Assembly: GCF_025917005.1 (NCBI RefSeq)
Contig: NZ_CP078091.1
Coordinates: 2,294,001 to 2,358,000 of the forward strand
Length of the DNA stretch: 64,000 bases
Source: Porphyrobacter sp. ULC335
Lineage (GTDB): Bacteria > Pseudomonadota > Alphaproteobacteria > Sphingomonadales > Sphingomonadaceae
Direction: 5' to 3'
This document shows, in pieces, positions 1-64,000 of the stretch (within the stretch, counting starts at the first letter, position 1; the number at the start of each line of letters is the position of its first letter). The notes under the pieces were generated by a model, which saw only the letters and a program-made list of their open reading frames with translations, was not told the origin of the DNA and ran no database searches. The position numbers and the translations under genes were made by a program.

Positions 1-45
1 AGCCTCAGGGATGTTCAATCGGCTCGTGCCGGGCAGTCCCGCCAA
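1..45 (-). ncRNA. ssrS: possible 5' end of 6S RNA (cut by window edge)
   Basis: The minus-strand sequence just after the zapA stop codon holds a -10-like TACTAT, then GC-rich sequence containing GAGCCGATT and TCCCTGAGG, which resemble the conserved 5' arm of 6S RNA. In many proteobacteria ssrS lies immediately downstream of zapA, so position and motif agree. Only about 45 bases are visible and the 3' arm needed to close the structure is outside the window. 6S RNA binds the RNA polymerase holoenzyme. This call rests on position and short motif similarity only. Confidence 0.35.
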
Positions 46-53
46 GATAGTAT

Positions 54-530
54 CTAGGCGCTTGCGCCCAAGGCTTCAAGCGCGGCGGCGCTCGCTTCGG
101 CGCGGGCGGCCAGTGCTTCGAGCTTTTCGGCGAGGTCTTCGGCCGCGCCAGAGTCAGCGGGCGGGCCGCCGAACAGGTCGAATTGCGGCTTCGGCGCTGG
201 CGGTGGCTCGCTGGCTGCGGCGGCGCGCGATGCTTCCAGCTCGGCTTCGAGCCGGGTGACAGTTTCGCGCAGAGCATCCAACTCAGACGTATCAGGCTCT
301 GCCGCTGATTCTGCCGCAGGGGCGGCACGCTTTCTCGCTTCGGCGAGTTCATCGGCGAGGAACAGTCCTGCAAACAGCAGATTCTGCGCCTCAAGCGGCG
401 CACGGGCGCTGCCGAGTTGGGCGTATTTCTCCGCGATCATCGCGCCCAGTGCGCGGATATGGGCTTCCTGCCCGTCGGCACAGGCGATGGTGTAGGTCTT
501 GGGGCCGATGCTGAGCGTGACGGTGCTCAT
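54..530 (-). CDS. zapA: cell division protein ZapA
   Basis: Z-ring-associated protein that bundles FtsZ filaments in the cytoplasm. The N-terminal ~85 residues fit the ZapA fold: it opens MSTVTLSIGPKTYTIACADG, followed by an alanine-rich helix with FAGLFLADEL. A low-complexity Ala/Glu-rich coiled-coil tail follows and contains QFDLFGG. At 158 aa it is longer than the roughly 110-aa enteric protein, as usual in sphingomonads because of the tail. The start has GGAGGA 10 bases upstream, inside the last codons of the preceding 71-aa gene, so the two genes look translationally coupled. The family call is secure; the tail's role is unknown. Confidence 0.88.
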   Translation of the reverse strand: MSTVTLSIGPKTYTIACADGQEAHIRALGAMIAEKYAQLGSARAPLEAQNLLFAGLFLADELAEARKRAAPAAESAAEPDTSELDALRETVTRLEAELEASRAAAASEPPPAPKPQFDLFGGPPADSGAAEDLAEKLEALAARAEASAAALEALGASA

Positions 531-536
531 GGTGCG

Positions 537-752
537 TCAATCCTCCAGCTGGGCCAGCAGATCGTCAAGTTCTCGAAGACTTTCCGCGACTTGCTCGCGC
601 AACCTCTCGTGCACATTGACCAGTTCGACCACGCGCGCGGAACCGCCGCCTGCTTTGGCCTCTGCGCCCGCCACGACTTCGCGCGCCGCGTCGATGCGCG
701 TCATCGCGGCCTCGATGCGGGCAAGCGCGGTTGCGATACGGTCAGCAGTCAT
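537..752 (-). CDS. small coiled-coil protein upstream of zapA
   Basis: A 71-aa hypothetical protein ending six bases before the zapA start and sharing its strand. It is almost entirely helical and charged (ARIEAAMTRIDAAREVV, then VHERLREQVAESLRELDDLL), which suggests a short coiled coil. No signal peptide or membrane segment is seen. I chose the ATG at 752 over an upstream in-frame codon at 770 because it gives MTADRIATALARIEAA without a weak extension. Co-occurrence with zapA suggests a role near cell division, but this is inference from position only. Confidence 0.7.
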   Translation of the reverse strand: MTADRIATALARIEAAMTRIDAAREVVAGAEAKAGGGSARVVELVNVHERLREQVAESLRELDDLLAQLED

Positions 753-963
753 GGGTGCTACCGATACCAACAGAATGCATGGGGCGCAAAGGCTTGGGCG
801 GGGCTGTTGATAAGTGCGCTATGCTTGCGGCGCGCGGATCGGGTGACGCGGGCGCAGCGCAAGGTTGACCTCCCCTTTGGCCTCGGCAATGGCACAGCGC
901 ACCGCAACCGGGGTCGAATCGCGCGCGCAAGCACGGCGACTCCCGCAGGAGAATTTCGTGCCG

Positions 964-2940
964 ATGAGCCTCGAGCCCGCCCGCCTTCAGCCCATGGCAA
1001 ACGCCATCCGCGCCCTTTCGATGGATGCGGTCGAAGCGGCCAATTCGGGCCACCCCGGGATGCCGATGGGCATGGCCGATGTGGCGACCGTGCTGTTCAC
1101 CGGCCACCTCAAGTTCGATCCGACCGCCCCGCATTGGGCCGACCGCGACCGCTTCGTGCTCAGCGCGGGTCACGGATCGATGCTGATCTACAGCCTGTTG
1201 TACCTCTCCGGCTATGCCGCGCCGACGATCGACGACATCCGTAATTTCCGGAAGCTGGGCAGCCCCTGCGCCGGTCACCCGGAAAACTTCATGCTCGACG
1301 GGGTCGAGTGCACCACCGGCCCGCTGGGGCAGGGTCTGGCGATGGCAGTCGGCATGGCGATGGCCGAGCGGCATCTGAATGCCGTCTATGGCGACGATCT
1401 GGTCGATCACCGCACCTGGGTGATCGCGGGCGACGGGTGCCTGATGGAAGGCATCAACCACGAGGCGATCGGTCTGGCGGGCCACCTCGGTCTGGGCCGC
1501 CTCAACGTGCTGTGGGATGACAACCGCATCACCATCGACGGGGCGACCGATCTGTCGACGTCCGAGGACATTAAGGCGCGCTATGCCGCGACCGGATGGC
1601 ATGTGACCGAATGTGACGGCCACGACTTCGCCGATATCGAGCGCGCCTTGCAAGAGGCCAAGGCTGACCCGCGGCCGTCGCTGGTCGCCTGCCGCACGAT
1701 CATCGGCAAGGGCGCGCCGAACAAGCAGGGCACCAGCGCCACCCACGGCGCGGCGCTGGGCGCGGCGGAAGTGGCCGCAGCGCGCGATACGCTGGGCTGG
1801 ACTTCCGAGCCCTTCGTGGTGCCGTCCGAAATCCTCGCTGACTGGCGCAGCGCGGGCGAGCCGGGCCGCGCGGCGCACGGCGCGTGGGCGGGCCGTCTCG
1901 AAGGCTCGGCACACAAGGGTGAATTCGAGCGCCGCATGACGGGCGACCTGCCGGAAGGCTTCAGCCTTGACGCGCATATCGCCGGGCTGATTGCCGCCCC
2001 GCAGAAAATCGCCACCCGCAAGGCCTCGGAAATCGCTCTCGGGGCAATCAACCCGATGCTGCCCGACACCATCGGCGGCAGCGCCGACCTGACCGGATCA
2101 AACAACACGCTCGCGGGCGGGATCGGCACCTTCAACCGCGATAATTACGCGGGCCGCTACGTCTATTACGGCATCCGCGAATTCGGCATGGCCGCCGCGA
2201 TGAACGGGATGGCGCTGCACGGCGGCGTGATCCCCTATGGCGGGACCTTCCTCGTCTTCACCGACTATGCGCGCGGCGCGATCCGTCTGTCCGCGCTCCA
2301 GCATTGCCGCGTGATCTATGTGATGACGCATGACTCCATCGGACTGGGCGAGGACGGGCCGACCCACCAGCCGGTCGAGCACCTCGCTTCGCTGCGGGCG
2401 ATGCCGAACCTTCTGGTGATGCGCCCCGCCGACGCGGTGGAAACCGCCGAGTGCTGGGACATTGCCCTGGCGCAGAAGGATCGCCCGACCGTGCTGGCGC
2501 TGACCCGCCAGAACCTGCCCCAGCTGCGGCTTGAGGCGGGGGAGAATCTTTCGGCCAAGGGTGGCTACCGGATCAAGGCAGCAGGCGCGGCGCGCAAGGT
2601 CGTGTTCCTTGCCACCGGTTCGGAAGTCGAACTCGCGGTCGCCTGTGCCGATGCGCTGGAAGCGCAGGGCGTTGGGTCGGATGTTGTCTCGATGGTCTGC
2701 ACCGAACTGTTCGACGAACAGGATGCCGCCTACCGCGCCGACCTCCTGCCCGCCGACGCGCTGATCGTCTCGGTCGAGGCGGCGAGCACCTTCGGGTGGC
2801 AGCGCTACACTGGCACGCATGGCCTCAACATCGGGCTCGACACTTTCGGCGCTTCGGCACCGGCGGGCGATCTGTTCGCCCATTTCGGCTTCACCGCGGA
2901 GGCAATAGTCCCGCAAATCCTGAACAAACTGAACGCTTAA
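964..2940 (+). CDS. tkt: transketolase
   Basis: Thiamine-diphosphate enzyme that moves two-carbon ketol units between sugar phosphates in the pentose phosphate pathway; cytoplasmic. The 658-aa length is normal. Visible marks are SGHPGMPMGMAD near the N-terminus, the TPP motif beginning GDGCLMEG and running to the WDDN asparagine, HDSIGLGEDGPTHQPVEH in the pyrimidine domain, and the C-terminal transketolase domain. AGGAG lies at 947-951. The ATG at 964 is 12 bases away; an in-frame GTG at 958 is only 6 bases away and would add two residues, so the exact start is uncertain. It heads a tkt-gap-pgk cluster, with gap 15 bases downstream. Confidence 0.96.
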   Translation: MSLEPARLQPMANAIRALSMDAVEAANSGHPGMPMGMADVATVLFTGHLKFDPTAPHWADRDRFVLSAGHGSMLIYSLLYLSGYAAPTIDDIRNFRKLGSPCAGHPENFMLDGVECTTGPLGQGLAMAVGMAMAERHLNAVYGDDLVDHRTWVIAGDGCLMEGINHEAIGLAGHLGLGRLNVLWDDNRITIDGATDLSTSEDIKARYAATGWHVTECDGHDFADIERALQEAKADPRPSLVACRTIIGKGAPNKQGTSATHGAALGAAEVAAARDTLGWTSEPFVVPSEILADWRSAGEPGRAAHGAWAGRLEGSAHKGEFERRMTGDLPEGFSLDAHIAGLIAAPQKIATRKASEIALGAINPMLPDTIGGSADLTGSNNTLAGGIGTFNRDNYAGRYVYYGIREFGMAAAMNGMALHGGVIPYGGTFLVFTDYARGAIRLSALQHCRVIYVMTHDSIGLGEDGPTHQPVEHLASLRAMPNLLVMRPADAVETAECWDIALAQKDRPTVLALTRQNLPQLRLEAGENLSAKGGYRIKAAGAARKVVFLATGSEVELAVACADALEAQGVGSDVVSMVCTELFDEQDAAYRADLLPADALIVSVEAASTFGWQRYTGTHGLNIGLDTFGASAPAGDLFAHFGFTAEAIVPQILNKLNA

Positions 2941-2955
2941 GCAGGAGTATTTCTC

Positions 2956-3963
2956 ATGGCCACCAAGGTCGCCATCAACGGCTTCGGCCGCATTGGCCGT
3001 CTCGTCGCCCGCGCGATTCTCGAGCGCACCGATCACGATCTCGATCTCGTCGCGATCAACGATCTGGCGGATGCCAAGTCCAACGCGCTGCTGTTTGCCT
3101 ATGACAGCGTGCACGGCCGTTTCGGCGGTGAAGTGACCGCCGACGGCGATGCAATCATCGTCAACGGCAAGCGCATCGCAGTGACCAAGGAGCGCGATCC
3201 CGCCAATCTGCCGCACGGCGAAATGGGCATCGATATCGTGCTGGAATGCACCGGCTTCTTCCAGTCGGACGAAGCCAGCCGTCCGCATCTTGCCGCTGGG
3301 GCCAAGCGTGTGGTCATCTCTGCGCCCGCGACCGGCGTCAGCAAGACCATCGTTTACGGCGTGAACCACGAAACGCTGACCGCTGATGACGTGATCATCT
3401 CCAATGCGAGCTGCACTACCAACTGCCTCGCGCCGGTCGCCAAGGTACTGAACGACGTGATCGGGATCGAGCGTGGTTTCATGACCACGATCCACTCCTA
3501 CACCAACGACCAGCGCATGCTCGACCAGATCCACTCCGATCTGCGCCGCGCGCGCGCCGGTGCGGTCAACATGATCCCCACCACCACCGGTGCCGCGCGC
3601 GCCGTGGGCCTGGTGCTGCCGGAACTGAAGGGCAAGCTCGACGGTTCGTCGGTGCGTGTGCCGACACCCAACGTGTCGATGGTTGACCTCGTCTTCGTGC
3701 CGAGCCGCGAAACCACTGCTGAAGAGATCAACGCTGCTCTCAAGGCTGCTGCCGAAGGCCCGATGAAGGGCGTGCTGGACTACACCGATCAGCCGTTGGT
3801 TTCGAGCGATTTCAACCACTACCCGGCGTCTTCTACCGTCGATTCGCTGGAGACCAGCGTCATGGAAGGCAAGCTCGCCCGCGTGGTCAGCTGGTACGAC
3901 AACGAGTGGGGCTTCTCCAACCGCATGATCGACACGGCAGGGGTTGTGGCGAAGTTCTTGTAA
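2956..3963 (+). CDS. gap: type I glyceraldehyde-3-phosphate dehydrogenase
   Basis: Oxidises glyceraldehyde-3-phosphate to 1,3-bisphosphoglycerate with NAD in glycolysis, and works in reverse in gluconeogenesis. The 335-aa protein has the Rossmann start [12 protein letters not shown], the catalytic SNASCTTNC with Cys153, and the C-terminal [17 protein letters not shown] lies 8 bases before the ATG. It sits 15 bases after tkt and upstream of pgk, separated from pgk by a palindromic repeat cluster that may modulate read-through or mRNA stability. Confidence 0.97.
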
Positions 3964-3971
3964 GATATTGA

Positions 3972-4083
3972 CCCCTCCCGCTCGCGGGAGGGGAGCGAGG
4001 CTTGGCAGCTTGCTGCCTAGCCGCAGCGGGGTGGGCCTGCCGCTGCCGTGCCCACCCCCGGCCCCTCCCGCAGGCGGGAGGGG
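3972..4083. repeat. REP-like palindromic cluster between gap and pgk
   Basis: Two identical-arm hairpins, CCCCTCCCGC/GCGGGAGGGG at 3972-3993 and 4062-4083, flank a third inverted repeat GGGGTGGGC/GCCCACCCC at about 4028-4059. The cluster fills the 134-base gap-pgk spacer and ends two bases before the pgk ribosome binding site (AAGGAG, 4085-4090). The arrangement resembles the dispersed REP/BIME-type elements common in sphingomonad genomes. Being transcribed, it could shape the relative expression of gap and pgk; that is inference. Confidence 0.75.
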
Positions 4084-4097
4084 AGAAGGAGCCACCA

Positions 4098-5303
4098 ATG
4101 CCCAAGTTCAAGACCCTCGATGATCTGCCCGCCGACTTGACCGGCGAAGTCGCGTTGGTGCGCGTCGACCTGAACCTTCCCATGAAGGACGGCTCGGCGA
4201 CGGATGTGACGCGGGTCGAGGCGGTGAAGCCCACCATCCTCGAACTCGCGGGCCGCGGCGCGAAGGTGCTGCTGCTGGCGCATTTCGGGCGGCCGGGCGG
4301 GCAGCGTTCCTCGACGCTGTCGACCAGCATGGTGATCGGCGATGTCGAGCGGGTGCTGGGCAAGGAAGTGATGTTCATCCCCGAAATCACCGGTCCGGTA
4401 GTGTCGCAGTCGGTCGGCACCATCCTGCGGGCTGGCGATATCGGTCTGCTCGACAACACCCGCTTCTGGCCAGGCGAGGAAGCGAATGATCCGAACCTTG
4501 CGCAGGCCATCGCCGCGCATGGTACGCTCTACGTCAACGACGCCTTCAGCGCCGCGCACCGCGCCCATGCGACCACCGAAGGGCTTGCGCATTTCCTTCC
4601 GGCCTATGCGGGCCGATCGATGGAGGCGGAGCTCAAGGCATTGGACGCAGCCTTGGGGACGCCCGAACAGCCGGTCGCGGCAGTCGTGGGCGGGGCCAAG
4701 GTTTCGACCAAGCTTGCCGTGCTCGAACATCTGGTGGGCAAGGTGCAGCACCTGATCATCGGCGGTGGCATGGCCAACACCTTCCTCGCCGCGCGCGGCG
4801 TGAATGTCGGCAAGAGCCTGTGCGAGCATGATCTTGCGCCGACCGTGACACGCATCATGGACGAGGCCGACCGCGCTGGCTGCACCGTCCACCTGCCTTA
4901 TGACGTTGTGGTCGCGAAGGAATTTGCCGAAAACCCGGCGAGCCTGCGCACCTGCAACGTCCACGAGGTCGCGGCGGACGAGATGATCCTCGACCTTGGC
5001 CCGCAGGCAGTCGAGGCGTTGGCCGATGTGCTCAAGACCTGCCGCACGCTGGTGTGGAACGGACCGCTCGGCGCTTTCGAGACCGAGCCTTTCGATGCGG
5101 CCACTGTTGCGCTGGCGCGCACGGCTGCGGCATTGACGCTGGAGGGCTCGCTCATCAGCGTAGCGGGCGGCGGAGACACAGTTGCGGCGCTGGCTCGGGC
5201 GGGCGTTTCCGAGGATTTCACCTATATTTCAACTGCTGGCGGCGCTTTCCTTGAATGGATGGAAGGTCGCGTCCTGCCCGGCGTCGCCGCGCTCGAAGGC
5301 TGA
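4098..5303 (+). CDS. pgk: phosphoglycerate kinase
   Basis: Transfers phosphate from 1,3-bisphosphoglycerate to ADP in glycolysis; cytoplasmic monomer. The 401-aa length is typical. Seen are [11 protein letters not shown] at the N-terminus, HFGRP, the substrate loop [12 protein letters not shown], the nucleotide-binding VGGAKVSTK and GGGDTVAAL near the C-terminus. The ATG at 4098 follows AAGGAG by seven bases; longer in-frame extensions run into the palindromic repeat and are not credible. It follows gap and precedes a small NTF2-like gene by two bases. Confidence 0.96.
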
Positions 5304-5305
5304 CC

Positions 5306-5731
5306 ATGGCGACCACCGATGCCGAAATCGAGGCGCTGGCGCTGACCGTGATGCGCGCATGGCTGGCGGGCGATGCCAAGGCCATGAAGAAGGTCACGGC
5401 GCGCGATATGATGATAATGATTGGCACCTTACCGCCACAATTGCTTGATAGACCGAGTTTTCTTGTCGCCATCGAGCGTGGGTTCACTTGCACCCGCTTT
5501 GCATTCCGCGAAGTCTTTGTCCACAAGCATGGCAAGGCCGCGTGGTTCGTGGCGGGTGCGGAACTTGAATTCCAGCTGGGCGCCAAGGTGTGGTCTGGCC
5601 GCTTCCTCGTCACGCAGCTGTGGCGCTGCGGCACTATCGGCGGGTGGAAGCTCGCCGACCTGAGCCTCGCGCGGCTCGACGAAGGCGAACGCTACGCCGA
5701 TTCCATCCGCGCCCTGCAATTGTGGACCTAG
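5306..5731 (+). CDS. SnoaL/NTF2-like hypothetical protein
   Basis: A 141-aa protein starting two bases after the pgk stop, so probably co-translated. An N-terminal helix (EIEALALTVMRAWLAGDAKAM) followed by curved-sheet segments ending in GGWKLADLSLARLD fits the SnoaL-like/NTF2 alpha+beta cone fold used by ketosteroid-isomerase-type enzymes and many proteins of unknown role. No catalytic residues can be assigned with confidence. Association with the glycolytic operon is positional only. A short AT-richer patch near 5405-5455 stands out from the surrounding GC-rich sequence. Confidence 0.75.
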   Translation: MATTDAEIEALALTVMRAWLAGDAKAMKKVTARDMMIMIGTLPPQLLDRPSFLVAIERGFTCTRFAFREVFVHKHGKAAWFVAGAELEFQLGAKVWSGRFLVTQLWRCGTIGGWKLADLSLARLDEGERYADSIRALQLWT

Positions 5732-5733
5732 AG

Positions 5734-6186
5734 ATGAGCGACGCGAACGAAGCCAGTTTCGGCACGCTTTCGACGATGGACAGCGGCGAGTTTGCCGGTT
5801 GGCAGTATTGGCAGGGCGATCCCTACGAGACCCGCTCGGGCCCGTTCTATCACCGCCGCGAAGACGATGGCTCCTACGTCAGCGCTTTCCGCGCCGAAGC
5901 GCGCCACATGAACGGCGGCGGCTTCATGCATGGCGGCTGCCTGCTGACCTTCGCCGATTTCGCCCTGTTCGCGATCGCCACCGACGAATTGAACGGCGAC
6001 CACGCGGTGACGCTCAACCTTGCGGGCGATTTCCTCGGCGCAGTGCAGGTCGGCGCTCTGGTCGAGGCGCGCGGCGAGATTACGCGCGGCGGCGGCAAGA
6101 CCATCTTCGTGCGCGGCCTTGTGACCGGCGATGGCAAACCCGCTTTGAGCTTCACCGGCATCATCCGCCGCCTGTCGCGGCGTTGA
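5734..6186 (+). CDS. PaaI-family acyl-CoA thioesterase (hotdog fold)
   Basis: A 150-aa hotdog-fold protein likely to hydrolyse an acyl-CoA thioester. The core RHMNGGGFMHGGCLLTFADF carries the HGG motif at the start of the hotdog helix, and the strand VTLNLAGDFLGAVQVG follows as in PaaI/YbgC-like enzymes. It starts two bases after the preceding stop, continuing the pgk transcription unit. The substrate is unknown. The C-terminus ends in a basic IIRRLSRR. Confidence 0.85.
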   Translation: MSDANEASFGTLSTMDSGEFAGWQYWQGDPYETRSGPFYHRREDDGSYVSAFRAEARHMNGGGFMHGGCLLTFADFALFAIATDELNGDHAVTLNLAGDFLGAVQVGALVEARGEITRGGGKTIFVRGLVTGDGKPALSFTGIIRRLSRR

Positions 6187-6245
6187 TCCGCGGCTTCGCG
6201 GTTGCAGCATTCGCAGCGACTGGCTAAGGGCGCGGGCTAAGGCTC

Positions 6246-6259
6246 TGCATAGGTATGCA
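6246..6259. promoter_or_regulatory. short palindrome upstream of FBP aldolase
   Basis: TGCATA-GG-TATGCA is a perfect 6-bp inverted repeat lying 54 bases before the aldolase ATG, in the 127-base gap after the thioesterase gene. Its position suits an operator near a promoter. No clear -35/-10 pair was identified, so function is a guess. Confidence 0.3.
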
Positions 6260-6313
6260 CAAACCGCAGGGGCCGCATCACACACCGCGTCAGCGCCATT
6301 GGAGAACGCCGCA

Positions 6314-7198
6314 ATGAACACCCGCGAAATGACCGACCGCATCGCCACCGGACAGGGTTTCATTGCCGCACTCGATCAGTCGGGCGGCTCGACGCCCAAG
6401 GCACTGCGCGGTTACGGGGTGGAGGACAGCGAGTGGTCGGGTGACGAGGCGATGTTCGCCCAGATCCACGCGATGCGCGCCCGCGTTATCACCTCGCCCT
6501 GCTTCGGCAGCGGGAAGGTGATCGGGGCGATCCTGTTCGAGCGGACGATGGACGGCATGGTCGATGGCAAGCCGACGGCCGACGCGCTGAAGGACCGCGG
6601 CATTGTCCCCTTCATCAAGGTCGACGAGGGCCTGGCCGATGAAGCGGACGGCGTGCAGCTGATGAAGCCGATGGGCAAGCTGCCTGCGCTGCTCGAAAAG
6701 TCGGTCGCGAGCGGCATGTTCGGCACCAAGATGCGCTCTGTCGTCAAGGCTGCAAACCCCGCCGGGATCGCCGCCGTTGTCGCGCAGCAGTTCGAAGTGG
6801 GACAGCAGATCATCGCCGCCGGCCTGATGCCGATCATCGAACCTGAGTACGACATCACCGCCGCGGACCGCGTCGAAGGTGAGGCGATGCTGCTTGCGGA
6901 AATCCTCAAGCATCTGGACGCGCTGCCCGAGGGTCAGCAGGTGATGCTCAAGCTGTCGATCCCCGCCACCGCCGGGCTTTATACCCCGCTGGTAAACCAC
7001 CCCAAGGTGCTGCGCGTGGTCGCGCTGTCGGGTGGGTTCTCGACCGACGACGCCTGTTCGCGCCTCTCGCACAATCCCGGCATGATCGCGAGCTTCAGCC
7101 GCGGCCTGCTGCAAGACCTGCGCAAGGGTCAGTCCGACGCGGAGTTCAACACCGTGCTCGGCAAGGCGATCGACCAGATCGCCAGCGCCAGCGTTTAA
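6314..7198 (+). CDS. fda: class I fructose-bisphosphate aldolase
   Basis: Cleaves fructose-1,6-bisphosphate to two triose phosphates through a Schiff-base lysine; glycolysis/gluconeogenesis. The 294-aa protein matches the short bacterial Fda-type class I enzymes rather than the metal-dependent class II family: it has GFIAALDQSGGSTPKAL near the N-terminus and VMLKLSIPA, whose lysine is the candidate Schiff-base residue. GGAGAA lies seven bases before the ATG at 6314, favouring it over an upstream in-frame TTG. It closes the run of sugar-phosphate genes and converges on a lipoprotein gene four bases away. Confidence 0.93.
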   Translation: MNTREMTDRIATGQGFIAALDQSGGSTPKALRGYGVEDSEWSGDEAMFAQIHAMRARVITSPCFGSGKVIGAILFERTMDGMVDGKPTADALKDRGIVPFIKVDEGLADEADGVQLMKPMGKLPALLEKSVASGMFGTKMRSVVKAANPAGIAAVVAQQFEVGQQIIAAGLMPIIEPEYDITAADRVEGEAMLLAEILKHLDALPEGQQVMLKLSIPATAGLYTPLVNHPKVLRVVALSGGFSTDDACSRLSHNPGMIASFSRGLLQDLRKGQSDAEFNTVLGKAIDQIASASV

Positions 7199-7202
7199 GG
7201 CC

Positions 7203-7613
7203 TCAGTGCGCCTCGTAGGTGAAGCGGTAATCCTCCTTGGCGGTCTCGTTCCCGGCTCCGGCCATCGGAGAGGGATTGCCGGAGGTCAGCGCGATGACAA
7301 TGCCGTGCGTTCCAAAGTCCTCGCCCAGCGTGAGGTCTGCGGTCTCGCGCCAGCCTGCGCCGTCGATGCGGGTGCGCACCACCAGCCGCCCGGCCCATAC
7401 GCAGCGCGCGTTCATCGGGCAGCGGCTGTCCTCGACCACCTCCTGCGGAGTCACGACAACCGCGCCGACCTGCACCGCCTGGCCGATTGCGACCGCGCTG
7501 CCCTGCGGAACGGGGGCGCTGGCCGAATTGGGCGCATCGGGGATCACCGCGCAGCCCGCGACGGCGGTGGCGGTGAGGGCGAAGGGGGCGAGGGTGCGCA
7601 ACAGCTTTATCAT
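7203..7613 (-). CDS. hypothetical lipoprotein
   Basis: A 136-aa protein with a lipoprotein signal: MIKLL, a hydrophobic stretch and the lipobox AVAGC around residues 17-21. The mature part holds VGAVVVTPQEVVEDSRCP and CVWAGRLVVRTRIDG, a beta-rich domain with two cysteines, and ends EDYRFTYEAH. It is probably anchored to an envelope membrane. I do not recognise a named family. It converges with the aldolase gene and is divergent from thiE. Confidence 0.78.
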   Translation of the reverse strand: MIKLLRTLAPFALTATAVAGCAVIPDAPNSASAPVPQGSAVAIGQAVQVGAVVVTPQEVVEDSRCPMNARCVWAGRLVVRTRIDGAGWRETADLTLGEDFGTHGIVIALTSGNPSPMAGAGNETAKEDYRFTYEAH

Positions 7614-7691
7614 GCCCCGCTTAGGCCCGCCCGCGCCTGAGTGGCGGCTGAACAGGTGACAGGCGGCCCGCAAGGCTTTAGCGGGAGCGCC

Positions 7692-8321
7692 ATGACCGAA
7701 ACCCAGCTTTATCTCATCTCCCCGCTTGATGTCGGCGGTGACTTCCCAGCCCGGCTCGAACGGGCGCTTGTGGCGGGGAAGGGTCTTGTTACCGCCTTCC
7801 AGTTCCGCGTGAAGGGTGTCGACAGCCACGAGGCTGCCGCGTTGGCAGAGCCGCTGCAGGCGATCTGCGCCGCGCATGACGTGGCCTTTATCGTCAACGA
7901 TTCGGTGGCGCTCGCCAAGCGGTTGAAGGCGGACGGTGTGCATCTGGGGCAAGACGACGGCGCACCGCGCGAAGCCCGCGAGGAATTGGGGCGCGAGGCA
8001 CAGATCGGCGTGACCTGCCACGCCAGCCGCCACCAGGCGATGGAAGCGGGCGAGGCGGGTGCGGACTATGTCGCCTTCGGGGCGTTCTACCCCTCGACCA
8101 CCAAGGATAAGGGGCCGGACGCCGAGGTGCCCGATCTTGAGCTGCTTCAATGGTGGACCACCATCTTCGAAATCCCCTGCGTCGCCATCGGCGGGATCAC
8201 GCCGGACAATTGCAAGCCGCTGATCGAAGCAGGCGCGGATTTCCTCGCGGTGTCAGGCGCGGTGTGGAACGGGGACGAGGTTGCGGCGATCGAAGCCTTC
8301 GCCAAGGTCATGCGGGGGTGA
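7692..8321 (+). CDS. thiE: thiamine phosphate synthase
   Basis: Joins HMP-pyrophosphate and HET-phosphate to form thiamine phosphate in a TIM-barrel active site. The 209-aa protein shows AFQFRVKG, FIVNDSVALA, DGVHLGQDD, the phosphate loop AFYPSTTKDKG and VAIGGITPDN, all in family order. The ATG at 7692 follows GCGGGAGCGCC. The stop overlaps the GTG start of the next gene (GTGA), indicating coupling. No other thiamine gene and no TPP riboswitch were seen nearby. Confidence 0.9.
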   Translation: MTETQLYLISPLDVGGDFPARLERALVAGKGLVTAFQFRVKGVDSHEAAALAEPLQAICAAHDVAFIVNDSVALAKRLKADGVHLGQDDGAPREAREELGREAQIGVTCHASRHQAMEAGEAGADYVAFGAFYPSTTKDKGPDAEVPDLELLQWWTTIFEIPCVAIGGITPDNCKPLIEAGADFLAVSGAVWNGDEVAAIEAFAKVMRG

Positions 8322-8893
8322 AGCGCAAGCTGGCCTTGCTGGCTGGCGCGATTGCCGCTTGGCTTGTGGCAGTCGCTTGCTGGATTGCCGTTGGGCCGGC
8401 CGTTAGCAGGACAGATCGGAGTGCGACCGCCATCGTGCTTGGCGCTGCTGTGATCGGCACAAAGCCTTCTCCCGTGTATGCCGCGCGGATCGACCACGCC
8501 GTTGATCTCTATCGTCAGGGGCGGGTGCAGAATATCCTGCTGACCGGGGGACGCTCACCCGAAGACACGCTAACCGAAGCGGCGAGCGGCGCGGCCTACG
8601 CCATGGCAAAGGGCGTTCCGGAGACCGCAATCCTGCAGGAAGACCGCTCGCGCACGACCCGTGAAAACCTCGCGAATGCCCGTGAGGTGCTGGGGCAGGC
8701 CCGCTTGCAGCCGGTGCTGATCGTTTCTGACCCGCTCCATATGCGCCGCGCCATGGCGATGGCGGCCAGCGAAGATTTCGATGCGCAAGCCTCGCCCACG
8801 CCCACCACACGCTATCGCAGCCTTGCGACGCAAGCTCCCTTCCTAGCGCGCGAGGTGTGGTTCATGCATGTTCACTGGCTGGCCGCGATTTAG
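8318..8893 (+). CDS. YdcF-like DUF218 membrane-anchored protein
   Basis: A 191-aa protein with one N-terminal membrane segment (LALLAGAIAAWLVAVACWIAV) followed by a DUF218/YdcF domain. It shows AIVLGAAVI, RIDHAVDLYRQG, LLTGG, the RTTRENLANA motif and LIVSDPLHMRRA, the usual order in the family. YdcF binds S-adenosylmethionine in E. coli and relatives such as ElyC affect envelope assembly, but the reaction is not settled. It begins with GTG overlapping the thiE stop and ends seven bases from a convergent HAD gene. Confidence 0.85.
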   Translation: MKRKLALLAGAIAAWLVAVACWIAVGPAVSRTDRSATAIVLGAAVIGTKPSPVYAARIDHAVDLYRQGRVQNILLTGGRSPEDTLTEAASGAAYAMAKGVPETAILQEDRSRTTRENLANAREVLGQARLQPVLIVSDPLHMRRAMAMAASEDFDAQASPTPTTRYRSLATQAPFLAREVWFMHVHWLAAI

Positions 8894-8900
8894 GCCGACC

Positions 8901-9638
8901 TCAACAGCCCAGTTGATCGGCCAGATCGGTGAAGCTGGTCGCCGACCATTCCCACACCTGTTCGTAATGCGCATCGGGCGCAGGTGCGCCGCCGTATTCT
9001 TCGGGGCGGTCGACATAGGCCGTCAGCAATCCGCAAGCCCGCGCGCCCGCCAGATCGCCGTGGTGCGCCGCGACGAGGCACAGTTCGTGCGGTGCAATGT
9101 CCAACACTTCGGCGGTGTGCAGATAGGCCTTCGGGTCCGGCTTGTAGGCGCCGCTCACTTCCGCCCCGAGGATCGCATCCCACGGCAGGCCGCCTCGGCG
9201 CGCCATCGCCAGCAGCAGGGCGATATTGCCGTTCGAGCACGTGACGATCGGAAAACGCGCCTTGAGTCGTATCAGCCCTTCGACCGCGTCGGGCCAAGGG
9301 TCCAGCCGGTGCCAGGCGCGGTTCCAGTCGGCCAATAGATCGTCATCAAGGCGCGCCGGATCGACGCCGCGTTCGCGCAAGGCCGCCTCGAGCATTTCGC
9401 GGTGGAGCACATCGAGCGGGACGAAGGCGCGGCCCGATTTCCGCATGCCGATCATCGCCGCGATATACTGCCCGCGCCATGCGTCGGCAAAAGCCTCAGC
9501 CTCGCTGGCATCCTGCCCGATCATCGCCAGAAAAGCGGCGGATTCCCGCGCCACACTGGTGCGCCAATCGACGACCGTGCCGAACACATCGAAGGCGAGT
9601 GCTTTGGGCAGGGCCTGGTGTGGTTCGCTTGTCGCCAT
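8901..9638 (-). CDS. HAD-superfamily haloacid dehalogenase type II
   Basis: A 245-aa HAD hydrolase resembling L-2-haloacid dehalogenases. Motif I is AFDVFGTVVDWR with the nucleophilic aspartate, motif II is VTCSNGN, the conserved lysine lies in AYKPDPKAY, and motif III is VAAHHGDLAGARACG. The cap domain follows motif I. The VFGT(V/L)VDWR signature is typical of haloacid dehalogenase-like proteins, many of which have other small organic substrates, so the substrate is not certain. Confidence 0.86.
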   Translation of the reverse strand: MATSEPHQALPKALAFDVFGTVVDWRTSVARESAAFLAMIGQDASEAEAFADAWRGQYIAAMIGMRKSGRAFVPLDVLHREMLEAALRERGVDPARLDDDLLADWNRAWHRLDPWPDAVEGLIRLKARFPIVTCSNGNIALLLAMARRGGLPWDAILGAEVSGAYKPDPKAYLHTAEVLDIAPHELCLVAAHHGDLAGARACGLLTAYVDRPEEYGGAPAPDAHYEQVWEWSATSFTDLADQLGC

Positions 9639-9664
9639 TATCTGCGCGCTGCCTTCCCGGCCGC

Positions 9665-10087
9665 TCAGTTCCCGCTGCCCACCCGCGTGCAGATCAGCCT
9701 GCTCAAGCTCCCGTCCGGGTTCAGTTTCTGCAAGGTGTTAGCGCCCAGCACCTTGAAACGCTGGTCCTTCTTGGGGCCGCGGGTGAACACCACTTCGGTG
9801 CCGCGCAGCAGGTAGATGCCGCTGCCTTGGGGGCTTTCGTAGCTGGAGGCGGTACCGATGCGGAATGCTTCTGCGGGGACTTCGATGAAGGCTTCGCCCC
9901 CTGCGTCGCCGGGCAGGGCGCATTGCCAGTTGCCATGCTGGAGAATGCCGAGCAGCCCGCCGCTGGGCGCAGGCGCGCTGGCTTGCGGGCGGGAAGCATC
10001 GCGATCCTGCCCGCGCGCATCGCCGGGCAGGAAGGCTGCGGCCGCCGCGGCGCCGATCAGCAAGAGGAAAACGTAACGGGTCTTCAT
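9665..10087 (-). CDS. hypothetical secreted protein
   Basis: A 140-aa protein with a clear signal peptide ([20 protein letters not shown], probable cleavage near GDARG). A proline/serine linker follows, then a compact domain containing [31 protein letters not shown] and LSRLICTRV. The two cysteines in the mature part could pair in the periplasm. The family is not recognised. It lies 26 bases upstream of the HAD gene on the same strand and is divergent from efp. Confidence 0.75.
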
Positions 10088-10262
10088 AACGCCGCCGCTC
10101 TATCAGCCTGCGCCCGCCGTGGCCAAGGGTTTTGCGCGAGGTTTTGCCCGCGCTTGCCCGGACAGCCCGCCTCGGCTATGGGCGCGCATCATTTCGGGGC
10201 GTGCGCCTTTGCGGCGGTGTGCCCTTTCGCTCTTTCCACCACGTAAAAAGGCCCAAAGCCCC

Positions 10263-10826
10263 ATGAAGATCAGCGGCGTCGACATTCGCCCCGGCAACAT
10301 TCTGGAATATGAAAAAGGCATCTGGAAAGTCGCCAAGATCCAGCACACCCAGCCGGGCAAGGGCGGGGCCTATATGCAGGTCGAAATGAAGAACCTGCAG
10401 GATGGCCGCAAGACCAACGTGCGATTCCGCAGCGCCGACACGATCGAGCGCGTGCGCCTCGACACCAAGCCCTTCCAGTTCCTCTATGCCGAGGGCGAAG
10501 ACCTCGTCTTCATGGACAACGACACCTACGAACAGATTACGCTGCCCGGCGACCTGCTCGGCGATGCGCGCCCGTTCCTGCAGGACGGGATGCAGGTGAA
10601 CCTTGAGCTGTGGGACGAAAAGCCGATCTCGGTTGAACTGCCCTCGCAGATCGAAGCCATGATCGTCGAGGCTGACGCCGTGGTGAAGGGGCAGACCGCT
10701 TCTTCCAGCTACAAGCCCGCAATCCTCGACAATGGCGTGCGCATCATGGTCCCGCCGCACATCGGCAGCGGCACGCGCATCATCGTCGACGTTTACGAGC
10801 AAGCATACGTCGGCAAGGCGGGCTGA
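10263..10826 (+). CDS. efp: elongation factor P
   Basis: Relieves ribosome stalling at polyproline. The 187-aa protein has three OB-type domains. The loop [10 protein letters not shown] carries Lys33, the usual modification site, and [18 protein letters not shown] closes the protein. The ATG at 10263 is the first that gives the canonical [17 protein letters not shown] start. It is followed nine bases later by suhB. The lysine suggests a lysine-type rather than arginine-type EF-P; no epm modification genes are in the window. Confidence 0.96.
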
Positions 10827-10835
10827 GCACAGATC

Positions 10836-11654
10836 ATGGCAGCTATTTCCGGCCTCATTCGCGTCATGGAGCGCGCCGCGCGCAAGGCGGGCGGGCGTCT
10901 GCGCCGCGATTTCGGCGAAGTCGAGCACTTGCAGGTCAGCCGCAAGGGCCCGGCCGATTTCGTCAGCAAGGCCGATATCCGCGCCGAGCGCACGCTTTAT
11001 GACGAACTGCTCGCCGCCCGTCCGGGCTGGGGCTTCGTCATGGAAGAGGCGGGCGTGATCGAAGGCGATCCCGGCATGCCGCGCTGGATCGTCGATCCGC
11101 TCGATGGCACCAGCAACTTCCTCCACGGCATCCCGCACTTCGCCATTTCCATCGCCGCGCAGGAACCGCGCGCCGACGGCAAGGGCTGGGGCGATGTGGT
11201 TGCGGGCGTGGTCTATCAGCCGATCACCGACCAGACCTTCTGGGCGGAAAAATCGCGCGGCGCATGGCTTCAGGATGCGCGCCTGCGCGTCTCGGCCCGC
11301 TCGCGTCTCGCTGATGCCCTTGTGGCGACCGGCGTGCCGTTCTTCGGTCACGGCGACTTTGCCGAATGGAGCCGCATCTTCGGCGCGATCGGCCCCGAAG
11401 TCGCAGGCATCCGTCGTTTTGGCGCCGCATCTCTCGATCTGGCCTATGTGGCGCAGGGCCGGTTTGACGGGTTCTGGGAAAGCGGCCTCAGCGAATGGGA
11501 CACGGCGGCAGGCTGTCTGCTGGTGCGCGAGGCGGGCGGGTTCGTCTCCGATTTCCGCGGCCGGTCCGAACCGATCCATGCCAATCAGGTGCTGGCGGCC
11601 AATGACGGGTTGCACTCGAAGCTGCACAAGCTGCTGGCGGGTGCGCTGCGATAG
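10836..11654 (+). CDS. suhB: inositol monophosphatase family protein (SuhB-like)
   Basis: Mg-dependent sugar/inositol phosphatase; SuhB also acts with ribosomal antitermination complexes in enterobacteria. The 272-aa protein has family marks: DFVSKADIRAE, MEEAG, the metal site IVDPLDGTSNFLHG, GAASLDLAYVAQGRFDGF and the second metal motif WDTAAGCLLVREAGG. It lies nine bases after efp. Its stop is 25 bases before a four-unit 11-bp repeat array and parS-like palindrome. Confidence 0.92.
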   Translation: MAAISGLIRVMERAARKAGGRLRRDFGEVEHLQVSRKGPADFVSKADIRAERTLYDELLAARPGWGFVMEEAGVIEGDPGMPRWIVDPLDGTSNFLHGIPHFAISIAAQEPRADGKGWGDVVAGVVYQPITDQTFWAEKSRGAWLQDARLRVSARSRLADALVATGVPFFGHGDFAEWSRIFGAIGPEVAGIRRFGAASLDLAYVAQGRFDGFWESGLSEWDTAAGCLLVREAGGFVSDFRGRSEPIHANQVLAANDGLHSKLHKLLAGALR

Positions 11655-11679
11655 GGTTCAGGGCGGGTTTGCGGCGGGT

Positions 11680-11719
11680 TAGCCCCCCCTTAGACCCCCT
11701 CTAGACCCCCTTTAGCCCC
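11680..11719 (+). repeat. phased 11-bp repeat array (TAGACCCC) beside parS-like site 1
   Basis: Four units start at 11680 (TAGCCCC), 11691 (TAGACCCC), 11702 (TAGACCCC) and 11713 (TAGCCCC), exactly 11 bp apart, so they fall on nearly the same face of the helix. The last unit begins 19 bp before the palindrome at 11732. An array with the same period and spacing lies beside the second palindrome at 39.4 kb. No coding or obvious terminator function is visible. It looks like a protein-binding array; the binding factor is unknown. Confidence 0.8.
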
Positions 11720-11731
11720 GGTTTGCGGCGA

Positions 11732-11747
11732 TGTTTCGCGTGAAACA
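11732..11747. promoter_or_regulatory. parS: parS-like ParB binding site 1
   Basis: TGTTTCGCGTGAAACA is a 16-bp palindrome differing at one central base from the chromosomal parS core TGTTTCACGTGAAACA recognised by ParB. It lies between suhB and tRNA-Leu and is preceded by the phased TAGACCCC array. Chromosomal parS sites cluster near the replication origin in most bacteria. ParB binding is inferred from the motif. Confidence 0.72.
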
Positions 11748-11809
11748 TTGTCGCGGCTTGCTTGCCAGCGTGATCGTCGCTCGCTAACAGCCCGTGCATC
11801 CGCTCCGGA

Positions 11810-11894
11810 GCCCCTGTGGTGGAATTGGTAGACGCGACCGACTCAAAATCGGTTATCGAAAGATGTGCCAGTTCGAGTCTGGCCAGGGGCACCA
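11810..11894 (+). tRNA. tRNA-Leu (CAA anticodon)
   Basis: The acceptor arms GCCCCTG and CAGGGGC pair fully, the discriminator is A, and the terminal CCA is encoded at 11892-11894. The anticodon stem CCGA/TCGG closes the loop CTCAAAA, giving anticodon CAA for UUG codons. A long variable arm and the T-loop GTTCGAGTC are present, as expected of a class II leucine tRNA. Confidence 0.95.
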
Positions 11895-11959
11895 CTCACA
11901 TGAGTTAAATACTCTTCGCTTGTGCAATGCGGCCAAGCGGCTAGCCTTCGGGCCAAGCC

Positions 11960-13777
11960 ATGCTGGAATCTCCATCATATCACGCGATTGCTGCGATGGC
12001 CGTGACCGTCGCCATGTTCATCGCCTTTGCGCGGGGGCGCTACCCGGAAGAGATCATCTCGCTGGTCACCATCGCGGTGATCGCAGTCGGGCTCTACTTC
12101 GCCCCGATCGGAGACAATAGCCCGACCGACGGCCTCGCACTTGCCTTCGGCGGGTTCGGCCATTCGGCGCTCATCACGATCTGCGCGCTGATGATTATGG
12201 GGCGGGGGCTTGTCGTCACCGGCGCGCTGGAACCTTTCGCTAGGCTGCTGGAAAGGATTTTCCGTTGGAACAGCCAGATCGGGCTGCTTGCGGCGCTGCT
12301 GGTTGCCTACTTCCTGTCGATGTTCGTCAACGACACACCGGTCATGGTGCTGCTGATTCCGATCATCGTTGCCATTGCTGCCAAGGGGCTCATGGCGTCC
12401 TCGAAAATCCTCATGCCGGTGAATATCGCGGTGCTGCTGGGCGGCATGTCGACCACCATCGGCACCTCGACCAACATCCTGGTGGTCTCCATCGCCGATG
12501 ACCTCGGAATGGCGCCGATCGGGGTTTTCCAGTTCACCCCGATCGTGCTCGTCGCCGGGATATTCGCGTTGCCTTACCTGTGGCTTGTCATGCCGCGGAT
12601 GCTGCGCGACAACAGCGTTGTGCCCGACAATGCGCGCCGCATCTTCCATACCCGCCTGCGGGTCGGAGGGGGCGGCGAACTTTCACCCGACAAGGACAAA
12701 CTGCCCGAAGGCATAACCTTCCACGACACCCCCGGTAAGCTTGCGCCTGACGAGCGTCCGCATATTTCGGGCACACATGAAGCCCTTGAGGAGGCAGCAC
12801 GCGCGCTCAAGGGCGAACTGGCGCCAGCTTGGGTGGTCGAGCGGATCCGCCGTATCTCGAATGCGCAAAGGCAGGACATTGTGGCAGTCGAGATGACGGT
12901 CACTGCGGATTCGCGACTGGTTGGCCTCACACTTGCAAGCTCCGGAATCGCTGATCTCTACAGTGTTGCGGTGCTCGGCATCCACCGGCCTGACCGCGTT
13001 TTGGGCGAGCGTGACACGTTCAGTGAGGCGGGTGATCGCGTGATCCGCGAAGGCGATGTGCTGCTGGTCATGGGGATCGACGACGACTTGCATAGCTTTG
13101 CGCGAAATGACGGCCTGTTGCGGCTTGCGGGCGCGCGGGAGTTGCCGCGCAGGTCCAAGGCGGTGCTGGCGGGCGCAATCATGCTCGGCGCGATTGCCAC
13201 GGCATCGATCGGGCTGCCGTGGTTCGACGGGCTCACCTATGCACCGATCAAGCTGCCGATCGCGATTTCGTCGCTGGCGGGGGCAATCGCGATGTTCGTC
13301 ACCGGCTGCGTGAAGTTCGACAGGGTAGGGCGGGCGCTTTCGGCAAAGGTCATCGTCCTGATCGCGGCAAGCCTCGCGATCGGACAGGTGATCGACAAAA
13401 GCGGCGCGGCGGAGTGGCTGGGACAGGCGCTTTCGCTCGGGCTGGCCTATCTTCCGGCCGCTCTGGTGCTTGCCGCCATCATGCTGTTCGTGACGATTCT
13501 GACGAATTTCGCCTCTAATGCGACAGCGGCAACCATCGGCACGCCCATCGCTTTCAGCATCGCCGCGCAGCTCGGCCTGCCGCCGGAGCCGCTGGTGCTG
13601 GCCGTGCTGTTCGGGTGCAACCTGTGTTATGCGACACCGATTGCCTATCAGACCAACCTGCTGATCATGTCCGAAGGCGGCTACCAATTCGGCGATTTCG
13701 TGCGCGCAGGGGTGCCATTGGTGGCGTTGATGGTAACGGTACTCTCGGTGCTGCTGGTGATATGGTACAGGCTGTAG
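11960..13777 (+). CDS. SLC13/DASS-type transporter with RCK_C domain
   Basis: A 605-aa inner membrane permease likely to carry anions such as di- or tricarboxylates or sulfate. Two blocks of about five hydrophobic helices flank a cytoplasmic insert (residues ~215-400). The first block holds MFVNDTPVMVLLIPIIVA and GGMSTTIGTSTNILVV, the second NFASNATAATIGTPIAFS, which are the repeated helical-hairpin motifs of this family. The insert contains a TrkA-C/RCK_C-like domain (MTVTADSRLVGLTLASSG and REGDVLLVMGIDDDL). The substrate cannot be told from sequence. It begins 65 bases after tRNA-Leu, and the next gene follows by 23 bases. Confidence 0.87.
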   Translation: MLESPSYHAIAAMAVTVAMFIAFARGRYPEEIISLVTIAVIAVGLYFAPIGDNSPTDGLALAFGGFGHSALITICALMIMGRGLVVTGALEPFARLLERIFRWNSQIGLLAALLVAYFLSMFVNDTPVMVLLIPIIVAIAAKGLMASSKILMPVNIAVLLGGMSTTIGTSTNILVVSIADDLGMAPIGVFQFTPIVLVAGIFALPYLWLVMPRMLRDNSVVPDNARRIFHTRLRVGGGGELSPDKDKLPEGITFHDTPGKLAPDERPHISGTHEALEEAARALKGELAPAWVVERIRRISNAQRQDIVAVEMTVTADSRLVGLTLASSGIADLYSVAVLGIHRPDRVLGERDTFSEAGDRVIREGDVLLVMGIDDDLHSFARNDGLLRLAGARELPRRSKAVLAGAIMLGAIATASIGLPWFDGLTYAPIKLPIAISSLAGAIAMFVTGCVKFDRVGRALSAKVIVLIAASLAIGQVIDKSGAAEWLGQALSLGLAYLPAALVLAAIMLFVTILTNFASNATAATIGTPIAFSIAAQLGLPPEPLVLAVLFGCNLCYATPIAYQTNLLIMSEGGYQFGDFVRAGVPLVALMVTVLSVLLVIWYRL

Positions 13778-13800
13778 CGGCTCATTGTGGGGAGAAGAAC

Positions 13801-15126
13801 ATGAAGCGGGCATCGATTTGGGCGGGGATCAGCGCCATTGCATTGGCGGCAACGCCCGCGCAGGCTGACGAATTGCGCGACGCGGTTTCGGCCGATCTTC
13901 CCGCGCTGGTGGAGCTTTACAAGGACCTCCACGCCAACCCCGAACTCAGCTTCCAGGAAGTCGAGACATCAAAGAAACTCGCCGCCCGCGCCCGGGCGAT
14001 GGGGTTTGACGTGACCGAAGGCGTCGGCAAGACCGGCGTGGTTGCGGTGATGAAGAACGGTGATGGCCCGGTGGTGATGCTGCGCGCCGATATGGACGGT
14101 CTGCCGGTGATCGAGCAGACCGGACTGCCCTACGCTTCCAAGCGCCGCGCGGTGCCGCAGACCGGGATCGAGACGGGGGTGATGCACGCCTGCGGGCATG
14201 ACACTCACATGGCCGCATGGATCGGCACGGCCCAGCTTCTTTCGGCGCGCAAGGACCAGTGGTCGGGCACGCTGGTGATGATCCTGCAACCTGCCGAGGA
14301 GATCGGGCAGGGCGCCAAGGCGATGCTTGACGACGGGCTCTATACGCGTTTCCCCAAGCCCGATTATGTGCTCGCTTTCCATGATGCTGCGCAGTTCCCT
14401 GCCGGCCACATCGGCTATTCGAAGGGCTTCGCGCTCGCCAATGTCGATTCAGTCGATGTCGTGGTGCCCGGCATCGGCGGGCACGGGGCCTACCCGCATA
14501 CGACCAAGGACCCGATCGTCATTGCCTCCAGCATCGTCATGCGTTTGCAGACCCTGGTGAGCCGCGAATTGAACCCGACCGATTCCGCGGTCGTGACCGT
14601 CGGCAGTTTCCAGGCCGGGTCGAAGCACAACATCATCTCCGATGAAGCACGGCTCCAGCTGACGGTGCGCAGCTATAGCGACAAGACGCGGCAACACCTG
14701 CTCGACGGGATCGCCCGCATCGCCAAGGCCGAGTCGATGGCGGCGGGGATGCCGGATGACAAGCTTCCCAAGGTCACGGTTGCCGATCCCTATACGCCGG
14801 CCACCTACAACACTCCCGAATTCACCGAGACGGTGATGACAGGCCTGAAATCACGGTTCGAGGGGCGCATTACCGAAACCCCTGCCGTGATGGGGGGCGA
14901 GGACTTCAGCCAGTACTACCGCGCCGACCGCGAGAACGTCGAATCCCTGATCTTCTGGGTTGGCGGGGTCCGTGCGTCCGAGTGGGAGAAGGCGCAGAAG
15001 GGCGAGATCCAGCTACCGTCGCTGCATTCGCCGTTCTGGGCGCCCGATGCGCCGGTGGTGATCGCCACGGCGACCGAGGCGCTGACTGCTGCAACTCTCG
15101 GGCTAATGCCCAAACAGGGCGGATGA
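13801..15126 (+). CDS. secreted M20-family amidohydrolase
   Basis: A 441-aa zinc-dependent hydrolase of the M20D/hippurate hydrolase type, expected to cleave N-acyl amino acids or similar amides. A signal peptide (MKRASIWAGISAIALAATPAQA) indicates export. Metal and catalytic motifs are LRADMDGLPV, HACGHDTHMA, LQPAEEIGQGA and VMGGEDFSQY; a dimerisation domain with GIGGHGAYPHTTKDP lies between. It starts 23 bases after the SLC13-type gene, so uptake of the released product is a plausible link. A strong terminator hairpin follows. Confidence 0.9.
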   Translation: MKRASIWAGISAIALAATPAQADELRDAVSADLPALVELYKDLHANPELSFQEVETSKKLAARARAMGFDVTEGVGKTGVVAVMKNGDGPVVMLRADMDGLPVIEQTGLPYASKRRAVPQTGIETGVMHACGHDTHMAAWIGTAQLLSARKDQWSGTLVMILQPAEEIGQGAKAMLDDGLYTRFPKPDYVLAFHDAAQFPAGHIGYSKGFALANVDSVDVVVPGIGGHGAYPHTTKDPIVIASSIVMRLQTLVSRELNPTDSAVVTVGSFQAGSKHNIISDEARLQLTVRSYSDKTRQHLLDGIARIAKAESMAAGMPDDKLPKVTVADPYTPATYNTPEFTETVMTGLKSRFEGRITETPAVMGGEDFSQYYRADRENVESLIFWVGGVRASEWEKAQKGEIQLPSLHSPFWAPDAPVVIATATEALTAATLGLMPKQGG

Positions 15127-15143
15127 GCTAGCACAAAAAAGGC

Positions 15144-15191
15144 GGCCGCCGGAGCGCGACCCTTGCGGGTGCGTTCCGGCGGCCGTTTCTC
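15144..15191. terminator. intrinsic terminator, probably bidirectional
   Basis: GGCCGCCGGA at 15144-15153 pairs with TCCGGCGGCC at 15175-15184, with an inner CGACCC/GGGT stem. Six A residues flank the left side (15135-15140) and GTTTCT the right. It sits between the convergent amidohydrolase (plus) and the 61-aa gene downstream of aceA (minus), so it can stop transcription from both sides. Confidence 0.8.
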
Positions 15192-15216
15192 CTCCCCAGG
15201 AGAACTGTGAAACGGG

Positions 15217-15402
15217 TTATTCCGAAGCGGGCACGTAGGTGCCGAGGCGGTGGTGCAGCGCGTTGATCTTGGCCAGCTCCTCGCGGTCCTCGGTGGCCCG
15301 TGCGTGGCTTTCCAGCGCACGGCGCAGCAGCTTCATGTCAGCGGTGGAGAGCAGCGCGCGGGCGCGGGCAGGCTCGGTCTTGGGGGTATCGGTATTGGTC
15401 AT
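15217..15402 (-). CDS. small hypothetical protein downstream of aceA
   Basis: A 61-aa soluble protein starting MTNTDTPKTEPARARALLST, with a central amphipathic helix (ADMKLLRRALESHARATEDREELAKINALHHRL). GAGGAG precedes the ATG closely. It follows aceA by 110 bases on the same strand, and the spacer has nested inverted repeats (GCCCGC/GCGGGC and ATCCCGG/CCGGGAT). Conservation beside isocitrate lyase would suggest a helper or regulator, but no function is known to me. Confidence 0.7.
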   Translation of the reverse strand: MTNTDTPKTEPARARALLSTADMKLLRRALESHARATEDREELAKINALHHRLGTYVPASE

Positions 15403-15512
15403 GTCACTCTCCTCGGGGTGATTGCCCGCCAGTCCTTAGGCGGTTCGCGGGCATCCCGGAAGGCCGGATTATCCAGTCCTCCCGGGATTCTCTCCCACCC
15501 TTGCAGCTACCG

Positions 15513-17111
15513 TTAGGCAGCTTCGAACTGGTTCATGGTGTTGTGCGCGCCGCCAGCCTTCAGAGCGGCTTCACCAGCGAAGTATTCCTTGTGATCGTCG
15601 CCGATGTCCGAACCGGACATGTTCTGGTGCTTCACACAGGCGATACCCTGACGGATTTCCTCGCGCTGCACGTTCTTCACGTAGCCGAGCATCGCAGCCT
15701 CACCGAAGTATTCGCGGGCAAGGTTGTCGGTGCTGAGCGCGGCGGTGTGGTAGGTCGGCAGCGTGATGAGGTGGTGGAAGATACCGGCCCGTGCAGCGGC
15801 ATCGCGCTGGAAGGTGCGGATCTTTTCGTCGGCTTCGGCGCCGAGTTCGGTGCCGTCGTAATCGACACTCATCAGCTTGGCGCGGTCATAGGCCGAGACA
15901 TCCTTGCCTGCTTCGGTCCAGGCATCGAACACCTGCTGGCGGAAGTTCAGCGTCCAGTTGAAGCTGGGCGAGTTGTTATAGACCAGCTTCGCATTCGGCA
16001 CGACTTCGCGGATGCGGTCGACCATCTCGGCGATCTGTTCGACGTGGGGCTTTTCGGTCTCGATCCACAGCAGGTCGGCGCCGTTCTGGAGCGAGGTGAT
16101 GCAGTCGAGCACCACGCGGTCCACACCCGTGCCAGCGCGGAACTGGTAGAGGTTCGAAGGCAGACGCTTGGGCGAAAGCAACTTGCCGTCGCGGCTGATG
16201 AAGACCTGGCCGTTGGTGATGTTGGCCGGATCGACCTCATCGGCATCGAGGAAGCTGTTGTACTGGTCGCCCAGATCGCCCGGTTCCCTCGAGAACGCGA
16301 TCTGCTTGGTCAGGCCAGCGCCGAGCGAGTCGGTGCGGGCGACGATGATCCCGTCTTCCACGCCCATTTCGAGGAAGGCCATGCGGCAAGCGCGGATCTT
16401 CTGGAGGAAATCCTCATGCGGCACGGTGACCTTGCCGTCCTGGTGGCCGCACTGCTTTTCGTCCGAGACCTGATTTTCGATCTGGAGCGCGCAGGCGCCC
16501 GCTTCGATCATCTTCTTGGCGAGCAGATAGGTCGCCTCGGCATTGCCGAAGCCCGCGTCGATGTCGGCGATGATCGGCACCACGTGGGTTTCGTAGTTGT
16601 CGATTGCATTCTCGATGCGCTTGGCTTCAACGGCGTCACCGGCCTTGCGGGCAGCGTCAAGCGCGCGGAACATCATGCCGAGTTCGCGGGCGTCAGCCTG
16701 CTTGAGGAACGTGTAGAGCTCCTCGATCAGGGCAGGCACCGAAGTCTTCTCGTGCATCGACTGGTCGGGGAGGGGGCCGAACTCGCTGCGCAATGCGGCA
16801 ACCATCCAGCCCGAGAGGTAGAGGTAGCGCTGCTTGGTGGTTCCGAAGTGCTTCTTGATCGCGATCAGCTTCTGCTGCGCGATGAAGCCGTGCCAGCAGC
16901 CGAGCGACTGGGTGTACTGGGCGGGGTTTGCGTCATAGGCGGCCATGTCGGCACGCATGATCTTCGCGGTGTACTTGGCGATGTCGAGGCCGGTGGCGAA
17001 ACGGTTCTGGATGGCCATCCGCGCGGCGCTTTCAGGATCGATAGCGGCCCAGCTCGGTCCGTTCGCGGTGACGATGTCGCGCATCCGGGTGATGGTGTTC
17101 TGGTAAGTCAT
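15513..17111 (-). CDS. aceA: isocitrate lyase (Pseudomonas-type, ~530 aa)
   Basis: Splits isocitrate into glyoxylate and succinate, the first step of the glyoxylate shunt needed for growth on acetate or fatty acids. The 532-aa length and the catalytic motif DEKQCGHQDGK (Cys221) match the long Pseudomonas aeruginosa-like subfamily rather than the 430-aa E. coli type. IIADIDAGFGNAEATYLL carries the metal-binding aspartates. The ATG at 17111 gives the family start MTYQNTITRMRDIV. It is divergent from a RamB-like regulator across 181 bases. Malate synthase is not in this window. Confidence 0.95.
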   Translation of the reverse strand: MTYQNTITRMRDIVTANGPSWAAIDPESAARMAIQNRFATGLDIAKYTAKIMRADMAAYDANPAQYTQSLGCWHGFIAQQKLIAIKKHFGTTKQRYLYLSGWMVAALRSEFGPLPDQSMHEKTSVPALIEELYTFLKQADARELGMMFRALDAARKAGDAVEAKRIENAIDNYETHVVPIIADIDAGFGNAEATYLLAKKMIEAGACALQIENQVSDEKQCGHQDGKVTVPHEDFLQKIRACRMAFLEMGVEDGIIVARTDSLGAGLTKQIAFSREPGDLGDQYNSFLDADEVDPANITNGQVFISRDGKLLSPKRLPSNLYQFRAGTGVDRVVLDCITSLQNGADLLWIETEKPHVEQIAEMVDRIREVVPNAKLVYNNSPSFNWTLNFRQQVFDAWTEAGKDVSAYDRAKLMSVDYDGTELGAEADEKIRTFQRDAAARAGIFHHLITLPTYHTAALSTDNLAREYFGEAAMLGYVKNVQREEIRQGIACVKHQNMSGSDIGDDHKEYFAGEAALKAGGAHNTMNQFEAA

Positions 17112-17211
17112 GTGCGTCTCCTGTCCATCCTGGGGAGTGGTGAAAGCCCGATGAGGGACTCGCGCCGCTGGATGGGCAGGCTTTGGCGTGGTGCGCCGCA
17201 GCATGACAGGG

Positions 17212-17284
17212 AAAGTTACAGAAAATCGTGTCGCTATCCGGACAATTGGCCGTAGACTTGTGTAAATCTGTCAATAAAGTTACA
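17212..17284. promoter_or_regulatory. aceA/XRE-regulator divergent control region with TTACA half-sites
   Basis: The 181-base divergent spacer contains AAAGTTACA twice (17212-17220 and 17276-17284). An oppositely oriented TGTAA at 17261-17265 makes TGTAA-N14-TTACA an inverted repeat that ends nine bases before the regulator ATG. Repeated half-sites between a regulator and a divergent target fit autoregulation and aceA control. Promoter elements were not resolved. Confidence 0.5.
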
Positions 17285-17292
17285 AGTGGCGC

Positions 17293-18645
17293 ATGGCTGA
17301 TACCAATATTCTCGCAGGCCCCGCCTTGCGCCGTTTGCGCAAGCGCGAAAGCCTGACCCAGGCTGCAATGGCAAGCATCCTTGGGATATCGCCCTCCTAC
17401 CTCAACCTGATCGAGCGCAATCAGCGTCCACTTTCCGCACGGGTGCTGGTGCAGGTGATCGAACGCTTCGACTTCGATCCGCGATCCTTGCGCGAAGATG
17501 ACGCTATCGGCGGACTCGACGGACTAGTGCGTCGCATGGCCGACAAGCGCTTCGGCGACCTTGGGATAGACCGCGAGGAAGTGCAGGAATTCCTCGCCAC
17601 CGCGCCACAGATCGCGGCTGCCTTTGCGCGGCTCTACGATACAGGGGGCGGCGAACGGATCGTTGTCGAGGATACCGCAGCCGCCGCGCGCCGCGCTGTC
17701 GAACGCTGGCAGAACCACTTTGCCGATCTTGATCATGCGGCCGAAGATCTTGCGGACGAGCTGCGTCTGTCGCGCGGGGAGATCAGCGCCGCACTATCCG
17801 AACGTCTGCGCGAAAAGCACCAGCTATCGGTCCGCATCCTGCCCGCAGAAGTCATGCCGGGGCAGGTCCACCGCCTCGATCTTCACGCCCGTCAGCTGCA
17901 ACTTTCCGAGATGCTACCCGGTGCAGCGCGGCGGTTCCAGATCGCGCGGCAGGTGGGTGCGCTGGAAATGCGCGAGGGTGTCGAAACACTGGTGGCCGGC
18001 GCCAACCTCGCCAGCCCCGAAGCGCGTGACGCGCTGCGCGAACATGTGACCGATTATCTTGCGGGCGCGCTGCTGCTGCCTTACCGACGCTTCCTGCGCG
18101 CCTGCGAGGCGACGGGTTATGATCTCGCCGTGTTGCAACGCCGCTTTGCGGTCAGCTTCGATCAGGTCGCCCAACGCCTCACCACACTGGGCCGCGTGGG
18201 CGAGCGTGGCTTGCCGTTCTTCACCGCCACCATAGACCGGGCCGGGCGGATGACCCACTTCACCGCCGGGGGGAGCGGTGCGCTCTACCCGCTGGAAGGC
18301 GCGCGCTGGCCTGCATGGGTGCCCTATGCCGCTTTCGAGCGTCCGGGCACGGTTCTTACCCAAGCCGTCACATTCGGCGAGGGGGAGGCAGCGGCACGGC
18401 ACTGGTTCACAATCACCCGCACCGTGGACGGCGACGGAGTCATGTGTGCGGGGCGGCGCGCTGTGGTGCTTGGGATCGAAGCGCGCTTTGCTGCCGATCT
18501 TGCCCATGCTCGCGGTGTTTCGCTCGACCGCGCTGATGCAGTGCCGCTTGGCACGCCGTGCCTGCGCTGCGGACGGGCCGAATGCCTTACCCCCGCGCCG
18601 GCCCGGCTCGCCAGCGCGCTCCCTCGGCTGCGGCCCGGTATCTGA
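17293..18645 (+). CDS. XRE-family regulator of the RamB / short-chain fatty acyl type
   Basis: A 450-aa transcription regulator. Residues ~10-65 form a Cro/C1 helix-turn-helix (TQAAMASILGISPSYLNLIE). A long middle region and a C-terminal DUF2083-like region follow, with the cysteine motif CLRCGRAEC near the end. This layout is that of RamB and related regulators of acetate, propionate and glyoxylate metabolism, often linked to an IrrE-like domain, though I see no HExxH metalloprotease motif here. Divergence from aceA strongly suggests it controls the glyoxylate shunt. Confidence 0.85.
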   Translation: MADTNILAGPALRRLRKRESLTQAAMASILGISPSYLNLIERNQRPLSARVLVQVIERFDFDPRSLREDDAIGGLDGLVRRMADKRFGDLGIDREEVQEFLATAPQIAAAFARLYDTGGGERIVVEDTAAAARRAVERWQNHFADLDHAAEDLADELRLSRGEISAALSERLREKHQLSVRILPAEVMPGQVHRLDLHARQLQLSEMLPGAARRFQIARQVGALEMREGVETLVAGANLASPEARDALREHVTDYLAGALLLPYRRFLRACEATGYDLAVLQRRFAVSFDQVAQRLTTLGRVGERGLPFFTATIDRAGRMTHFTAGGSGALYPLEGARWPAWVPYAAFERPGTVLTQAVTFGEGEAAARHWFTITRTVDGDGVMCAGRRAVVLGIEARFAADLAHARGVSLDRADAVPLGTPCLRCGRAECLTPAPARLASALPRLRPGI

Positions 18646-18697
18646 GGACCATGTTAACCCTCGCAACCCGCACAAAAGCGCGGTGCGGCAGAGTGGT

Positions 18698-18708
18698 GTA
18701 AAGTTTAC
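18698..18708. promoter_or_regulatory. palindrome GTAAAGTTTAC upstream of the glycosylphosphotransferase gene
   Basis: A perfect 11-bp palindrome lies in the 122-base spacer before the sugar transferase gene, 60 bases from its ATG. It could be an operator for the exopolysaccharide operon. No sigma-54 type GG-N10-GC promoter was recognised nearby, although a sigma-54 activator is encoded in the same operon. Functional assignment is speculative. Confidence 0.3.
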
Positions 18709-18767
18709 CGACACTTAAGGTCTCAGCCTTAGAAGCGTGTGGGCATGCACCAGAGGCCCCCCGCGCG

Positions 18768-20153
18768 ATGATCCGCCTGTTCAAGCATTATATCCCGCAT
18801 GCCGTGCTGCTGCTCGGCCTGCTAGATCTCGGCTTGCTGGTTCTCGCGAGCGAGATTGCCTGGCAGTGGCGGGCGCACCAGATCGGCATGGATATGGGCG
18901 ATTTCGGCGGCCGCGGTCTTGCTCTGGTTGGTACAGCGAGTGTCATCTGGCTGGCGATGATCGCAGTCGGTGTTTATGGCCCCAACGCACTGCGCAGCCT
19001 GCGCTTTGCCGGTGCGCGGGTGCTGGTCGCGATCAGCCTCGGCATCATTGCGCTTGCTGTCGTCGACTTCATCATTCGCAGTGATCTGTTCTGGCGGTCG
19101 ACCCTGCTTTACACGATGGGTCTCGCCATCCTTGTGCTGGTCGCCGACCGGTTGCTGCTCAACTCCTTCCTTGGCTCATCGGCCTTTCGTCGCCGGGTGA
19201 TGGTGCTGGGCGCCGGCGACCGGGCGCAGCGCCTGCGCGAACTTGGCGAGAAGCCTGAAACCGGTTTCGCGATCGTTTCCTACATCGCGGTGAGCGATGA
19301 CGTGCGCGTGGTCGAGGAAGCCATTCCGCGCTCCGCGATCCACGATCTCGGCCGCTTTGTTGAGAACCTTGGCGTTTCCGAAGTGGTGCTGGCCTTGCAG
19401 GAGCGACGTAATGCGCTGCCGCTGAAGGATCTGCTGCGGATCAAGACCAAGGGCGTCCACGTCAATGATTTCTCCAGCTTCATCGAGCGTGAGACAGGCC
19501 GCGTCGATCTCGACACGATCAACCCGAGCTGGCTGATTTTCTCTGACGGTTTTTCGAGCGGGCGCATGTTCTCGAGCGCGGTGAAACGCATCTTTGACAT
19601 CACGGCAAGCGTGATCCTGCTCGCTCTCACCTTCCCGATCATTGCGCTGTTCGCGCTCCTCGTGAAGCTCGACAGCAAGGGCCCGGCGTTCTTCCGCCAA
19701 CAGCGCGTGGGACTGTTCGGCGAGCCGTTCACCGTCATCAAACTGCGCTCGATGCGCACCGATGCCGAAAAGGACGGGGCCAAATGGGCGGAAGAGAACG
19801 ATCCCCGCATCACCCGCCTCGGACGGTTCATCCGCAAGGTCCGGATCGATGAGCTTCCACAGACGTGGAGCGTCCTCAAGGGCGAGATGAGCTTCGTCGG
19901 ACCGCGCCCGGAAGTTCCGTCCTTTGTCGATAGTCTGGAAGAGGAGATTCCCTTCTATGGCGAACGGCACATGGTAAAGCCCGGCATCACCGGGTGGGCG
20001 CAGATCAACTATCCCTACGGCGCGTCGGTCGAAGATAGCCGCTGCAAGCTTGAGTATGATCTCTATTACGCCAAGAATTACACGCCCTTCCTCGATTTCG
20101 TGATCCTGCTGCAGACCTTGCGGGTGATCTTGTGGCCGGAGGGCGCGCGGTGA
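18768..20153 (+). CDS. polyprenyl glycosylphosphotransferase (PEP-CTERM/XrtA-associated sugar transferase type)
   Basis: A 461-aa inner membrane enzyme that transfers a sugar-phosphate from a nucleotide sugar to undecaprenyl phosphate, starting exopolysaccharide repeat assembly. The N-terminal half has about four membrane helices and a CoA-binding-like domain (RRVMVLGAGDRAQRLRELG). A fifth helix (ITASVILLALTFPIIALFAL) leads to the catalytic domain with FFRQQRVG, FTVIKLRSM and KGEMSFVGPRPEVP. Its position directly before prsK and prsR matches the exosortase-linked sugar transferase family. The next gene starts at the overlapping GTG. Confidence 0.9.
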   Translation: MIRLFKHYIPHAVLLLGLLDLGLLVLASEIAWQWRAHQIGMDMGDFGGRGLALVGTASVIWLAMIAVGVYGPNALRSLRFAGARVLVAISLGIIALAVVDFIIRSDLFWRSTLLYTMGLAILVLVADRLLLNSFLGSSAFRRRVMVLGAGDRAQRLRELGEKPETGFAIVSYIAVSDDVRVVEEAIPRSAIHDLGRFVENLGVSEVVLALQERRNALPLKDLLRIKTKGVHVNDFSSFIERETGRVDLDTINPSWLIFSDGFSSGRMFSSAVKRIFDITASVILLALTFPIIALFALLVKLDSKGPAFFRQQRVGLFGEPFTVIKLRSMRTDAEKDGAKWAEENDPRITRLGRFIRKVRIDELPQTWSVLKGEMSFVGPRPEVPSFVDSLEEEIPFYGERHMVKPGITGWAQINYPYGASVEDSRCKLEYDLYYAKNYTPFLDFVILLQTLRVILWPEGAR

Positions 20154-22270
20154 TCTGGCTCGGCGGTATGGTGCCCATGGCGGGCTTTCTTGCGTGGCTT
20201 GCGGGCGCGGTGCTCAGCGCAGGCGCGATGCTGTGGATCTGGCGCAACGGCGAGCGCGCGCGGCCAGACCGGATCGGGCTGATGGCCGCCTCTGGTGCGA
20301 GCGCCATCTGGTGCGCGCTGGCTGCGGGGCTCGGGCCGGATCATGGCGTTGCCGTTATCGCGGCAATGGTCCGCAATCTGGCATTGATCGCAACGATCTT
20401 CTCCCTGTTTGCGGCCGATGGTCGAACCGCCAGCCTCAAGCCGGTCCGTCCGGTGATCATTGCCTTGGTGATGGTGCAACTGCTCCAGCCTGTTGTCCTC
20501 CTGGTTGGCTATCCGCTCGGCGATGCGGCACATGCCGGACGAGCCGCCTTCGAAGCGCGCGCGCTGATCGACATGCTTGTGGCCATCGGCGCGCTGATGC
20601 TGCTGCACAACCTTTACGCCGGAGCGGCCAGCGCTTTGCGTCCGGTGCTGCGCTGGACCGGCATGGCGCTGTCCGGGATCTTTGCCTACGATCTCAACCT
20701 GCACACCCTGGCCTATCTCGGCGGCACAACGCCGTGGGCGCTGGGCGACCTGCGCGGTGTGTTCGCAGGAACAATGGCGGTGCTGTTCGCGCTCGGCATG
20801 AATGCGGCCGGGCCGCGGGTCCAGTTCAGTCCATCGCGGGCTGTGACGTTCCGCACACTCTCGCTATTGCTGATCGGCGGCTATCTGGCGGGCATGGTGC
20901 TTGTCACCAAGTCGCTGGCGCTGATCGGCGGCGATGTGGCGCGTGCGAGCCAGGCCGTGTTCGTCGTGGCCGCGATTATCGCTGCCGCCGTTGCTCTGCC
21001 ATCGGCTCGGATACGCGGATGGATGCGCGTGACGGCGACCAAGCACCTGTTCCAGCACCGGTACGACTATCGCCAGGAATGGCTTCGCTTTACCCGCACC
21101 ATCGGCCACGGCGGCAGCGGGGGCGCGAGCCTTGAGGAACGTGTGGTCAAAGCACTGGCCGACATTACCGAAAGCCCCGCCGGATTGCTGCTCATGCCCA
21201 ATGAACAGGCGCAGCTGGAGCTGACCGCACGCTGGAACTGGCCGACTATTGCGGTGCCGGCAGTGGCGGGCGACTTTGCGCTGTCCGGTCTGCTCGAACA
21301 GCACAACCTGATCCTCGCACTCGACGAGGCGCGAGAAGGTATCGATCATCAAGGCGAGCTGTCTGCCGTGCCGACTTGGCTGATGGAGGCCGAAGACGCC
21401 TGGGCGCTGATCCCGCTGATCCACTTCGACCGCCTTGTCGGGGTGATTGTGCTCGCCCGCCCGCGCAATCCACGCCAGCTTGACTGGGAAGACTTCGATC
21501 TGCTGCGGGTCACAGGGCAACAGCTTGCAAGCTATCTGGCAGAGCAGGCCGGTCAGCAAGCGCTGATGGATGCGAGCCGCTTCGACGAGTTCAACCGCCG
21601 GATGGCGTTCGTGATGCACGACATCAAGAACCTCGTAAGTCAGCTTTCGCTGCTCGCCGCCAATGCCGAAAAGCACGCTGACAATCCAGCCTTCCGCGCC
21701 GATATGCTGGTAACTCTGCGCAATTCGGCGGACAAGCTCTCGGCACTTCTGGCACGGCTTGGTCGGTACGGGACGGGGCAGGTTGCCGCTCTGGGGCCAA
21801 TCGATCTGGTTGAGCTTGCCCGAAGCATCGCCGCGCGCTTTGCGGGCGTGCACCCGGTCGCGTTGACCCGCGAAGGTGCGGTTCAGGTGGTGGGCGACCG
21901 TGAAGCGCTGGAGCAGGCTCTGCTCCACCTTGTGCAGAACGCCATCGATGCCAGTGAGGCGAACAGCCCGGTGTTTCTGGATGTCATCGCCGAGGGGCTC
22001 CACGGCACCATCGAAGTGGTCGATGCCGGCAAGGGCATGAGCCCCGAATTCGTGCGCACCGGCCTGTTCAAGCCCTTCGTCTCGTCCAAATCTGGCGGCT
22101 TCGGCATCGGCGCCTTCGAAGCGCGCGAACTTGTGCGGGCGATGGGCGGACGGATCACCGTCGAAAGCCGCGAAGGGCTGGGAACACGCTTTGCCGTGGT
22201 GCTGCCGCTGGCTGAGGCGGTGCGCCTGCTCGGAGCGCAGAATGCTGACAAACCACAAGAGGTCGCGTGA
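20150..22270 (+). CDS. prsK: XrtA/PEP-CTERM-type sensor histidine kinase PrsK
   Basis: A 706-aa membrane sensor kinase. The first ~290 residues hold many hydrophobic helices, then a GAF domain (~340-460), then the kinase core with the phosphoacceptor in FVMHDIKNLVSQLSLLA and an ATPase domain ending SGGFGIGAFEARELVRAMGG. The DIKN rather than HELR H-box is typical of PrsK. The GTG at 20150 overlaps the upstream stop and has GGAGGG six bases before it. It is partnered with PrsR, encoded next and overlapping. The pair is expected to control exopolysaccharide and exosortase-target genes. Confidence 0.9.
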   Translation: MIWLGGMVPMAGFLAWLAGAVLSAGAMLWIWRNGERARPDRIGLMAASGASAIWCALAAGLGPDHGVAVIAAMVRNLALIATIFSLFAADGRTASLKPVRPVIIALVMVQLLQPVVLLVGYPLGDAAHAGRAAFEARALIDMLVAIGALMLLHNLYAGAASALRPVLRWTGMALSGIFAYDLNLHTLAYLGGTTPWALGDLRGVFAGTMAVLFALGMNAAGPRVQFSPSRAVTFRTLSLLLIGGYLAGMVLVTKSLALIGGDVARASQAVFVVAAIIAAAVALPSARIRGWMRVTATKHLFQHRYDYRQEWLRFTRTIGHGGSGGASLEERVVKALADITESPAGLLLMPNEQAQLELTARWNWPTIAVPAVAGDFALSGLLEQHNLILALDEAREGIDHQGELSAVPTWLMEAEDAWALIPLIHFDRLVGVIVLARPRNPRQLDWEDFDLLRVTGQQLASYLAEQAGQQALMDASRFDEFNRRMAFVMHDIKNLVSQLSLLAANAEKHADNPAFRADMLVTLRNSADKLSALLARLGRYGTGQVAALGPIDLVELARSIAARFAGVHPVALTREGAVQVVGDREALEQALLHLVQNAIDASEANSPVFLDVIAEGLHGTIEVVDAGKGMSPEFVRTGLFKPFVSSKSGGFGIGAFEARELVRAMGGRITVESREGLGTRFAVVLPLAEAVRLLGAQNADKPQEVA

Positions 22271-23634
22271 TGGCTGACAAGAAACCCGTCCTGCTCATCA
22301 TCGAAGATGATCCGGGCCTGCAGGCTCAGCTCAAATGGGCCTATGACGATTTCGAGGTGGTGATCGCGGGCGACCGCGACAGCGCCATTGCCGCGCTGCG
22401 TTCTGAAGCGCCGGGTGTCGTGACACTCGATCTCGGCCTGCCGCCAGATCCCGACGGGACGACCGAGGGCTTTGCCGTGCTCGATGCGATCATGGCATTG
22501 AAGCCCGATACCAAGGTCATCGTCGCCAGCGGCCACGGTGCGCGGGAAAGCGCGCTAGCGGCCATCGCACGCGGGGCTTACGACTTCTACCAGAAGCCGA
22601 TCGATATCGACGCCTTGGGGCTGATCGTGCGCCGCGCTTTCAATCTGCGCGCGATCGAGGAGGAAAACCGCCGCCTTGTCGCGTCCAGCAGTGCGGACAA
22701 GACCGTGCTGGGTCGGATGATCACCGGCGCGCCGGAGATGGTCAAGGTCGCGCGGACGATTGAACGGGTGGCGCGCACCAGCGTATCGGTGATGCTTCTG
22801 GGGGCAAGCGGGACGGGCAAGGAACTGCTCGCCAAGGGTCTCCATGAAGCGAGCGATCGCGCAGGTGGGCCCTTCGTGGCGATCAACTGCGCGGCGATCC
22901 CGGAGAACCTGCTCGAAAGCGAGCTGTTCGGCCACGAGAAAGGTGCCTTTACGGGCGCCGTCAAGACTACCGAGGGCAAGATAGAGAGCGCCGATGGCGG
23001 CACGCTGTTCCTCGACGAAGTGGGCGACATTCCCCTGCCGTTGCAGGTAAAGCTGCTGCGCTTTTTGCAGGAACGGACCATTGAGCGGGTTGGCGGACGC
23101 AAGGCCATTCCGGTCAATACGCGCATTGTCTGCGCGACCCACCAGGATCTCGAAAGTATGATCCAGCAGGGGGCTTTCCGCGAAGACCTGTTCTATCGCC
23201 TCGCCGAGATTGTCGTGCGCATCCCCGGCCTTGCCGAAAGACACGGCGATCCGGTGCTGCTCGCCAAGGCGTTTCTCAAGCGGTTCGCTGCCGAGATGAA
23301 CCCATCCGTGACGGGCTTTGCGCCGGATGCTTTGACCGCCATCGACGCGCATGAGTGGCCGGGCAATGTCCGCGAGCTGGAAAACCGGGTGAAGCGCGCG
23401 GTGATCATGGCCGATGGCAAGCTGGTGAACGCTGACGACCTCGATCTGGGCTCTGCCGGAGATGAGGATGCCGATGTGCTCAACCTCAAGGCTGCACGCG
23501 AAGCGGCCGATCGCCGGGTGATCCGCCACGCGCTGTCGCGCAGCGAAGGGAATATCTCCAGTACCGCCAAGCTGCTCGGGATCAGCCGCCCGACGCTTTA
23601 TGACCTGCTCAAACAATATGACCTTCAGACCTAG
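22270..23634 (+). CDS. prsR: sigma-54-dependent response regulator PrsR
   Basis: A 454-aa NtrC-type activator. Receiver domain residues ~1-125 include LLIIEDD and VVTLDLGLPPDPDG. The AAA+ domain has Walker A GASGTGKE, the sigma-54 contact loop HEKGAFTGA, and GGTLFLDEVGDIPL. A Fis-type helix-turn-helix closes the protein (NISSTAKLLGISRPTLYDLL). The ATG at 22270 overlaps the prsK stop. It belongs to the family found with PEP-CTERM/exosortase systems and probably activates sigma-54 promoters of polysaccharide genes outside the window. Confidence 0.92.
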   Translation: MADKKPVLLIIEDDPGLQAQLKWAYDDFEVVIAGDRDSAIAALRSEAPGVVTLDLGLPPDPDGTTEGFAVLDAIMALKPDTKVIVASGHGARESALAAIARGAYDFYQKPIDIDALGLIVRRAFNLRAIEEENRRLVASSSADKTVLGRMITGAPEMVKVARTIERVARTSVSVMLLGASGTGKELLAKGLHEASDRAGGPFVAINCAAIPENLLESELFGHEKGAFTGAVKTTEGKIESADGGTLFLDEVGDIPLPLQVKLLRFLQERTIERVGGRKAIPVNTRIVCATHQDLESMIQQGAFREDLFYRLAEIVVRIPGLAERHGDPVLLAKAFLKRFAAEMNPSVTGFAPDALTAIDAHEWPGNVRELENRVKRAVIMADGKLVNADDLDLGSAGDEDADVLNLKAAREAADRRVIRHALSRSEGNISSTAKLLGISRPTLYDLLKQYDLQT

Positions 23635-25102
23635 CCTTTGCGCCGCGCTGGCTGCGCTGGCGCTGGTTCTGGCTGGTTGCTCAGGTGGTGCAGAAGATAG
23701 CGCCCGGCGATCCGCTGGCCCGGTAAGTCCTGCCTTTGTCCGATTGCTCGACGAAGCCGACAAGGCCATGGCGCAAGGCGCGCTCGCCGATGCGGGCCGC
23801 AAGCTTGACGAGGCGCGCAGCCTCTCGCCCGAAAGCCCCGACCTGTGGCTCGCCATCGCCCGGCTGCGTCTGCGCGGCGGGGAGCATTTGACCGCGCTGG
23901 AAGCCGCTGACCGTGCGCTCGCGCTTGGCCCTAACCACCCGCCCGCATTGCTACTGCGTGCGCTGATCGTGCGCGATGCCCACGGGGCCGCCGACGCGCT
24001 GATCTGGTTCGAAGCTGCGCGCAAGGCTGAGCCTGCCAATCCCGATATCCTCGCCGAATATGCCGCAACTCTGGGCGACAGCGGGCAGGCAGGCGCGATG
24101 CTCAAGATGGTGCGGGCGCTCGCCGAGATCGCACCTGACGATCCACGCGTGCCCTATCTCCAGGCGGTTCTGGCCGCGCGCGGAGGAGAATACACAATTG
24201 CCCGCAGCCTGCTCGCCCGCAGCGAAATGGTGGATCGCGGCGTGCCTGCGGCCTTGCTGCTCGATGCTGTCATCAGCCTTGAAGAAGGCAATGCCGACAG
24301 CGCAGCCGAGACGCTGGAAACCCTCGCCGCACGCCAGCCCGCCAACACCCGTGTCCGGGAGTTGCTTGCCAGAGCATTGCTCGCTGGCGGGCGCGACAGC
24401 GAATTGATCCGGCGCTTCTCGGCCGAGGCCGCGTTGACCGAGGCCTCGCCGTATCTGCTGATGCTGGTCGCACGCGCATACGAACGCTCGGGTGACCGCG
24501 CGGCAGCGGCTCCCTTGCTGGCACGCGCCTACGGCCCGATGCGGGGTTTGCCGGTGGTGCTGGCGGTGCGTGACGGCCTGCCGACACCGACAGCCGGGGT
24601 GCGAAGGGCGTTGCTGGCTGGCAATGGCGGGAACGCGCGTGCTCAGACTGAGGCGTTGCGCCGGCAGTTTCCCGCATCGGTCGATGTCGCGAGCCTTTCT
24701 GGCGATGCATCGCTGGGTGCGGGCGATCCGCAGGCAGCGCTGACTGCCTATGCGCTGGCGTCCGAGGTGCGAAGACCCTGGCCGCTCACCCGCAAGGCTG
24801 TGTGGACCTTCGACCGTTCCGGCAATCACGAAGCTGCCGAACTGCTGCTGATGCGCCAGATCGCTGGCGAGACCGATACGGCGAGTGCTCTTGTTGCTCT
24901 GGCCGAACGGCAGGCGGCTCGCGGTGACTGGGTTCGTGCGGCGGTGCTGCTCGATCACGCAATGATGCTGGGTTCGGGGCACGATCCGGCATTGCTCCGA
25001 CTGCGCCTCCGCGTTGCGCGTGAATTGGGCAAGGCAGAGGACACGGCCCGCTTTGCCGCGCTGCTTGCCGAGGTGCAGCCGCGCAGGTTGAGCCCGCGAT
25101 AA
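23618..25102 (+). CDS. TPR-repeat lipoprotein of the prs operon
   Basis: A 494-aa lipoprotein: MTFRPSLCAALAALALVLAGC has the lipobox LAGC. The rest is a solenoid of TPR-like helical pairs (for example ALADAGRKLDEARSLSPESP and HLTALEAADRALALGPNHP). The start overlaps the end of prsR by 17 bases. Its position matches the TPR lipoprotein (PrsT) of exosortase-linked polysaccharide loci, but PrsT is usually much longer (about 900 aa), so this may be a short form or only an analogue. It is likely a periplasmic scaffold for polymer export. Confidence 0.82.
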   Translation: MTFRPSLCAALAALALVLAGCSGGAEDSARRSAGPVSPAFVRLLDEADKAMAQGALADAGRKLDEARSLSPESPDLWLAIARLRLRGGEHLTALEAADRALALGPNHPPALLLRALIVRDAHGAADALIWFEAARKAEPANPDILAEYAATLGDSGQAGAMLKMVRALAEIAPDDPRVPYLQAVLAARGGEYTIARSLLARSEMVDRGVPAALLLDAVISLEEGNADSAAETLETLAARQPANTRVRELLARALLAGGRDSELIRRFSAEAALTEASPYLLMLVARAYERSGDRAAAAPLLARAYGPMRGLPVVLAVRDGLPTPTAGVRRALLAGNGGNARAQTEALRRQFPASVDVASLSGDASLGAGDPQAALTAYALASEVRRPWPLTRKAVWTFDRSGNHEAAELLLMRQIAGETDTASALVALAERQAARGDWVRAAVLLDHAMMLGSGHDPALLRLRLRVARELGKAEDTARFAALLAEVQPRRLSPR

Positions 25103-25152
25103 GTCTGCGCACGCTCGACAAGCACGCCCGCGCAGGGCAGGGGCGTGGCCCG

Positions 25153-26136
25153 ATGACCAAGCCGCCCGCCGCGCCTGCGCGTTTCCCCTTCTTGACCGAT
25201 CCAATGATCGCGGTGCTGGTGATCGCGACTGCACTTGCCCTGCTGCTCCCAGCGGCGGGAGAGGCGCGTGCGACCGCGACCACGGTTTCGAACGTCGGCA
25301 TCTTTGTGCTGTTTCTCGTCAACGGGATGCGGATACGGCGTTCCGAGATTGCGCGGGGGCTGGCCAATTGGCGCTATTTCGGGCCGCTGATGCTGTTCGT
25401 GTTCGGGGCGATGGCGCTTGGGGGTCTGGGCTTCGCGAGCCTTGCAGGAAACGTGCTGCCGCCACTGGTGGCGCTGGGCTTCGTCTATCTCGGTTGCCTC
25501 CCCTCGACCGTGCAATCGGCGACGTCTTACACCAGCCTTGCGCAGGGCAACGTCGCGCTGTCGGTAGTCGGCGCGGCGCTGATCAATATCGCGGGCGTGC
25601 TGGTCAGCGCGCCGCTGTTTGCGCTTCTTGGCGGGGGAGGGGCTGGAGAGATCGGCGGTGAAGCGATTATCCGGATCGTGCTGATCCTGGTTCTGCCCTT
25701 CGCTATCGGGCAGGCGGTGCAGGACCGTTTCATCGACAAGCTGATCGCCCACAAATCGACTGCCGCTTGGCTTGACCGGGCGGTGATCGGGATTGCGGTC
25801 TATGTCGCCTTTTCGGGGGCGGTCGAGCAGGGTCTGGCGACGATGTTCGCGCCTGCCGATTGGGCCGCGCTGATCGTGCTGGTATTGGCGATGCTGGGGT
25901 TGGCGTTGGCGAGCGCCTGGGGCACCGCGGTGCTGCTTGGCCTGCCGCGTCCTGACCGGATCGCCTTCCTGTTCGCCGGGTCGCAGAAGAGCGTCGCCAT
26001 TGGCGCGCCGCTCGCTGCCATCCTGTTCCCACCCGCGAGCGCTGGCTTCGTGATCGCACCGCTGCTGCTGTATCACCTCGCCCAGCTGGTGCTGGCCGCG
26101 CCGCTCGCTTTGCGGTTGGCGAAAGACGCGGATTAG
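25153..26136 (+). CDS. bile acid:sodium symporter family protein (YfeH-like)
   Basis: A 327-aa inner membrane protein with about nine to ten hydrophobic segments and an SBF-like (YfeH/Rch1) fold. The conserved GCLPSTVQSATSYTSLAQGN and SQKSVAIGAPLAAILFPP are the crossover motifs of the two halves. The substrate is unknown; related proteins are assigned to sodium-coupled organic anion transport. Its stop codon overlaps the panB stop on the other strand by two bases, leaving no room for a separate terminator. Confidence 0.87.
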   Translation: MTKPPAAPARFPFLTDPMIAVLVIATALALLLPAAGEARATATTVSNVGIFVLFLVNGMRIRRSEIARGLANWRYFGPLMLFVFGAMALGGLGFASLAGNVLPPLVALGFVYLGCLPSTVQSATSYTSLAQGNVALSVVGAALINIAGVLVSAPLFALLGGGGAGEIGGEAIIRIVLILVLPFAIGQAVQDRFIDKLIAHKSTAAWLDRAVIGIAVYVAFSGAVEQGLATMFAPADWAALIVLVLAMLGLALASAWGTAVLLGLPRPDRIAFLFAGSQKSVAIGAPLAAILFPPASAGFVIAPLLLYHLAQLVLAAPLALRLAKDAD

Positions 26137-27005
26137 GCCTTGGGCTGGTAAGTCTGCTCTTCGCCCGGGAAGGCGCGGGTGCGCACTTCCTCGGCATAGC
26201 GGGCGACGGTGCGGTCGATTACGCCCGCGATGTCCTCGTAGCGTTTCACGAAACGCGGTACACGCTCGAACATGCCGAGCATGTCTTCGGTGACAAGCAC
26301 CTGTCCGTCACACTGGGCCGAGGCTCCGATACCGATGGTGGGGCAGGACACACCCTGCGTCGCGGCGATGGCAATCGGTTCGACGACGCCTTCGATAACG
26401 ATGGCGAAGGCACCCGCTTCATCGAGCGCTTTGGCATCGGTGACGATCTTGTCCGCTTCGGCGTCAGAGCGTCCGCGCGCGCCATAGCCGCCCAGCACGT
26501 TGACGGCTTGCGGGGTCAGCCCGACATGGCCCATCACCGGAATGCCGCGCTGGTTGAGGAAGGCGACCGTTGGTGCCATCGCCGCTCCGCCCTCAAGCTT
26601 CACGGCCGCCGCGCCCGTCTGCTTCAGCAGGTACGCCGCGCTCTCGAAGGCCTGCTGCGGCGAGGCTTCGTAGCTGCCAAAGGGCATGTCGATCACCACC
26701 ACGGAATGGTAACTCCCGCGGACCACCGCCGCGCCGTGGTTCGCCATCATCTCCAGCGTCACCGGGATGGTCGAGGGCAGGCCGTAAATCACCTGCCCGA
26801 GGGAGTCGCCCACCAGCAGCAGATCGCAATGCGCATCCAGCAGCTGGGCCTGACGGGCGGTGTAGGCGGTGAGCATGACCAGCGGTTCGGCGGTCACACC
26901 GTCCCGTTTGCGGGCACGGATGCCCGGCACGGTCAGGCGTTTCATTGGCGCCGGGGTGGGGTTGGCGCGGCTTGTGCTGGTGTCGAGCTGGAAGGTCGTG
27001 GACAT
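26133..27005 (-). CDS. panB: 3-methyl-2-oxobutanoate hydroxymethyltransferase
   Basis: Adds a hydroxymethyl group from methylene-THF to 2-oxoisovalerate, the first step of pantothenate synthesis; its substrate comes from the valine pathway, whose genes lie at 57-60 kb. The 290-aa TIM barrel shows TAYTARQAQLLD, LLVGDSLGQVIYG, KLEGG, MGHVGLTPQ and PTIGIGASAQCDGQ. The ATG at 27005 gives a short extra N-terminal tail before MKRLTVPGIRARK; an internal start at that methionine is possible. It converges with the symporter gene. Confidence 0.95.
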   Translation of the reverse strand: MSTTFQLDTSTSRANPTPAPMKRLTVPGIRARKRDGVTAEPLVMLTAYTARQAQLLDAHCDLLLVGDSLGQVIYGLPSTIPVTLEMMANHGAAVVRGSYHSVVVIDMPFGSYEASPQQAFESAAYLLKQTGAAAVKLEGGAAMAPTVAFLNQRGIPVMGHVGLTPQAVNVLGGYGARGRSDAEADKIVTDAKALDEAGAFAIVIEGVVEPIAIAATQGVSCPTIGIGASAQCDGQVLVTEDMLGMFERVPRFVKRYEDIAGVIDRTVARYAEEVRTRAFPGEEQTYQPKA

Positions 27006-27198
27006 GGGCGCAGGGTGTAGCGACTGCGCGGGCCGGGGGAAAGCCTGCGCTTTACCGCTTGTGTTGCGAGCCTGTTGCGCTAGCGTTACGGCCATTCGAT
27101 CGCGCGGGGGATCTGCCGCGATCAGTGGGAGACCTATTCCAGATGTTTCTTGACAGGATCAAGCCGCGCGCCGCGCAGGCGTGCAGGGGAAAATTGTA

Positions 27199-28776
27199 AT
27201 GGCAAGCAAACCCAACCAATCCGTTTTGGCCCGGATGTTCGCGCGCAAATCGATTGCGCAGGTCCAGCGTGAAACCCAGACCAGCGAGCTGAAGCGCACG
27301 CTCGGCAAGTGGAACCTTCTGCTGCTCGGCGTAGGCTGCATCATCGGGGCGGGCATTTTCGTGCGCACCGGCAGCGCCGCGGCGCTCCATGCGGGGCCGG
27401 CGGTTATGCTGTCCTTTGTGGTTGCGGGCATTGTCTGTGCCTTTGCCGGGCTTTGCTACGCCGAGTTGAGCTCGACTCTGCCGGTGTCAGGCTCGGCCTA
27501 CACGTATAGTTACACGACGCTTGGCGAGTTTGTCGCGTGGATCATGGGGGCGCTGCTTCTGCTGGAGTATGGCCTCGCTGCGTCGGTGGTCGCGGTTGGC
27601 TGGGGCGGCTATGTGGTCAGCCTGCTCGCGGACTTCGGGCTTGTGATACCGCCGCAGTTTACCGGTCCTGCTGGCGTGACGCTCATGCGGGATGGCGTTC
27701 CGGTGGTCGTCGATGGCCAGACGGTGACGACGATCTTCAATCTGCCGGCCTTCCTGATCTGTATCGCGCTTTCGGGGCTGCTGATGCTGGGCGTGTCGGA
27801 ATCGGCAAAGGTCAACAATGTGATCGTCGGCATCAAGGTCAGCGTGCTGGTTGCCTTCATCGCGGTTGGCGGGCTGATCGTCCTGTCCAACCTCGGCGAG
27901 TTGATGGCCACCAACTGGGTGCCCTTCATCCCCGAATATGACGCGGCCGCCAATAACGGCGAAGGCGCCTTCGGGGTTGACGGGATCATGCGCGCCGCCT
28001 CGATTGTGTTCTTCGCTTACATCGGGTTCGAAGCGGTTTCGACCGCCGGGCAGGAAGCCAAGGACCCGGCCAAGGATATGCCGTTCGGCATTCTGGGCTC
28101 GCTGATTGTCTGCACCGTGATCTATATGCTGGTGGCTGCGATCATGACGCTGCTGGTGCCCTATGGCACGCTCAACGTTCCCGATCCGGTTGCAGTGGTG
28201 GTCGACAATTTCGGTCCGACCTGGGGCTGGCTCGCCAAGATCATCAAGGTCGGCGCGATCATCGGCCTGACTTCGGTGGTGCTGGTGCTGATGTATGCAC
28301 AGACCCGGATCTTCTACACCATGGCGCGTGACGGCCTGCTGCCCAAGATCTTCAGCAAGGTGCATCCCAAGTACCAGACGCCCTATGTGAACACGGCTCT
28401 GGTCGGCATCATCACGGCAGTGGCCGCCGGCTTCTTCGACATCAACGTGTTGGGGGACATGACTTCGGTCGGGACGCTGGCAGCTTTCGCCATCGTGTGT
28501 CTGTCGGTGATCTACCTTCGCCGTAACGCGCCGGAACTGCCGCGCGGGTTCAAGGTCCCGCTCTATCCGGTCACGCCGGTGCTCGGCATCCTGTCCTGTG
28601 CCTATCTGATCTATACCGTCCCGCCGAGCGTGCTGATCTTCTTTGCCTGGTTCATGGCCGGGATGATTGCGCTCTATTTCATCTACGGCCTTTCGCATTC
28701 CAACCTCCAGCATGGCGAGTGGCAGGATGATGCGCCCGACATGGGCGAGTTTCCGGGGCCGGTGATCGACGACTGA
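27199..28776 (+). CDS. APC-family amino acid permease
   Basis: A 525-aa permease with twelve or more hydrophobic helices, resembling the YhdG/cationic amino acid transporter branch. GVGCIIGAGIFVRTG is the glycine-rich motif of the first helix and FFAYIGFEAVSTAGQEAKDP is the conserved helix 6-7 region. A C-terminal soluble tail follows (SNLQHGEWQDDAPD). AGGGGA lies eight bases before the ATG at 27199. It is followed by a terminator and the LexA-controlled imuA. The specific amino acid is unknown. Confidence 0.9.
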   Translation: MASKPNQSVLARMFARKSIAQVQRETQTSELKRTLGKWNLLLLGVGCIIGAGIFVRTGSAAALHAGPAVMLSFVVAGIVCAFAGLCYAELSSTLPVSGSAYTYSYTTLGEFVAWIMGALLLLEYGLAASVVAVGWGGYVVSLLADFGLVIPPQFTGPAGVTLMRDGVPVVVDGQTVTTIFNLPAFLICIALSGLLMLGVSESAKVNNVIVGIKVSVLVAFIAVGGLIVLSNLGELMATNWVPFIPEYDAAANNGEGAFGVDGIMRAASIVFFAYIGFEAVSTAGQEAKDPAKDMPFGILGSLIVCTVIYMLVAAIMTLLVPYGTLNVPDPVAVVVDNFGPTWGWLAKIIKVGAIIGLTSVVLVLMYAQTRIFYTMARDGLLPKIFSKVHPKYQTPYVNTALVGIITAVAAGFFDINVLGDMTSVGTLAAFAIVCLSVIYLRRNAPELPRGFKVPLYPVTPVLGILSCAYLIYTVPPSVLIFFAWFMAGMIALYFIYGLSHSNLQHGEWQDDAPDMGEFPGPVIDD

Positions 28777-28800
28777 CCCTCGTCATTCGGACGTGCTTTG

Positions 28801-28837
28801 AAGGGCGCGGGGAGCAGACATGCTTCTCGCGCCCTTT
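28801..28837 (+). terminator. intrinsic terminator after the permease gene
   Basis: AAGGGCGCG at 28801-28809 pairs with CGCGCCCTT at 28828-28836, with an inner GAGCA/TGCTTC stem, then a short T run. It separates the permease from the SOS-controlled imuA transcript that starts just downstream. Confidence 0.75.
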
Positions 28838-28860
28838 GCATTGCAACCGGAGCAATGTTG

Positions 28861-28875
28861 GAACATAAAGCGAAC
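28861..28875 (+). promoter_or_regulatory. LexA (SOS) box of imuA-imuB
   Basis: GAAC-ATAAAGC-GAAC is a direct repeat with the seven-base spacing (GAAC/GTTC-N7) of alphaproteobacterial LexA boxes. It ends two bases before the imuA ATG, so LexA binding would block transcription or initiation. An identical GAAC-N7-GAAC arrangement precedes the second SOS operon. Confidence 0.85.
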
Positions 28876-28877
28876 AT

Positions 28878-29648
28878 ATGAGTCGTTCATCCATGTTCTC
28901 CAAGCCATCACCTGCCCGCATCCTGTCCCGTGCGCTCGCCGAAACACGCTGGCGGCCGGGCTTGGCTAACCAGCCGTTCCACTCCGAGATCTTCGCCTCC
29001 GCCAGTCAAGCGAGCGGGGCGGGGCTGGCGCTGGCTCTGGCACGCGATGCTCTGGCCGCGTCGAGCGAGGGCGATGATGCCCGCCAGGTGCTGTGGGTGC
29101 AGGATCGCAAGGCGATCAGGCTGGGCGGGCGGCCCTGTCTTGCGGGTCTGCCGCCGGACCTGCGTCACCGTCTGATCCACGTCGCCGCTGCCACGCCCGA
29201 GGACGCGCTGTTCGCGCTGGAGGAAGGGCTCAAGTGCCGCGATCTGGTCTGCGTGATCGGCGAGATTGCGGGCAACCCGCGCTCGCTGTCCTTCACCGCC
29301 TCGCGCCGTCTCAGCCTCACGGCGGAACGGCACGGGGTGCGATTGTGGCTGGTGCGGCTCGATGCGGAGCCTGATCTTTCCTCGGCACGGATGCGCTGGC
29401 GGGTGAGCGCTGCGCCGTCACCGGACCCGCGCTGGAACCCTGCCGCACCCGGCACTGCCACCTGGCACGCCGAACTGTTCCGTGCGCGCACCCACGCGCC
29501 GGGCGAATGGATGTTGAGCGATGACACTGGAACCTTGCGCATCCGCCGCGATCCCGTTTCCGACACCGACGGCACCATCACGCCGGATATTATCCGTCTG
29601 GTTCGCCCGACTGTCGGTCGATCGCTGGCGGCTCGCGTTCGCGCCTGA
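28878..29648 (+). CDS. imuA: ImuA, SOS mutagenesis accessory protein
   Basis: A 256-aa RecA-like accessory protein of the ImuA-ImuB-DnaE2 mutasome, which carries out error-prone synthesis across lesions. The order of features fits ImuA: F(H)SEIF near residue 35, a degenerate nucleotide-binding region (VLWVQDRKAIRLGGRP), and RDLVCVIGEIAG followed by SLSFTASRRLSLTAERHG. It has its own LexA box immediately upstream. The last 128 bases overlap the imuB start in another frame, a common tight coupling of these two genes. Confidence 0.88.
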   Translation: MSRSSMFSKPSPARILSRALAETRWRPGLANQPFHSEIFASASQASGAGLALALARDALAASSEGDDARQVLWVQDRKAIRLGGRPCLAGLPPDLRHRLIHVAAATPEDALFALEEGLKCRDLVCVIGEIAGNPRSLSFTASRRLSLTAERHGVRLWLVRLDAEPDLSSARMRWRVSAAPSPDPRWNPAAPGTATWHAELFRARTHAPGEWMLSDDTGTLRIRRDPVSDTDGTITPDIIRLVRPTVGRSLAARVRA

Positions 29649-31161
29649 GGAGCGGGCGGCCACCGATGCGCAACCGACCGCGCTGACCCTCGATACTGTG
29701 CACGGGCCGCGTATCGCCGCCGTCAATGATGCGGGGCTGGCGGCAGGCGCGCGGGCGGGAATGCTGCTCGCCGATGCGCGTGCGCTGTGCCCGCAGCTTG
29801 TGGCGGTCCCGGCCGATCCGGCGGGTGACCTGGCCAACCTCGAGAAGCTTGCCCTGTGGGCGCAGCGCTGGGGGCCGTGGAGCGCGCTTGATCCGCCCGA
29901 TGGTCTGCTGGTCGATGTGACCGGGGTGGCCCACCTGTTCGGCGGGGAGGCACAGCTGATCGCAGATGTCACCCGCGCCTTTGCACAGCGCGGCCTTGCC
30001 GCGCGCGCGGCCCTCGCGCCGACGGCGGGTGCGGCGTGGGCGCTGGCCCATTACGCGCGGGCGGGTGCGATCCTCGATCCCGGTGACGATCCGCTGCGGC
30101 TGCTGGGCGATTTGCCGGTCGCGGCGCTCAGGCTTGACGACGATGTGCTGACCGTGCTCCGCCGCCTCGGCATCAAGCGTCTGGGCGAGCTTGCCGGGGT
30201 AAGCGGCACCGGCGACGATCCGGCGCAAGAGGCTGCCGCGCGCGATGCCTTGCGCCGCCGGTTCCGCAATCACCGCTCGCCCGCGGCCAATCCGCTGCTG
30301 CGGCTCGACCAGTTGCTGGGACGTGTGCCTGAGCCCCTGCTGCCGGTCATCGCCCGCCCGATGCCGCTGGTGCAGCGCCGGCTGATGGAGCCGCTGCGCC
30401 ACCGCGATTTGCTCGACCGGGTGGTGAATGATCTGGCCCATGACATGGTGCGCGCGCTCGAGGCGCGGGGGGAGGGCGCGCGGCGGCTCGAACTGGCGCT
30501 GTGGCGGGTCGATGGCGAGGTGCTGATGCGCCGCATCGAGCTTGCCGCTCCCACCCGTGAGCCCACGCACATCACCCGGCTGTTTGCCGCGCGGCTCGAC
30601 GATGTCGAAGCCGGGTTCGGGATCGAGATGCTGCAATTGCGCAGCCCCTGGAGCGAGCCGGTCAGCGCTTCGCAGGCCGATCTCGATGCTGCCGCCGAGA
30701 ACCACGGCACCGCACTTGCCGCCTGCATCGACCGCCTGACCGTGCGGCTTGGGGTCAAGGCGGTCACCCGCCCGGTCGCCCGCGCCAGCCACATCCCGGA
30801 GCGCGCGCAAGGCTGGCAACCCCCGCTCACCCCGGTGCCGCCGATGCAGAACACGCTCGCCTTCCACACCCGTCCCTTGAAGCTGCTCGACCGGCCCGAG
30901 CCGATCGCGGTGCTCTATGCCTCGCCCGACGGCATTCCCCAGCGCTTCCGCTGGCGAGGGGAGGTGCGCGAGGTTGTGCGCGTCGAAGGGCCGGAGCGGA
31001 TCGCGCCCGAATGGTGGCGCGAACGCTCCACGGCGCGGCTGCGCGACTATTACCGGATCGAGGACGAGGCGGGACGCCGTTACTGGATCTATCGTCAGGG
31101 GATCATCGGCGATGGACGCGGCGGGATGCCGGACTGGTTCCTGCAAGGCCTTTATGCCTAA
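29521..31161 (+). CDS. imuB: ImuB, Y-family polymerase-like mutasome protein
   Basis: A 546-aa Y-family DNA polymerase homologue thought to be catalytically inactive; it bridges DnaE2 and the beta clamp. The core begins SRRILSVWFARLSVDRWRL. Palm and finger regions contain DGLLVDVTGVAHLFGGE, and the little-finger part includes QRLMEPLRH-like sequence. The C-terminus ends RYWIYRQG...DWFLQGLYA as in ImuB. The acidic catalytic triad of active Y polymerases is not apparent. The only usable start is the ATG at 29521, inside imuA. Confidence 0.9.
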   Translation: MTLEPCASAAIPFPTPTAPSRRILSVWFARLSVDRWRLAFAPEERAATDAQPTALTLDTVHGPRIAAVNDAGLAAGARAGMLLADARALCPQLVAVPADPAGDLANLEKLALWAQRWGPWSALDPPDGLLVDVTGVAHLFGGEAQLIADVTRAFAQRGLAARAALAPTAGAAWALAHYARAGAILDPGDDPLRLLGDLPVAALRLDDDVLTVLRRLGIKRLGELAGVSGTGDDPAQEAAARDALRRRFRNHRSPAANPLLRLDQLLGRVPEPLLPVIARPMPLVQRRLMEPLRHRDLLDRVVNDLAHDMVRALEARGEGARRLELALWRVDGEVLMRRIELAAPTREPTHITRLFAARLDDVEAGFGIEMLQLRSPWSEPVSASQADLDAAAENHGTALAACIDRLTVRLGVKAVTRPVARASHIPERAQGWQPPLTPVPPMQNTLAFHTRPLKLLDRPEPIAVLYASPDGIPQRFRWRGEVREVVRVEGPERIAPEWWRERSTARLRDYYRIEDEAGRRYWIYRQGIIGDGRGGMPDWFLQGLYA

Positions 31162-31217
31162 CGCCTCTTTACCGCCTTGCTTAGCTTTCCTTTACGGATT
31201 TGTGCGATGCTTGCAGC

Positions 31218-31550
31218 ATGAACCTCGACTCGATCTCGCGTTCCTCCGATCGTCGGCCGATGAGCCTGACAGTGAAAAGCCGCGTGCGTTCGCGCGTGGT
31301 CTTTGTCGATCTGCTCGACCTCTCCGAAGGGGGCTGCAAGATCCGCGGGAAAGCCGGGTTTGCCGAAGTCGGTGACCGGGTGACCATGAAGGTCAACGGG
31401 ATCAACGCCCCGCTCGGTTCGGTCGCCTGGGTTGAAGGCTCGGTCGCCGGCGTCGCTTTCGAAGGTGCGATGCATCCGGCGGTGATCGACTATCTGTGCG
31501 ACCAGCACGACGAGCGCGATTCCGGCCCGAGACTGCGCCGCGTCATCTGA
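31218..31550 (+). CDS. PilZ-domain protein
   Basis: A 110-aa protein that is essentially one PilZ domain, a likely cyclic-di-GMP receptor. It has the N-terminal SSDRRPMSL (basic RxxxR-like region), the DLSEGGCKIRG motif corresponding to (D/N)xSxxG, and GSVAWVEGSVAGVAFEG. It lies between imuB (56 bases upstream) and the second LexA box (43 bases downstream). Whether it is part of the imuAB transcript is unknown. There is no evident functional link to DNA repair. Confidence 0.82.
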   Translation: MNLDSISRSSDRRPMSLTVKSRVRSRVVFVDLLDLSEGGCKIRGKAGFAEVGDRVTMKVNGINAPLGSVAWVEGSVAGVAFEGAMHPAVIDYLCDQHDERDSGPRLRRVI

Positions 31551-31593
31551 TCCCTCGCGCTTGCAAGCTTTGCATTAGGCAGAAGGGTTTCTG

Positions 31594-31608
31594 GAACATA
31601 TAAGGAAC
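31594..31608 (+). promoter_or_regulatory. LexA (SOS) box of the radical SAM-UdgX-dnaE2 operon
   Basis: GAAC-ATATAAG-GAAC has the same seven-base spacing as the imuA box. Its right half-site is also the left arm of an inverted repeat GGAACAC-GAAAG-GTGTTCC at 31604-31622. It lies 25 bases before the radical SAM gene. SOS control of the three-gene operon follows by analogy with LexA-controlled dnaE2 in other bacteria. Confidence 0.85.
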
Positions 31609-31632
31609 ACGAAAGGTGTTCCCCAAGTTCCC

Positions 31633-32871
31633 ATGGCCCAGCAAACCCTCCGCCAGAAGCTCGAAATCCTCGCCGATGCAGCGAAGTATGATGCGTCCTG
31701 CGCGTCATCCGGAACGGCGAAGAAGAACTCGCTGGGCGGAAAAGGCGTGGGTTCGACCGAGGGGATGGGCATTTGCCATGCCTACGCGCCGGATGGGCGC
31801 TGCATCTCGCTGCTCAAGATCCTGCTGACCAACCACTGCATCTTCGACTGCCACTACTGCATCAACCGCAAGAGCTCGAACGTGATGCGAGCCCGGTTCA
31901 CGCCGCAGGAGGTGGTCGACCTCACGCTCAATTTCTACCGCCGCAATTATATCGAGGGGCTGTTCCTGTCCTCGGGCATCGTCAAGAGCGCCAATCATAC
32001 GATGGAGCAACTGGTCGAGGTCGCGCGAATTCTGCGCGAAGAGCACGATTTTCGCGGCTATATCCACCTCAAGACCATTCCCGAGGCCGATGCCGAGGTG
32101 ATCCATCAGGCCGGGCTTTATGCCGACCGCGTCTCGATCAATGTCGAACTGCCCACCACGGCCGGGCTGACCCGTCTCGCGCCCGACAAGAATGCGGGCC
32201 AGATCGAGGGCGCGATGGGGCGGACCAAGGCGCGGATCATCGAGGCCAAGGATGAAAGGAAGCGCTTTCGCCATGCCCCCCGCTTTGCACCGGCGGGCCA
32301 GTCCACCCAGATGATTGTCGGCGCGGACGATGCCTCGGATAGCGCGATCATTGGCAAGGCGAGCCGGCTCTACGGCGATTTCGGGCTGCGGCGCGTCTAT
32401 TACAGCGCCTTCTCGCCGATCCCCGATGCCTCTGCGGTGCTGCCGCTGAAGCGCCCGCCACTGCTGCGCGAGCACCGCCTGTACCAATCCGACTGGTTGA
32501 TGCGCTTCTATGGCTTTGCCCCGCAGGAGGTGGCCGACGCTGCGGAGGCGGATGGTAACCTGCCGCTCGACATTGACCCCAAGCTCGCCTGGGCACTGAA
32601 ATTCCGCGAGAGCTTTCCGGTCGATGTGAACCGCGCACCAAGGGAAATGCTGCTGCGGGTGCCGGGGCTGGGAACCAAGGCGGTGGCGCGCATCCTTGCT
32701 TCGCGTCGACACCGGACGTTGCGTCTGGATGATATCGCGCTGCTGACCGCTTCGATCACCAAGGTGCGCCCCTTCATCTGCGCGCTCGACTGGCGGCCCA
32801 CGCTGCTCACCGACCGCGCCGATCTGCGCGGCCTGATCGTTCCCAAGCAGGAACAGCTGGAGCTGTTCTGA
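31633..32871 (+). CDS. putative DNA modification/repair radical SAM protein
   Basis: A 412-aa radical SAM enzyme of the family annotated as DNA modification/repair. The cluster-binding motif is NHCIFDCHYCINRKS (CxxxCxxC). A TIM-barrel-like core follows (FLSSGIVKSANHTMEQLVEV, PEADAEVIHQAGLYADRVSIN). The C-terminus carries a helix-hairpin-helix-like segment (NRAPREMLLRVPGLGTKAVARILASR), consistent with DNA contact. Its stop overlaps the next start by one base. It always pairs with the downstream DUF4130 protein in this family; the chemistry is unknown. Confidence 0.88.
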   Translation: MAQQTLRQKLEILADAAKYDASCASSGTAKKNSLGGKGVGSTEGMGICHAYAPDGRCISLLKILLTNHCIFDCHYCINRKSSNVMRARFTPQEVVDLTLNFYRRNYIEGLFLSSGIVKSANHTMEQLVEVARILREEHDFRGYIHLKTIPEADAEVIHQAGLYADRVSINVELPTTAGLTRLAPDKNAGQIEGAMGRTKARIIEAKDERKRFRHAPRFAPAGQSTQMIVGADDASDSAIIGKASRLYGDFGLRRVYYSAFSPIPDASAVLPLKRPPLLREHRLYQSDWLMRFYGFAPQEVADAAEADGNLPLDIDPKLAWALKFRESFPVDVNRAPREMLLRVPGLGTKAVARILASRRHRTLRLDDIALLTASITKVRPFICALDWRPTLLTDRADLRGLIVPKQEQLELF

Positions 32872-34319
32872 TGACAGCGATGCAGCATGTCTCCCTCGGC
32901 GCGCATTATGCCGTCCATCTGCCTGCGCCTGACGATTTCGCCTTCTGGCGCGAGCGGGCACGCGGGTTGATCCGGTGCGACGTGCCACCTGACCGGGTTT
33001 CGTGGATCGAGCCGGGCGGGACAGGCGATTTGTTCGCGTCCGATGGCCCAGCGCGCAGCGACAAGCGCCTGCCCGCGCCGCGCGCCGATGCGCCGCCGGT
33101 GCGTGCCAGCCAGCGCTTTCTCACCATTGCCCGCAGCGCCGCGCTGCACAGCGATCCTGCGCGTTTCGGGTTGCTCTATCAGGTGCTCTGGCGGCTCCAG
33201 CGCAATCCCCGTCTGATGGAGGACAAGGCCGATCCCGAGGTCCGCCGGATCGAGGAACTCGCCAAATCGGTGCGGCGCGATGCCCACAAGATGCACGCTT
33301 TTGTCCGCTTCCGCGAGGTTCAGGAGGAGGACGGCACCCCGCACTTCGTCGCCTGGTTCGAGCCCGATCACCATATCGTCCGCGCCGAAGCGAGCTTCTT
33401 CATGCGCCGCTTCGCCAATATGCGCTGGTCGATTCTCACTCCGCGCGGGACGATCCACTGGGACGGCGAGACCATGCGCGAAGGCCCGCCCGCGCGCCGC
33501 GAGGATGCGCCGGGAGACGATCCGGTCGAGGATCTGTGGCGCTCCTACTACGCCTCGATCTTCAATCCGGCGCGGCTGAAGGTCGGCGCGATGCTGTCGG
33601 AAATGCCGAAGAAGTACTGGAAGAACCTGCCCGAGGCCGAGCTGATCCCGCAGCTGATCGCAGGCGCGCAGGCACGCGAGGCGGCGATGGTGGCAGCAGG
33701 CGCGCGGGCCGAACGGGCGCGGCCTGCGAGCCTCGCCGAAATCGCGCAGAGCATTACCGCCTGCCGCGATTGCCCGATTGCCGATTGCGGTACCCGCGCG
33801 GTGATGGGCGAGGGCGCGCCGGGCGCGCCTCTGATGATCGTCGGTGAGCAGCCGGGGGATCAAGAGGATCTGGCTGGACGCGTGTTCGTCGGGCCGGCGG
33901 GACAATTGCTCGATCAGCACCTCATCCAAGCAGGGATCGACCGCCGCACGGCCTATGTCACCAATGCGGTCAAGCACTTCAAATTCACGTGGAAGGGCAA
34001 GCACCGCCTGCACCAGTCTCCAGGCGCGAAAGAGATCGACACCTGCCGCTGGTGGCTTGAGGCCGAGCGGCAGATCGTCCGGCCCCGCATTGTGCTGGCA
34101 CTGGGGGCGAGCGCCGCGCGGGGTCTCCTCGGCCGTACGGTCAGCATTACCCGTGAGCGGGGCAGGGCGATCATGCTCGATGCTGCAACCGAGCTGTGGG
34201 TGACGGCGCACCCTTCCTACCTGCTGCGATTGGACGGTGCGGCGCGCGAGCAACAGGCAGCGCTATTCGCCGCCGATCTCGCAGCGGTGAGGGAGCGGCT
34301 AGCGGAGCTGACAGGCTGA
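32871..34319 (+). CDS. udgX: fused DUF4130-type DNA-metabolism domain and UdgX uracil-DNA binding domain
   Basis: A 482-aa fusion. Residues ~1-260 match the DUF4130/TIGR03915 protein partnered with the radical SAM enzyme (HKMHAFVRFREV, ASFFMRRFANMRWSILTP). Residues ~285-482 form a family-4-like uracil-DNA glycosylase domain with Fe-S cysteines (CRDCPIADC), GEQPGDQED, and the UdgX loop KHRLHQSP containing His381, the residue equivalent to the one that forms a covalent bond with the uracil-site sugar in mycobacterial UdgX. HPSYLLR closes the active site. It starts one base inside the preceding gene and ends one base before dnaE2. Confidence 0.9.
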   Translation: MTAMQHVSLGAHYAVHLPAPDDFAFWRERARGLIRCDVPPDRVSWIEPGGTGDLFASDGPARSDKRLPAPRADAPPVRASQRFLTIARSAALHSDPARFGLLYQVLWRLQRNPRLMEDKADPEVRRIEELAKSVRRDAHKMHAFVRFREVQEEDGTPHFVAWFEPDHHIVRAEASFFMRRFANMRWSILTPRGTIHWDGETMREGPPARREDAPGDDPVEDLWRSYYASIFNPARLKVGAMLSEMPKKYWKNLPEAELIPQLIAGAQAREAAMVAAGARAERARPASLAEIAQSITACRDCPIADCGTRAVMGEGAPGAPLMIVGEQPGDQEDLAGRVFVGPAGQLLDQHLIQAGIDRRTAYVTNAVKHFKFTWKGKHRLHQSPGAKEIDTCRWWLEAERQIVRPRIVLALGASAARGLLGRTVSITRERGRAIMLDAATELWVTAHPSYLLRLDGAAREQQAALFAADLAAVRERLAELTG

Positions 34320-34320
34320 G

Positions 34321-37300
34321 ATGCCCGAAGGTCCGCTCACCCCCGACAAGCGCACGCTCGATATCGACCCCGCTGCGGTCGCGCCGCCGCCGCGCGCGCC
34401 TTTTGTCGAGCTCGGCCTGGTCAGCTGCTTCAGCTTCCTGCGCGGGGCTTCGGACGCGGTCGACATGGTGCTGGCGGCGCACGCCCTGGGCTACGACGCG
34501 CTGGGGATTGCCGACGTCAATTCGATGGCCGGGGTGGTGCGCATCCACACCGAGGCGAAGACGCTCAAGATGCGGCCCGTGATCGGCTGCCGGATCGAGA
34601 CTGTCGAGGGGCTCGCCTTCCTCGCCTACCCCGAGGACCGCGCCGCCTATGGTCGGTTATGCCGCCTCATCAGCGCCGGGCGGATGCAGACGCCCGAGGG
34701 CGAGTGGCAGGAGAAGGGCGTGTGCCAGATCACGCTGGCGATGTTGGCGGCGGAGACGGAAGGCGTGCAGCTGATCCTGCTACCACCGGATGATCTGGAG
34801 GCAGAGTTCAGCATTCAGGTGCCCAGCAATGTTATCCCCTTCCGCCGATCCGGACCCGATCCGGGACCGCTTGACGACAGCGATCCCGGCTTTTGCCGGG
34901 ATGACGAGCGAGAGATGGCGTTCCCCGATCTCCTCCCCCACCTCGTCCGGCAGCTGCCGACCTTGCGCCACATCGCCGCCAGTTACCTCTACCGCGGCGA
35001 TGATATTGCGCGGATCGAGTGCCTGGACGCACTCGCCCGCGCACATGGCCTCGGCCTGCTCGCCACCAACGACGTCCACTATCACGCCCCCGAGCGCCGC
35101 GCCTTGCAGGACGTGATGACCGCGATCCGGCACAAGACGACGGTGGCGGCGGCCGGATACTTGCTCCACCCCAATGCCGAGCGGCATCTCAAATCGCCCG
35201 AGGAAATGCAGCGCCTGTTCGCGCGCTGGCCGCACGCCATCGCCGCAGCGCGCGCAGTGGCCGACGCCTGCCAGTTCAGCCTCGATGAATTGCGCTACGA
35301 ATACCCCGAAGAAATTTACCCCGACGGGCAGAGCCCGCAGCAATATCTGGAAGCCGAGGTCTGGGCAGGTGGAGCGCGGCGCTATCCCGAGGGCCTTCCT
35401 GAAGCGGTGCGCGAGACTTTGCAGCGCGAGCTTGCTCTCATCGCCAAGCTTGATCTTGCCCGCTACTTCCTCACCATCAAGGACATCGTCGATTTCGCGC
35501 GGGGGTGCGATCCGCCGATCCTGTGTCAGGGGCGGGGCAGCGCGGCCAATTCCGCCGTGTGCTACGTGCTCGGCATCACCAGCGTCGATCCGGCCAAGCA
35601 CCAGCTGCTGTTCGACCGCTTCATCTCCGAAGAGCGGAAAGAACCGCCCGATATCGACGTCGATTTCGAGCACGAGCGGCGCGAGGAGGTGATCCAGTAC
35701 ATCTACCGCAAATATGGCCGTGACCGGGCCGGGCTGTGCGCAACCGTCATCCACTACCGCCCGCGCATGGCGATCCGCGAGGTGGGCAAGGTGATGGGCC
35801 TCAGCGAAGACGTCACCAGCGCCTTGGCGCGCACAGTGTGGGGCGGTTGGGGGCGCGAGATCAGCGAGAAGCACGCTGCCGAAACCGGGCTTGATATCAC
35901 CGATCCACATCTGCGGCGGGTTCTGAAGCTCACCGAGCAGATGATTGGAATGCCGCGGCATCTGGGCCAGCATGTCGGAGGCTTCATCCTCACCGAAAGC
36001 CCGCTGACCGAGACCGTGCCGATCGGCAACGGCGCGATGCCGGAACGCAGCTTCATCGAGTGGGACAAGGACGATATCGAGGCGCTGGGCATCCTGAAAG
36101 TGGATGTGCTCGCCTTGGGGATGCTGACCTGCATCCGCAAATGCCTCGATCTGCTGACCGCGCATCACGGCCGTGCGTTGACCCTCGCCACGGTCCCGCG
36201 CGAGGACCCGGAAACCTATGCGATGCTGCGCAAGGGGGATTCGCTCGGCGTCTTCCAGGTCGAGAGCCGCGCGCAGATGAACATGCTGCCACGCCTGCGC
36301 CCGCGCGAGTTCTACGATCTCGTCATCCAGGTCGCGATTGTGCGCCCCGGGCCGATCCAGGGCGACATGGTGCACCCCTATCTGAAGCGCCGCCGCGGGG
36401 CCGAGCCGGTGCAAATCCCCGCGCCTTCGCCCGAACATGGCCCGCCTGACGAACTCACCAGCATTCTCGGGCGCACGCTGGGCGTGCCGATCTTTCAGGA
36501 GCAGGCGATGAAGATCGCGCTCGACGCGGCCAAGTTCTCCAGCCTCGAAGCCAACCGGTTGAGGAAGGCGATGGCGACCTTCCGCAGCCGCGGGATGGTG
36601 GACGAACTTCAGGACATGATGGTCGAACGCATGGTCGCGCGCGGCTATGACCGCGACTTTGCGCAGCGCTGTTTCAACCAGATCAGGGGCTTCGGCGAGT
36701 ACGGCTTCCCCGAAAGCCACGCGGCAAGCTTTGCGCAGCTGGTTTACGTGTCGAGCTGGCTCAAGTGCCATTACCCGGCGGCCTTTGCCTGCGGCTTGCT
36801 CAATTCGCAGCCGATGGGCTTTTATGCGCCCGCGCAGATCGTGCGTGATGCGGCGGAGCATGGAGTGCGCGTGCTGCCGGTCGATGTGAACCACTCGGCT
36901 TGGGATTGCACGCTGGAGGGCGAGGGGGAGCATCACGCGCTGCGCCTTGGCCTGCGCCAGATCGACGGGCTGCCCGAACACGTCGCCGCTACGCTGGTGG
37001 CGCAGCGCGAGGCGGGCGGAGCTTACCGCGACATTGCCGATCTGCGCGTGCGCGCCGGGCTTTCGCCTGCCCATATCGAGCGGCTTGCCAGCGCGGATGC
37101 CTTTACCTCGCTGGGCCTTACCCGCAGGCAGGCGCTGTGGGATGCGCGCAGCCTGATCGCCGCGCCCGACTTGCCGCTGTTCCGCGCCGCTGGCGTGCGC
37201 GAGGAAGGCGCGGAACGGGCTGCCATCGCTCTCCCCGCCATGCCGCTTTCGGAAGAAGTGGTGGCCGATTACCAGACCACCCGCCTTAGCCTGAAGGCGC

Positions 37301-37809
37301 ACCCGATGGCCTTCCTGCGCGCCGATCTCGCCGCACGCGGTTTCGTGCGTGCCGCCGATCTGCGCGCGCGCAAGTTCCGCAGCATGGTGCAGGTCGCAGG
37401 GGTGGTGCTGATCCGCCAGCGCCCCGGCAGCGCCAAGGGCGTCACCTTCATCACCCTTGAGGACGAGACGGGGGTCATCAACCTCGTTGTCTGGCCTGAC
37501 CTCAAGGAAAAGCAGCGCAAGGTGGTGATGGGTGCGCGGCTGATGGAGGTGCGCGGGCGGGTCGAATATGATGACGAGGTGATCCACGTGATCGCCGCGC
37601 ACATGACCGACGCGACGCAAGCGCTCCATGCGCTGTCCGACGATCTGCTGGACGCCCCGCTCGCCCGCGCCGACGAGGTCAATCGCCCGATGCCGGAGCG
37701 GGGGCCGCCGGTGCCGCGCGATCTGATCGACGAACTTGCCCCGCAACCCAACGTAACCGGGCACCCACGCGACCATCGGATTTTGCCAAAGTCGCGCGAC
37801 TTCCACTAG
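34321..37809 (+). CDS. dnaE2: error-prone DNA polymerase III alpha homologue DnaE2
   Basis: A 1162-aa C-family polymerase that performs translesion synthesis with ImuA and ImuB. It has an N-terminal PHP domain (FVELGLVSCFSFLRGAS), the catalytic aspartate motif PDIDVDF at 443-449, FQVESRAQMNMLPRLRPR, RPGPIQGDMVHPYL, the helix-hairpin-helix region and a C-terminal OB fold (FITLEDETGVINLVVWP). Residues ~164-201 are an extra segment within the PHP region, encoded partly by a palindromic repeat. It is the last gene of the LexA-controlled operon, one base after udgX. Confidence 0.95.
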   Translation: MPEGPLTPDKRTLDIDPAAVAPPPRAPFVELGLVSCFSFLRGASDAVDMVLAAHALGYDALGIADVNSMAGVVRIHTEAKTLKMRPVIGCRIETVEGLAFLAYPEDRAAYGRLCRLISAGRMQTPEGEWQEKGVCQITLAMLAAETEGVQLILLPPDDLEAEFSIQVPSNVIPFRRSGPDPGPLDDSDPGFCRDDEREMAFPDLLPHLVRQLPTLRHIAASYLYRGDDIARIECLDALARAHGLGLLATNDVHYHAPERRALQDVMTAIRHKTTVAAAGYLLHPNAERHLKSPEEMQRLFARWPHAIAAARAVADACQFSLDELRYEYPEEIYPDGQSPQQYLEAEVWAGGARRYPEGLPEAVRETLQRELALIAKLDLARYFLTIKDIVDFARGCDPPILCQGRGSAANSAVCYVLGITSVDPAKHQLLFDRFISEERKEPPDIDVDFEHERREEVIQYIYRKYGRDRAGLCATVIHYRPRMAIREVGKVMGLSEDVTSALARTVWGGWGREISEKHAAETGLDITDPHLRRVLKLTEQMIGMPRHLGQHVGGFILTESPLTETVPIGNGAMPERSFIEWDKDDIEALGILKVDVLALGMLTCIRKCLDLLTAHHGRALTLATVPREDPETYAMLRKGDSLGVFQVESRAQMNMLPRLRPREFYDLVIQVAIVRPGPIQGDMVHPYLKRRRGAEPVQIPAPSPEHGPPDELTSILGRTLGVPIFQEQAMKIALDAAKFSSLEANRLRKAMATFRSRGMVDELQDMMVERMVARGYDRDFAQRCFNQIRGFGEYGFPESHAASFAQLVYVSSWLKCHYPAAFACGLLNSQPMGFYAPAQIVRDAAEHGVRVLPVDVNHSAWDCTLEGEGEHHALRLGLRQIDGLPEHVAATLVAQREAGGAYRDIADLRVRAGLSPAHIERLASADAFTSLGLTRRQALWDARSLIAAPDLPLFRAAGVREEGAERAAIALPAMPLSEEVVADYQTTRLSLKAHPMAFLRADLAARGFVRAADLRARKFRSMVQVAGVVLIRQRPGSAKGVTFITLEDETGVINLVVWPDLKEKQRKVVMGARLMEVRGRVEYDDEVIHVIAAHMTDATQALHALSDDLLDAPLARADEVNRPMPERGPPVPRDLIDELAPQPNVTGHPRDHRILPKSRDFH
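34883..34902. repeat. palindromic repeat inside dnaE2
   Basis: ATCCCGGC-TTTT-GCCGGGAT is a perfect eight-base inverted repeat inside the dnaE2 coding region, followed by GACGA as in dispersed intergenic repeats of many GC-rich proteobacteria. Together with flanking CGGACCCGATCCGG sequence it encodes an in-frame stretch of about 38 residues (Gly/Asp/Pro-rich) with no counterpart expected in DnaE2. Confidence 0.65.
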
Positions 37810-37818
37810 GGTGATACG

Positions 37819-38538
37819 ATGCCCCGCACCCGATCAAACAAGCATTTCCGCGCTGCCCGTCTTGCCATCATCGCGCTGGTGCTGCTGACAGGAGCAATAG
37901 CGGGGTGGCAGTGGTTGCTGGTGCATCCGCAGCACAATCCATGGGCGCCGCTCGACCTGCGCGATCCTCCGGGATGGGCAACCCGCACCAAACTCGCAAG
38001 GCTCAAGGGCGATGTGGACGAGTGCCGCGCCGTGCTTGCCCGCAGCGACGTTGCTTTTACGGCGCTTCCGGCAACCGGGGTGGGGGATTGCGCGCGCACA
38101 GATCGCACCCGGCTTGGCGAATATCCCCTCGCCCCCGATACGCCCGCGGTTACCTGCCCGGTTGCCGCAGCGCTGGAGATATGGCGGCGCGACAGCGTGG
38201 CCCCCGCCGCACGCGACATTCTGGGCAGCGAACTTGCCCGGATCGAGCACCTCGGCGCCTTTTCCTGCCGCAGGATGTATGGCGGCGCAGAGGGCCCTTG
38301 GAGCGAGCACGCCACCGCCAACGCCATCGACATCGCTGCCTTCGTGCTGGAGGACGGGCAGCGGATCAGCGTGCTGAAGGACTGGGACGGAACGGAGGCG
38401 GAAAAGCGGTTCCTGCGCACCGTCCGGGATGGCGCATGCGGCAGCTTCGCCACCGTTCTCTCACCCGAATACAACGCCGCCCACGCCGACCACTTCCACC
38501 TCGACCAGGATGATCGCTGGGCGGGGGTGTGCCGCTAG
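37819..38538 (+). CDS. extensin-like family protein
   Basis: A 239-aa protein with one N-terminal membrane anchor (IIALVLLTGAIAGWQWLLV) and a periplasmic extensin-like C-terminal domain (PF06904 type). Family marks include TCPVAAALEIWRRDSVAPAA, SCRRMYGG, WSEHATANAIDIAAFVLEDG and the final ADHFHLDQ. These proteins resemble peptidoglycan hydrolases with a conserved His/Asp site, but their activity is unproven. It follows dnaE2 by nine bases, possibly by read-through, and converges with phoB three bases away. Confidence 0.87.
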   Translation: MPRTRSNKHFRAARLAIIALVLLTGAIAGWQWLLVHPQHNPWAPLDLRDPPGWATRTKLARLKGDVDECRAVLARSDVAFTALPATGVGDCARTDRTRLGEYPLAPDTPAVTCPVAAALEIWRRDSVAPAARDILGSELARIEHLGAFSCRRMYGGAEGPWSEHATANAIDIAAFVLEDGQRISVLKDWDGTEAEKRFLRTVRDGACGSFATVLSPEYNAAHADHFHLDQDDRWAGVCR

Positions 38539-38541
38539 CGC

Positions 38542-39231
38542 CTAAATCGGCTCGAGCGCGTAACCTGCCGACCGGACGGTGCGGATCGGGTCCTTTGCCC
38601 CGTCAATGCCGATCGCCTTGCGCAGGCGGCGGATGTGGACGTCCACCGTGCGCAGTTCGATGTCCGATCCTGTGCCCCAAACGCCGTCAAGCAATTGGCC
38701 GCGGCTGAACACCCGGCCCGGGCTCTCCATGAAGAACTTGAGCAGGCGATATTCCGTCGGGCCAAGCTGCAGGGCGCGGCCGCGGCGCTGGACCTTGTGC
38801 GCGACGGGATCGAGCTTGAGGTCGCCGACCTCGATGGTTTCGCCGGCGAGAGCGGGGCGGATGCGGCGCATCACCGCGGCGACGCGGGCCAGTAACTCGC
38901 GGGGGGAAAAGGGTTTTGTGAGGTAATCGTCAGCCCCGGTTTCCAGCCCGCGCACCCGGTCATCCTCGGCCTCGCGCGCGGTGAGCATGATGATCGGGAC
39001 ATGCGCCGTTTCCTTGTCGCGGCGCAACCGGCGGCAGACCTCGATCCCGCTGGTGCCCTCGATCATCCAGTCCAGGATGATGAGATCAGGCACCTCCTCG
39101 GCGGCGAGCATCAGCGCTTCGTCACCATCGCCGGTGCAGCGCACGGCGTAGCCTTCGTTCTGGAAACGGTATTCGAGCAGCTCGGACAGGGCGGGATCGT
39201 CTTCGACCAGCAACAGTTTGGCGGCGGACAT
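38542..39231 (-). CDS. phoB: phosphate regulon response regulator PhoB
   Basis: A 229-aa OmpR-type regulator that binds Pho boxes when phosphate is scarce. The receiver domain carries LLVEDD, the phosphoacceptor Asp54 in LIILDWM, and Lys in YLTKPFSPRELL. The winged-helix domain follows, ending RTVRSAGYALEPI. The ATG at 39231 gives MSAAKLLLVEDD; an upstream in-frame extension is unlikely. It is the last gene of the phoR-pst cluster, separated from phoU by 238 bases that hold a parS-like site and an 11-bp repeat array. Confidence 0.95.
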   Translation of the reverse strand: MSAAKLLLVEDDPALSELLEYRFQNEGYAVRCTGDGDEALMLAAEEVPDLIILDWMIEGTSGIEVCRRLRRDKETAHVPIIMLTAREAEDDRVRGLETGADDYLTKPFSPRELLARVAAVMRRIRPALAGETIEVGDLKLDPVAHKVQRRGRALQLGPTEYRLLKFFMESPGRVFSRGQLLDGVWGTGSDIELRTVDVHIRRLRKAIGIDGAKDPIRTVRSAGYALEPI

Positions 39232-39345
39232 GCGCAAGTGCCTCCTCAAGCCCGCAAGCGCGGGGAACTCCCGGCGCTATGTGTCACTCGAGCGACAGTT
39301 TGATGAAACCCGGCAAGTTTTCAACCGCGGTGTGACAATCGGCAA

Positions 39346-39361
39346 TGTTTCCCGTGAAACA
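39346..39361. promoter_or_regulatory. parS: parS-like ParB binding site 2
   Basis: TGTTTCCCGTGAAACA differs at one central base from the parS core and extends to a 26-base near-perfect palindrome (39341-39366, GGCAATG...CATTGCC). It lies between phoU and phoB. It is flanked by the second TAGACCCC array at the same distance as site 1 but in the opposite orientation. ParB binding is inferred from the motif. Confidence 0.72.
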
Positions 39362-39372
39362 TTGCCACAAGG

Positions 39373-39424
39373 CGCCCCTAAACGGGGTCTAGAGGGGGTC
39401 TAACAGGGGTCTAAGCGGGGTCTA
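39373..39424 (-). repeat. phased 11-bp repeat array (TAGACCCC) beside parS-like site 2
   Basis: On the minus strand TAGACCCC occurs four times, starting at 39424, 39413, 39402 and 39391, exactly 11 bp apart. A degenerate fifth unit TAGGGGCG starts at 39380. The fifth unit begins 19 bp and the last perfect unit 30 bp before the palindrome, identical to the array at 11.7 kb. It occupies the phoU-phoB spacer. Confidence 0.8.
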
Positions 39425-39469
39425 ACGCCGCCAACTTGCCACCTGACCGCCCCCTGCGGGCTGCAAGCT

Positions 39470-40138
39470 TCAACGGTCGCCTTCGGGCGGATAGACGCCG
39501 GTGGCCGCGAAGTGCACCATCTCGGCCACGTTGGTCGCATGGTCGCCGATGCGTTCGATATTGCGGGCGACAAACAGCAGTTGTGCCGCGCTCGAAATGG
39601 TCGAAGGATTCTCGACCATGTAGCTGACCAGATTGCGGAAAATCGAGTTGTAGAACCCGTCCACCTTGGCATCGGTTGCAATCACCTCACGCGCCAGATC
39701 GGGATCGCGCGCGGCATAGGCGGTCAGCACGTCGTGCACCATCTCGCCCGCCAACTCGCCCATGGTGGGCAGCAGCGTCAGCGGTTCGAACCGGGCGCGG
39801 CCTTCGATCATGCCGGTGCGCTTGGCGATGTTCTTGGAATAATCGCCGATCCGTTCCAGCACGCCAGCGATTTTCAGCGCGGCGATCACTTCGCGAAGGT
39901 CATCGGCCATCGGCGCGCGCAGGGCGATGATCCGCACCGCGAGCTTGTCGACCTCCATTTCGAGCGCGTCCATGCGCTTGTCGCGCAGCACCACCTGTTC
40001 GGCCAGTGCCTCGTCCCCGCGCACCAGCGCGTCGAGCGATTCGGCGATCGCGACTTCGGCGAGGCCGCCCATCTCCGCAATCAACCCGCGCAGCCGGGTG
40101 ATGTCCTCATCGAATGCCTTGACGGTATGTTCAGCCAT
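39470..40138 (-). CDS. phoU: phosphate-specific transport accessory protein PhoU
   Basis: A 222-aa all-helical protein that links Pst transporter state to PhoR, repressing the regulon in high phosphate. It is made of two three-helix PhoU repeats, each with the metal-binding pattern E(R)xxDYxxNIAKR: GVLERIGDYSKNIAKR and ARNIERIGDHATNVAEM. It opens with FDEDITRLRGLI, where the family start is expected. Its ATG overlaps the pstB stop (TGATG), showing coupling. Confidence 0.95.
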   Translation of the reverse strand: MAEHTVKAFDEDITRLRGLIAEMGGLAEVAIAESLDALVRGDEALAEQVVLRDKRMDALEMEVDKLAVRIIALRAPMADDLREVIAALKIAGVLERIGDYSKNIAKRTGMIEGRARFEPLTLLPTMGELAGEMVHDVLTAYAARDPDLAREVIATDAKVDGFYNSIFRNLVSYMVENPSTISSAAQLLFVARNIERIGDHATNVAEMVHFAATGVYPPEGDR

Positions 40139-40926
40139 CAGCCGTACCTTCCGGTGATATAGTCTTTGGTACGCTCTTCGATCGGATTGGTGAAGATCTC
40201 TGAGGTCGGGCCGTATTCCACCATCTTGCCGAGGTGGAAGAAGGCCGTGCGCTGACTCACGCGCGCGGCCTGCTGCATCGAGTGGGTGACGATCACGATG
40301 GCGTAGCGTCCGGACAGATCATCGATCAGTTCCTCGATCTTGGCGGTCGCAATCGGATCGAGCGCGCTTGCCGGTTCGTCCATCAGGATGACCTCGGGGT
40401 CAACCGCGATGGCGCGGGCAATGCACAGGCGCTGCTGCTGGCCGCCGGACAGCGCGGTGCCCGAATCCTCGAGCCGGTCCTTGACCTCGTCCCACAGGCC
40501 CGCGCGGGTGAGCGAGCGTTCGACCACCACGTCGAGATCGGCCTTCTTCTCGGCCAGCCCGTGGATGCGGGGGCCATAGGCGATGTTTTCGTAGATGGTC
40601 TTGGGGAAGGGGTTGGGCTTCTGGAACACCATGCCGACACGGGCGCGCAATTGCACCACGTCCATGCGGTTGCCGTGGATGTCCTCGCCGTCCAGCTCAA
40701 TCAGCCCGGTCACCTTGGCCGCACCGATCGTGTCGTTCATGCGGTTGAAGCACCGCAGGAAGGTGGACTTCCCGCAGCCCGACGGGCCGATGAAAGCCGT
40801 GACGTAATTGGGCGAGATGTCGATCGACACATGATCGATCGCCTTCTTGTCGCCGTAGAAGACGCAAACGTCACGCGCGCGAATCTTCGCGTTTTCGTCG
40901 GCCATATTGGGATGGATTACAGTCAC
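40138..40926 (-). CDS. pstB: phosphate ABC transporter ATP-binding protein PstB
   Basis: ATPase of the high-affinity phosphate importer on the cytoplasmic face. The 262-aa protein has Walker [10 protein letters not shown], the Q-loop FQKPNPFP, signature [14 protein letters not shown], Walker [14 protein letters not shown] and the switch VTHSM. I place the start at the GTG whose first bases overlap the pstA stop (GTGA), matching the overlaps elsewhere in this operon; an in-frame ATG at 40905 would shorten it by seven residues. Confidence 0.95.
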
Positions 40927-42209
40927 CAGCGTTTCTCGAACTTGTTGCGGAGGTAGATGGCGAGGCCGTTCATTGTCAGCAGGAACACCAGCAGCACGAT
41001 GATAGCCGCACTGGTGCGTTCGACAAAGCCGCGATCGATCTCGTCCGACCACAGGAAGATCTGCATCGGCAGAACGGTGGCGGGCGAGGTGAAGCCTTCG
41101 GGCGGGGTGGCAACGAAGATGCGCATCCCGATCAGCAGCAGCGGCGCGGTTTCACCCAGCGCGCGGGCCATGCCGATGATAGTGCCGGTCAACATGCCCG
41201 GCAGCGCCAGCGGCAGCACATGGTGGAACACAACTTGCACGGGCGAGGCCCCGATAGCGAGCGCCCCGTCACGGATCGAAGGCGGCACCGCCTTGATCGC
41301 GTTACGCCCGGAAATCACGATCACCGGCATCGTCATCAGCGCCAGCGTCATGCCCCCGATCAGCGGCGCAGATCGCAGGTTGGGGAATAGCGCAAGGAAG
41401 ATCGAGAGCCCCAGCAGGCCGAAGATGATCGAAGGCACCGCCGCCAGGTTGCTGATCGACACTTCGATGATGTCGGTCCAGCGGTTGCGGGGGGCATATT
41501 CCTCAAGATACAGCGCCGAGAGCACGCCGATGGGGAAAGCCAGCACCAGCGTGACCAGCATGGTCAGCATCGAGCCCTTGAGCGCGCCCCAGATGCCCAC
41601 CGACTGCGGGCTCGTCGCGTCGGAACGGGCGAGAAAACCCCAGTCCCAGTTGCGCGAAAGCTTGCCCTGATCGGTCAGCCTGGCGGCGAGCGCCTGCAAT
41701 TCCGGTGAGCCTTCGCCCTGCATGCCCGCGGCCAGCGCCGAGGTGGTGGGTAGATAGAAGGTATCGCTGCCGGTGATGAGATCGGGGTTCTTGGTCAGCG
41801 CCATGGCAACATCGCGCCACGCCTCGGGCGAGATTTGCGCGGCGGCGTCCTTGCCCAGCTGCTGCTCGGCGAAGAAAGTGACGATCGCAGGCATTCCCTG
41901 CATTTCGAGGGTCTGCACCGCGCTCGGCGCTGTCAGTGATACCGCGTCGCCTTTTACGCCGCTGGCGGCAAAGTCGATGGTCACCTCAAGCTCGGCGCGC
42001 TGGAACCCGGCCACGCCGTTCATCAGCATGTTGCCGAGCAGGAACACCAGGACCGCGACCGAGAACACCACCGCGCCAAGCCCGATGCGGCGGAAATTGC
42101 GTTCCGCCCGGTAACGCTTGGCGAGCCGCTGCTCGAAGGCGGGCGTGCGGGTGGGGCCCAACTGTTCGGCGCTGGGCGTTGCATCCTGAGGAAGGGCGGA
42201 AATGCTCAT
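40923..42209 (-). CDS. pstA: phosphate ABC transporter permease PstA
   Basis: A 428-aa inner membrane permease. It is longer than the ~300-aa enteric protein because of an N-terminal DUF3333-like extension with one membrane helix ([16 protein letters not shown]) and a periplasmic region up to about residue 195. The binding-protein-dependent transport domain then follows with [15 protein letters not shown] and the EAA loop ([20 protein letters not shown]). The start overlaps the pstC stop by four bases. Confidence 0.94.
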
Positions 42210-43591
42210 TCGTAAGCCTCGCGGAAACGCTTGACGACGCGCAGGGCGATGAAGTTGAGCGCCAGCGTCACCATGAACAGCACGAAGCCGAGCGCATAGG
42301 CGCTGAGCGTTGCGGGGTGATCGGTGCTCTGTTCGCCGGTCAGCAGCTTGACGATCTGCACCGTAACGGTCGACATCGGCTCAAGCGGATTGAGGGAGAG
42401 ATTGGCGGCGGGAGACGCGGCCATCACCACGATCATGGTCTCGCCAATCGCGCGGCTGACTGCCAGCATAATCCCGGCCACAATCCCGGGCAGCGCGGCC
42501 GGAAACAGCACGCGGCGGATCGTCTCGGACTTGGTCGCGCCCATCGCAAGGCTGCCGTCACGCATCGCGCCGGGAACAGCCGCCATCGAATCGTCCGCCA
42601 TCGAGGAGACGAAGGGGATGATCATCACCCCCATCACGATGCCCGCCGCCAGCGCGCTCTCTGTCGAGGCGTTGGTGATGCCCACCGCCACGGCGGCATC
42701 GCGGATCATCGGGGCGAGGGTGAGCGCGGCGAAATAGCCATAGACCACCGTCGGCACGCCTGCGAGCAGCTCCAGCAGCGGCTTGATCCAGGTGCGCACG
42801 CGCGGGTCGGCATATTGGGTGAGGTAGATCGCGCTCATCAGGCCGAGCGGGATGGCGACGATCATGGCGATCACCGCGCCGATGAAGATCGTCCCCCAGA
42901 ACAACGGCACCGCGCCATAGCGGGTCGGATCGACCGCCTCGGGGCTGCTCATCGTGTCCGGCCCCCACTTGGTGCCGAACAGGAAATCGATCGGCGAGAC
43001 CATGCCGAAGAAGCGCACCGTTTCGAACACGAGGCTGGCGAAGATGCCGAGCGTGGTGAGAATCGCCACCAGCGATGCAAGCAGCAGGAAGGTCATCACC
43101 GTCCGCTCGACCCGCGTACGTGCGCCGAATTGCGGGCGAAGGCGCAGGAAGGCGAGCGCGCCGCCTGCCAGCGCGATCAGCACCGTGACGAGGATGCCGA
43201 TGGTGTTGTAATGGGCAAAGGCATCGCGGAACGGCGCGATCAGCGCCTCGGCCTCGTCATTGAAGACACCCGGCGCCTGCCCCAGCGCCACCGCGCGGGC
43301 CTCACCGAGGAAGGCGTCACGTTCAAACCCGAAAGCGGGCAGCGCTTCTGCTGCGGGGGAGGCGAGCACGGTCTGCATGACCAGCTGCGGCGCGATCACC
43401 GACCATGCCACCACGAAGACCAGCACCGGGATCACCACCCACAGGGCGACGTACCATGCGTGATAGATCGGGCGCGAGGCAGGGCGATGTGCCGCATCGC
43501 TCGTCTGGAAGCTCCACGCCTTGGCACGGCCAGCCAGCCAGCCAAGCAGGCCGAGGCCAAGAGCAATCAGGATCAGCGTGATCGGCGACAT
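42206..43591 (-). CDS. pstC: phosphate ABC transporter permease PstC
   Basis: A 461-aa inner membrane permease pairing with PstA. The N-terminal ~190 residues carry three membrane segments and a periplasmic part as in alphaproteobacterial PstC. The transport domain has LLAGVPTVVYGYFAALT and the EAA loop (RDGSLAMGATKSETIRRVLFP). It is the first gene after a Pho box at 43708-43725 and starts 125 bases after phoR. No pstS gene for the binding protein is found in the window. Confidence 0.94.
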   Translation of the reverse strand: MSPITLILIALGLGLLGWLAGRAKAWSFQTSDAAHRPASRPIYHAWYVALWVVIPVLVFVVAWSVIAPQLVMQTVLASPAAEALPAFGFERDAFLGEARAVALGQAPGVFNDEAEALIAPFRDAFAHYNTIGILVTVLIALAGGALAFLRLRPQFGARTRVERTVMTFLLLASLVAILTTLGIFASLVFETVRFFGMVSPIDFLFGTKWGPDTMSSPEAVDPTRYGAVPLFWGTIFIGAVIAMIVAIPLGLMSAIYLTQYADPRVRTWIKPLLELLAGVPTVVYGYFAALTLAPMIRDAAVAVGITNASTESALAAGIVMGVMIIPFVSSMADDSMAAVPGAMRDGSLAMGATKSETIRRVLFPAALPGIVAGIMLAVSRAIGETMIVVMAASPAANLSLNPLEPMSTVTVQIVKLLTGEQSTDHPATLSAYALGFVLFMVTLALNFIALRVVKRFREAYE

Positions 43592-43707
43592 GAATCAGAC
43601 CTGTGTTTCCTGCAGGAATTGCGTTTTTTCAGTTGGCCCGCGTGTTTCGGGACACGAGCGCCGTAAGGTCCGGCTCCGTTGCCATGACGGCGCCATGTTG
43701 AACAAAT

Positions 43708-43725
43708 AAGACAGGTTTATGACAG
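43708..43725 (-). promoter_or_regulatory. Pho box (PhoB binding site) of the pst operon
   Basis: On the minus strand CTGTCATAAACCTGTCTT matches two tandem 7-base PhoB half-sites, (C)TGTCAT, separated by an AT-rich 4-base linker, close to the enteric consensus. It overlaps the last codons and stop of phoR and lies about 117 bases before the pstC ATG, so it can drive pstC-pstA-pstB-phoU. Confidence 0.82.
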
Positions 43726-44970
43726 TTGTTCGGATTCCGGCTCGCGGGGGCCATTATCGTCCGTCTCCGATGAGGCGGTTTCAACCGGCAAAATGGCTTC
43801 GGCGAGCGGAATTCGAACGACCACGCGGGTGCCTTTGCCGACTTCGCTGGTGATGTCGAGCCGGCCCCGGTGGCGTTCCACAATATGCTTGACGATGGCA
43901 AGGCCCAGGCCGGTGCCGCCAGAGGCGCGGCTGCGGCCCGGATCGGTGCGGTAGAAGCGGCGGGTGAGGTGCGGGATCTGTTCGGGCGCGATACCGTCGC
44001 CTTGGTCGATCACCGCAATCCGCGCCAAATCGCCCTGCGCCAGATCGAGCACCACCGTCACCGGCGTATCGGGCGCGCCATATTTCAGCGCATTGTCGAC
44101 GAGGTTGCGCACCACCTGTTCAAGCTGTTGCAGATCGCCGGTCACCACCGGTTCGGTGGTCAATTGCAGCGCCAGCCGATCGAGCCGCTGCGGCCCGGCG
44201 GCATCGCGGGCGGCACGCTCGACAAGGGAGGCCAGGTCGATGCGTTCAGTCGGCAGATCGTGCTTTTCCGCCTCGACCCGCGAAAGACTCATGAGGTCGC
44301 TGACCAGCGCGTGCAGCCGCTGCGCCTCGCGCTCGATGATGCCGAGAAACTTGCGCGCGGTCGGCGTTTCGAGACTGCCGTCGCCTTCCTGCAAGGTTTC
44401 CACATAACCGAGGATCGCGGCCAGCGGCGTGCGCAGTTCGTGGCTGGCATTGGCGACGAAATCGGTATGCGCGCGGCTGATGTCAGCCTCGGCGGTCTGG
44501 TTGATGAATTCGAGCATCGCCAGCCGCTCGTCGATCATCTGGCGGTTGATCTGCCAGATGTCATTGCGCCGCACGAGCCCGCGCACGATCGCCTCGCCCT
44601 GACGGTTTTCGGCCAGCAAAGAGATCGCTTCGGGCTGGCGCAGGCCGACGCGGGCGTCCTGACCGATCACATGCGGCCCCAGCATCTTGCGAGCGGCGCT
44701 GTTGGCAAGGGCAATGGTGTTACGTTCGGTAATGACCAGCGGGATCGAGGAATTTTCGATCAGGTCGCCAATCGATTCGAGCGTGAGCGGCTGCTTGACC
44801 TTCGCCTTGGGCGGCTCCGGCGGGCGTCCGGCGGCGACCAGCAGCGACCCGACCCATACCGTCAGCACGCAGACCGCAATGACGACATCCGTGCCCAGCA
44901 GCAGCAGCGCCACGAAGGTCACCGCCGCTAGCAGGATGCCGGCGATGGGGATGTTCTGGCTGCTGCCCAT
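43717..44970 (-). CDS. phoR: phosphate regulon sensor histidine kinase PhoR
   Basis: A 417-aa sensor kinase for PhoB. Two N-terminal membrane helices span residues ~7-47 with almost no periplasmic loop. A PAS-like domain follows (~70-160, PLVITERNTIALANSAARKM). The dimerisation motif VANASHELRTPLAAI has phosphoacceptor His177, and the ATPase domain has N-box LVDNALKYG, DQGDGI and GGTGLGLAIVKHIVERH. Its 3' end contains the Pho box of the downstream pst genes. Sensing is expected through PstSCAB-PhoU rather than a periplasmic domain. Confidence 0.94.
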   Translation of the reverse strand: MGSSQNIPIAGILLAAVTFVALLLLGTDVVIAVCVLTVWVGSLLVAAGRPPEPPKAKVKQPLTLESIGDLIENSSIPLVITERNTIALANSAARKMLGPHVIGQDARVGLRQPEAISLLAENRQGEAIVRGLVRRNDIWQINRQMIDERLAMLEFINQTAEADISRAHTDFVANASHELRTPLAAILGYVETLQEGDGSLETPTARKFLGIIEREAQRLHALVSDLMSLSRVEAEKHDLPTERIDLASLVERAARDAAGPQRLDRLALQLTTEPVVTGDLQQLEQVVRNLVDNALKYGAPDTPVTVVLDLAQGDLARIAVIDQGDGIAPEQIPHLTRRFYRTDPGRSRASGGTGLGLAIVKHIVERHRGRLDITSEVGKGTRVVVRIPLAEAILPVETASSETDDNGPREPESEQLS

Positions 44971-45031
44971 GCCAGAGGCCTTACAGCCAAGCTTTCAGCG
45001 AGGGAAGGGGGGTGCGCCTGCCGCGAGATAC

Positions 45032-45064
45032 GAAAAAGGGCGGCCAAGCCGAAGCCTGCCGCCC
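45032..45064 (-). terminator. intrinsic terminator downstream of tRNA-Glu
   Basis: On the minus strand GGGCGGC (45064-45058) pairs with GCCGCCC (45044-45038) around an AGGC-TTCG-GCTT inner hairpin, followed by five T residues. It lies 22 bases past the tRNA 3' end and separates it from phoR. Confidence 0.82.
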
Positions 45065-45085
45065 TGTTTCAATCACACCCGAAGG

Positions 45086-45160
45086 TGGTGACCCCTACGG
45101 GAATCGAACCCGTGTTTCAGCCGTGAAAGGGCCGCGTCCTAACCGCTAGACGAAGGGGCC
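45086..45160 (-). tRNA. tRNA-Glu (TTC anticodon)
   Basis: Read on the minus strand, GGCCCCT pairs with AGGGGTC (one G-U pair), the discriminator is A and CCA is encoded. The anticodon loop CTTTCAC gives anticodon TTC. The T-loop is GTTCGATTC and the D-arm is TCTAGCGGTTAGGA, typical of glutamate tRNA. Confidence 0.95.
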
Positions 45161-45242
45161 GTCGCGATTGCGAGAGCGCGCCTTTAGGGGGGTGTTTCGG
45201 GACGGTCAAGCCCCGACCTGCGCAAAACTTTGCTGTCGGCGC

Positions 45243-47051
45243 TCAATCGGCGAAAGCAGCATCTTCCAGCATCAATTCGGCCGCCGGGCGGTTGCCCCAA
45301 TCATCGATCTTGGCGCGTCCGGCGAGGTGGAAGCGGCGACCCTGGCTGCGGTGGAGCAGGGTCTGCGCCATCTCCGTCTCGGCAGCACGGAAAGCGATCG
45401 CCTTGAAGCTGCGCCCGTCGTTCCCGCTGGCGACCAGCCGCAGGTGGTCCTTGCCGACGATATCCGCCTTGATGATGCGCACCGGGCCGACGGCAATCCG
45501 CGGCGCAGGCCAGCCCACGCCGTAGGGTCCGGCTGCCTCCATCATCTCGACAAGCTCCGGCGTAAGCCCGCCCGGCGCCAGCGCCAGATCGAGCAGCATC
45601 GCCGCACCCGCCCGCGCACGCTCCACATCGCGGGCGAGGCGTTCGTCGAGGAATCCGGCAAAATCCGCGAGCCGCGCCGGATCAATCGTCAACCCCGCCG
45701 CCATGGCGTGCCCGCCGCCTGCCACCAGCAAGCCGGCCTCGCGCGCGGCGATGATCGCGGCGCCCAGATCGACCCCGCTGATCGACCGGCCAGAGCCTTT
45801 GCCCTGCACATCGTCGAGCGCGATGACCACCGCAGGCTTGCCGGTCTTTTCCTTGATCCGCCCGGCAACGATCCCGATCACGCCCGGATGCCAGCCATGC
45901 CCGGCGATCACCTGCACCGCCATGTTGTGCTGTCCGGCAAGCTGCGCTTCGGCGGCTTCCTGCACTTCGCCTTCGATGGCGCGGCGTTCCTCGTTCAGTT
46001 GCGATAGCTGCGCGGCGATGGTGCGCGCTTCTTCGGGATCGGTGGTGGTCAGCAGCCGCACCCCAAGTGTCGATTCGCCGATCCGGCCCCCTGCATTGAT
46101 GCGCGGGCCGAGCGCGAAACCGAGGTCGCTGCATTGCGGCGCGCGGGTGAGACGGCTTGCATCCATCAGCGCCGCCATGCCGATCCGTTCGCGCCGGGCG
46201 AGTACCTTCAACCCTTGCGCCACAAAAGCGCGGTTGAGGCCGTGCAGCGCGGCGACATCGGCCACGGTGCCCAGCGCCACCAGATCGAGCAGGCCCATCA
46301 GGTCAGGCTCGCGCCGCTGGGCGAACCAGCCCTTGGTGCGCAGGTTTCGCACCAGCGCGATGCCGAGCAGGAAGGCCACGCCGACTGCCGCCAGATGGCC
46401 ATGCGCCGCGCCAAGATCGCTTTCGTCGAGGCGGTTGGGATTGACCAGTGCGGTCGCAGGCGGAAGGTCGGCCGAGCATTTGTGGTGATCGACCACGATC
46501 ACATCGACCCCGACATCGCGCGCCATGCCCAACGCCTCGTGCGCCATCGCGCCGCAATCGACCGTGACGATCAGCTGCGATCCGTTTTCCGCGAGTTTGA
46601 CCAGCGCCTCTCCCGACGGACCATATCCTTCGAGCAAGCGGTCGGGGATATAGTAACCCGCCTCCAGACCCAGCTGGCGCAGCAGTTCCACCAGCAACGC
46701 GGCACTGGTCGCCCCGTCGACATCGTAATCGCCGTAGATCGTCACCCGCTCGCCGGTCATCACACTGTGTGCAAGGCGTTCGGCGGCGGTATCCATGTCG
46801 CGGAAAGTGGAGGGATCGGGCAGGAAGCCGCGCATGGTGGGCTGGGCATGGCGTGCCAGATCATCTTCCGCCACGCCCCGGGTCAGCAGCAATTGATCGA
46901 TGATCGAATGATTGAGCCCATGCGGGCCGCCCGCGCTGTCCGCGTCCAGCTCCATGTTCCCGCCGCGCCAACGCCATGCCTTTCCCGAAAGCGAGCAGGT
47001 AACGCCGAGCACCGGGGCAAAGCCGGGGGAGGAAAGCGGAAGGGTGGCCAT
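45243..47051 (-). CDS. recJ: single-stranded-DNA-specific exonuclease RecJ
   Basis: 5'-3' exonuclease acting on single-stranded DNA in recombination and mismatch repair. The 602-aa protein has the DHH-superfamily motifs GDYDVDGATSAALL, TVDCGA, VVDHHKC and the C-terminal DHHA1 part with GSGRSISGVDLG and GGGHAMAAG. The ATG at 47051 gives MATLPLSSPGFAPVLG; longer in-frame extensions overlap the upstream divergent gene and look wrong. A tRNA-Glu gene lies 82 bases downstream. Confidence 0.94.
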   Translation of the reverse strand: MATLPLSSPGFAPVLGVTCSLSGKAWRWRGGNMELDADSAGGPHGLNHSIIDQLLLTRGVAEDDLARHAQPTMRGFLPDPSTFRDMDTAAERLAHSVMTGERVTIYGDYDVDGATSAALLVELLRQLGLEAGYYIPDRLLEGYGPSGEALVKLAENGSQLIVTVDCGAMAHEALGMARDVGVDVIVVDHHKCSADLPPATALVNPNRLDESDLGAAHGHLAAVGVAFLLGIALVRNLRTKGWFAQRREPDLMGLLDLVALGTVADVAALHGLNRAFVAQGLKVLARRERIGMAALMDASRLTRAPQCSDLGFALGPRINAGGRIGESTLGVRLLTTTDPEEARTIAAQLSQLNEERRAIEGEVQEAAEAQLAGQHNMAVQVIAGHGWHPGVIGIVAGRIKEKTGKPAVVIALDDVQGKGSGRSISGVDLGAAIIAAREAGLLVAGGGHAMAAGLTIDPARLADFAGFLDERLARDVERARAGAAMLLDLALAPGGLTPELVEMMEAAGPYGVGWPAPRIAVGPVRIIKADIVGKDHLRLVASGNDGRSFKAIAFRAAETEMAQTLLHRSQGRRFHLAGRAKIDDWGNRPAAELMLEDAAFAD

Positions 47052-47134
47052 GTCCTGCTGATAGCGCAAAGCATTGTTCGCCAACAGGTGCGCGCGGTTG
47101 ACAATCGACAGGCCTGCACGGAAGCCTTTGCCTG

Positions 47135-47632
47135 ATGGATGATGGCCCTCCCGAACCCCGCCTGTTGATCGTCTGGCATAGCCGCACCGGTGCGAGCGCC
47201 GCGCTGGCGCATGCGGCAGCAGAGGGCGCGGGCGGGGCGGCATGGTTTGTGTCTGCGGACGAGGCCACGCCTGACATGCTGCTGGCGGCTGATGGCTACA
47301 TCTTCTGCTGTCCCGAGAATCTCGGCAGCATGAGCGGGCTGATGAAGGAGATGTTCGACCGCGCCTATTACCCCGTGCTGGGCCGGATCGAGGGGCGTCC
47401 CTATGCCACGATCATCGCTGCCGGATCGGACGGGGAGGGGGCGCAGCGCCAGATCGATCGGATCGTGACAGGCTGGCGGCTGCGGCGGGTGGCGGAGCCG
47501 CTGATCGTCAACCTCGGCGCGCAGACACCCGAAGCCATTGCAGCTCCCAAGCAGGTGGCCCCCGAAGCGCTTGATCGGGCGCGCGACACCGGTGCGGCGC
47601 TGGCAGAAGGGTTGAGGCTGGGCCTGTTCTGA
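47135..47632 (+). CDS. flavodoxin-like NAD(P)H-dependent oxidoreductase
   Basis: A 165-aa flavodoxin-fold protein. RLLIVWHSRTGASAALAHAA is the phosphate-binding loop for FMN, and GYIFCCPENLGSMSGLMKEMFDR is the segment that packs on the isoalloxazine ring in WrbA/FMN-reductase-like proteins. ATIIAAGSDGEGA follows. It is divergent from recJ with 83 bases between. The electron acceptor is not known. Confidence 0.82.
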   Translation: MDDGPPEPRLLIVWHSRTGASAALAHAAAEGAGGAAWFVSADEATPDMLLAADGYIFCCPENLGSMSGLMKEMFDRAYYPVLGRIEGRPYATIIAAGSDGEGAQRQIDRIVTGWRLRRVAEPLIVNLGAQTPEAIAAPKQVAPEALDRARDTGAALAEGLRLGLF

Positions 47633-47716
47633 CGTTTGCTCCGAAGCGGAACCAGTAGGCCCTTTGGGGACTCGACGAGTCACGGCAAACGCGGCAAATG
47701 TAGAGCAGGAATTCTG

Positions 47717-48532
47717 TTGCTATTCGGCCAACTTACGAGGGAGGCCTGGACGATTTTACAGCCGCAGCGCGCTCAGGATGCCGAGCTGCACCTGCTGTTT
47801 GCCGGTGGCAAACGGCCCGACAGGCTTGCGATTCGCGCCTTTGCGAACCGCCAGCCAACGGTGAGCATCAGCCACGATCCCGTTCCCGACGATGCGCCGC
47901 ACGCCGAGACGCTGTGGCCAGGCCAGATGCATTGGCTGGAACTGCTGCGCGACGGGCTGACCTTTGATCTCAGCGGCGTGGCGCCCGGCCCTGCGAGCCT
48001 ATACCCCGATTTCGCACATCGCTTCGATATGACTGCATTGCCCTTAGAGGGCGAATATGATGTCCTGACTCTCCGCCCGGGACCGCATCTCGCGGCCGGA
48101 CGCGGCAGCCTGCCCCTGGTCCGTGCGATGTTGGCACTGGCCTGCGAGATGGTGCGCCAGTTCGATGATCTGGTCGCGGTAGGGTGGGGCCCGGCGAACA
48201 GTGTGATCGGGCGGCGGTTTTTCGAATCCGTCATCAGCTCGTGGCTTGATGGAGGCGCGTTCCCGGCGCTGGGACTGTGCGCCTTTGTCGAAACGCCCGA
48301 TGGTGCGCTCGAAAGCGTGGGCCTCGGTTACTGGATCGGGCAGGAACTCAGGATCGAGCCGCCGTTCAGCGCCGACCGTGTGGCCGCCACTCGGCTCGGT
48401 ATCCGCTTGATCAATCATCTGGTCCTTGCTGGCGAGCTCCAGCAGGATGACCGCATTACCGCACCCGATGGCACGCGCCTGGTGCTCCGCCCCTCGCGCA
48501 ACCGTGCGCTGATCAGTGTGTGGCGCGAATAG
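47717..48532 (+). CDS. conserved hypothetical protein
   Basis: A 271-aa soluble protein of no family I recognise. It contains PGQMHWLELLRDGLTFDLSG, RFDMTALPLEGEYDVLTLRP, MVRQFDDLVAVGWGPANSVIG and a C-terminal TRLVLRPSRNRALISVWRE. No signal peptide or membrane helix is evident. No good ATG exists near the 5' end; the TTG at 47717 has AGGA six bases upstream and is my best choice, though the frame stays open to 47636. It directly abuts the AHH-domain gene, so the two probably share a transcript. Confidence 0.65.
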   Translation: MLFGQLTREAWTILQPQRAQDAELHLLFAGGKRPDRLAIRAFANRQPTVSISHDPVPDDAPHAETLWPGQMHWLELLRDGLTFDLSGVAPGPASLYPDFAHRFDMTALPLEGEYDVLTLRPGPHLAAGRGSLPLVRAMLALACEMVRQFDDLVAVGWGPANSVIGRRFFESVISSWLDGGAFPALGLCAFVETPDGALESVGLGYWIGQELRIEPPFSADRVAATRLGIRLINHLVLAGELQQDDRITAPDGTRLVLRPSRNRALISVWRE

Positions 48533-49051
48533 ATGCAGGCTTCGGGTCGCACCGCCAACCTGACTGTTGTTACCTTCCGCTCGGTGAATGCGCCGGGCAC
48601 GGCAGACTACGACCCCGGATTGCAGCGCCATCACCTGCTGCCCTGCCAACTGCTATCGCAACGCTGCTTCGGGCGGATGTTTGCCGACGTGGGGCGGGCG
48701 CGGATCGGGTTCGATGATTTCCGCTACAACGGCTTGCTGATGCCCTCGACCGAGGGCGCGTCGCTGCGCACGGGAATGCCGCTGCACCGCGGTCCGCATC
48801 ATCGTTACAACGAAGTGGTGATCGCACGCGTCGGCCGGATCGAGGCGCAGTGGTCCCTCGCGCGCCGACGGAATGACGAAGACGCACTCGGCGAAGCCTT
48901 GTTCCGCCTGCATCTGCTGCAAGGCGCGTTGCGGCGGCAATTGCTCGCGCAGCGCCGGCGGGTCGTGCTGAATCGCAGGGACCCGCTCGGCACCGGCTTT
49001 GACTTCAGCGAACTCGACGCAATGGCCGAAGCGCTGTGGATGGCGGAGTAA
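48533..49051 (+). CDS. AHH-domain putative nuclease (HNH/ENDO VII fold)
   Basis: A 172-aa protein. Two histidine clusters, LQRHHLLPCQLLSQRCF and MPLHRGPHHRYNEVV, fit the AHH/HNH-type treble-clef nuclease fold seen in many polymorphic toxin tips. Here the domain stands alone without a secretion or toxin-delivery region. It begins immediately after the stop of the preceding hypothetical gene. Whether it acts as a toxin, a housekeeping nuclease or an inactive homologue is unknown. Confidence 0.7.
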   Translation: MQASGRTANLTVVTFRSVNAPGTADYDPGLQRHHLLPCQLLSQRCFGRMFADVGRARIGFDDFRYNGLLMPSTEGASLRTGMPLHRGPHHRYNEVVIARVGRIEAQWSLARRRNDEDALGEALFRLHLLQGALRRQLLAQRRRVVLNRRDPLGTGFDFSELDAMAEALWMAE

Positions 49052-49054
49052 AGC

Positions 49055-50059
49055 TTACTCTGCCGCTTCGGCCATTGCGCCCCACGAGGCATAGCCCGAA
49101 TTGGCGAGCAGTTGCGCCTTGGCGGCGTGATATTCGCGCTCGAACCGGGCGACGAGGTCTTCGACCGTGCCGACTTCCTTGATCGGGCCGATGCCCTGAC
49201 CGGAGCCCCAGATATCCTTCCACGCCTTGGCCTTGGTGTTGCCGCCGCTGCCGAAGTTCATCTTGCTGGGATCGCTGACGGGCAGGTTGTCCGGGTCCAT
49301 CCCCGCCGCCTCGATCGAGGAGCGCAGGTAGTTGCCGTGCACGCCGGTGAAGAGGTTGGTGTAGACGATCCCTTCGGACGAGCCCTCGACGATGCCTTGC
49401 TTGTAACCTTCGGCAGCGTTGGCTTCCTTGGTGGCGATGAAGGCGCTGCCGGCATAGGCGAAGTCGGCACGCAGGGCTTGTGCTGCAAGGATCGTCGCCC
49501 CGTGGCCGACGCTACCGGACAGCGCGACGAGCCCGTCGAACCACTCGCGGATTTCCTGCATCAGCGCGAAGGGCGACAGCGCGCCCGCGTGACCGCCAGC
49601 GCCCGCCGCCACCGGGATCAGGCCGGTTGCGCCCTTTTCGATCGCCTTGTGGGCAAAGCGGTTGTTGATGACGTCGTGCATCGTCACGCCGCCCCAGTTG
49701 CGCACGGCGGTGTAGATGTCCTCGCGCGCACCCAGCGAGGTGATGATCATCGGCACCTGCCACTTCTCGCACGTCGCCATGTCGGCATCGACGCGGTCGT
49801 TGGTCTTGTGGACGATCTGGTTGACCGCGAAGGGCGCAGCCGGACGATCAGGATGCGCGCGGTTGTGGGCGGCCAGTTCCTCGGTGATCTGGTGGAGCCA
49901 TTCATCCAGCTGCGACTGCGGCCGGGCGTTCAGCGCCGGAAAGCTGCCGATGATCCCCGCCTTGCACTGCGCGATCACCAGCTCCGGGCCGGAGACGATG
50001 AACAGCGGCGATCCGATCAGCGGCAAGCGCAGGCGATCAAACGGGGCGGGAAGGGGCAT
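49055..50059 (-). CDS. NAD(P)H-dependent flavin oxidoreductase / nitronate monooxygenase family
   Basis: A 334-aa FMN-binding TIM barrel of the 2-nitropropane dioxygenase (nitronate monooxygenase) family, which oxidises alkyl nitronates or reduces quinones. Visible are PLIGSPLFIVSGPELVIAQ, NQIVHKTNDRVDADM, VAAGAGGHAGALSPFAL and LSGSVGHGATILAAQALRAD. The C-terminal part ends in a helical WKDIWGSGQGIGPIK region. It is convergent with the AHH gene three bases away and lies 90 bases after an amidohydrolase on the same strand. Confidence 0.87.
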   Translation of the reverse strand: MPLPAPFDRLRLPLIGSPLFIVSGPELVIAQCKAGIIGSFPALNARPQSQLDEWLHQITEELAAHNRAHPDRPAAPFAVNQIVHKTNDRVDADMATCEKWQVPMIITSLGAREDIYTAVRNWGGVTMHDVINNRFAHKAIEKGATGLIPVAAGAGGHAGALSPFALMQEIREWFDGLVALSGSVGHGATILAAQALRADFAYAGSAFIATKEANAAEGYKQGIVEGSSEGIVYTNLFTGVHGNYLRSSIEAAGMDPDNLPVSDPSKMNFGSGGNTKAKAWKDIWGSGQGIGPIKEVGTVEDLVARFEREYHAAKAQLLANSGYASWGAMAEAAE

Positions 50060-50149
50060 GGGTTTCTCCTGAAAACGTATTCGGCTTGAACGGGTTTCTC
50101 TAACGCAGGTTCCTGATGTGCCAAGTGCGATTTTGCGAGGTGGGTCGGG

Positions 50150-51193
50150 TCAGCCGAGCAGGTCTTCCAAGCCGTAGAAGCGCGCCGCCGTCCCAGCGAA
50201 CAGCGCTGCCCTCTCGTCTGCGCTGGCCGAGCGGGTGAGGCGCTTGAAGGCGTTCCACAGCACCGCGTAATCCGCGCCCCAGTAATCGACAGGATAATTG
50301 CTCTCGAACATCGCGCGGTCCGGCCCGAAGGCTTCGATGCAGGTTTCGATATAGGGCCGCCACAGGGCCGCCAGATGTTCGGAGGAGTGACCGGCGGCGG
50401 GGCCATCTTCGGGCAGGGCGCAGAAGGCCATCGCCAGCCCGCCCAGCTTCACCACCACGTTCTCGCAAGCGGCCAGTTCGCGGATATTGTGCCGCCATTC
50501 GTCAAACCGCTCGTGCAGCTTGCCCTTGTAGCTCGCCACGCCCACCGGCGTGCCGCAGTGGTCAAGGCAGATCGGCTGATCGGGGAAGGCGCGGGCGAGG
50601 GCAATCACATCGGGCAATTGCGGCTCCAGCACCCAGGCATCGAAGGTCATCCCGCGCTTGCCGAGCTGCGCAAATCCGGCGCGGAACGTCGTATCCCGAT
50701 ACAGGCCTTCAGGGTGGTGGAAAGGCGGGCCGAGCACCTCTACATCGGCATCCCAGGCCCCCGCATGGCGAATACCCTTGAACCGGTGCGGTGCAGCCGC
50801 GTGGAGCGCGTCCAGCACTTCGCCCGCGCGCTCGCCCAGCATCAGGTTGGCGTGGCCGACAATCCCGGCACACATCCGCCCCGGCCCATAAAGCCCGCTT
50901 GCCGATTGCGCCGCGACGCCGTTCACGAACTCGACCTCGCCCACCGGCTTCAGCGCATCGCCATAGGCGCCGTTGTAGAACGCGCCGCACTCCATGAAAA
51001 CGGTGCCGATGATGTTGTGCCCGCTGGTCAGATGCGCGTGAAGCTGGTCGAAGGTGTAATGCGCATTGTCGACCAGCGCGGCGATGAAATGATGATGCGG
51101 CGCCGGGAACATCGGGATCATCGGCCGCAAGTCCCAAAGGTGGTGGTGCGGGTCGATGATCTTGAGATCGGGTTCAAGGATGGCTTCGGTCAT
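50150..51193 (-). CDS. amidohydrolase family protein (TIM-barrel metal-dependent hydrolase)
   Basis: A 347-aa hydrolase or decarboxylase of the amidohydrolase_2 (PF04909) type. The metal site begins with IIDPHHHLWDLRP (the HxH motif), the central QPICLDHCGTPVG carries another histidine, and the late MFESNYPVD aspartate completes the site. Family members act on lactones and carboxylated rings. The substrate is not clear from sequence. It lies 15 bases after a DUF2189 membrane protein gene on the same strand. Confidence 0.87.
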   Translation of the reverse strand: MTEAILEPDLKIIDPHHHLWDLRPMIPMFPAPHHHFIAALVDNAHYTFDQLHAHLTSGHNIIGTVFMECGAFYNGAYGDALKPVGEVEFVNGVAAQSASGLYGPGRMCAGIVGHANLMLGERAGEVLDALHAAAPHRFKGIRHAGAWDADVEVLGPPFHHPEGLYRDTTFRAGFAQLGKRGMTFDAWVLEPQLPDVIALARAFPDQPICLDHCGTPVGVASYKGKLHERFDEWRHNIRELAACENVVVKLGGLAMAFCALPEDGPAAGHSSEHLAALWRPYIETCIEAFGPDRAMFESNYPVDYWGADYAVLWNAFKRLTRSASADERAALFAGTAARFYGLEDLLG

Positions 51194-51208
51194 GGTTGCA
51201 TTTTCTCC

Positions 51209-51994
51209 CTATTCCACCACCCGCACATAAAGATGCCAGGTCGCATGTCCCAGCACCGGCAGCGCGATCAGCAGCCCGAGAAAGCCCGGCAGCATCGCCA
51301 CGAATAGCAGTGCAGCGATGATTGCAGCCCAGCCCAGCATCACCGCAAAATTGCGCCGCATCACCTTGAGGCTGGTGATGATCGCGGTGAGGAAATCGAC
51401 CTTGCGCTCGACCAGCAAGGGCAGGCTGATGACGGTCATGGCGTAGAAGGCAAAGGCCATGATTCCGCCGACCGCGCTGCCCACCGCCAGCATCGCCAGG
51501 CCGGGGGCCGTCAGAAGCGCATCAAGCGATTCTCCGCCCATTCCGCTTTCCGCCATGAACACCGCGAAGATCGCATGGGCGACAATCATCCAGAACGAAA
51601 AGGCGACGAAGACGATCACCCCCATCGACAGGATCTGGTCATCGCCGTGGCCCTTGAGCGCGCCCAGCACCGCGCGCCATGTCAGCGGCTCGCCTGCAGC
51701 GCGGCGGCGGCTCGCCTCGTAGAGACCGACCGCGATGAAGGGCGCGACCAGCGGGAAGCCCGCGATGGCGGGGATCAGCCAGGTCAGCTCTCCGCCCGAA
51801 ACCGTAGCCCAGCCGATACCCAGACCCGCCAGCACATAGACCCCGCCGAAGAACAGGCCGAAGCGCGGCATGGCGAGGAAATCACGCCAGCCTGCCGCCA
51901 GTGCCACCGCCAGATCGCGCCATGCCAGATCGCCTGCCACGGCAGGGCTGGTCGGCGCGGCGGGAACGCCCGGATTATGCTGCAACCCTGTCAT
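51209..51994 (-). CDS. DUF2189 integral membrane protein
   Basis: A 261-aa inner membrane protein with about six hydrophobic helices (for example FFGGVYVLAGLGIGWATV and MLAVGSAVGGIMAFAFYAMTV). The conserved internal ALKGHGDDQILSMGVIVFVAF and SLPLLVERKVDFLTAIITSL match the DUF2189 family, whose function is unknown. It lies 68 bases after leuA on the same strand and just before the amidohydrolase gene. Confidence 0.85.
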   Translation of the reverse strand: MTGLQHNPGVPAAPTSPAVAGDLAWRDLAVALAAGWRDFLAMPRFGLFFGGVYVLAGLGIGWATVSGGELTWLIPAIAGFPLVAPFIAVGLYEASRRRAAGEPLTWRAVLGALKGHGDDQILSMGVIVFVAFSFWMIVAHAIFAVFMAESGMGGESLDALLTAPGLAMLAVGSAVGGIMAFAFYAMTVISLPLLVERKVDFLTAIITSLKVMRRNFAVMLGWAAIIAALLFVAMLPGFLGLLIALPVLGHATWHLYVRVVE

Positions 51995-52062
51995 CGCGGG
52001 CCTCTCCTCCCTTGGCCGGCAAGGTTGCGCGCAAATCGGAGGCCGCGCAAGGGCGCGGAGCG

Positions 52063-53751
52063 TCAGACGGCGGAGGAAGCCACAGCCGAATTCGCCGCAG
52101 ATAGCACCGCCCGCACACTGGCGGTGGCGATGTCCTCGTCGATCCCGCAGCCCCAGATGGTCCGGCCGTCAGGCGCGCGGCATTCGAGATAGGCGGCCGC
52201 GCGCGCATCTGTGCCAGCGCCAAGCGCGTGTTCGCTGTAATCGACCACCTCAAGCTCGACCCCGAAGGCCTCGCGCAAGGTGCCCATCACGCTGGAGATG
52301 AGCCCGTTGCCGCGGCCCGAGACAGACTGCTCTGTGCCGTCGACCGCGATGGTGCCAGCAAAGATGCGCGTGCCATCTGACGCGCGGCTTTCCTCGTAAC
52401 GGACAAGCTGGAAATGCTTGGGATGGGTCTTGACGTGATAGGCGCGGCGGAACGCGTCCCAGATGTCGGCAGCGCCCAGCTCGCGGCCCAATTCGTCCGC
52501 CATCTGTTGCACGTGTTTCGAGAAATCGGCCTGCATCTTCTTGGGCAGCTTGAGGCCCTGATCCTTCTCCAGCACCCAGGCGAACCCGCCCTTGCCGGAC
52601 TGCGAATTGACGCGGATCACCGCTTCGTAGCTGCGCCCGAGATCGGCGGGATCGATGGGCAGATAGGGCACGCGCCACGCCTCGTCGTTCTGCGTATCGC
52701 GCGCTTCGAAGCCCTTCTTGATCGCATCCTGATGGCTTCCGCTGAACGCGGTGTAGACCAGTTCCCCGCCATAGGGGTGGCGCTGGTGGACGGGCAGATC
52801 GTTGCAATAGGTGACCGTCTCGATCACCCGGTCGATGTCCGAGAAATCCAGCTCCGGATCGACGCCCTGCGTGTAGAGATTGAGCGCCATCGTCACGAGG
52901 CAGCAATTGCCGGTGCGCTCGCCATTGCCGAACAGACAGCCTTCGACGCGGTCCGCGCCTGCCATCAGCCCCAGCTCTGCCGCCGCGACACCGGTGCCGC
53001 GGTCGTTGTGGGTGTGGAGTGAGAGGATCGCGCTTTCGCGGTTCGGCAGATGCCGCGCGAAGTATTCGATCTGGTCGGCGTAGATATTGGGCGTCGCCGC
53101 CTCGACCGTGGCGGGGAGGTTGAGGATGATCGGATGTTCAGGGGTGGGCTGGAGCACCTCCATCACCGCCGCGCAGACCTCGATGCTGAAGTCGAGTTCG
53201 GCGGTGGAGAAGGTTTCGGGGCTGTACTGGAAGTGCCAGTCGGTATCCGGATATCTGGCCGCCTCGTCGCGCATCACCTTGGCGCCGGCGACGGCGATGG
53301 CTTTCACCTCGTCCTTGCTCATGCGGAACACGATGTCGCGCCACGCCGGGCTGACCGCGTTGTAGAGGTGGACGATTGCCGCGCGCGCGCCTTCGAGGCT
53401 GGCAAAGCTGGTGCGGATCAGGTCTTCGCGGCTTTGGGTCAGCACCTGCACGATCACGTCATCCGGGATCGCGTCGGACTTGACGAGACCGGAGATGAAA
53501 TCGAACTCAGTCGCGCCAGCGCTGGGGAAGCCGACTTCGATTTCCTTGAGACCGACCTCGACCAGCAGGTCGAAGAAGCGCCGCTTCTTCACCGCGTCCA
53601 TCGGATCGATGATCGACTGGTTACCATCGCGCAGATCGGTCGACAGCCAGCGCGGGGCTTTCTCGATCAGGCGCGAGGGCCATTGGCGGTCTGGCAGGTT
53701 GATCTGGCCAAACGGACGGTACTTGGCGGAAGGCTGCTTGAGCATGGGCAT
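52063..53751 (-). CDS. leuA: 2-isopropylmalate synthase
   Basis: Condenses 2-oxoisovalerate with acetyl-CoA, the first committed step of leucine synthesis. The 562-aa protein is of the long LeuA type: catalytic STDLRDGNQS at the N-terminus, metal-binding SLHTHNDRG, GCLFGNGERTGN, and a C-terminal regulatory domain from about residue 430 (YEESRASDGTRIFAGTIAVDG) for leucine feedback inhibition. Start MPMLKQPSAKYRPFGQ has a second in-frame ATG two codons in. A leucine-rich leader peptide lies 87 bases upstream, suggesting attenuation. Confidence 0.95.
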   Translation of the reverse strand: MPMLKQPSAKYRPFGQINLPDRQWPSRLIEKAPRWLSTDLRDGNQSIIDPMDAVKKRRFFDLLVEVGLKEIEVGFPSAGATEFDFISGLVKSDAIPDDVIVQVLTQSREDLIRTSFASLEGARAAIVHLYNAVSPAWRDIVFRMSKDEVKAIAVAGAKVMRDEAARYPDTDWHFQYSPETFSTAELDFSIEVCAAVMEVLQPTPEHPIILNLPATVEAATPNIYADQIEYFARHLPNRESAILSLHTHNDRGTGVAAAELGLMAGADRVEGCLFGNGERTGNCCLVTMALNLYTQGVDPELDFSDIDRVIETVTYCNDLPVHQRHPYGGELVYTAFSGSHQDAIKKGFEARDTQNDEAWRVPYLPIDPADLGRSYEAVIRVNSQSGKGGFAWVLEKDQGLKLPKKMQADFSKHVQQMADELGRELGAADIWDAFRRAYHVKTHPKHFQLVRYEESRASDGTRIFAGTIAVDGTEQSVSGRGNGLISSVMGTLREAFGVELEVVDYSEHALGAGTDARAAAYLECRAPDGRTIWGCGIDEDIATASVRAVLSAANSAVASSAV

Positions 53752-53797
53752 GGGAAGAGGCTCGTCGCGAGAAGGGAAGGAAGGCTGCGGCGGGTTA

Positions 53798-53851
53798 CCC
53801 TTGGGAGCGGTGCCGCGGCTGTCTCCGCGCGCGGCTGCCTACGCCCAAGGG
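53798..53851 (-). promoter_or_regulatory. inverted repeat in the leuA leader (candidate attenuator)
   Basis: CCCTTGGG within the Pro-Trp codons of the leader peptide (plus-strand 53844-53851) can pair with CCCAAGGG downstream on the transcript (53805-53798). Alternative GCGGC/GCCGC pairing with the following segment and a pyrimidine-rich run (about 53786-53772) are present, as in an antiterminator/terminator switch. The alternative structures were judged by eye only. Confidence 0.45.
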
Positions 53852-53889
53852 CGCATAAGTCGAAGCAGCAGGAGTCCGTTCCGCGTCAT
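53839..53889 (-). CDS. leuL: leucine-rich leader peptide of leuA
   Basis: A 16-codon reading frame, MTRNGLLLLRLMRPWA, with four consecutive leucines and a fifth after one arginine. It ends 87 bases before leuA. A CATAAT -10-like box at 53913-53908 would put the transcript start only about a dozen bases ahead of the ATG. Such peptides sense charged tRNA-Leu by ribosome stalling. The ribosome binding site is weak. The leucine run and position make chance unlikely. Confidence 0.72.
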   Translation of the reverse strand: MTRNGLLLLRLMRPWA

Positions 53890-53957
53890 GGCGTGCAGTC
53901 TTTGCCGATTATGCCTGAGCGCGCAAGCGGGGAATGGCCCGGGGCGCTACCCTGCCG

Positions 53958-54422
53958 TCAACCGCAGCGTGCGTCGCGGATGATGTTCTGCGCATCGAGC
54001 ATGATCGACAGGCGCGGGTTGGTCGGATCGGGATTGACGTTGCCGCCGCTGCCAAAGGCGACGAAACGCAGATTGTCGGTGCGGCCGAGCATCTTGGCGA
54101 TTTCGGCGCGGGTCGCCTGATCGGCGAGCTTGCCCATGAATGGCCCCATCAGCGGCGCGCCGCAGGTCTTTGATGCCGGATCGGTCAGGGTGCCGCGCGC
54201 GAATGGCCCGGGTGCAGCGCCGGGGAGCGGTTGCGCGATCTGCGGGGTGGCAGTGGCAGCAGGGGCGGGAGTACCGCCCGGCGCGGGCGTTGCCTCGCCT
54301 GCCCCGATACGCTCGGCAAAGCTTTCGGCATCATTGCCGGGCTGCTGCGGCTCGCTCCCGCAGGCTGAGAGTGCCAGGGCGAGGGCGGGGACGGCAAAAG
54401 AAAGGGCACGAGCGGTGATCAT
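53958..54422 (-). CDS. lipoprotein with I78-type peptidase inhibitor domain
   Basis: A 154-aa lipoprotein: MITARALSFAVPALALALSAC ends in a lipobox cysteine. A Pro/Ala/Thr-rich linker (residues ~30-75) leads to a C-terminal domain resembling the Potato-inhibitor-I-like I78 family: KTCGAPLMGPFMGK, then TRAEIAKMLG, ending PRLSIMLDAQNIIRDARCG with the family's final CG. It probably restrains a periplasmic serine protease. It is upstream of leuA but separated by the leader region. Confidence 0.82.
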   Translation of the reverse strand: MITARALSFAVPALALALSACGSEPQQPGNDAESFAERIGAGEATPAPGGTPAPAATATPQIAQPLPGAAPGPFARGTLTDPASKTCGAPLMGPFMGKLADQATRAEIAKMLGRTDNLRFVAFGSGGNVNPDPTNPRLSIMLDAQNIIRDARCG

Positions 54423-54490
54423 GTCGTCCAGTCCATGAATTGAGGCGAGGTCGCCAAAGCGCGCTTTGCGTTACCGGTTTATGACATTCT

Positions 54491-54562
54491 TGTGCGCCCT
54501 ACCACTTTGTTGCTTGAGGGCGGGGCTGTGCGCCCTACCACTTTGTTGGGTGTGGGCGGGGG
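54491..54562. repeat. tandem 36-bp duplication
   Basis: Two adjacent 36-base units start at 54491 and 54527. The first 22 bases, TGTGCGCCCTACCACTTTGTTG (given in two parts: TGTGCGCCCTA and CCACTTTGTTG), are identical; the rest differs slightly. CGCCCT/AGGGCG can form a weak stem in each unit. They fill the space between the hydroxy-acid oxidase gene and the I78 lipoprotein gene. Function unknown. Confidence 0.7.
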
Positions 54563-54566
54563 CAAG

Positions 54567-55718
54567 TTAGCTTCGCTGGCGGATGCGATCGCCCGTCAGC
54601 TGGTCCACGCTGGTCACGCCCATCAGCCGCATTCCGCGCTCTATCTCGTCCTTGAGGATGCCTAGAGCGCGCTCGACCCCCTCCTGCCCCGCCGCTGCGA
54701 GGGCATAGAGATAGAGCCGCCCGCCCGAAGCAGCAGTCGCCCCCGAGCACAGCGCTTTCAGAACATGGGTGCCGCGCCGCACGCCGCCATCGCAGATGAT
54801 CTCGATCTTGCCGCCGACGGCATCGACAATCTCGGGCAGCTGGTCGAACGGCGCGCGGCTGCCATCGAGCTGCCTGCCACCGTGGTTGGAAATCATGATC
54901 GCATCCGCGCCGATCTCCACCGCCCGCCGCGCGTCGCCAGCGCTCATCACGCCTTTGAGGACGAAGGTCCCGCCCCATTGCTCGCGGATCGCTGCGGCGG
55001 TTTCCCAGTTCATCGAGGTATCGAGCATGGTGTTGAAATATTCGGCAATGCTCACCGCCTTGCCGCTGCCTTCGCTCACGTGTGTGTCGAGATTGGGGAG
55101 ACGGAATCTCTCGCGCAATACGTAATCGAGCGTCCAGCGCGGGCGGGTGGCGTAGCTGAGGATGCTCGCCGGGGTGAAGCGCGGCGGGGTGGTGAAGCCG
55201 GAGCGCAGGCACCGCTCGCGCTTGCCCGATACGATGGTATCGACCGTCAGCGCCAGCGCATCGAACTTCGCTGCCTGACACCGCTCGATCATGTGGGTGT
55301 TCAGTCCCTTGTCCTTGTGGACATAGAGCTGGAACAGCTTCGGCCCGCTGGTCAGCGCCGCGATCTCCTCGATGCTGCGTGTCGCAAGGCTGGAAATGCC
55401 GAACCACAACCCGAACTTCTCCGCCGCCTTCGCCACAGCCGTCTCGCCCTGCCAGTGGAAGGCGCGCTGCACGGCGGTGGGGGAGAGCATCAGCGGCAGG
55501 GCCGACTGCTTGCCGAGGATCATGCAGGAGGTATCGATCGTCTCGACCCCGGCGAGCACGTCCGGCACCAGATCGACGCTGGCAAAGGCGGCGGTGTTGC
55601 GCGCCTTGGTCAGCTCGTCATCGGCCGCGCCGTCGATGTAATCGAACACCGGAAACGGCAGCCGCGCCTTCGCCAGCGCGCGGAAATCGTCGATGTTGTG
55701 GCAATCGGTCAGGCGCAT
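54567..55718 (-). CDS. lldD: FMN-dependent alpha-hydroxy-acid oxidase (L-lactate dehydrogenase LldD type)
   Basis: A 383-aa FMN TIM-barrel enzyme that oxidises L-2-hydroxy acids such as lactate to keto acids, passing electrons to the respiratory chain or oxygen. Family marks are FPVFDYIDGAADDE, LMLSPTAVQRAFHWQGE, FQLYVHKDKG, TVDTIVSGKRERC and the FMN phosphate/active-site segment MISNHGGRQLDGSRAP. The ATG at 55718 is my start; a TTG at 55751 would add 11 residues. It lies 46 bases after the YceI gene on the same strand. The true substrate is not certain. Confidence 0.9.
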   Translation of the reverse strand: MRLTDCHNIDDFRALAKARLPFPVFDYIDGAADDELTKARNTAAFASVDLVPDVLAGVETIDTSCMILGKQSALPLMLSPTAVQRAFHWQGETAVAKAAEKFGLWFGISSLATRSIEEIAALTSGPKLFQLYVHKDKGLNTHMIERCQAAKFDALALTVDTIVSGKRERCLRSGFTTPPRFTPASILSYATRPRWTLDYVLRERFRLPNLDTHVSEGSGKAVSIAEYFNTMLDTSMNWETAAAIREQWGGTFVLKGVMSAGDARRAVEIGADAIMISNHGGRQLDGSRAPFDQLPEIVDAVGGKIEIICDGGVRRGTHVLKALCSGATAASGGRLYLYALAAAGQEGVERALGILKDEIERGMRLMGVTSVDQLTGDRIRQRS

Positions 55719-55764
55719 CGCAGCGATGGCCTGCCCGATTGCCGCATCCAAGTCGAGAGCGCTT

Positions 55765-56424
55765 CTACTGCTTTTCGAAGGCCACGCTGATATCGAGTTC
55801 AACCTCGTCGCTGACGAAGGGGATGCCGTAGTTTACGCCGAAGTCTGACCGCTTAATTTCAGTCTCGGCCTCGAAGCCGATGGTTTCCTTCTTGTTGAAC
55901 GGGTTCACGCCCGCGCCGGTGAATTCCGCCTGGAAGGTCACGGGCCTGGTCACGCCGTTCAGCGTCAGATCGCCGGTGATGGTGGCCATCATCCCTTCCG
56001 CTTTGACCGCGGTCGAGACGAAGCGTGCTGCCGCCGGTGCGGGGCCGAAGAAATCGGGCTTGCCGCCATCCTTGCCTGCACGCAGCAGATGATCGGTCAG
56101 GCCCTTGCTGGCGGTGGTGACGCTGGCAACCGGGATGGTCACATCCACCTTGGCTGCATAAAGGTTCGCCGGATCAATCTCCAGTGAACCGGCGACATCG
56201 CCGAAAATGCCATAATAATCGTTGAAGCCGAAGTGGTTGACTTCAAAGGCGATCAGCGAGTGGCCCGGATCGGCAGTATAGGTGCCTGCGGTGACGCGCG
56301 ATGCGTCCTGCTGGCCGGGAGCTTGCGGCGCGCCCTGGGCGAAAATCGCGGGCGCTGCCAGCATTCCGCCGGTGGAAGCGACGAGTACGGCGGCTGCGGC
56401 GGCGGCGAGTTTGCGGTGCTTCAT
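55765..56424 (-). CDS. YceI-family periplasmic protein
   Basis: A 219-aa secreted protein with a signal peptide (LAAAAAAVLVASTGGMLAAPA, cleavage probably after AIFAQG). The mature part is a YceI lipocalin-like barrel: AGTYTADPGHSLIAFEVNHF, DVTIPVASVTTASKGL, DHLLRAGKDGGKPDFFG and TGDLTLNGVTRPVTFQAEF. YceI proteins bind isoprenoid lipids such as polyprenyl quinones; the physiological role is unclear. Confidence 0.92.
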   Translation of the reverse strand: MKHRKLAAAAAAVLVASTGGMLAAPAIFAQGAPQAPGQQDASRVTAGTYTADPGHSLIAFEVNHFGFNDYYGIFGDVAGSLEIDPANLYAAKVDVTIPVASVTTASKGLTDHLLRAGKDGGKPDFFGPAPAAARFVSTAVKAEGMMATITGDLTLNGVTRPVTFQAEFTGAGVNPFNKKETIGFEAETEIKRSDFGVNYGIPFVSDEVELDISVAFEKQ

Positions 56425-56494
56425 GGAAAGAGTCTCCTTGCTCGAGTGATCTGAATTCGCCGGCCCGATCAGGGTTCCGGCTGTGATCGTCGTT

Positions 56495-57094
56495 TCAGCA
56501 CTCGGCGAACATCTGACGGGTGCGTGCGCTCAACTGGGGCCGCGAATAGGCAGGGGCAATAGCATCGCCGGCGCAGGGGCGATAGGCCGGGTCCTGTTTC
56601 AGGCAACCTTCGCGGCAGACCAGCATGGCGCGTTCCTGCTGCCAGTCGATCCGCCAGAAGCGCCCGCCGGGGGTGGAGACATAGCCATCAAGGCGGCTCT
56701 CGATATCGCTTTCCAGATCGAGCAGCGAAGGCACTTCGCTGTCATAGTTCTGATCGAAAGCGCCGTGCGTATGGATGCTGGCGAGCGGGGCCATGCCCGG
56801 TTCGTCGAAATAGCGCAGATCGCAGGTCGCCTCGTCGCCTTCGCGCACCTTGGTGGTGTCCAGTTTACCGTCGCTGTTTTCGAAGATGATCGCGCATAAT
56901 TCGACCCTGTCGGAGAAGGATCGTGCCTGCATCGCGTCGAGCCGTTGGCGCGCGAAGGCCTGCACCTCGCTTTGCGAGACGGTGACGACAAAGTCTTCCG
57001 GGGTTTTGACGTTGGTGGCGGCACGCACGACGATCACCACCCACAGGATGGCGATCGCCGCGTATACCAGCTTTGCGTATCGGCCTTCAAACAT
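56495..57094 (-). CDS. DUF4329 domain protein, membrane-anchored
   Basis: A 199-aa protein with one N-terminal membrane segment (AKLVYAAIAILWVVIVVRAA) and a DUF4329-type domain: VELCAIIFENSDGKL, then ASIHTHGAF and SEVPSLLDLESDIESRLDGY, and GGRFWRIDWQQERA. The HTH(G) and SxxD residues resemble a JAB-like metal site. Conserved cysteines sit near the end (CREGCLKQ). Proteins of this domain are often toxin-associated or of unknown function; here it stands alone between YceI and ilvC. Confidence 0.72.
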   Translation of the reverse strand: MFEGRYAKLVYAAIAILWVVIVVRAATNVKTPEDFVVTVSQSEVQAFARQRLDAMQARSFSDRVELCAIIFENSDGKLDTTKVREGDEATCDLRYFDEPGMAPLASIHTHGAFDQNYDSEVPSLLDLESDIESRLDGYVSTPGGRFWRIDWQQERAMLVCREGCLKQDPAYRPCAGDAIAPAYSRPQLSARTRQMFAEC

Positions 57095-57112
57095 CTGGCC
57101 GATGGTGTGGCC

Positions 57113-58153
<1,041 letters not shown>

Positions 58154-58161
58154 TTATCGTC

Positions 58162-58241
58162 ATGCTGAACTTGTTTCAGCATCCATCCCGCCGCGAGCAC
58201 CTGCGCTTGAGGAAAAATGGACCCTGAAACGAGTTCAGGGT
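58162..58241. repeat. REP-like double hairpin between ilvN and ilvC
   Basis: Two imperfect-unit hairpins, ATGCTGAA/TTCAGCAT at 58162-58182 and ACCCTGAA/TTCAGGGT at 58221-58241, are arranged as two related palindromes about 40 bases apart. This form (catgctgaac-ttg-tttcagcat ... ccctgaaacgagttcaggg) is a common dispersed element in sphingomonads. Lying inside the ilvBNC transcript it could act in mRNA processing. Confidence 0.75.
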
Positions 58242-58258
58242 GACGGAATGGAAAAACT

Positions 58259-58780
58259 TCAGGCCCCCTGCGCCCCGCGCATCATGCCCACGATCCCGGT
58301 GCGGCCCACCTCGACCAACCCCAACTCGCGCATCAATGCGATGAAGCTGTCGACCTTGTCGGGCGGACCGGTGATTTCGAAGATGAAGCTCTCGGTTGTC
58401 GTATCGACCGGCCGCGCACGGAAGATGTCGGCAAGACGCAGCGCCTCGACCCGCTTGTCCCCCGTGCCGGTGACCTTGATCAGCGCAAGCTCGCGTTCGA
58501 CATGCGGGCCGGCGGTCGTCAGGTCGGTGACCTTGTGCACCGGCACCAGCCGTTCGAGCTGCGCCTCGATCTGGTCGATCACCCGCGGGGGGCCGTTGGT
58601 GACGATGGTGATGCGGCTGATCGCGTGGTCTTCGGAGATATCGGCCACGGTCAGGCTGTCGATGTTGTATCCGCGCGCGGTGAACAGGCCTGTGATCTTG
58701 GCGAGGATCCCCGGCTCGTTATCGACCGTGACGGCGAGCACGTGACGCTCGGAGGCTGCTTCGGCAATTTTCATGGGCAT
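58259..58780 (-). CDS. ilvN: acetolactate synthase small (regulatory) subunit
   Basis: Regulatory partner of IlvB that confers valine feedback inhibition. The 173-aa protein has an N-terminal ACT domain (HVLAVTVDNEPGILAKITGLFTARGYN is its start; IDSLTVADISEDHAISRITIV follows) and a C-terminal ALS_ss_C domain (GPPDKVDSFIALMRELGLVEVGRTG). The start overlaps nothing; it follows ilvB by nine bases. Shorter than E. coli IlvI/H-type partners is not evident; length is normal. Confidence 0.95.
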   Translation of the reverse strand: MPMKIAEAASERHVLAVTVDNEPGILAKITGLFTARGYNIDSLTVADISEDHAISRITIVTNGPPRVIDQIEAQLERLVPVHKVTDLTTAGPHVERELALIKVTGTGDKRVEALRLADIFRARPVDTTTESFIFEITGPPDKVDSFIALMRELGLVEVGRTGIVGMMRGAQGA

Positions 58781-58789
58781 GTGCGTGTC

Positions 58790-60595
58790 CTAGACCAGCG
58801 CCTTGGCTTCGTCGTCCATCGTGCCTTCGACCTTGTCGCCGTAGAGCATCATTTCGGTATGCGCCGCGCCCGAAGGGATCATCGGCAGGCAATTGGCATC
58901 CTGCGCGACCATACAGTCGACGATCACCGGTCCGGGATGATCGAGCATCCGCATGATACCATCGTCCAGATCGCGCTCCTCGGTTATGCGGATGCCCTTC
59001 CAGCCATAAGCCTCGGCAAGCTTCACGAAATCGGGCAGGCTGTCGGAATAGGAGTTCGAATAGCGGCTTTCATAGGTCAGTTCCTGCCACTGGCGGACCA
59101 TGCCCATATATTCGTTGTTGAGGATGAAGATCTTGACCGGCAGGCGGTACTGGCTCGCCGTGCCGAGTTCCTGGATGTTCATCTGGATCGAAGCTTCACC
59201 GGCGATGTCGATCACCAACGCATCGGGATGGCCGAGCTGCGCGCCGATGGCCGCGGGCAGGCCATAGCCCATCGTGCCGAGCCCGCCCGAGGTGAGCCAC
59301 TTGTTCGGATCTTCAAAGCCGAAATACTGCGCGGCCCACATCTGGTGCTGGCCGACTTCGGTGGTGATGATCGGGTTGCGCGCATGGGTGAGGGCGTGGA
59401 GCCGCTCCACTGCCTTTTGCGGCATGATCATGCCCGGGTTCTTCACCGAGCGTTCGGGATAGGCGAGGCATTCACGTGCACGCCAGCCTGCAATCCGCGC
59501 CTTCCATTCGCCCAGATTGCGTGCCTGACGGTCGCCCCAAGCCTCGATCAGCTGGGCGATCACCGTGCCGCAATCGCCGACGATACCCATGTCGACCGGC
59601 ACGACCTTGTTGATCGATGAGCGGTCGATATCGATGTGGATTTTCTTGGAATCCGGCGAGAAGGCATCAAGACGCCCGGTCACGCGGTCATCGAAGCGCG
59701 CACCGATGCAGACCATCACATCGCACTTGTTCATCGCCATGTTGGCTTCGTAGGTGCCGTGCATCCCCAGCATCCCAAGCCAGTCGGGGTGCTGCGAAGG
59801 GAAGGCACCCAGGCCCATCAGCGTCGAGGTGACCGGCGCGCCGGTGATGTCCTGCAACTGCCGAAGCAAGCGGCTCGCCTCGGGGCCGGAATTGATCACG
59901 CCGCCGCCGGTGTAGAAGATGGGACGCTGGGCGTTGGCGATCATCTCGATAGCCTCGACGATCTGCTCGGGCGGAGCGACGGTCTGCGGGGCGTAGCGGT
60001 GCGCGCCCGCGCGGGTCAGCGTGCGGCGTTCGGACGGCACGGCGATCTGCACGTTCTTGGGAATATCGATCACAACCGGGCCGGGGCGGCCGGTGGTGGC
60101 GATCAGGAAGGCTTCCTTGATCGTCGCGGCCAGATCGGCCGGGTCCTTCACGAGGTAGTTGTGCTTGGTGCAGTGGCGCGTGATGCCGATGGTGTCGGCT
60201 TCCTGAAACGCGTCAGTGCCGATCAGGCTGGTCGGGACCTGTCCTGTGATGACCACGAGCGGGATCGAATCCATCCACGCATCGGCAATGCCGGTGATGG
60301 CGTTGGTCGCGCCCGGGCCGGAGGTGACGAGAACCACGCCGGGCTTGCCGGTGGAGCGGGCATAGCCTTCAGCGGCATGGGCCGCGCCCGCTTCATGGCG
60401 GACGAGGATGTGGCGGATACGCTCATCGCCAAACAGCTCGTCATAGATCGGCAGAACCGCGCCGCCGGGATAGCCGAACACGAATTCGACCCCCTGTTCG
60501 ATCAGGGAGTTCACGAGGATAGCCGCACCGCTCATGGTGCTGGCGGGTTCCCTCGTCGGGGCAGGGGCCGGCTTGCCGGGCACGGGACACTCCAT
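58790..60595 (-). CDS. ilvB: acetolactate synthase large (catalytic) subunit
   Basis: ThDP- and FAD-dependent enzyme condensing two pyruvates, or pyruvate with 2-oxobutyrate. The 601-aa length is typical. Seen are [17 protein letters not shown], the catalytic glutamate in [46 protein letters not shown], and the ThDP motif [13 protein letters not shown] use ATG 60595; an ATG at 60535 ([15 protein letters not shown]) is also possible. A terminator-like hairpin sits only 45 bases upstream of the start. Confidence 0.95.
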
Positions 60596-60640
60596 CAGAT
60601 CGCTGTCACAGGGCCGGGTGGGCCGGGTGAGGGGGCTTCA

Positions 60641-60683
60641 ACAAACAAAACCGGCCCGATGCAGGGGGAATTGCATCGGACCG
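60641..60683 (-). terminator. intrinsic terminator between miaA and ilvB (possible attenuator)
   Basis: On the minus strand CGGTCCGATGCA (60683-60672) pairs with TGCATCGGGCCGG (60663-60651), followed by TTTTGTTTGT. It stops transcription coming from miaA. Because only 45-105 bases separate it from the ilvB start, it could also serve as an attenuator for ilvBN; no leader peptide was found. A TTGACT -35-like element lies upstream at 60723-60718. Confidence 0.75.
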
Positions 60684-60725
60684 AGTGATACGGCCGCTAT
60701 CGGTTACATTCTGATAAGTCAACCC

Positions 60726-61682
60726 CTATTTGCGCAATAATGATGCAAAATAGGTCTCGATATCGATATTTTCAGATTCCCAGCTTGGCTGCGCCCTTGG
60801 CCAGTCCGCAGGGGGCTGGCGGCGGAACCAGGTGAACTGCCGCTTGGCATAGTTGCGCGTGGCTTGCTGTCCGGCCGCAACCACTGTTTCCGCCTCGATC
60901 TCGCCTGCCAGCCATGCCGAAATCTCCGGCACGCCGATGGCCCGCATGACCGGCAGATCGGGATCGAGCCCGCGTGCCAGCAAAGCCTCGACCTCCGCCA
61001 CCGCGCCGCCATCAAGCATCGCTTCGAACCGCGTGTCGCAGCGCTCGTAGACCCAGGCGCGCTCGGGCTCGATGATCAGCGGATGGAGCGTCACCTCCTC
61101 GGCAATCCCCCCTGCTTTGGCGAGCTGCCAGTCGGCGAGCGTCACACCGGTCGCGCGCTTCACCTCCAGTGCGCGGGCGATGCGCTGACGATCGCCGGGA
61201 TCAAGCGCCATGGCCCGTTCCGGGTCTTCGATCTGGAGCAGCTTGTAGGCGGCATCATCCTCCATCGCCCGCACGGCAGCGCGCACGGTGGGATCAATCT
61301 CGGGGATCGGGGCGATGCCTTCGAGCAGCACCTTGAGATAAAGCCCCGTCCCGCCGACCAGAATCGGCACGGCATTTTCGGCATGGGCGGCAGCAATCTC
61401 GTCCTTGGCGCGGGTGGCCCAACCCGCTGCCGAGCAGGCCTCCGCCCCGTCCCACGCGCCGAACAGGCGGTGGTCTATCCCCTCCATCTCGTCTTCGGAT
61501 GGCCGGGCGGACAGCACCTGCAAATCGGCATAGACCTGCGCGCTGTCGGCATTGATGATCACGCCGCGCCGCCCGTCCGCAGCGAGAATGTGGGCGAGGG
61601 CAAGCGCAATCGCGCTCTTGCCGCTGGCGGTCGGCCCTGCGATGAGCGCGAGCGGCAATTCAGGAGAAGTCGGAATGCTCAT
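60726..61682 (-). CDS. miaA: tRNA dimethylallyltransferase
   Basis: Transfers a dimethylallyl group to A37 of tRNAs reading UNN codons. The 318-aa protein has the P-loop [73 protein letters not shown] and the C-terminal [16 protein letters not shown]. The ATG at 61682 has no clear ribosome binding site and overlaps, on the other strand, the serB start region by eight bases. It ends 130 bases before ilvB. Confidence 0.95.
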
Positions 61683-62547
61683 TGCGCGGCTGATAGCAGA
61701 GACGAATGAATGTGAAACGCGTCTCGCATCATTAGCCGATTCTCTTGCGCGTGATGGCGTCGCGCTGACCGGCTCCGCGCGCGACGGCGAAGTGCTGGAA
61801 CTGCATTGCGAGGGCGATGCCGCTACGGTGCTTGCCGCAATCGATGCGAACTTCGCGCCCGCCGATATGCTCGTGGCGCAGGGGGCTATCGCTATGCCGA
61901 AGCTGTTCGTCTCCGACATGGATTCGACCATGATCGGGCAGGAATGCATCGACGAGCTGGCCGATTACGCGGGGCTGAAGCCGGAAATCGCCGCCATTAC
62001 CGAGCGCGCGATGCAAGGCGAACTCGATTTCGAGGCCGCCTTGCGCGAACGCGTCGCCCTGCTCGAAGGGCTGGAGGAAAGCGCGATCCACGCCTGTCTG
62101 GCCGAACGGATCACCGCCACGCCGGGCGCGACGACGCTGGTGGCAACTCTTGCCGCGATGGGAACGCGCACGGTGCTGGTGACGGGCGGGTTCCACCATT
62201 TCGCTGATCCGGTGGCAGAAAAACTCGGCTTCCATCGTGTTGTCGGCAACCGGCTCGGCGTGGAAGGCGGCAAGCTTACCGGCGGGTTGATCGGCCCGAT
62301 CACTGACAGCGCGGTCAAGGCGGCGGTGCTGCGCGAGGAACTGGCGGGGCTGGGCGAGGGCGCGCACAGTTTGGCGACGGGCGACGGGGCGAATGATATT
62401 CCGATGATTGAAGCGGCGACCTATGGCTTTGCCTACCGCGCAAAGCCCAAGGCACGCGCTGCCGCCAATGGCCGCGTCGATCATGGCGATCTGACGGCTG
62501 TTCTTACCCTGCTTGGCATCCCTCGATCCGATTGGCGGGAGGACTGA
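61675..62547 (+). CDS. serB: phosphoserine phosphatase SerB
   Basis: Dephosphorylates phosphoserine in the last step of serine synthesis; HAD family. The 290-aa protein has an N-terminal ACT-like region (~1-70), then the catalytic [36 protein letters not shown], and [21 protein letters not shown] cut into the usual motifs. AGGAGA lies seven bases before the ATG. Its start codon is two bases from the miaA start codon on the other strand. Confidence 0.95.
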
Positions 62548-62582
62548 TCGCAGACCGCGCACGTTGCATCGCAAAAAGGGTT

Positions 62583-62610
62583 TTGATTGGCGTACCGAAT
62601 CGGCTATTAA
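62583..62610 (+). promoter_or_regulatory. predicted promoter of coq4
   Basis: TTGATT (62583-62588) and TATTAA (62605-62610) are separated by 16 bases, a good fit to a sigma-70 promoter, 57 bases before the coq4 ATG in the otherwise GC-rich serB-coq4 spacer. Confidence 0.5.
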
Positions 62611-62666
62611 CACTCATGTAAGCAAGCGGGGCTAGAAGCAGCCCATCTTGAAGGACCCGTATCCGC

Positions 62667-63509
62667 ATGACCCGATCAGCCCGTGATGCCTATAGCCAGA
62701 TGTTCGCCGCCGACGGCACCGTGCTGCTGCACCCCGATCGGGAGGCCGCGAAGTATCGCCCGCTGCGCGCGGTACGGAACTTCCAGAAGCTGATGAATGA
62801 CAAGGAAGACACCGCAGCAGTCTTCAAGATCTTCGAATCACTCCCCTCGAAGGACTTCCTGACGCGCGTCGCCGATCTCTCCCTGTCCGAACGCGGGGAG
62901 CACCTGCGATCGACCGAACCTTTCCTGCCCGAAATCCTCGACGATCACGCCGCCCTGCGCCGCACCCCTAAGGGCAGCCTTGCGCATGCCTATTGCGACT
63001 TCATGGAGGCCGAGGGGCTTTCGGCTGCGGGCTTGGTCGCCGAATCCGAACGCGCCGGGCGGCCGCGTTACCCCGATCTCGTCGAATGGTTCATCAACCG
63101 GTCGCGCGATACGCATGATCTGTTCCATATCCTCACCGGTTATGGCCGCGACGCTCTTGGCGAAGCCAGCGTGCTGCTGTTCACCCACGGCCAGTCGCCC
63201 AGTCAGGGCCACCTGCTGATCGGTTATGCCGGGGCAGCGAATATCAAGAAGATGGCGAAGGGCAGCCGCGCTCCGATCTTCGGCGCCGTGCGCGAGGCGC
63301 ATCGCACCGGCAAGGGCGCACCGCAGCTGATGGCGCAGCCGATCCGCCAGCTGCTCGAACGGCCGCTGGCAGACGTCCGCGCCGAGTTGCGCATTCCAGA
63401 GCCGCAGCAATATCGTGAATGTCACCGCATCTGGCAGGCCGAAGGGATCGACCCCTACAATCTGCTCGCCAGCAGCAAGCCTGCTGAACAGGAGCTGCTG
63501 GCGGCCTGA
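62667..63509 (+). CDS. coq4: Coq4-family protein, ubiquinone biosynthesis
   Basis: A 280-aa Coq4-like protein. In eukaryotes Coq4 organises the ubiquinone complex and supports C1 oxidative decarboxylation; alphaproteobacterial members are thought to act in ubiquinone synthesis. The metal-binding segment SRDTHDLFHILTGYGRDALG (HDxxH-type) is present, with LRAVRNFQKLMNDKEDT before it and LLIGYAGAANIKKM after. It has a predicted promoter upstream and converges on a nitroreductase gene 28 bases away. Confidence 0.9.
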   Translation: MTRSARDAYSQMFAADGTVLLHPDREAAKYRPLRAVRNFQKLMNDKEDTAAVFKIFESLPSKDFLTRVADLSLSERGEHLRSTEPFLPEILDDHAALRRTPKGSLAHAYCDFMEAEGLSAAGLVAESERAGRPRYPDLVEWFINRSRDTHDLFHILTGYGRDALGEASVLLFTHGQSPSQGHLLIGYAGAANIKKMAKGSRAPIFGAVREAHRTGKGAPQLMAQPIRQLLERPLADVRAELRIPEPQQYRECHRIWQAEGIDPYNLLASSKPAEQELLAA

Positions 63510-63537
63510 CGCCCCTGCGATGCTGGTCGACGCCGGG

Positions 63538-64000
63538 TCAGAGCCAGCTGCTGATTTTCTCGTAAGGCTTTTTCTTCAGCGCATGGGCCGGAACGGTAGC
63601 GTCAGGGGCAGGGTGCCCGACGACGACGATCATCACCGGTTTTTCCCATTCGGGACGCGCGCATACCTCGCGCAGGAAACCCATGGGTGAAGGCGTGTGG
63701 GTCAGTGTTGCAAGCCCGGCTTCATGCAAGGTTGCAAGCAGCATCCCGCAGGCAATTCCGACACTTTCGTTGACGTAGTAATTCTGGGTCACACCGTCCT
63801 CGGCGATGCCGCCTTTGCGCTGGGCGAAGACGACGATCAGCATCGGGGCCGTTTCAAGGAACGGCTTGTCCTCATCGGTGCCCAGATCTGCCAACGCTGC
63901 CAGCCATTCTTCGCTGGCTTTGGGATCGCTGCCGTCGGCGCCGTAGAAACGGCGTTCTTCGGCTTCGGCAGCCTCGCGGATGGCTCGCTTCTTTTCCGAT
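63538..64000 (-). CDS. nitroreductase family protein, 5' end beyond window
   Basis: C-terminal 153 residues of a nitroreductase-fold flavoprotein; the frame stays open to the window edge and the start lies outside. The visible part begins EKKRAIREAAEAEERRFYG and shows NYYVNESVGIACGMLLATLHEAGL, THTPSPMGFLREV and VVVGHPAPDAT, the order of FMN-binding nitroreductases. It probably reduces nitro or quinone compounds with NAD(P)H. The substrate is unknown. Confidence 0.87.
   Translation of the reverse strand, partial: SEKKRAIREAAEAEERRFYGADGSDPKASEEWLAALADLGTDEDKPFLETAPMLIVVFAQRKGGIAEDGVTQNYYVNESVGIACGMLLATLHEAGLATLTHTPSPMGFLREVCARPEWEKPVMIVVVGHPAPDATVPAHALKKKPYEKISSWL

What the first reader, a model, noticed from the sequence alone, without database searches (positions are those of the whole stretch)
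39346..39424. Second copy of the parS plus 11-bp array element, inside the pho cluster
On the minus strand four perfect TAGACCCC units (starts 39424, 39413, 39402, 39391) and a degenerate fifth (39380) lead to a parS-like palindrome at 39361. The last perfect unit is 30 bp and the degenerate unit 19 bp from the palindrome in both copies, and the adjoining TTGYGGCRA is shared. Independent recurrence at identical spacing argues strongly against chance. Placement between phoU and phoB may also affect phoB expression.
Basis: seen in the sequence. Interest (0 to 1): 0.88.

Follow-up and report, generated by a model that had tools for sequence, protein, structure and literature searches.

The report
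Genome-wide parS sites with phased arrays
In one lineage of freshwater and marine bacteria, dozens of copies of the chromosome's own centromere-like sequence (parS) are scattered all round the genome at gene ends, many with an adjoining helically phased 11-bp repeat array, although parS is thought to be nearly confined to the replication origin.

Summary
The window's genome (3.62 Mb, GTDB Erythrobacter) holds about 55 TAGACCCC arrays at 11-bp period and 49 parS-like palindromes; reversed-pattern controls give 3 and 0 hits. In 42 arrays a parS-like palindrome lies downstream, mostly at a fixed helical phase (R=0.84, n=91, several species). Dispersed parS (9-71 per genome) occurs in 48 of 114 Erythrobacter genomes; the other 66 have 0-6. 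Arrays occur only inside that group (28/48 versus 0/66). Sites run evenly from ori to ter, favour convergent gene ends, and sit at conserved loci. The palindromes look like real ParB sites: one species (G149) has changed both its ori cluster and its dispersed sites to GTTCCACGTGGAAC, and no dedicated ParB paralogue was found. Array-less dispersed sites carry instead a GTTC half-site exactly 11 bp from parS (16/20), never seen at ori (0/107). Best reading: a chromosome-wide ParB docking network with a phased accessory module whose binder is unknown. ParAB, MipZ and ScpB are kept. This conflicts with the rule that parS is nearly confined to ori and harmful on the arms. Binding and function are untested.

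The parts
39417..39424 (-). array unit 1, TAGACCCC
   Evidence: exact match
39406..39413 (-). array unit 2, TAGACCCC
   Evidence: exact match
39395..39402 (-). array unit 3, TAGACCCC
   Evidence: exact match
39384..39391 (-). array unit 4, TAGACCCC; start lies 31 bp upstream of the parS core G, the modal phase
39373..39380 (-). degenerate unit TAGGGGCG (4/8 matches)
   Evidence: sequence
39347..39360 (.). parS-like 14-bp core, GTTTCACGGGAAAC on the minus strand (one GTTTCAC half, one GTTTCCC half)
39341..39366 (.). extended palindrome GGCAAT-core-ATTGCC
   Evidence: sequence; 12-bp RNA stem
39470..40138 (-). phoU, upstream flank; its 3' end is 45 bp from the array
   Evidence: Pfam PF01895
38542..39249 (-). 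phoB-type response regulator, downstream flank
   Evidence: Pfam PF00072 and PF00486
11680..11720 (+). copy 1 array: two perfect units (11691, 11702) flanked by TAGCCCC-type units (11680, 11713)
11733..11746 (.). copy 1 parS-like core GTTTCGCGTGAAAC; site kept beside tRNA-Leu in G149, G123 and G192
10836..11654 (+). inositol-monophosphatase family gene upstream of copy 1
   Evidence: Pfam PF00459
11810..11891 (+). tRNA gene downstream of copy 1
   Evidence: Rfam RF00005

Best explanation
The element is one node of a chromosome-wide set of real parS sites bound by the single chromosomal ParB. Next to each dispersed parS sits an accessory module on the same DNA face: either a GTTC half-site one turn (11 bp) away, or a head-to-tail array of 11-bp TTAGACCCCNN units, probably bound cooperatively by a partner protein. 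I propose that the module stabilises or limits ParB loading at dispersed sites, so that ParB can coat the whole nucleoid while the ori cluster, which lacks the module, stays the dominant centromere. The likely output is Noc-like: ParB on the whole chromosome engages MipZ and/or SMC, tying division and folding to the entire nucleoid. Shown by sequence comparison: dispersal, identity with each species' own centromere, phasing, module swap, gene-end placement, clade restriction, absence of a dedicated ParB paralogue. Inferred: ParB occupancy, an array-binding protein, the Noc-like output. My estimates: ParB binds these sites 0.85; DNA-level phased partner 0.65; nucleoid-wide MipZ/SMC role 0.4.
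For: Abundance far above controls. In G149 the dispersed sites and the ori cluster next to parB both read GTTCCACGTGGAAC, while 12 other array-bearing species read mainly GTTTCACGTGAAAC at ori; dispersed sites seen in about ten of them do too. Dispersed parS in 48/114 genomes, arrays in 28/48 versus 0/66, Fisher 5e-14; ParB tree separates the two groups with support 1.0 (24 proteins). Array phase relative to parS R=0.84, n=91, although linkers have diverged. GTTC at exactly 11 bp in 16/20 array-less dispersed sites, 3/35 array sites, 0/107 ori sites. Module swap at orthologous loci. Dispersed loci shared between species with both flanks aligned. Even ori-to-ter spread, KS p=0.59 and 0.33. Convergent 40, divergent 5, p=8e-8. 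Cores with a non-ACGT centre in 23/80 array sites versus 0/102 ori sites, consistent with an array helping weak parS. ParA/ParB, MipZ and ScpB retained.
Against: No binding or functional data. Array-only loci are conserved, so the array also has a parS-independent use. Array-less species do without it, so it is not needed for dispersal. No array-binding protein was identified. A minority of palindromes have extended, partly covarying arms, hinting at an RNA-hairpin role at some sites. In Caulobacter extra mid-arm parS is harmful (PMC5815017), so an unknown tolerance mechanism is required.
Confidence: 0.6

Rival explanations
1. The element is a transcription terminator: the C-rich, G-poor 11-nt array is a Rho loading (rut) site and the palindrome a pausing hairpin or ParB roadblock.
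For: Location at gene 3' ends; C-rich periodic units; stable hairpin in RNA; some excess complementarity of palindrome arms.
Against: In tandem gene pairs the array is not biased to the sense strand (12 sense, 7 antisense, p=0.36). Helical phase to the palindrome is not needed by Rho. The stem sequence itself is fixed and tracks the species' centromere. No T-run terminator found in the window copy.
Confidence: 0.12
2. A dispersed REP- or MITE-like repeat that happened to carry parS and spread by copying.
For: Many copies in one genome, intergenic, variable copy number between species.
Against: Loci are conserved between species with about 80% identical flanks. Only the motif and phase are kept, not the rest of the sequence. 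Accessory modules swap at fixed sites. The core follows each species' ori sequence. No Rfam match.
Confidence: 0.08
3. The dispersed sites are only a passive ParB reservoir or neutral by-product of a relaxed ParB, like the half-parS sites of Pseudomonas aeruginosa.
For: P. aeruginosa ParB binds many half-parS heptamers genome-wide with modest phenotype (PMC10419367). Array sites tolerate weaker cores.
Against: Full 16-20 bp palindromes, positional conservation, phased accessory modules and gene-end placement point to selection on each site.
Confidence: 0.2
4. Operators of a transcription factor, for example an OmpR/PhoB-type regulator at 11-bp direct repeats, or LexA at GTTC-N7-GTTC.
For: 11-bp direct repeats suit OmpR/PhoB-type binding (own knowledge); GTTC at -11 resembles the alphaproteobacterial LexA box (own knowledge); one site (G000:2623045) is a full GTTC-N7-GTTC upstream of a radical-SAM gene.
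Against: Divergent promoter regions are avoided (5 of 75). Most GTTC(-11) sites have GTTT, not GTTC, as the second half. Flanking genes are functionally unrelated.
Confidence: 0.1

Closest known systems
Chromosomal ParABS centromere (parS clusters; Caulobacter, Pseudomonas, Bacillus)
   Same: Palindrome identical in kind to the species' own parS; single ParB; normal ori cluster beside parA/parB.
   Different: Known parS lie almost exclusively near ori, with up to about 22 sites reported near the origin, and mid-arm copies are harmful in Caulobacter (PMC5815017). Here 9-71 sites per genome; in the two genomes mapped they run evenly to ter, with phased accessory modules.
Noc / NBS nucleoid occlusion (Bacillus subtilis)
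   Same: Tens of ParB-family-type palindromes scattered round the chromosome.
   Different: Noc is a ParB paralogue with its own site (A at position 1, C at position 6; PMC7383237). Here the sites are parS itself and no dedicated paralogue was found. Sites are not clearly depleted at ter.
Half-parS sites of Pseudomonas aeruginosa ParB
   Same: ParB targets spread genome-wide (PMC10419367).
   Different: Those are 7-bp half-sites with no accessory module described there; here full palindromes with an 11-bp-phased extra half-site or array.
plasmid ParR/parC direct-repeat centromere
   Same: Array of 11-bp direct repeats (own knowledge of R1 parC).
   Different: No sequence relation tested; here the array adjoins a ParB-type parS and is dispersed over a chromosome.
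REP/BIME elements
   Same: Intergenic, palindromic, many copies.
   Different: Positions conserved between species, core tied to the centromere sequence, phased direct-repeat array.

Membership tests
chromosomal parS site | matches the genome's own ori-proximal parS palindrome | tested here: met
   In G149 both classes are GTTCCACGTGGAAC; G000 and relatives have mainly GTTTCACGTGAAAC in both
chromosomal parS site | single cognate ParB of the Spo0J type present beside a parA-like gene | tested here: met
   parB at G000:574328, ParA-type gene at 575092
chromosomal parS site | origin-proximal location | tested here: not met
   Uniform ori to ter in G000 and G134
chromosomal parS site | bound by ParB in vivo and nucleates spreading | not testable with these tools
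   needs ChIP-seq
Noc/NBS | dedicated ParB paralogue (Noc) | tested here: not met
   G000 has parB plus an unrelated-looking 619-aa ParB_N protein; G192, G144 and G179 have one ParB_N match only
Noc/NBS | site with A at position 1 and C at position 6 | tested here: not met
   position 1 is always G in the aligned sites; position 6 varies among A, G, C, T
Noc/NBS | many sites distributed over the chromosome | tested here: met
Rho-dependent terminator | array on the coding strand downstream of a gene | tested here: not met
   tandem pairs 12 sense, 7 antisense
REP/MITE repeat | recent copies with similar sequence beyond the motif and species-specific positions | tested here: not met
   linkers and flanks not conserved within a genome; positions shared between species
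known RNA family | Rfam match | tested here: not met
   only two tRNAs in the window

The most novel reading that the evidence does not exclude
A lineage of Erythrobacter has turned its centromere sequence into a chromosome-wide regulatory landmark: ParB loads at tens of arm and terminus parS sites with the help of an unknown phased DNA-binding partner, and acts through MipZ and/or SMC as a whole-nucleoid occlusion or folding system that evolved without a Noc-type paralogue.
Probability: 0.4. Interest if true: 0.93.

Novelty: new variant of a known kind. Interest (0 to 1): 0.85.

Why it matters
parS is regarded as nearly confined to the origin, and arm-located copies disturb segregation and division in Caulobacter (PMC5815017). 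A lineage that keeps ParAB, MipZ and ScpB yet has up to about 70 conserved parS sites all round the chromosome is a natural exception that makes the basis of that rule testable. The concerted change of all listed sites in G149 is a natural case of a DNA-binding protein and dozens of targets changing together. The 11-bp-phased modules suggest an unrecognised ParB partner.

Tried and rejected
Rho terminator: rejected as main reading, because the array shows no sense-strand bias and is phase-locked to the palindrome. RNA structure: arms show a modest excess of complementarity in array elements (3.26 versus 2.73 pairs, 5 of 2000 shuffles), but also slightly at ori sites, so not decisive. Dedicated ParB paralogue: none found. 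Loss of MipZ or of the SMC partner ScpB as explanation for tolerance: MipZ family matches in all 114 genomes, ScpB in 109; the five without ScpB are fragmented assemblies of both groups. Strand or ori-distance bias: none evident by eye for strand, none by KS for distance. Rfam: nothing. Literature searches found no report of dispersed parS in Erythrobacter/Porphyrobacter; the library lacks most subscription papers.

Full report
Check of the observation. The four perfect units, the palindrome and the 30/19-bp spacings are as stated. The fifth unit is weak (TAGGGGCG). The palindrome core is GTTTCACGGGAAAC on the minus strand, one mismatch from canonical GTTTCACGTGAAAC, embedded in a 26-bp inverted repeat. 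The element lies between phoU (39470-40138) and a PhoB-type regulator (38542-39249), both on the minus strand. Copy 1 lies between an inositol-monophosphatase gene and a tRNA gene.

The whole genome. The window is G000:C1:2294001-2358000 of a 3.62-Mb single contig. TAGACCCC-N3-TAGACCCC (<=2 mismatches) has 142 hits, reversed control 3; these form 55 arrays. The 18-bp palindrome (<=2 mismatches) has 49 sites, control 0. Five sites at 575.7-578.9 kb (plus one looser at 580.4 kb) form the ordinary centromere cluster next to parB (574.3 kb) and have no arrays. Forty-two arrays have a parS-like palindrome downstream. Aligned on the palindrome, information is high only in the core and in units starting at -31, -42, -53 and -64 (with weaker -20); nothing is conserved downstream of +16. 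Nearest-unit phase is 9 of 11 (mostly within 1 bp): R=0.84 over 91 elements from several species, 0.85 without G000. Species share many loci, so these 91 are not fully independent; G000 alone contributes 36 distinct loci. The linker has lost its sequence but kept its length modulo one helical turn, which I read as selection on helical phase.

Taxonomic range. Of 120 genomes of the family, only G000 has arrays beyond chance and no other genome exceeds 5 parS-like sites at <=1 mismatch. Within the GTDB genus (114 genomes), 48 have 9-71 strict parS 16-mers and 66 have 0-6; arrays (>=2 hits) occur in 28 of the 48 and none of the 66 (Fisher 5e-14). ParB proteins split accordingly with support 1.0 in a tree of 24. 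The genus is Erythrobacter/Porphyrobacter by named phoU-phoB relatives. Contig lengths identify G123 as E. colymbi JCM 18338, G144 as Porphyrobacter sp. AAP60, G126 as E. dokdonensis DSW-74, G125 as E. cryptus DSM 12079 and G127 as E. donghaensis.

Are the palindromes parS? The strongest evidence is G149. Its arrays are followed by GTTCCACGTGGAAC rather than GTTTCACGTGAAAC, all G149 sites outside the parB region listed have that form, and the cluster beside its parB is AATGTTCCACGTGGAACATT at seven sites. Twelve other array-bearing genomes have AATGTTTCACGTGAAACATT at ori, and the dispersed sites sampled from about ten of them are mainly of that type. The same loci carry GTTTC-type cores in G000 and GTTCC-type cores in G149. 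ParB of the dispersed group has diagnostic changes in the DNA-binding domain, including the residue that aligns, by my counting, with Caulobacter position 179, described as a permissive specificity position (PMC7383237). No ParB paralogue is needed: G192, G144 and G179 have one ParB_N protein.

Accessory modules. E. cryptus and E. donghaensis have 30 and 20 parS 16-mers but no TAGACCCC-pair arrays. Of 20 of their sites, 16 have GTTC starting exactly 11 bp before the core on one strand or the other; in G000, 4 of 6 array-less dispersed sites do, but only 3 of 35 array sites and 0 of 107 sites in ori regions. At orthologous loci a species has either the GTTC module or the array: for example 2392826, 2444372 and 3080608 carry arrays in G000 but GTTC in E. 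cryptus or E. donghaensis, and 258013 carries GTTC in G000 and an array in G149. A few sites have both (445542, 2199186, 2623045). Both modules fall in one 11-bp register with the parS half-site (TT at -32/-31, -21/-20, -10/-9 and +1/+2). Array sites tolerate a changed core centre (23 of 80) more than array-less dispersed sites (2 of 28, p=0.02) or ori sites (0 of 102).

Placement. Sites are uniform from ori to ter (KS p=0.59 in G000, 0.33 in G134). Of 75 classified sites, 40 lie between convergent genes and 5 between divergent ones; in tandem pairs the array is sense in 12 and antisense in 7. Of the loci fetched from other species for arrays, 69 align to G000 element flanks, most on both sides, as do 16 of the 20 E. 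cryptus/E. donghaensis loci. At phoU-phoB itself, named relatives carry array+parS, parS alone, or neither.

Mechanism. Shown: real, apparently selected, clade-specific dispersed parS with phased modules. Inferred: ParB loads at these sites; the array is bound head-to-tail by a partner on the parS face; the module distinguishes dispersed sites from the centromere. MipZ and ScpB are retained in both groups, so a ParB-MipZ or ParB-SMC output is possible, and a Noc-like role is my favoured but unproven function. In Caulobacter a second parS cluster is tolerated within about 500 kb of ori and disfavoured mid-arm, with MipZ and division defects, and up to about 22 sites near the origin are cited for other bacteria (PMC5815017). 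In P. aeruginosa ParB binds scattered half-parS (PMC10419367). Neither covers full parS spread to ter with phased modules, and no paper found reports it in this group.

Limits. Gene calls are from a simple codon model. Other-species loci were picked from search listings, so they are not a random sample. Only two genomes were mapped for ori-to-ter spread, and ori was placed from the parB/parS cluster, not from a skew profile. E-values and shuffles treat related sites as independent. The array-binding protein is unidentified.

Noticed in passing
L286, L290, L295-L304 and others (G125, G127); G000:258013, 1109094, 1810684, 2998044: Array-less dispersed parS sites carry an extra GTTC half-site exactly 11 bp from the core (16/20), absent from all 107 ori-region sites.
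   Followed up: yes
G000:722456, 1302943, 1922728, 2541021, 3042816, 3310056 and orthologues L212, L219, L225, L229, L231, L234: Arrays with no parS that are conserved as array-only in other species (beside bamB-like, lexA-like, recF-like and ppsR-like genes by eye), so the array also has a parS-independent role.
   Followed up: partly
L243 and G149 sites: One species has changed its ori parS cluster and its dispersed parS sites together from GTTTCACGTGAAAC to GTTCCACGTGGAAC.
   Followed up: yes
G000:1613305 and L301: Palindrome arms extend about 12 bp beyond the core and show a compensatory pair change between G000 (CAATATGG/CCATATTG) and E. donghaensis (CAAAATGG/CCATTTTG).
   Followed up: no
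G000:2623045 (L059), L287, L304: Dispersed parS that also forms a full GTTC-N7-GTTC box like an alphaproteobacterial LexA site, upstream of a radical-SAM gene.
   Followed up: partly
G000:1022026: A 619-aa protein with a weak ParB_N match, of a type seen in many but not all genomes of the genus; not correlated by eye with dispersed parS.
   Followed up: no
window 54491-54561: Two near-perfect 36-bp tandem copies (TGTGCGCCCTACCACTTTGTTGCGTGAGGGCGGGGC).
   Followed up: no

Follow-up and report, generated by a model that had tools for sequence, protein, structure and literature searches.

We believe that leuA of Porphyrobacter sp. ULC335 is likely to be governed by a cis-acting, leucine-responsive attenuator whose output is translational and is delivered by a stalled ribosome. 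Judged by comparison with its relatives, the short open reading frame upstream of the gene is a conserved leucine leader and not a chance frame. The arrangement that explains the data is a nest of three RNA helices, P1, P2 and P3. The sensing of leucyl-tRNA supply through the leader ribosome would be the natural reading of such a leader.

The features we discuss are collected in the table, numbered along the 64,000-nucleotide stretch analysed here (the window). The preliminary description claimed a 16-codon Leu-rich frame before leuA with an inverted repeat involving its last codons, and both are there: the repeat pairs CCCTTGGG (53851-53844) with CCCAAGGG (53805-53798) in 8 perfect pairs. The 87 bases it gave between the leader stop and the leuA ATG at 53751 are exact. 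The codons are ATG ACG CGG AAC GGA CTC CTG CTG CTT CGA CTT ATG CGC CCT TGG GCG TAG. The Arg codon CGA between the last two Leu codons (53862-53860) is kept in nearly all observed forms of the leader and is perhaps decoded slowly. The downstream protein scores 815 bits against NCBIfam TIGR00970, for which the cut-off is 697; this long form is the yeast/actinobacterial type of 2-isopropylmalate synthase. An ilvC-like ketol-acid reductoisomerase frame (57113-58132, minus) shares the strand of leuA and lies about 3.4 kb upstream of it, which makes a loose cluster of branched-chain genes. Immediately upstream of the leader is a small lipoprotein-like frame (53958-54422, minus); several relatives have other genes in this place and retain the leader.

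Table. Features of the leuA leader region, in coordinates of the window
Feature	Position	Strand	Basis or remark
Likely -35 element TTGCGC	53921..53926	-	Position-specific conservation in 136 family members
Likely -10 element CAAAGA, 9 nt before leader ATG	53899..53904	-	Same conservation
Leader ORF, 16 codons + TAG, MTRNGLLLLRLMRPWA; start ATG 53889, stop TAG 53839	53839..53889	-	Sequence read; conserved in relatives
Leu codons CTC CTG CTG CTT (CGA) CTT, presumed sensing codons and P1 5' strand	53857..53874	-	In-frame Leu enrichment
P0 hairpin UGCGCC(CUUG)GGCGUA in leader 3' end	53840..53855	-	Covariation
P2 5' arm CCCUUGGG, codons 13-15	53844..53851	-	Covariation
P3 inner hairpin GCCGCG...CGCGGC	53812..53835	-	Fold
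P2 3' arm CCCAAGGG	53798..53805	-	Covariation
P1 3' strand candidate GCAGC, pairs with GCUGC 53869-53865 in Leu codons	53784..53788	-	5 bp only
leuA, long-type 2-isopropylmalate synthase, 562 aa	52063..53751	-	NCBIfam TIGR00970

Within the family, the leader is a regular companion of leuA and stands ahead of it. The preliminary description had staked the frame on its conservation in relatives, and conserved it is. A protein search finds long LeuA in all sampled genomes of the same genus except one, and all 30 of the same-genus leuA upstreams read, at loci found by the protein alone, carry a leader ending in ...LRL[MTI]RPW. The gene further upstream varies among these species while the leader is constant. 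For the family we used an exact pattern, the 19-mer CGACTTAYNCGCCCYTDRG, with the same pattern read backwards as the control. Of 199 family genomes, 139 carry the pattern, each a single time, and these span 72 of 96 genera; the control gives one match only in the 199. Long LeuA is present in 130 of the 199, and every element among the 117 family loci read sits before a leuA, either long-type or short-type. The short-type LeuA (IFDTTLRDGEQ) is clearly distinct from the long one. A further scan with the pattern covered named genomes of Sphingopyxis, Sphingobium, Novosphingobium, Erythrobacter, Qipengyuania, Croceicoccus, Roseomonas and others; it gave 80 readable matches, of which 78 were testable, and each of these lies ahead of a leuA (63 long, 15 short type). 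Our covariance model matches 12 of 13 leuA upstreams that lack the exact pattern. Variants among such loci include CGACUAA, and stems with CGG or CAG replacing UGG. Since CGACUAA is a change to a synonymous Leu codon, a strict requirement for the heptamer CGACUUA was dropped.

The element reaches well beyond the family. Among 246 genomes of the order, model R1 matches 139, and almost all of these belong to the family itself; in the class Alphaproteobacteria it matches 36 of 289. The class matches that were examined precede leuA, read LLRLTRP, LRLIGP, LRLSRP, LRLRCP and similar, mostly with a UGA stop, and carry the stem CCCCUGAGCG / CGUUCAGGGG. At E<=0.01, a threshold at which a few chance matches are to be expected, model R2 hits 89 of the 337 class genomes; of 51 further class loci examined, 43 precede leuA. 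A sample of the whole phylum gave 31 model matches, 30 of them alphaproteobacterial. Rfam 15 holds no family that matches the element. Attenuators in proteobacteria were reportedly surveyed by Vitreschak et al. 2004, whose survey might list some members; in the literature searched, an alphaproteobacterial leuA leader element is undescribed.

Other leaders were met along the way. Different Leu-rich frames stand before long-type leuA genes, STLLLLGLIGDRRVR in another alphaproteobacterial family and MKTAHTLILLRQHACLRLVSPRLRG in a non-alphaproteobacterial group (L053, L054, L059, L061; L045, L047, L049), and these look like separate leader families. In the leuA upstream of Ochrobactrum (L197:503-559) an 11-bp hairpin comes after CTGCGACTTATC, and the model score is weak; this is possibly a distant form of the same element. 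On the Tistrella plasmid pTM2 (L198) a leuA homologue adjoins a lasso-peptide B2 gene.

Selection acts on the translation of this leader. When leaders are aligned on the conserved CGA, in-frame Leu occupies codons -1 to -4 in 95, 78, 55 and 61% of cases. Over codons -5 to -1 the share is 61% in frame as against 2-6% in the other frames. The Leu codons vary synonymously, and in loci found without the pattern CTT and CTA exchange at the last of them. In-frame Leu with synonymous variation, together with a start codon at a fixed spacing from the promoter, is what argues for selection on translation and not on the RNA alone.

For the promoter, conservation points away from the box first proposed. 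The CATAAT box that had been proposed as -10-like is present at 53913-53908, but it lies outside the conserved promoter pattern and is probably not the element in use. Aligning 136 family members on the leader ATG reveals base preferences at about -36/-35 (TT) and at -12 (A), which here would fall on TTGCGC and CAAAGA; the latter resembles the alphaproteobacterial GCTANAWC type of -10. A scan of the region for the sigma-70 consensus found nothing. No Shine-Dalgarno signal precedes the leader ATG in this genome or across the 136 aligned family members. These base preferences and the missing Shine-Dalgarno signal together suggest that the transcript starts within a few bases of the ATG, and if TTGCGC/CAAAGA is the promoter the leader mRNA would be nearly leaderless.

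The RNA structure has to be argued from comparison as well. The preliminary description called for folding of the region in search of mutually exclusive hairpins. The single-sequence fold is unremarkable (z-score -0.84; 42 of 200 shuffles fold equally well), but covariation does reveal exclusive hairpins, so the case rests on covariation and comparison. In the alignment 97% of P2 cells are paired, both sides have changed at 5-6 of its 10 pairs, and none of 500 shuffles reaches its covariation score. The codon inside the P2 arm is UGG, UAG, UAA, UGA, CGG or CAG depending on the species, and the opposite arm follows each time; in most relatives the leader stop codon itself lies inside the P2 5' arm. 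P0, with its CUUG-like loop, spans the last leader codons and is paired in 95.8% of cells over 51 sequences, with double changes at two pairs. P0 and P2 use one common arm and therefore cannot coexist, and since both covary, the mutually exclusive hairpins at the 3' end of the leader are well founded. P3 is variable in length, missing in some relatives, and has very short loops in two of them (L172, L235).

The output step is where relatives tell more than the target genome. In relatives, RNA 3' of P2 is the pairing partner of the Leu codons, and we call this helix P1. After dereplication, the native leader-linker pairs beat 5000 of 5000 partner permutations in both the family (n=54) and the class (n=39), so the pairing is specific to each genome and is not the product of base composition alone. 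Of the P1 stems of at least 7 bp, 22 of 31 in the family and 14 of 22 in the class overlap the leuA ribosome-binding site; strong examples are UGGUCCUUCG with CGAAGGACCA (L259) and CUUCGGCUGC with GCAGCCGAAG (L246). In ensemble folding over the family, leader-to-site pairing is 0.344 for native and 0.251 for swapped partners (p=0.014 over clusters). In the target genus, folding gives native partners no advantage over swapped ones in how far a stalled ribosome frees the ribosome-binding site. The P1 of the target genome is GCUGC/GCAGC, 5 bp long and 32 nt before the leuA ATG. Pairing between the P2 3' arm and the linker was also considered, as a competing 'segment 4', and was rejected because it does no better than swapped partners (quantile 0.50). 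The evidence thus points, in the relatives, to the leuA ribosome-binding site and not to transcription termination as the output. For the element family as a whole, the output is best read as translational; in this genome we infer as much from the relatives, because its own P1 is short and misses the ribosome-binding site.

It is important to ask what else could make such a region. In the target genus the main rival is Rho-dependent attenuation, in which translation of the leader decides whether Rho gains access to the linker between P2 and leuA. It earns this place since the linker there is C-rich and G-poor (C 0.42, G 0.13), and the weak P1 of the genus and the lack of an intrinsic terminator also agree with it. 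However, the linker is only 37-99 nt long (median 49), short for a rut site, and in relatives there is a pairing to the leuA ribosome-binding site that has coevolved and would be superfluous under Rho control. We consider it unlikely. Intrinsic-terminator attenuation in the style of the E. coli leu operon would make P2, or some hairpin further downstream, the terminator; it is one sense of the word classic, which the preliminary description applied to the layout. The conserved Leu-rich leader and the mutually exclusive hairpins of that layout stood up; the intrinsic terminator and a leader match in Rfam did not. Nothing terminator-like follows the leader in this genome, and most family members lack a U-tract after P2, the runs of 4-5 T being confined to 11 of 142 relatives. 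With no intrinsic terminator following, this is not a classic leu attenuator. Moreover, stalling on Leu codons upstream of P2 would favour P2, which is the wrong direction for P2 as a terminator, and we find the idea scarcely credible.

The peptide might instead act on its own account, arresting the ribosome in response to free leucine in the manner of TnaC. TnaC also ends in Arg-Pro before its stop, and LRLxRP is highly conserved as a peptide here, often with the stop directly after it. Across the class, however, all that is kept is L-R-L and the CCC codon that P2 requires (endings are GP, SP, CP or NP), and in many family members, among them the target, RPWA precedes the stop, so an arrest peptide seems to us highly improbable. 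A structured 5' UTR working without leader translation, as a protein-binding site or a stability element, would account for the very strong conservation of P2 and the CGACUU core at the RNA level. It would leave the in-frame Leu with its synonymous codon variation and the fixed spacing of start codon and promoter without a reason, and we give it as little credence as the terminator.

We therefore return to the stalled-ribosome attenuator and set out how it would work; the stalling, the leucine response and the direction of control are inferred. The transcript would begin on the leader ATG or very close to it. A shortage of charged tRNA-Leu would make the ribosome dwell on the conserved Leu codons and cover them; in many relatives it is these codons that form the anti-Shine-Dalgarno strand of P1 against the leuA site. 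With the Leu codons hidden, the ribosome-binding site would be free and leuA translated. When leucine is plentiful, the ribosome would run on to the stop codon, inside P2 in most relatives, and leave; P1, P2 and P3 would then refold and close leuA. P0 would serve within this switch as a second hairpin, exclusive of P2.

Several known systems bear comparison. The actinobacterial LEU element upstream of leuA, described by Seliverstov et al. 2005 (PMC1262725), has a conserved pseudoknot (PMC1262725). Both elements put a run of Leu codons before leuA and neither has a terminator. In the LEU element the Leu codons pair with the leuA Shine-Dalgarno sequence; here the same holds statistically in the family and the class, while the target stem is 5 bp and off the site. 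The stem P2 with its stop codon belongs to the alphaproteobacterial element and is not described for LEU. The leaders of four actinobacterial leuA upstreams read LLLGRR or LLLSCR, and sequence homology was rejected, since the model matches none of the four (L192-L195) at E<=1. The alphaproteobacterial element is logically like the LEU element and unrelated to it in sequence. The E. coli-type leu attenuator (Rfam Leu_leader) shares the Leu-rich leader peptide, the exclusive hairpins and the presumed sensing of charged tRNA-Leu; it differs from the present element, which has no intrinsic terminator, another sequence and no Rfam match. In Sinorhizobium meliloti, trpL is a leader ORF on a leaderless transcript that starts at the AUG (PMC10117765). 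It too is an alphaproteobacterial leader, and a leaderless transcript is probable here as well, but trpL concerns tryptophan and transcription attenuation, and the sequences are unrelated.

The widest claim we can make is of an unlisted RNA family across the Alphaproteobacteria, in which a single stretch of RNA has three tasks: the Leu codons both sense leucyl-tRNA and serve as the anti-Shine-Dalgarno strand that shuts leuA, and the switch is set by a stem that incorporates the leader's stop codon. The element would have stayed with leuA even where the type of enzyme was exchanged. We hold this claim to be about evenly balanced between right and wrong. If it is right, one of the largest bacterial classes would have in common a leucine control element that can be tested, that gene callers overlook and that is absent from Rfam. 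It would be attenuation without a terminator, with the stop codon retained within a covarying stem. The element would also make a good reporter system for how the probably leaderless leader peptides of Alphaproteobacteria sense amino acids, and the leaders would be clean markers with which to correct the annotation upstream of leuA.
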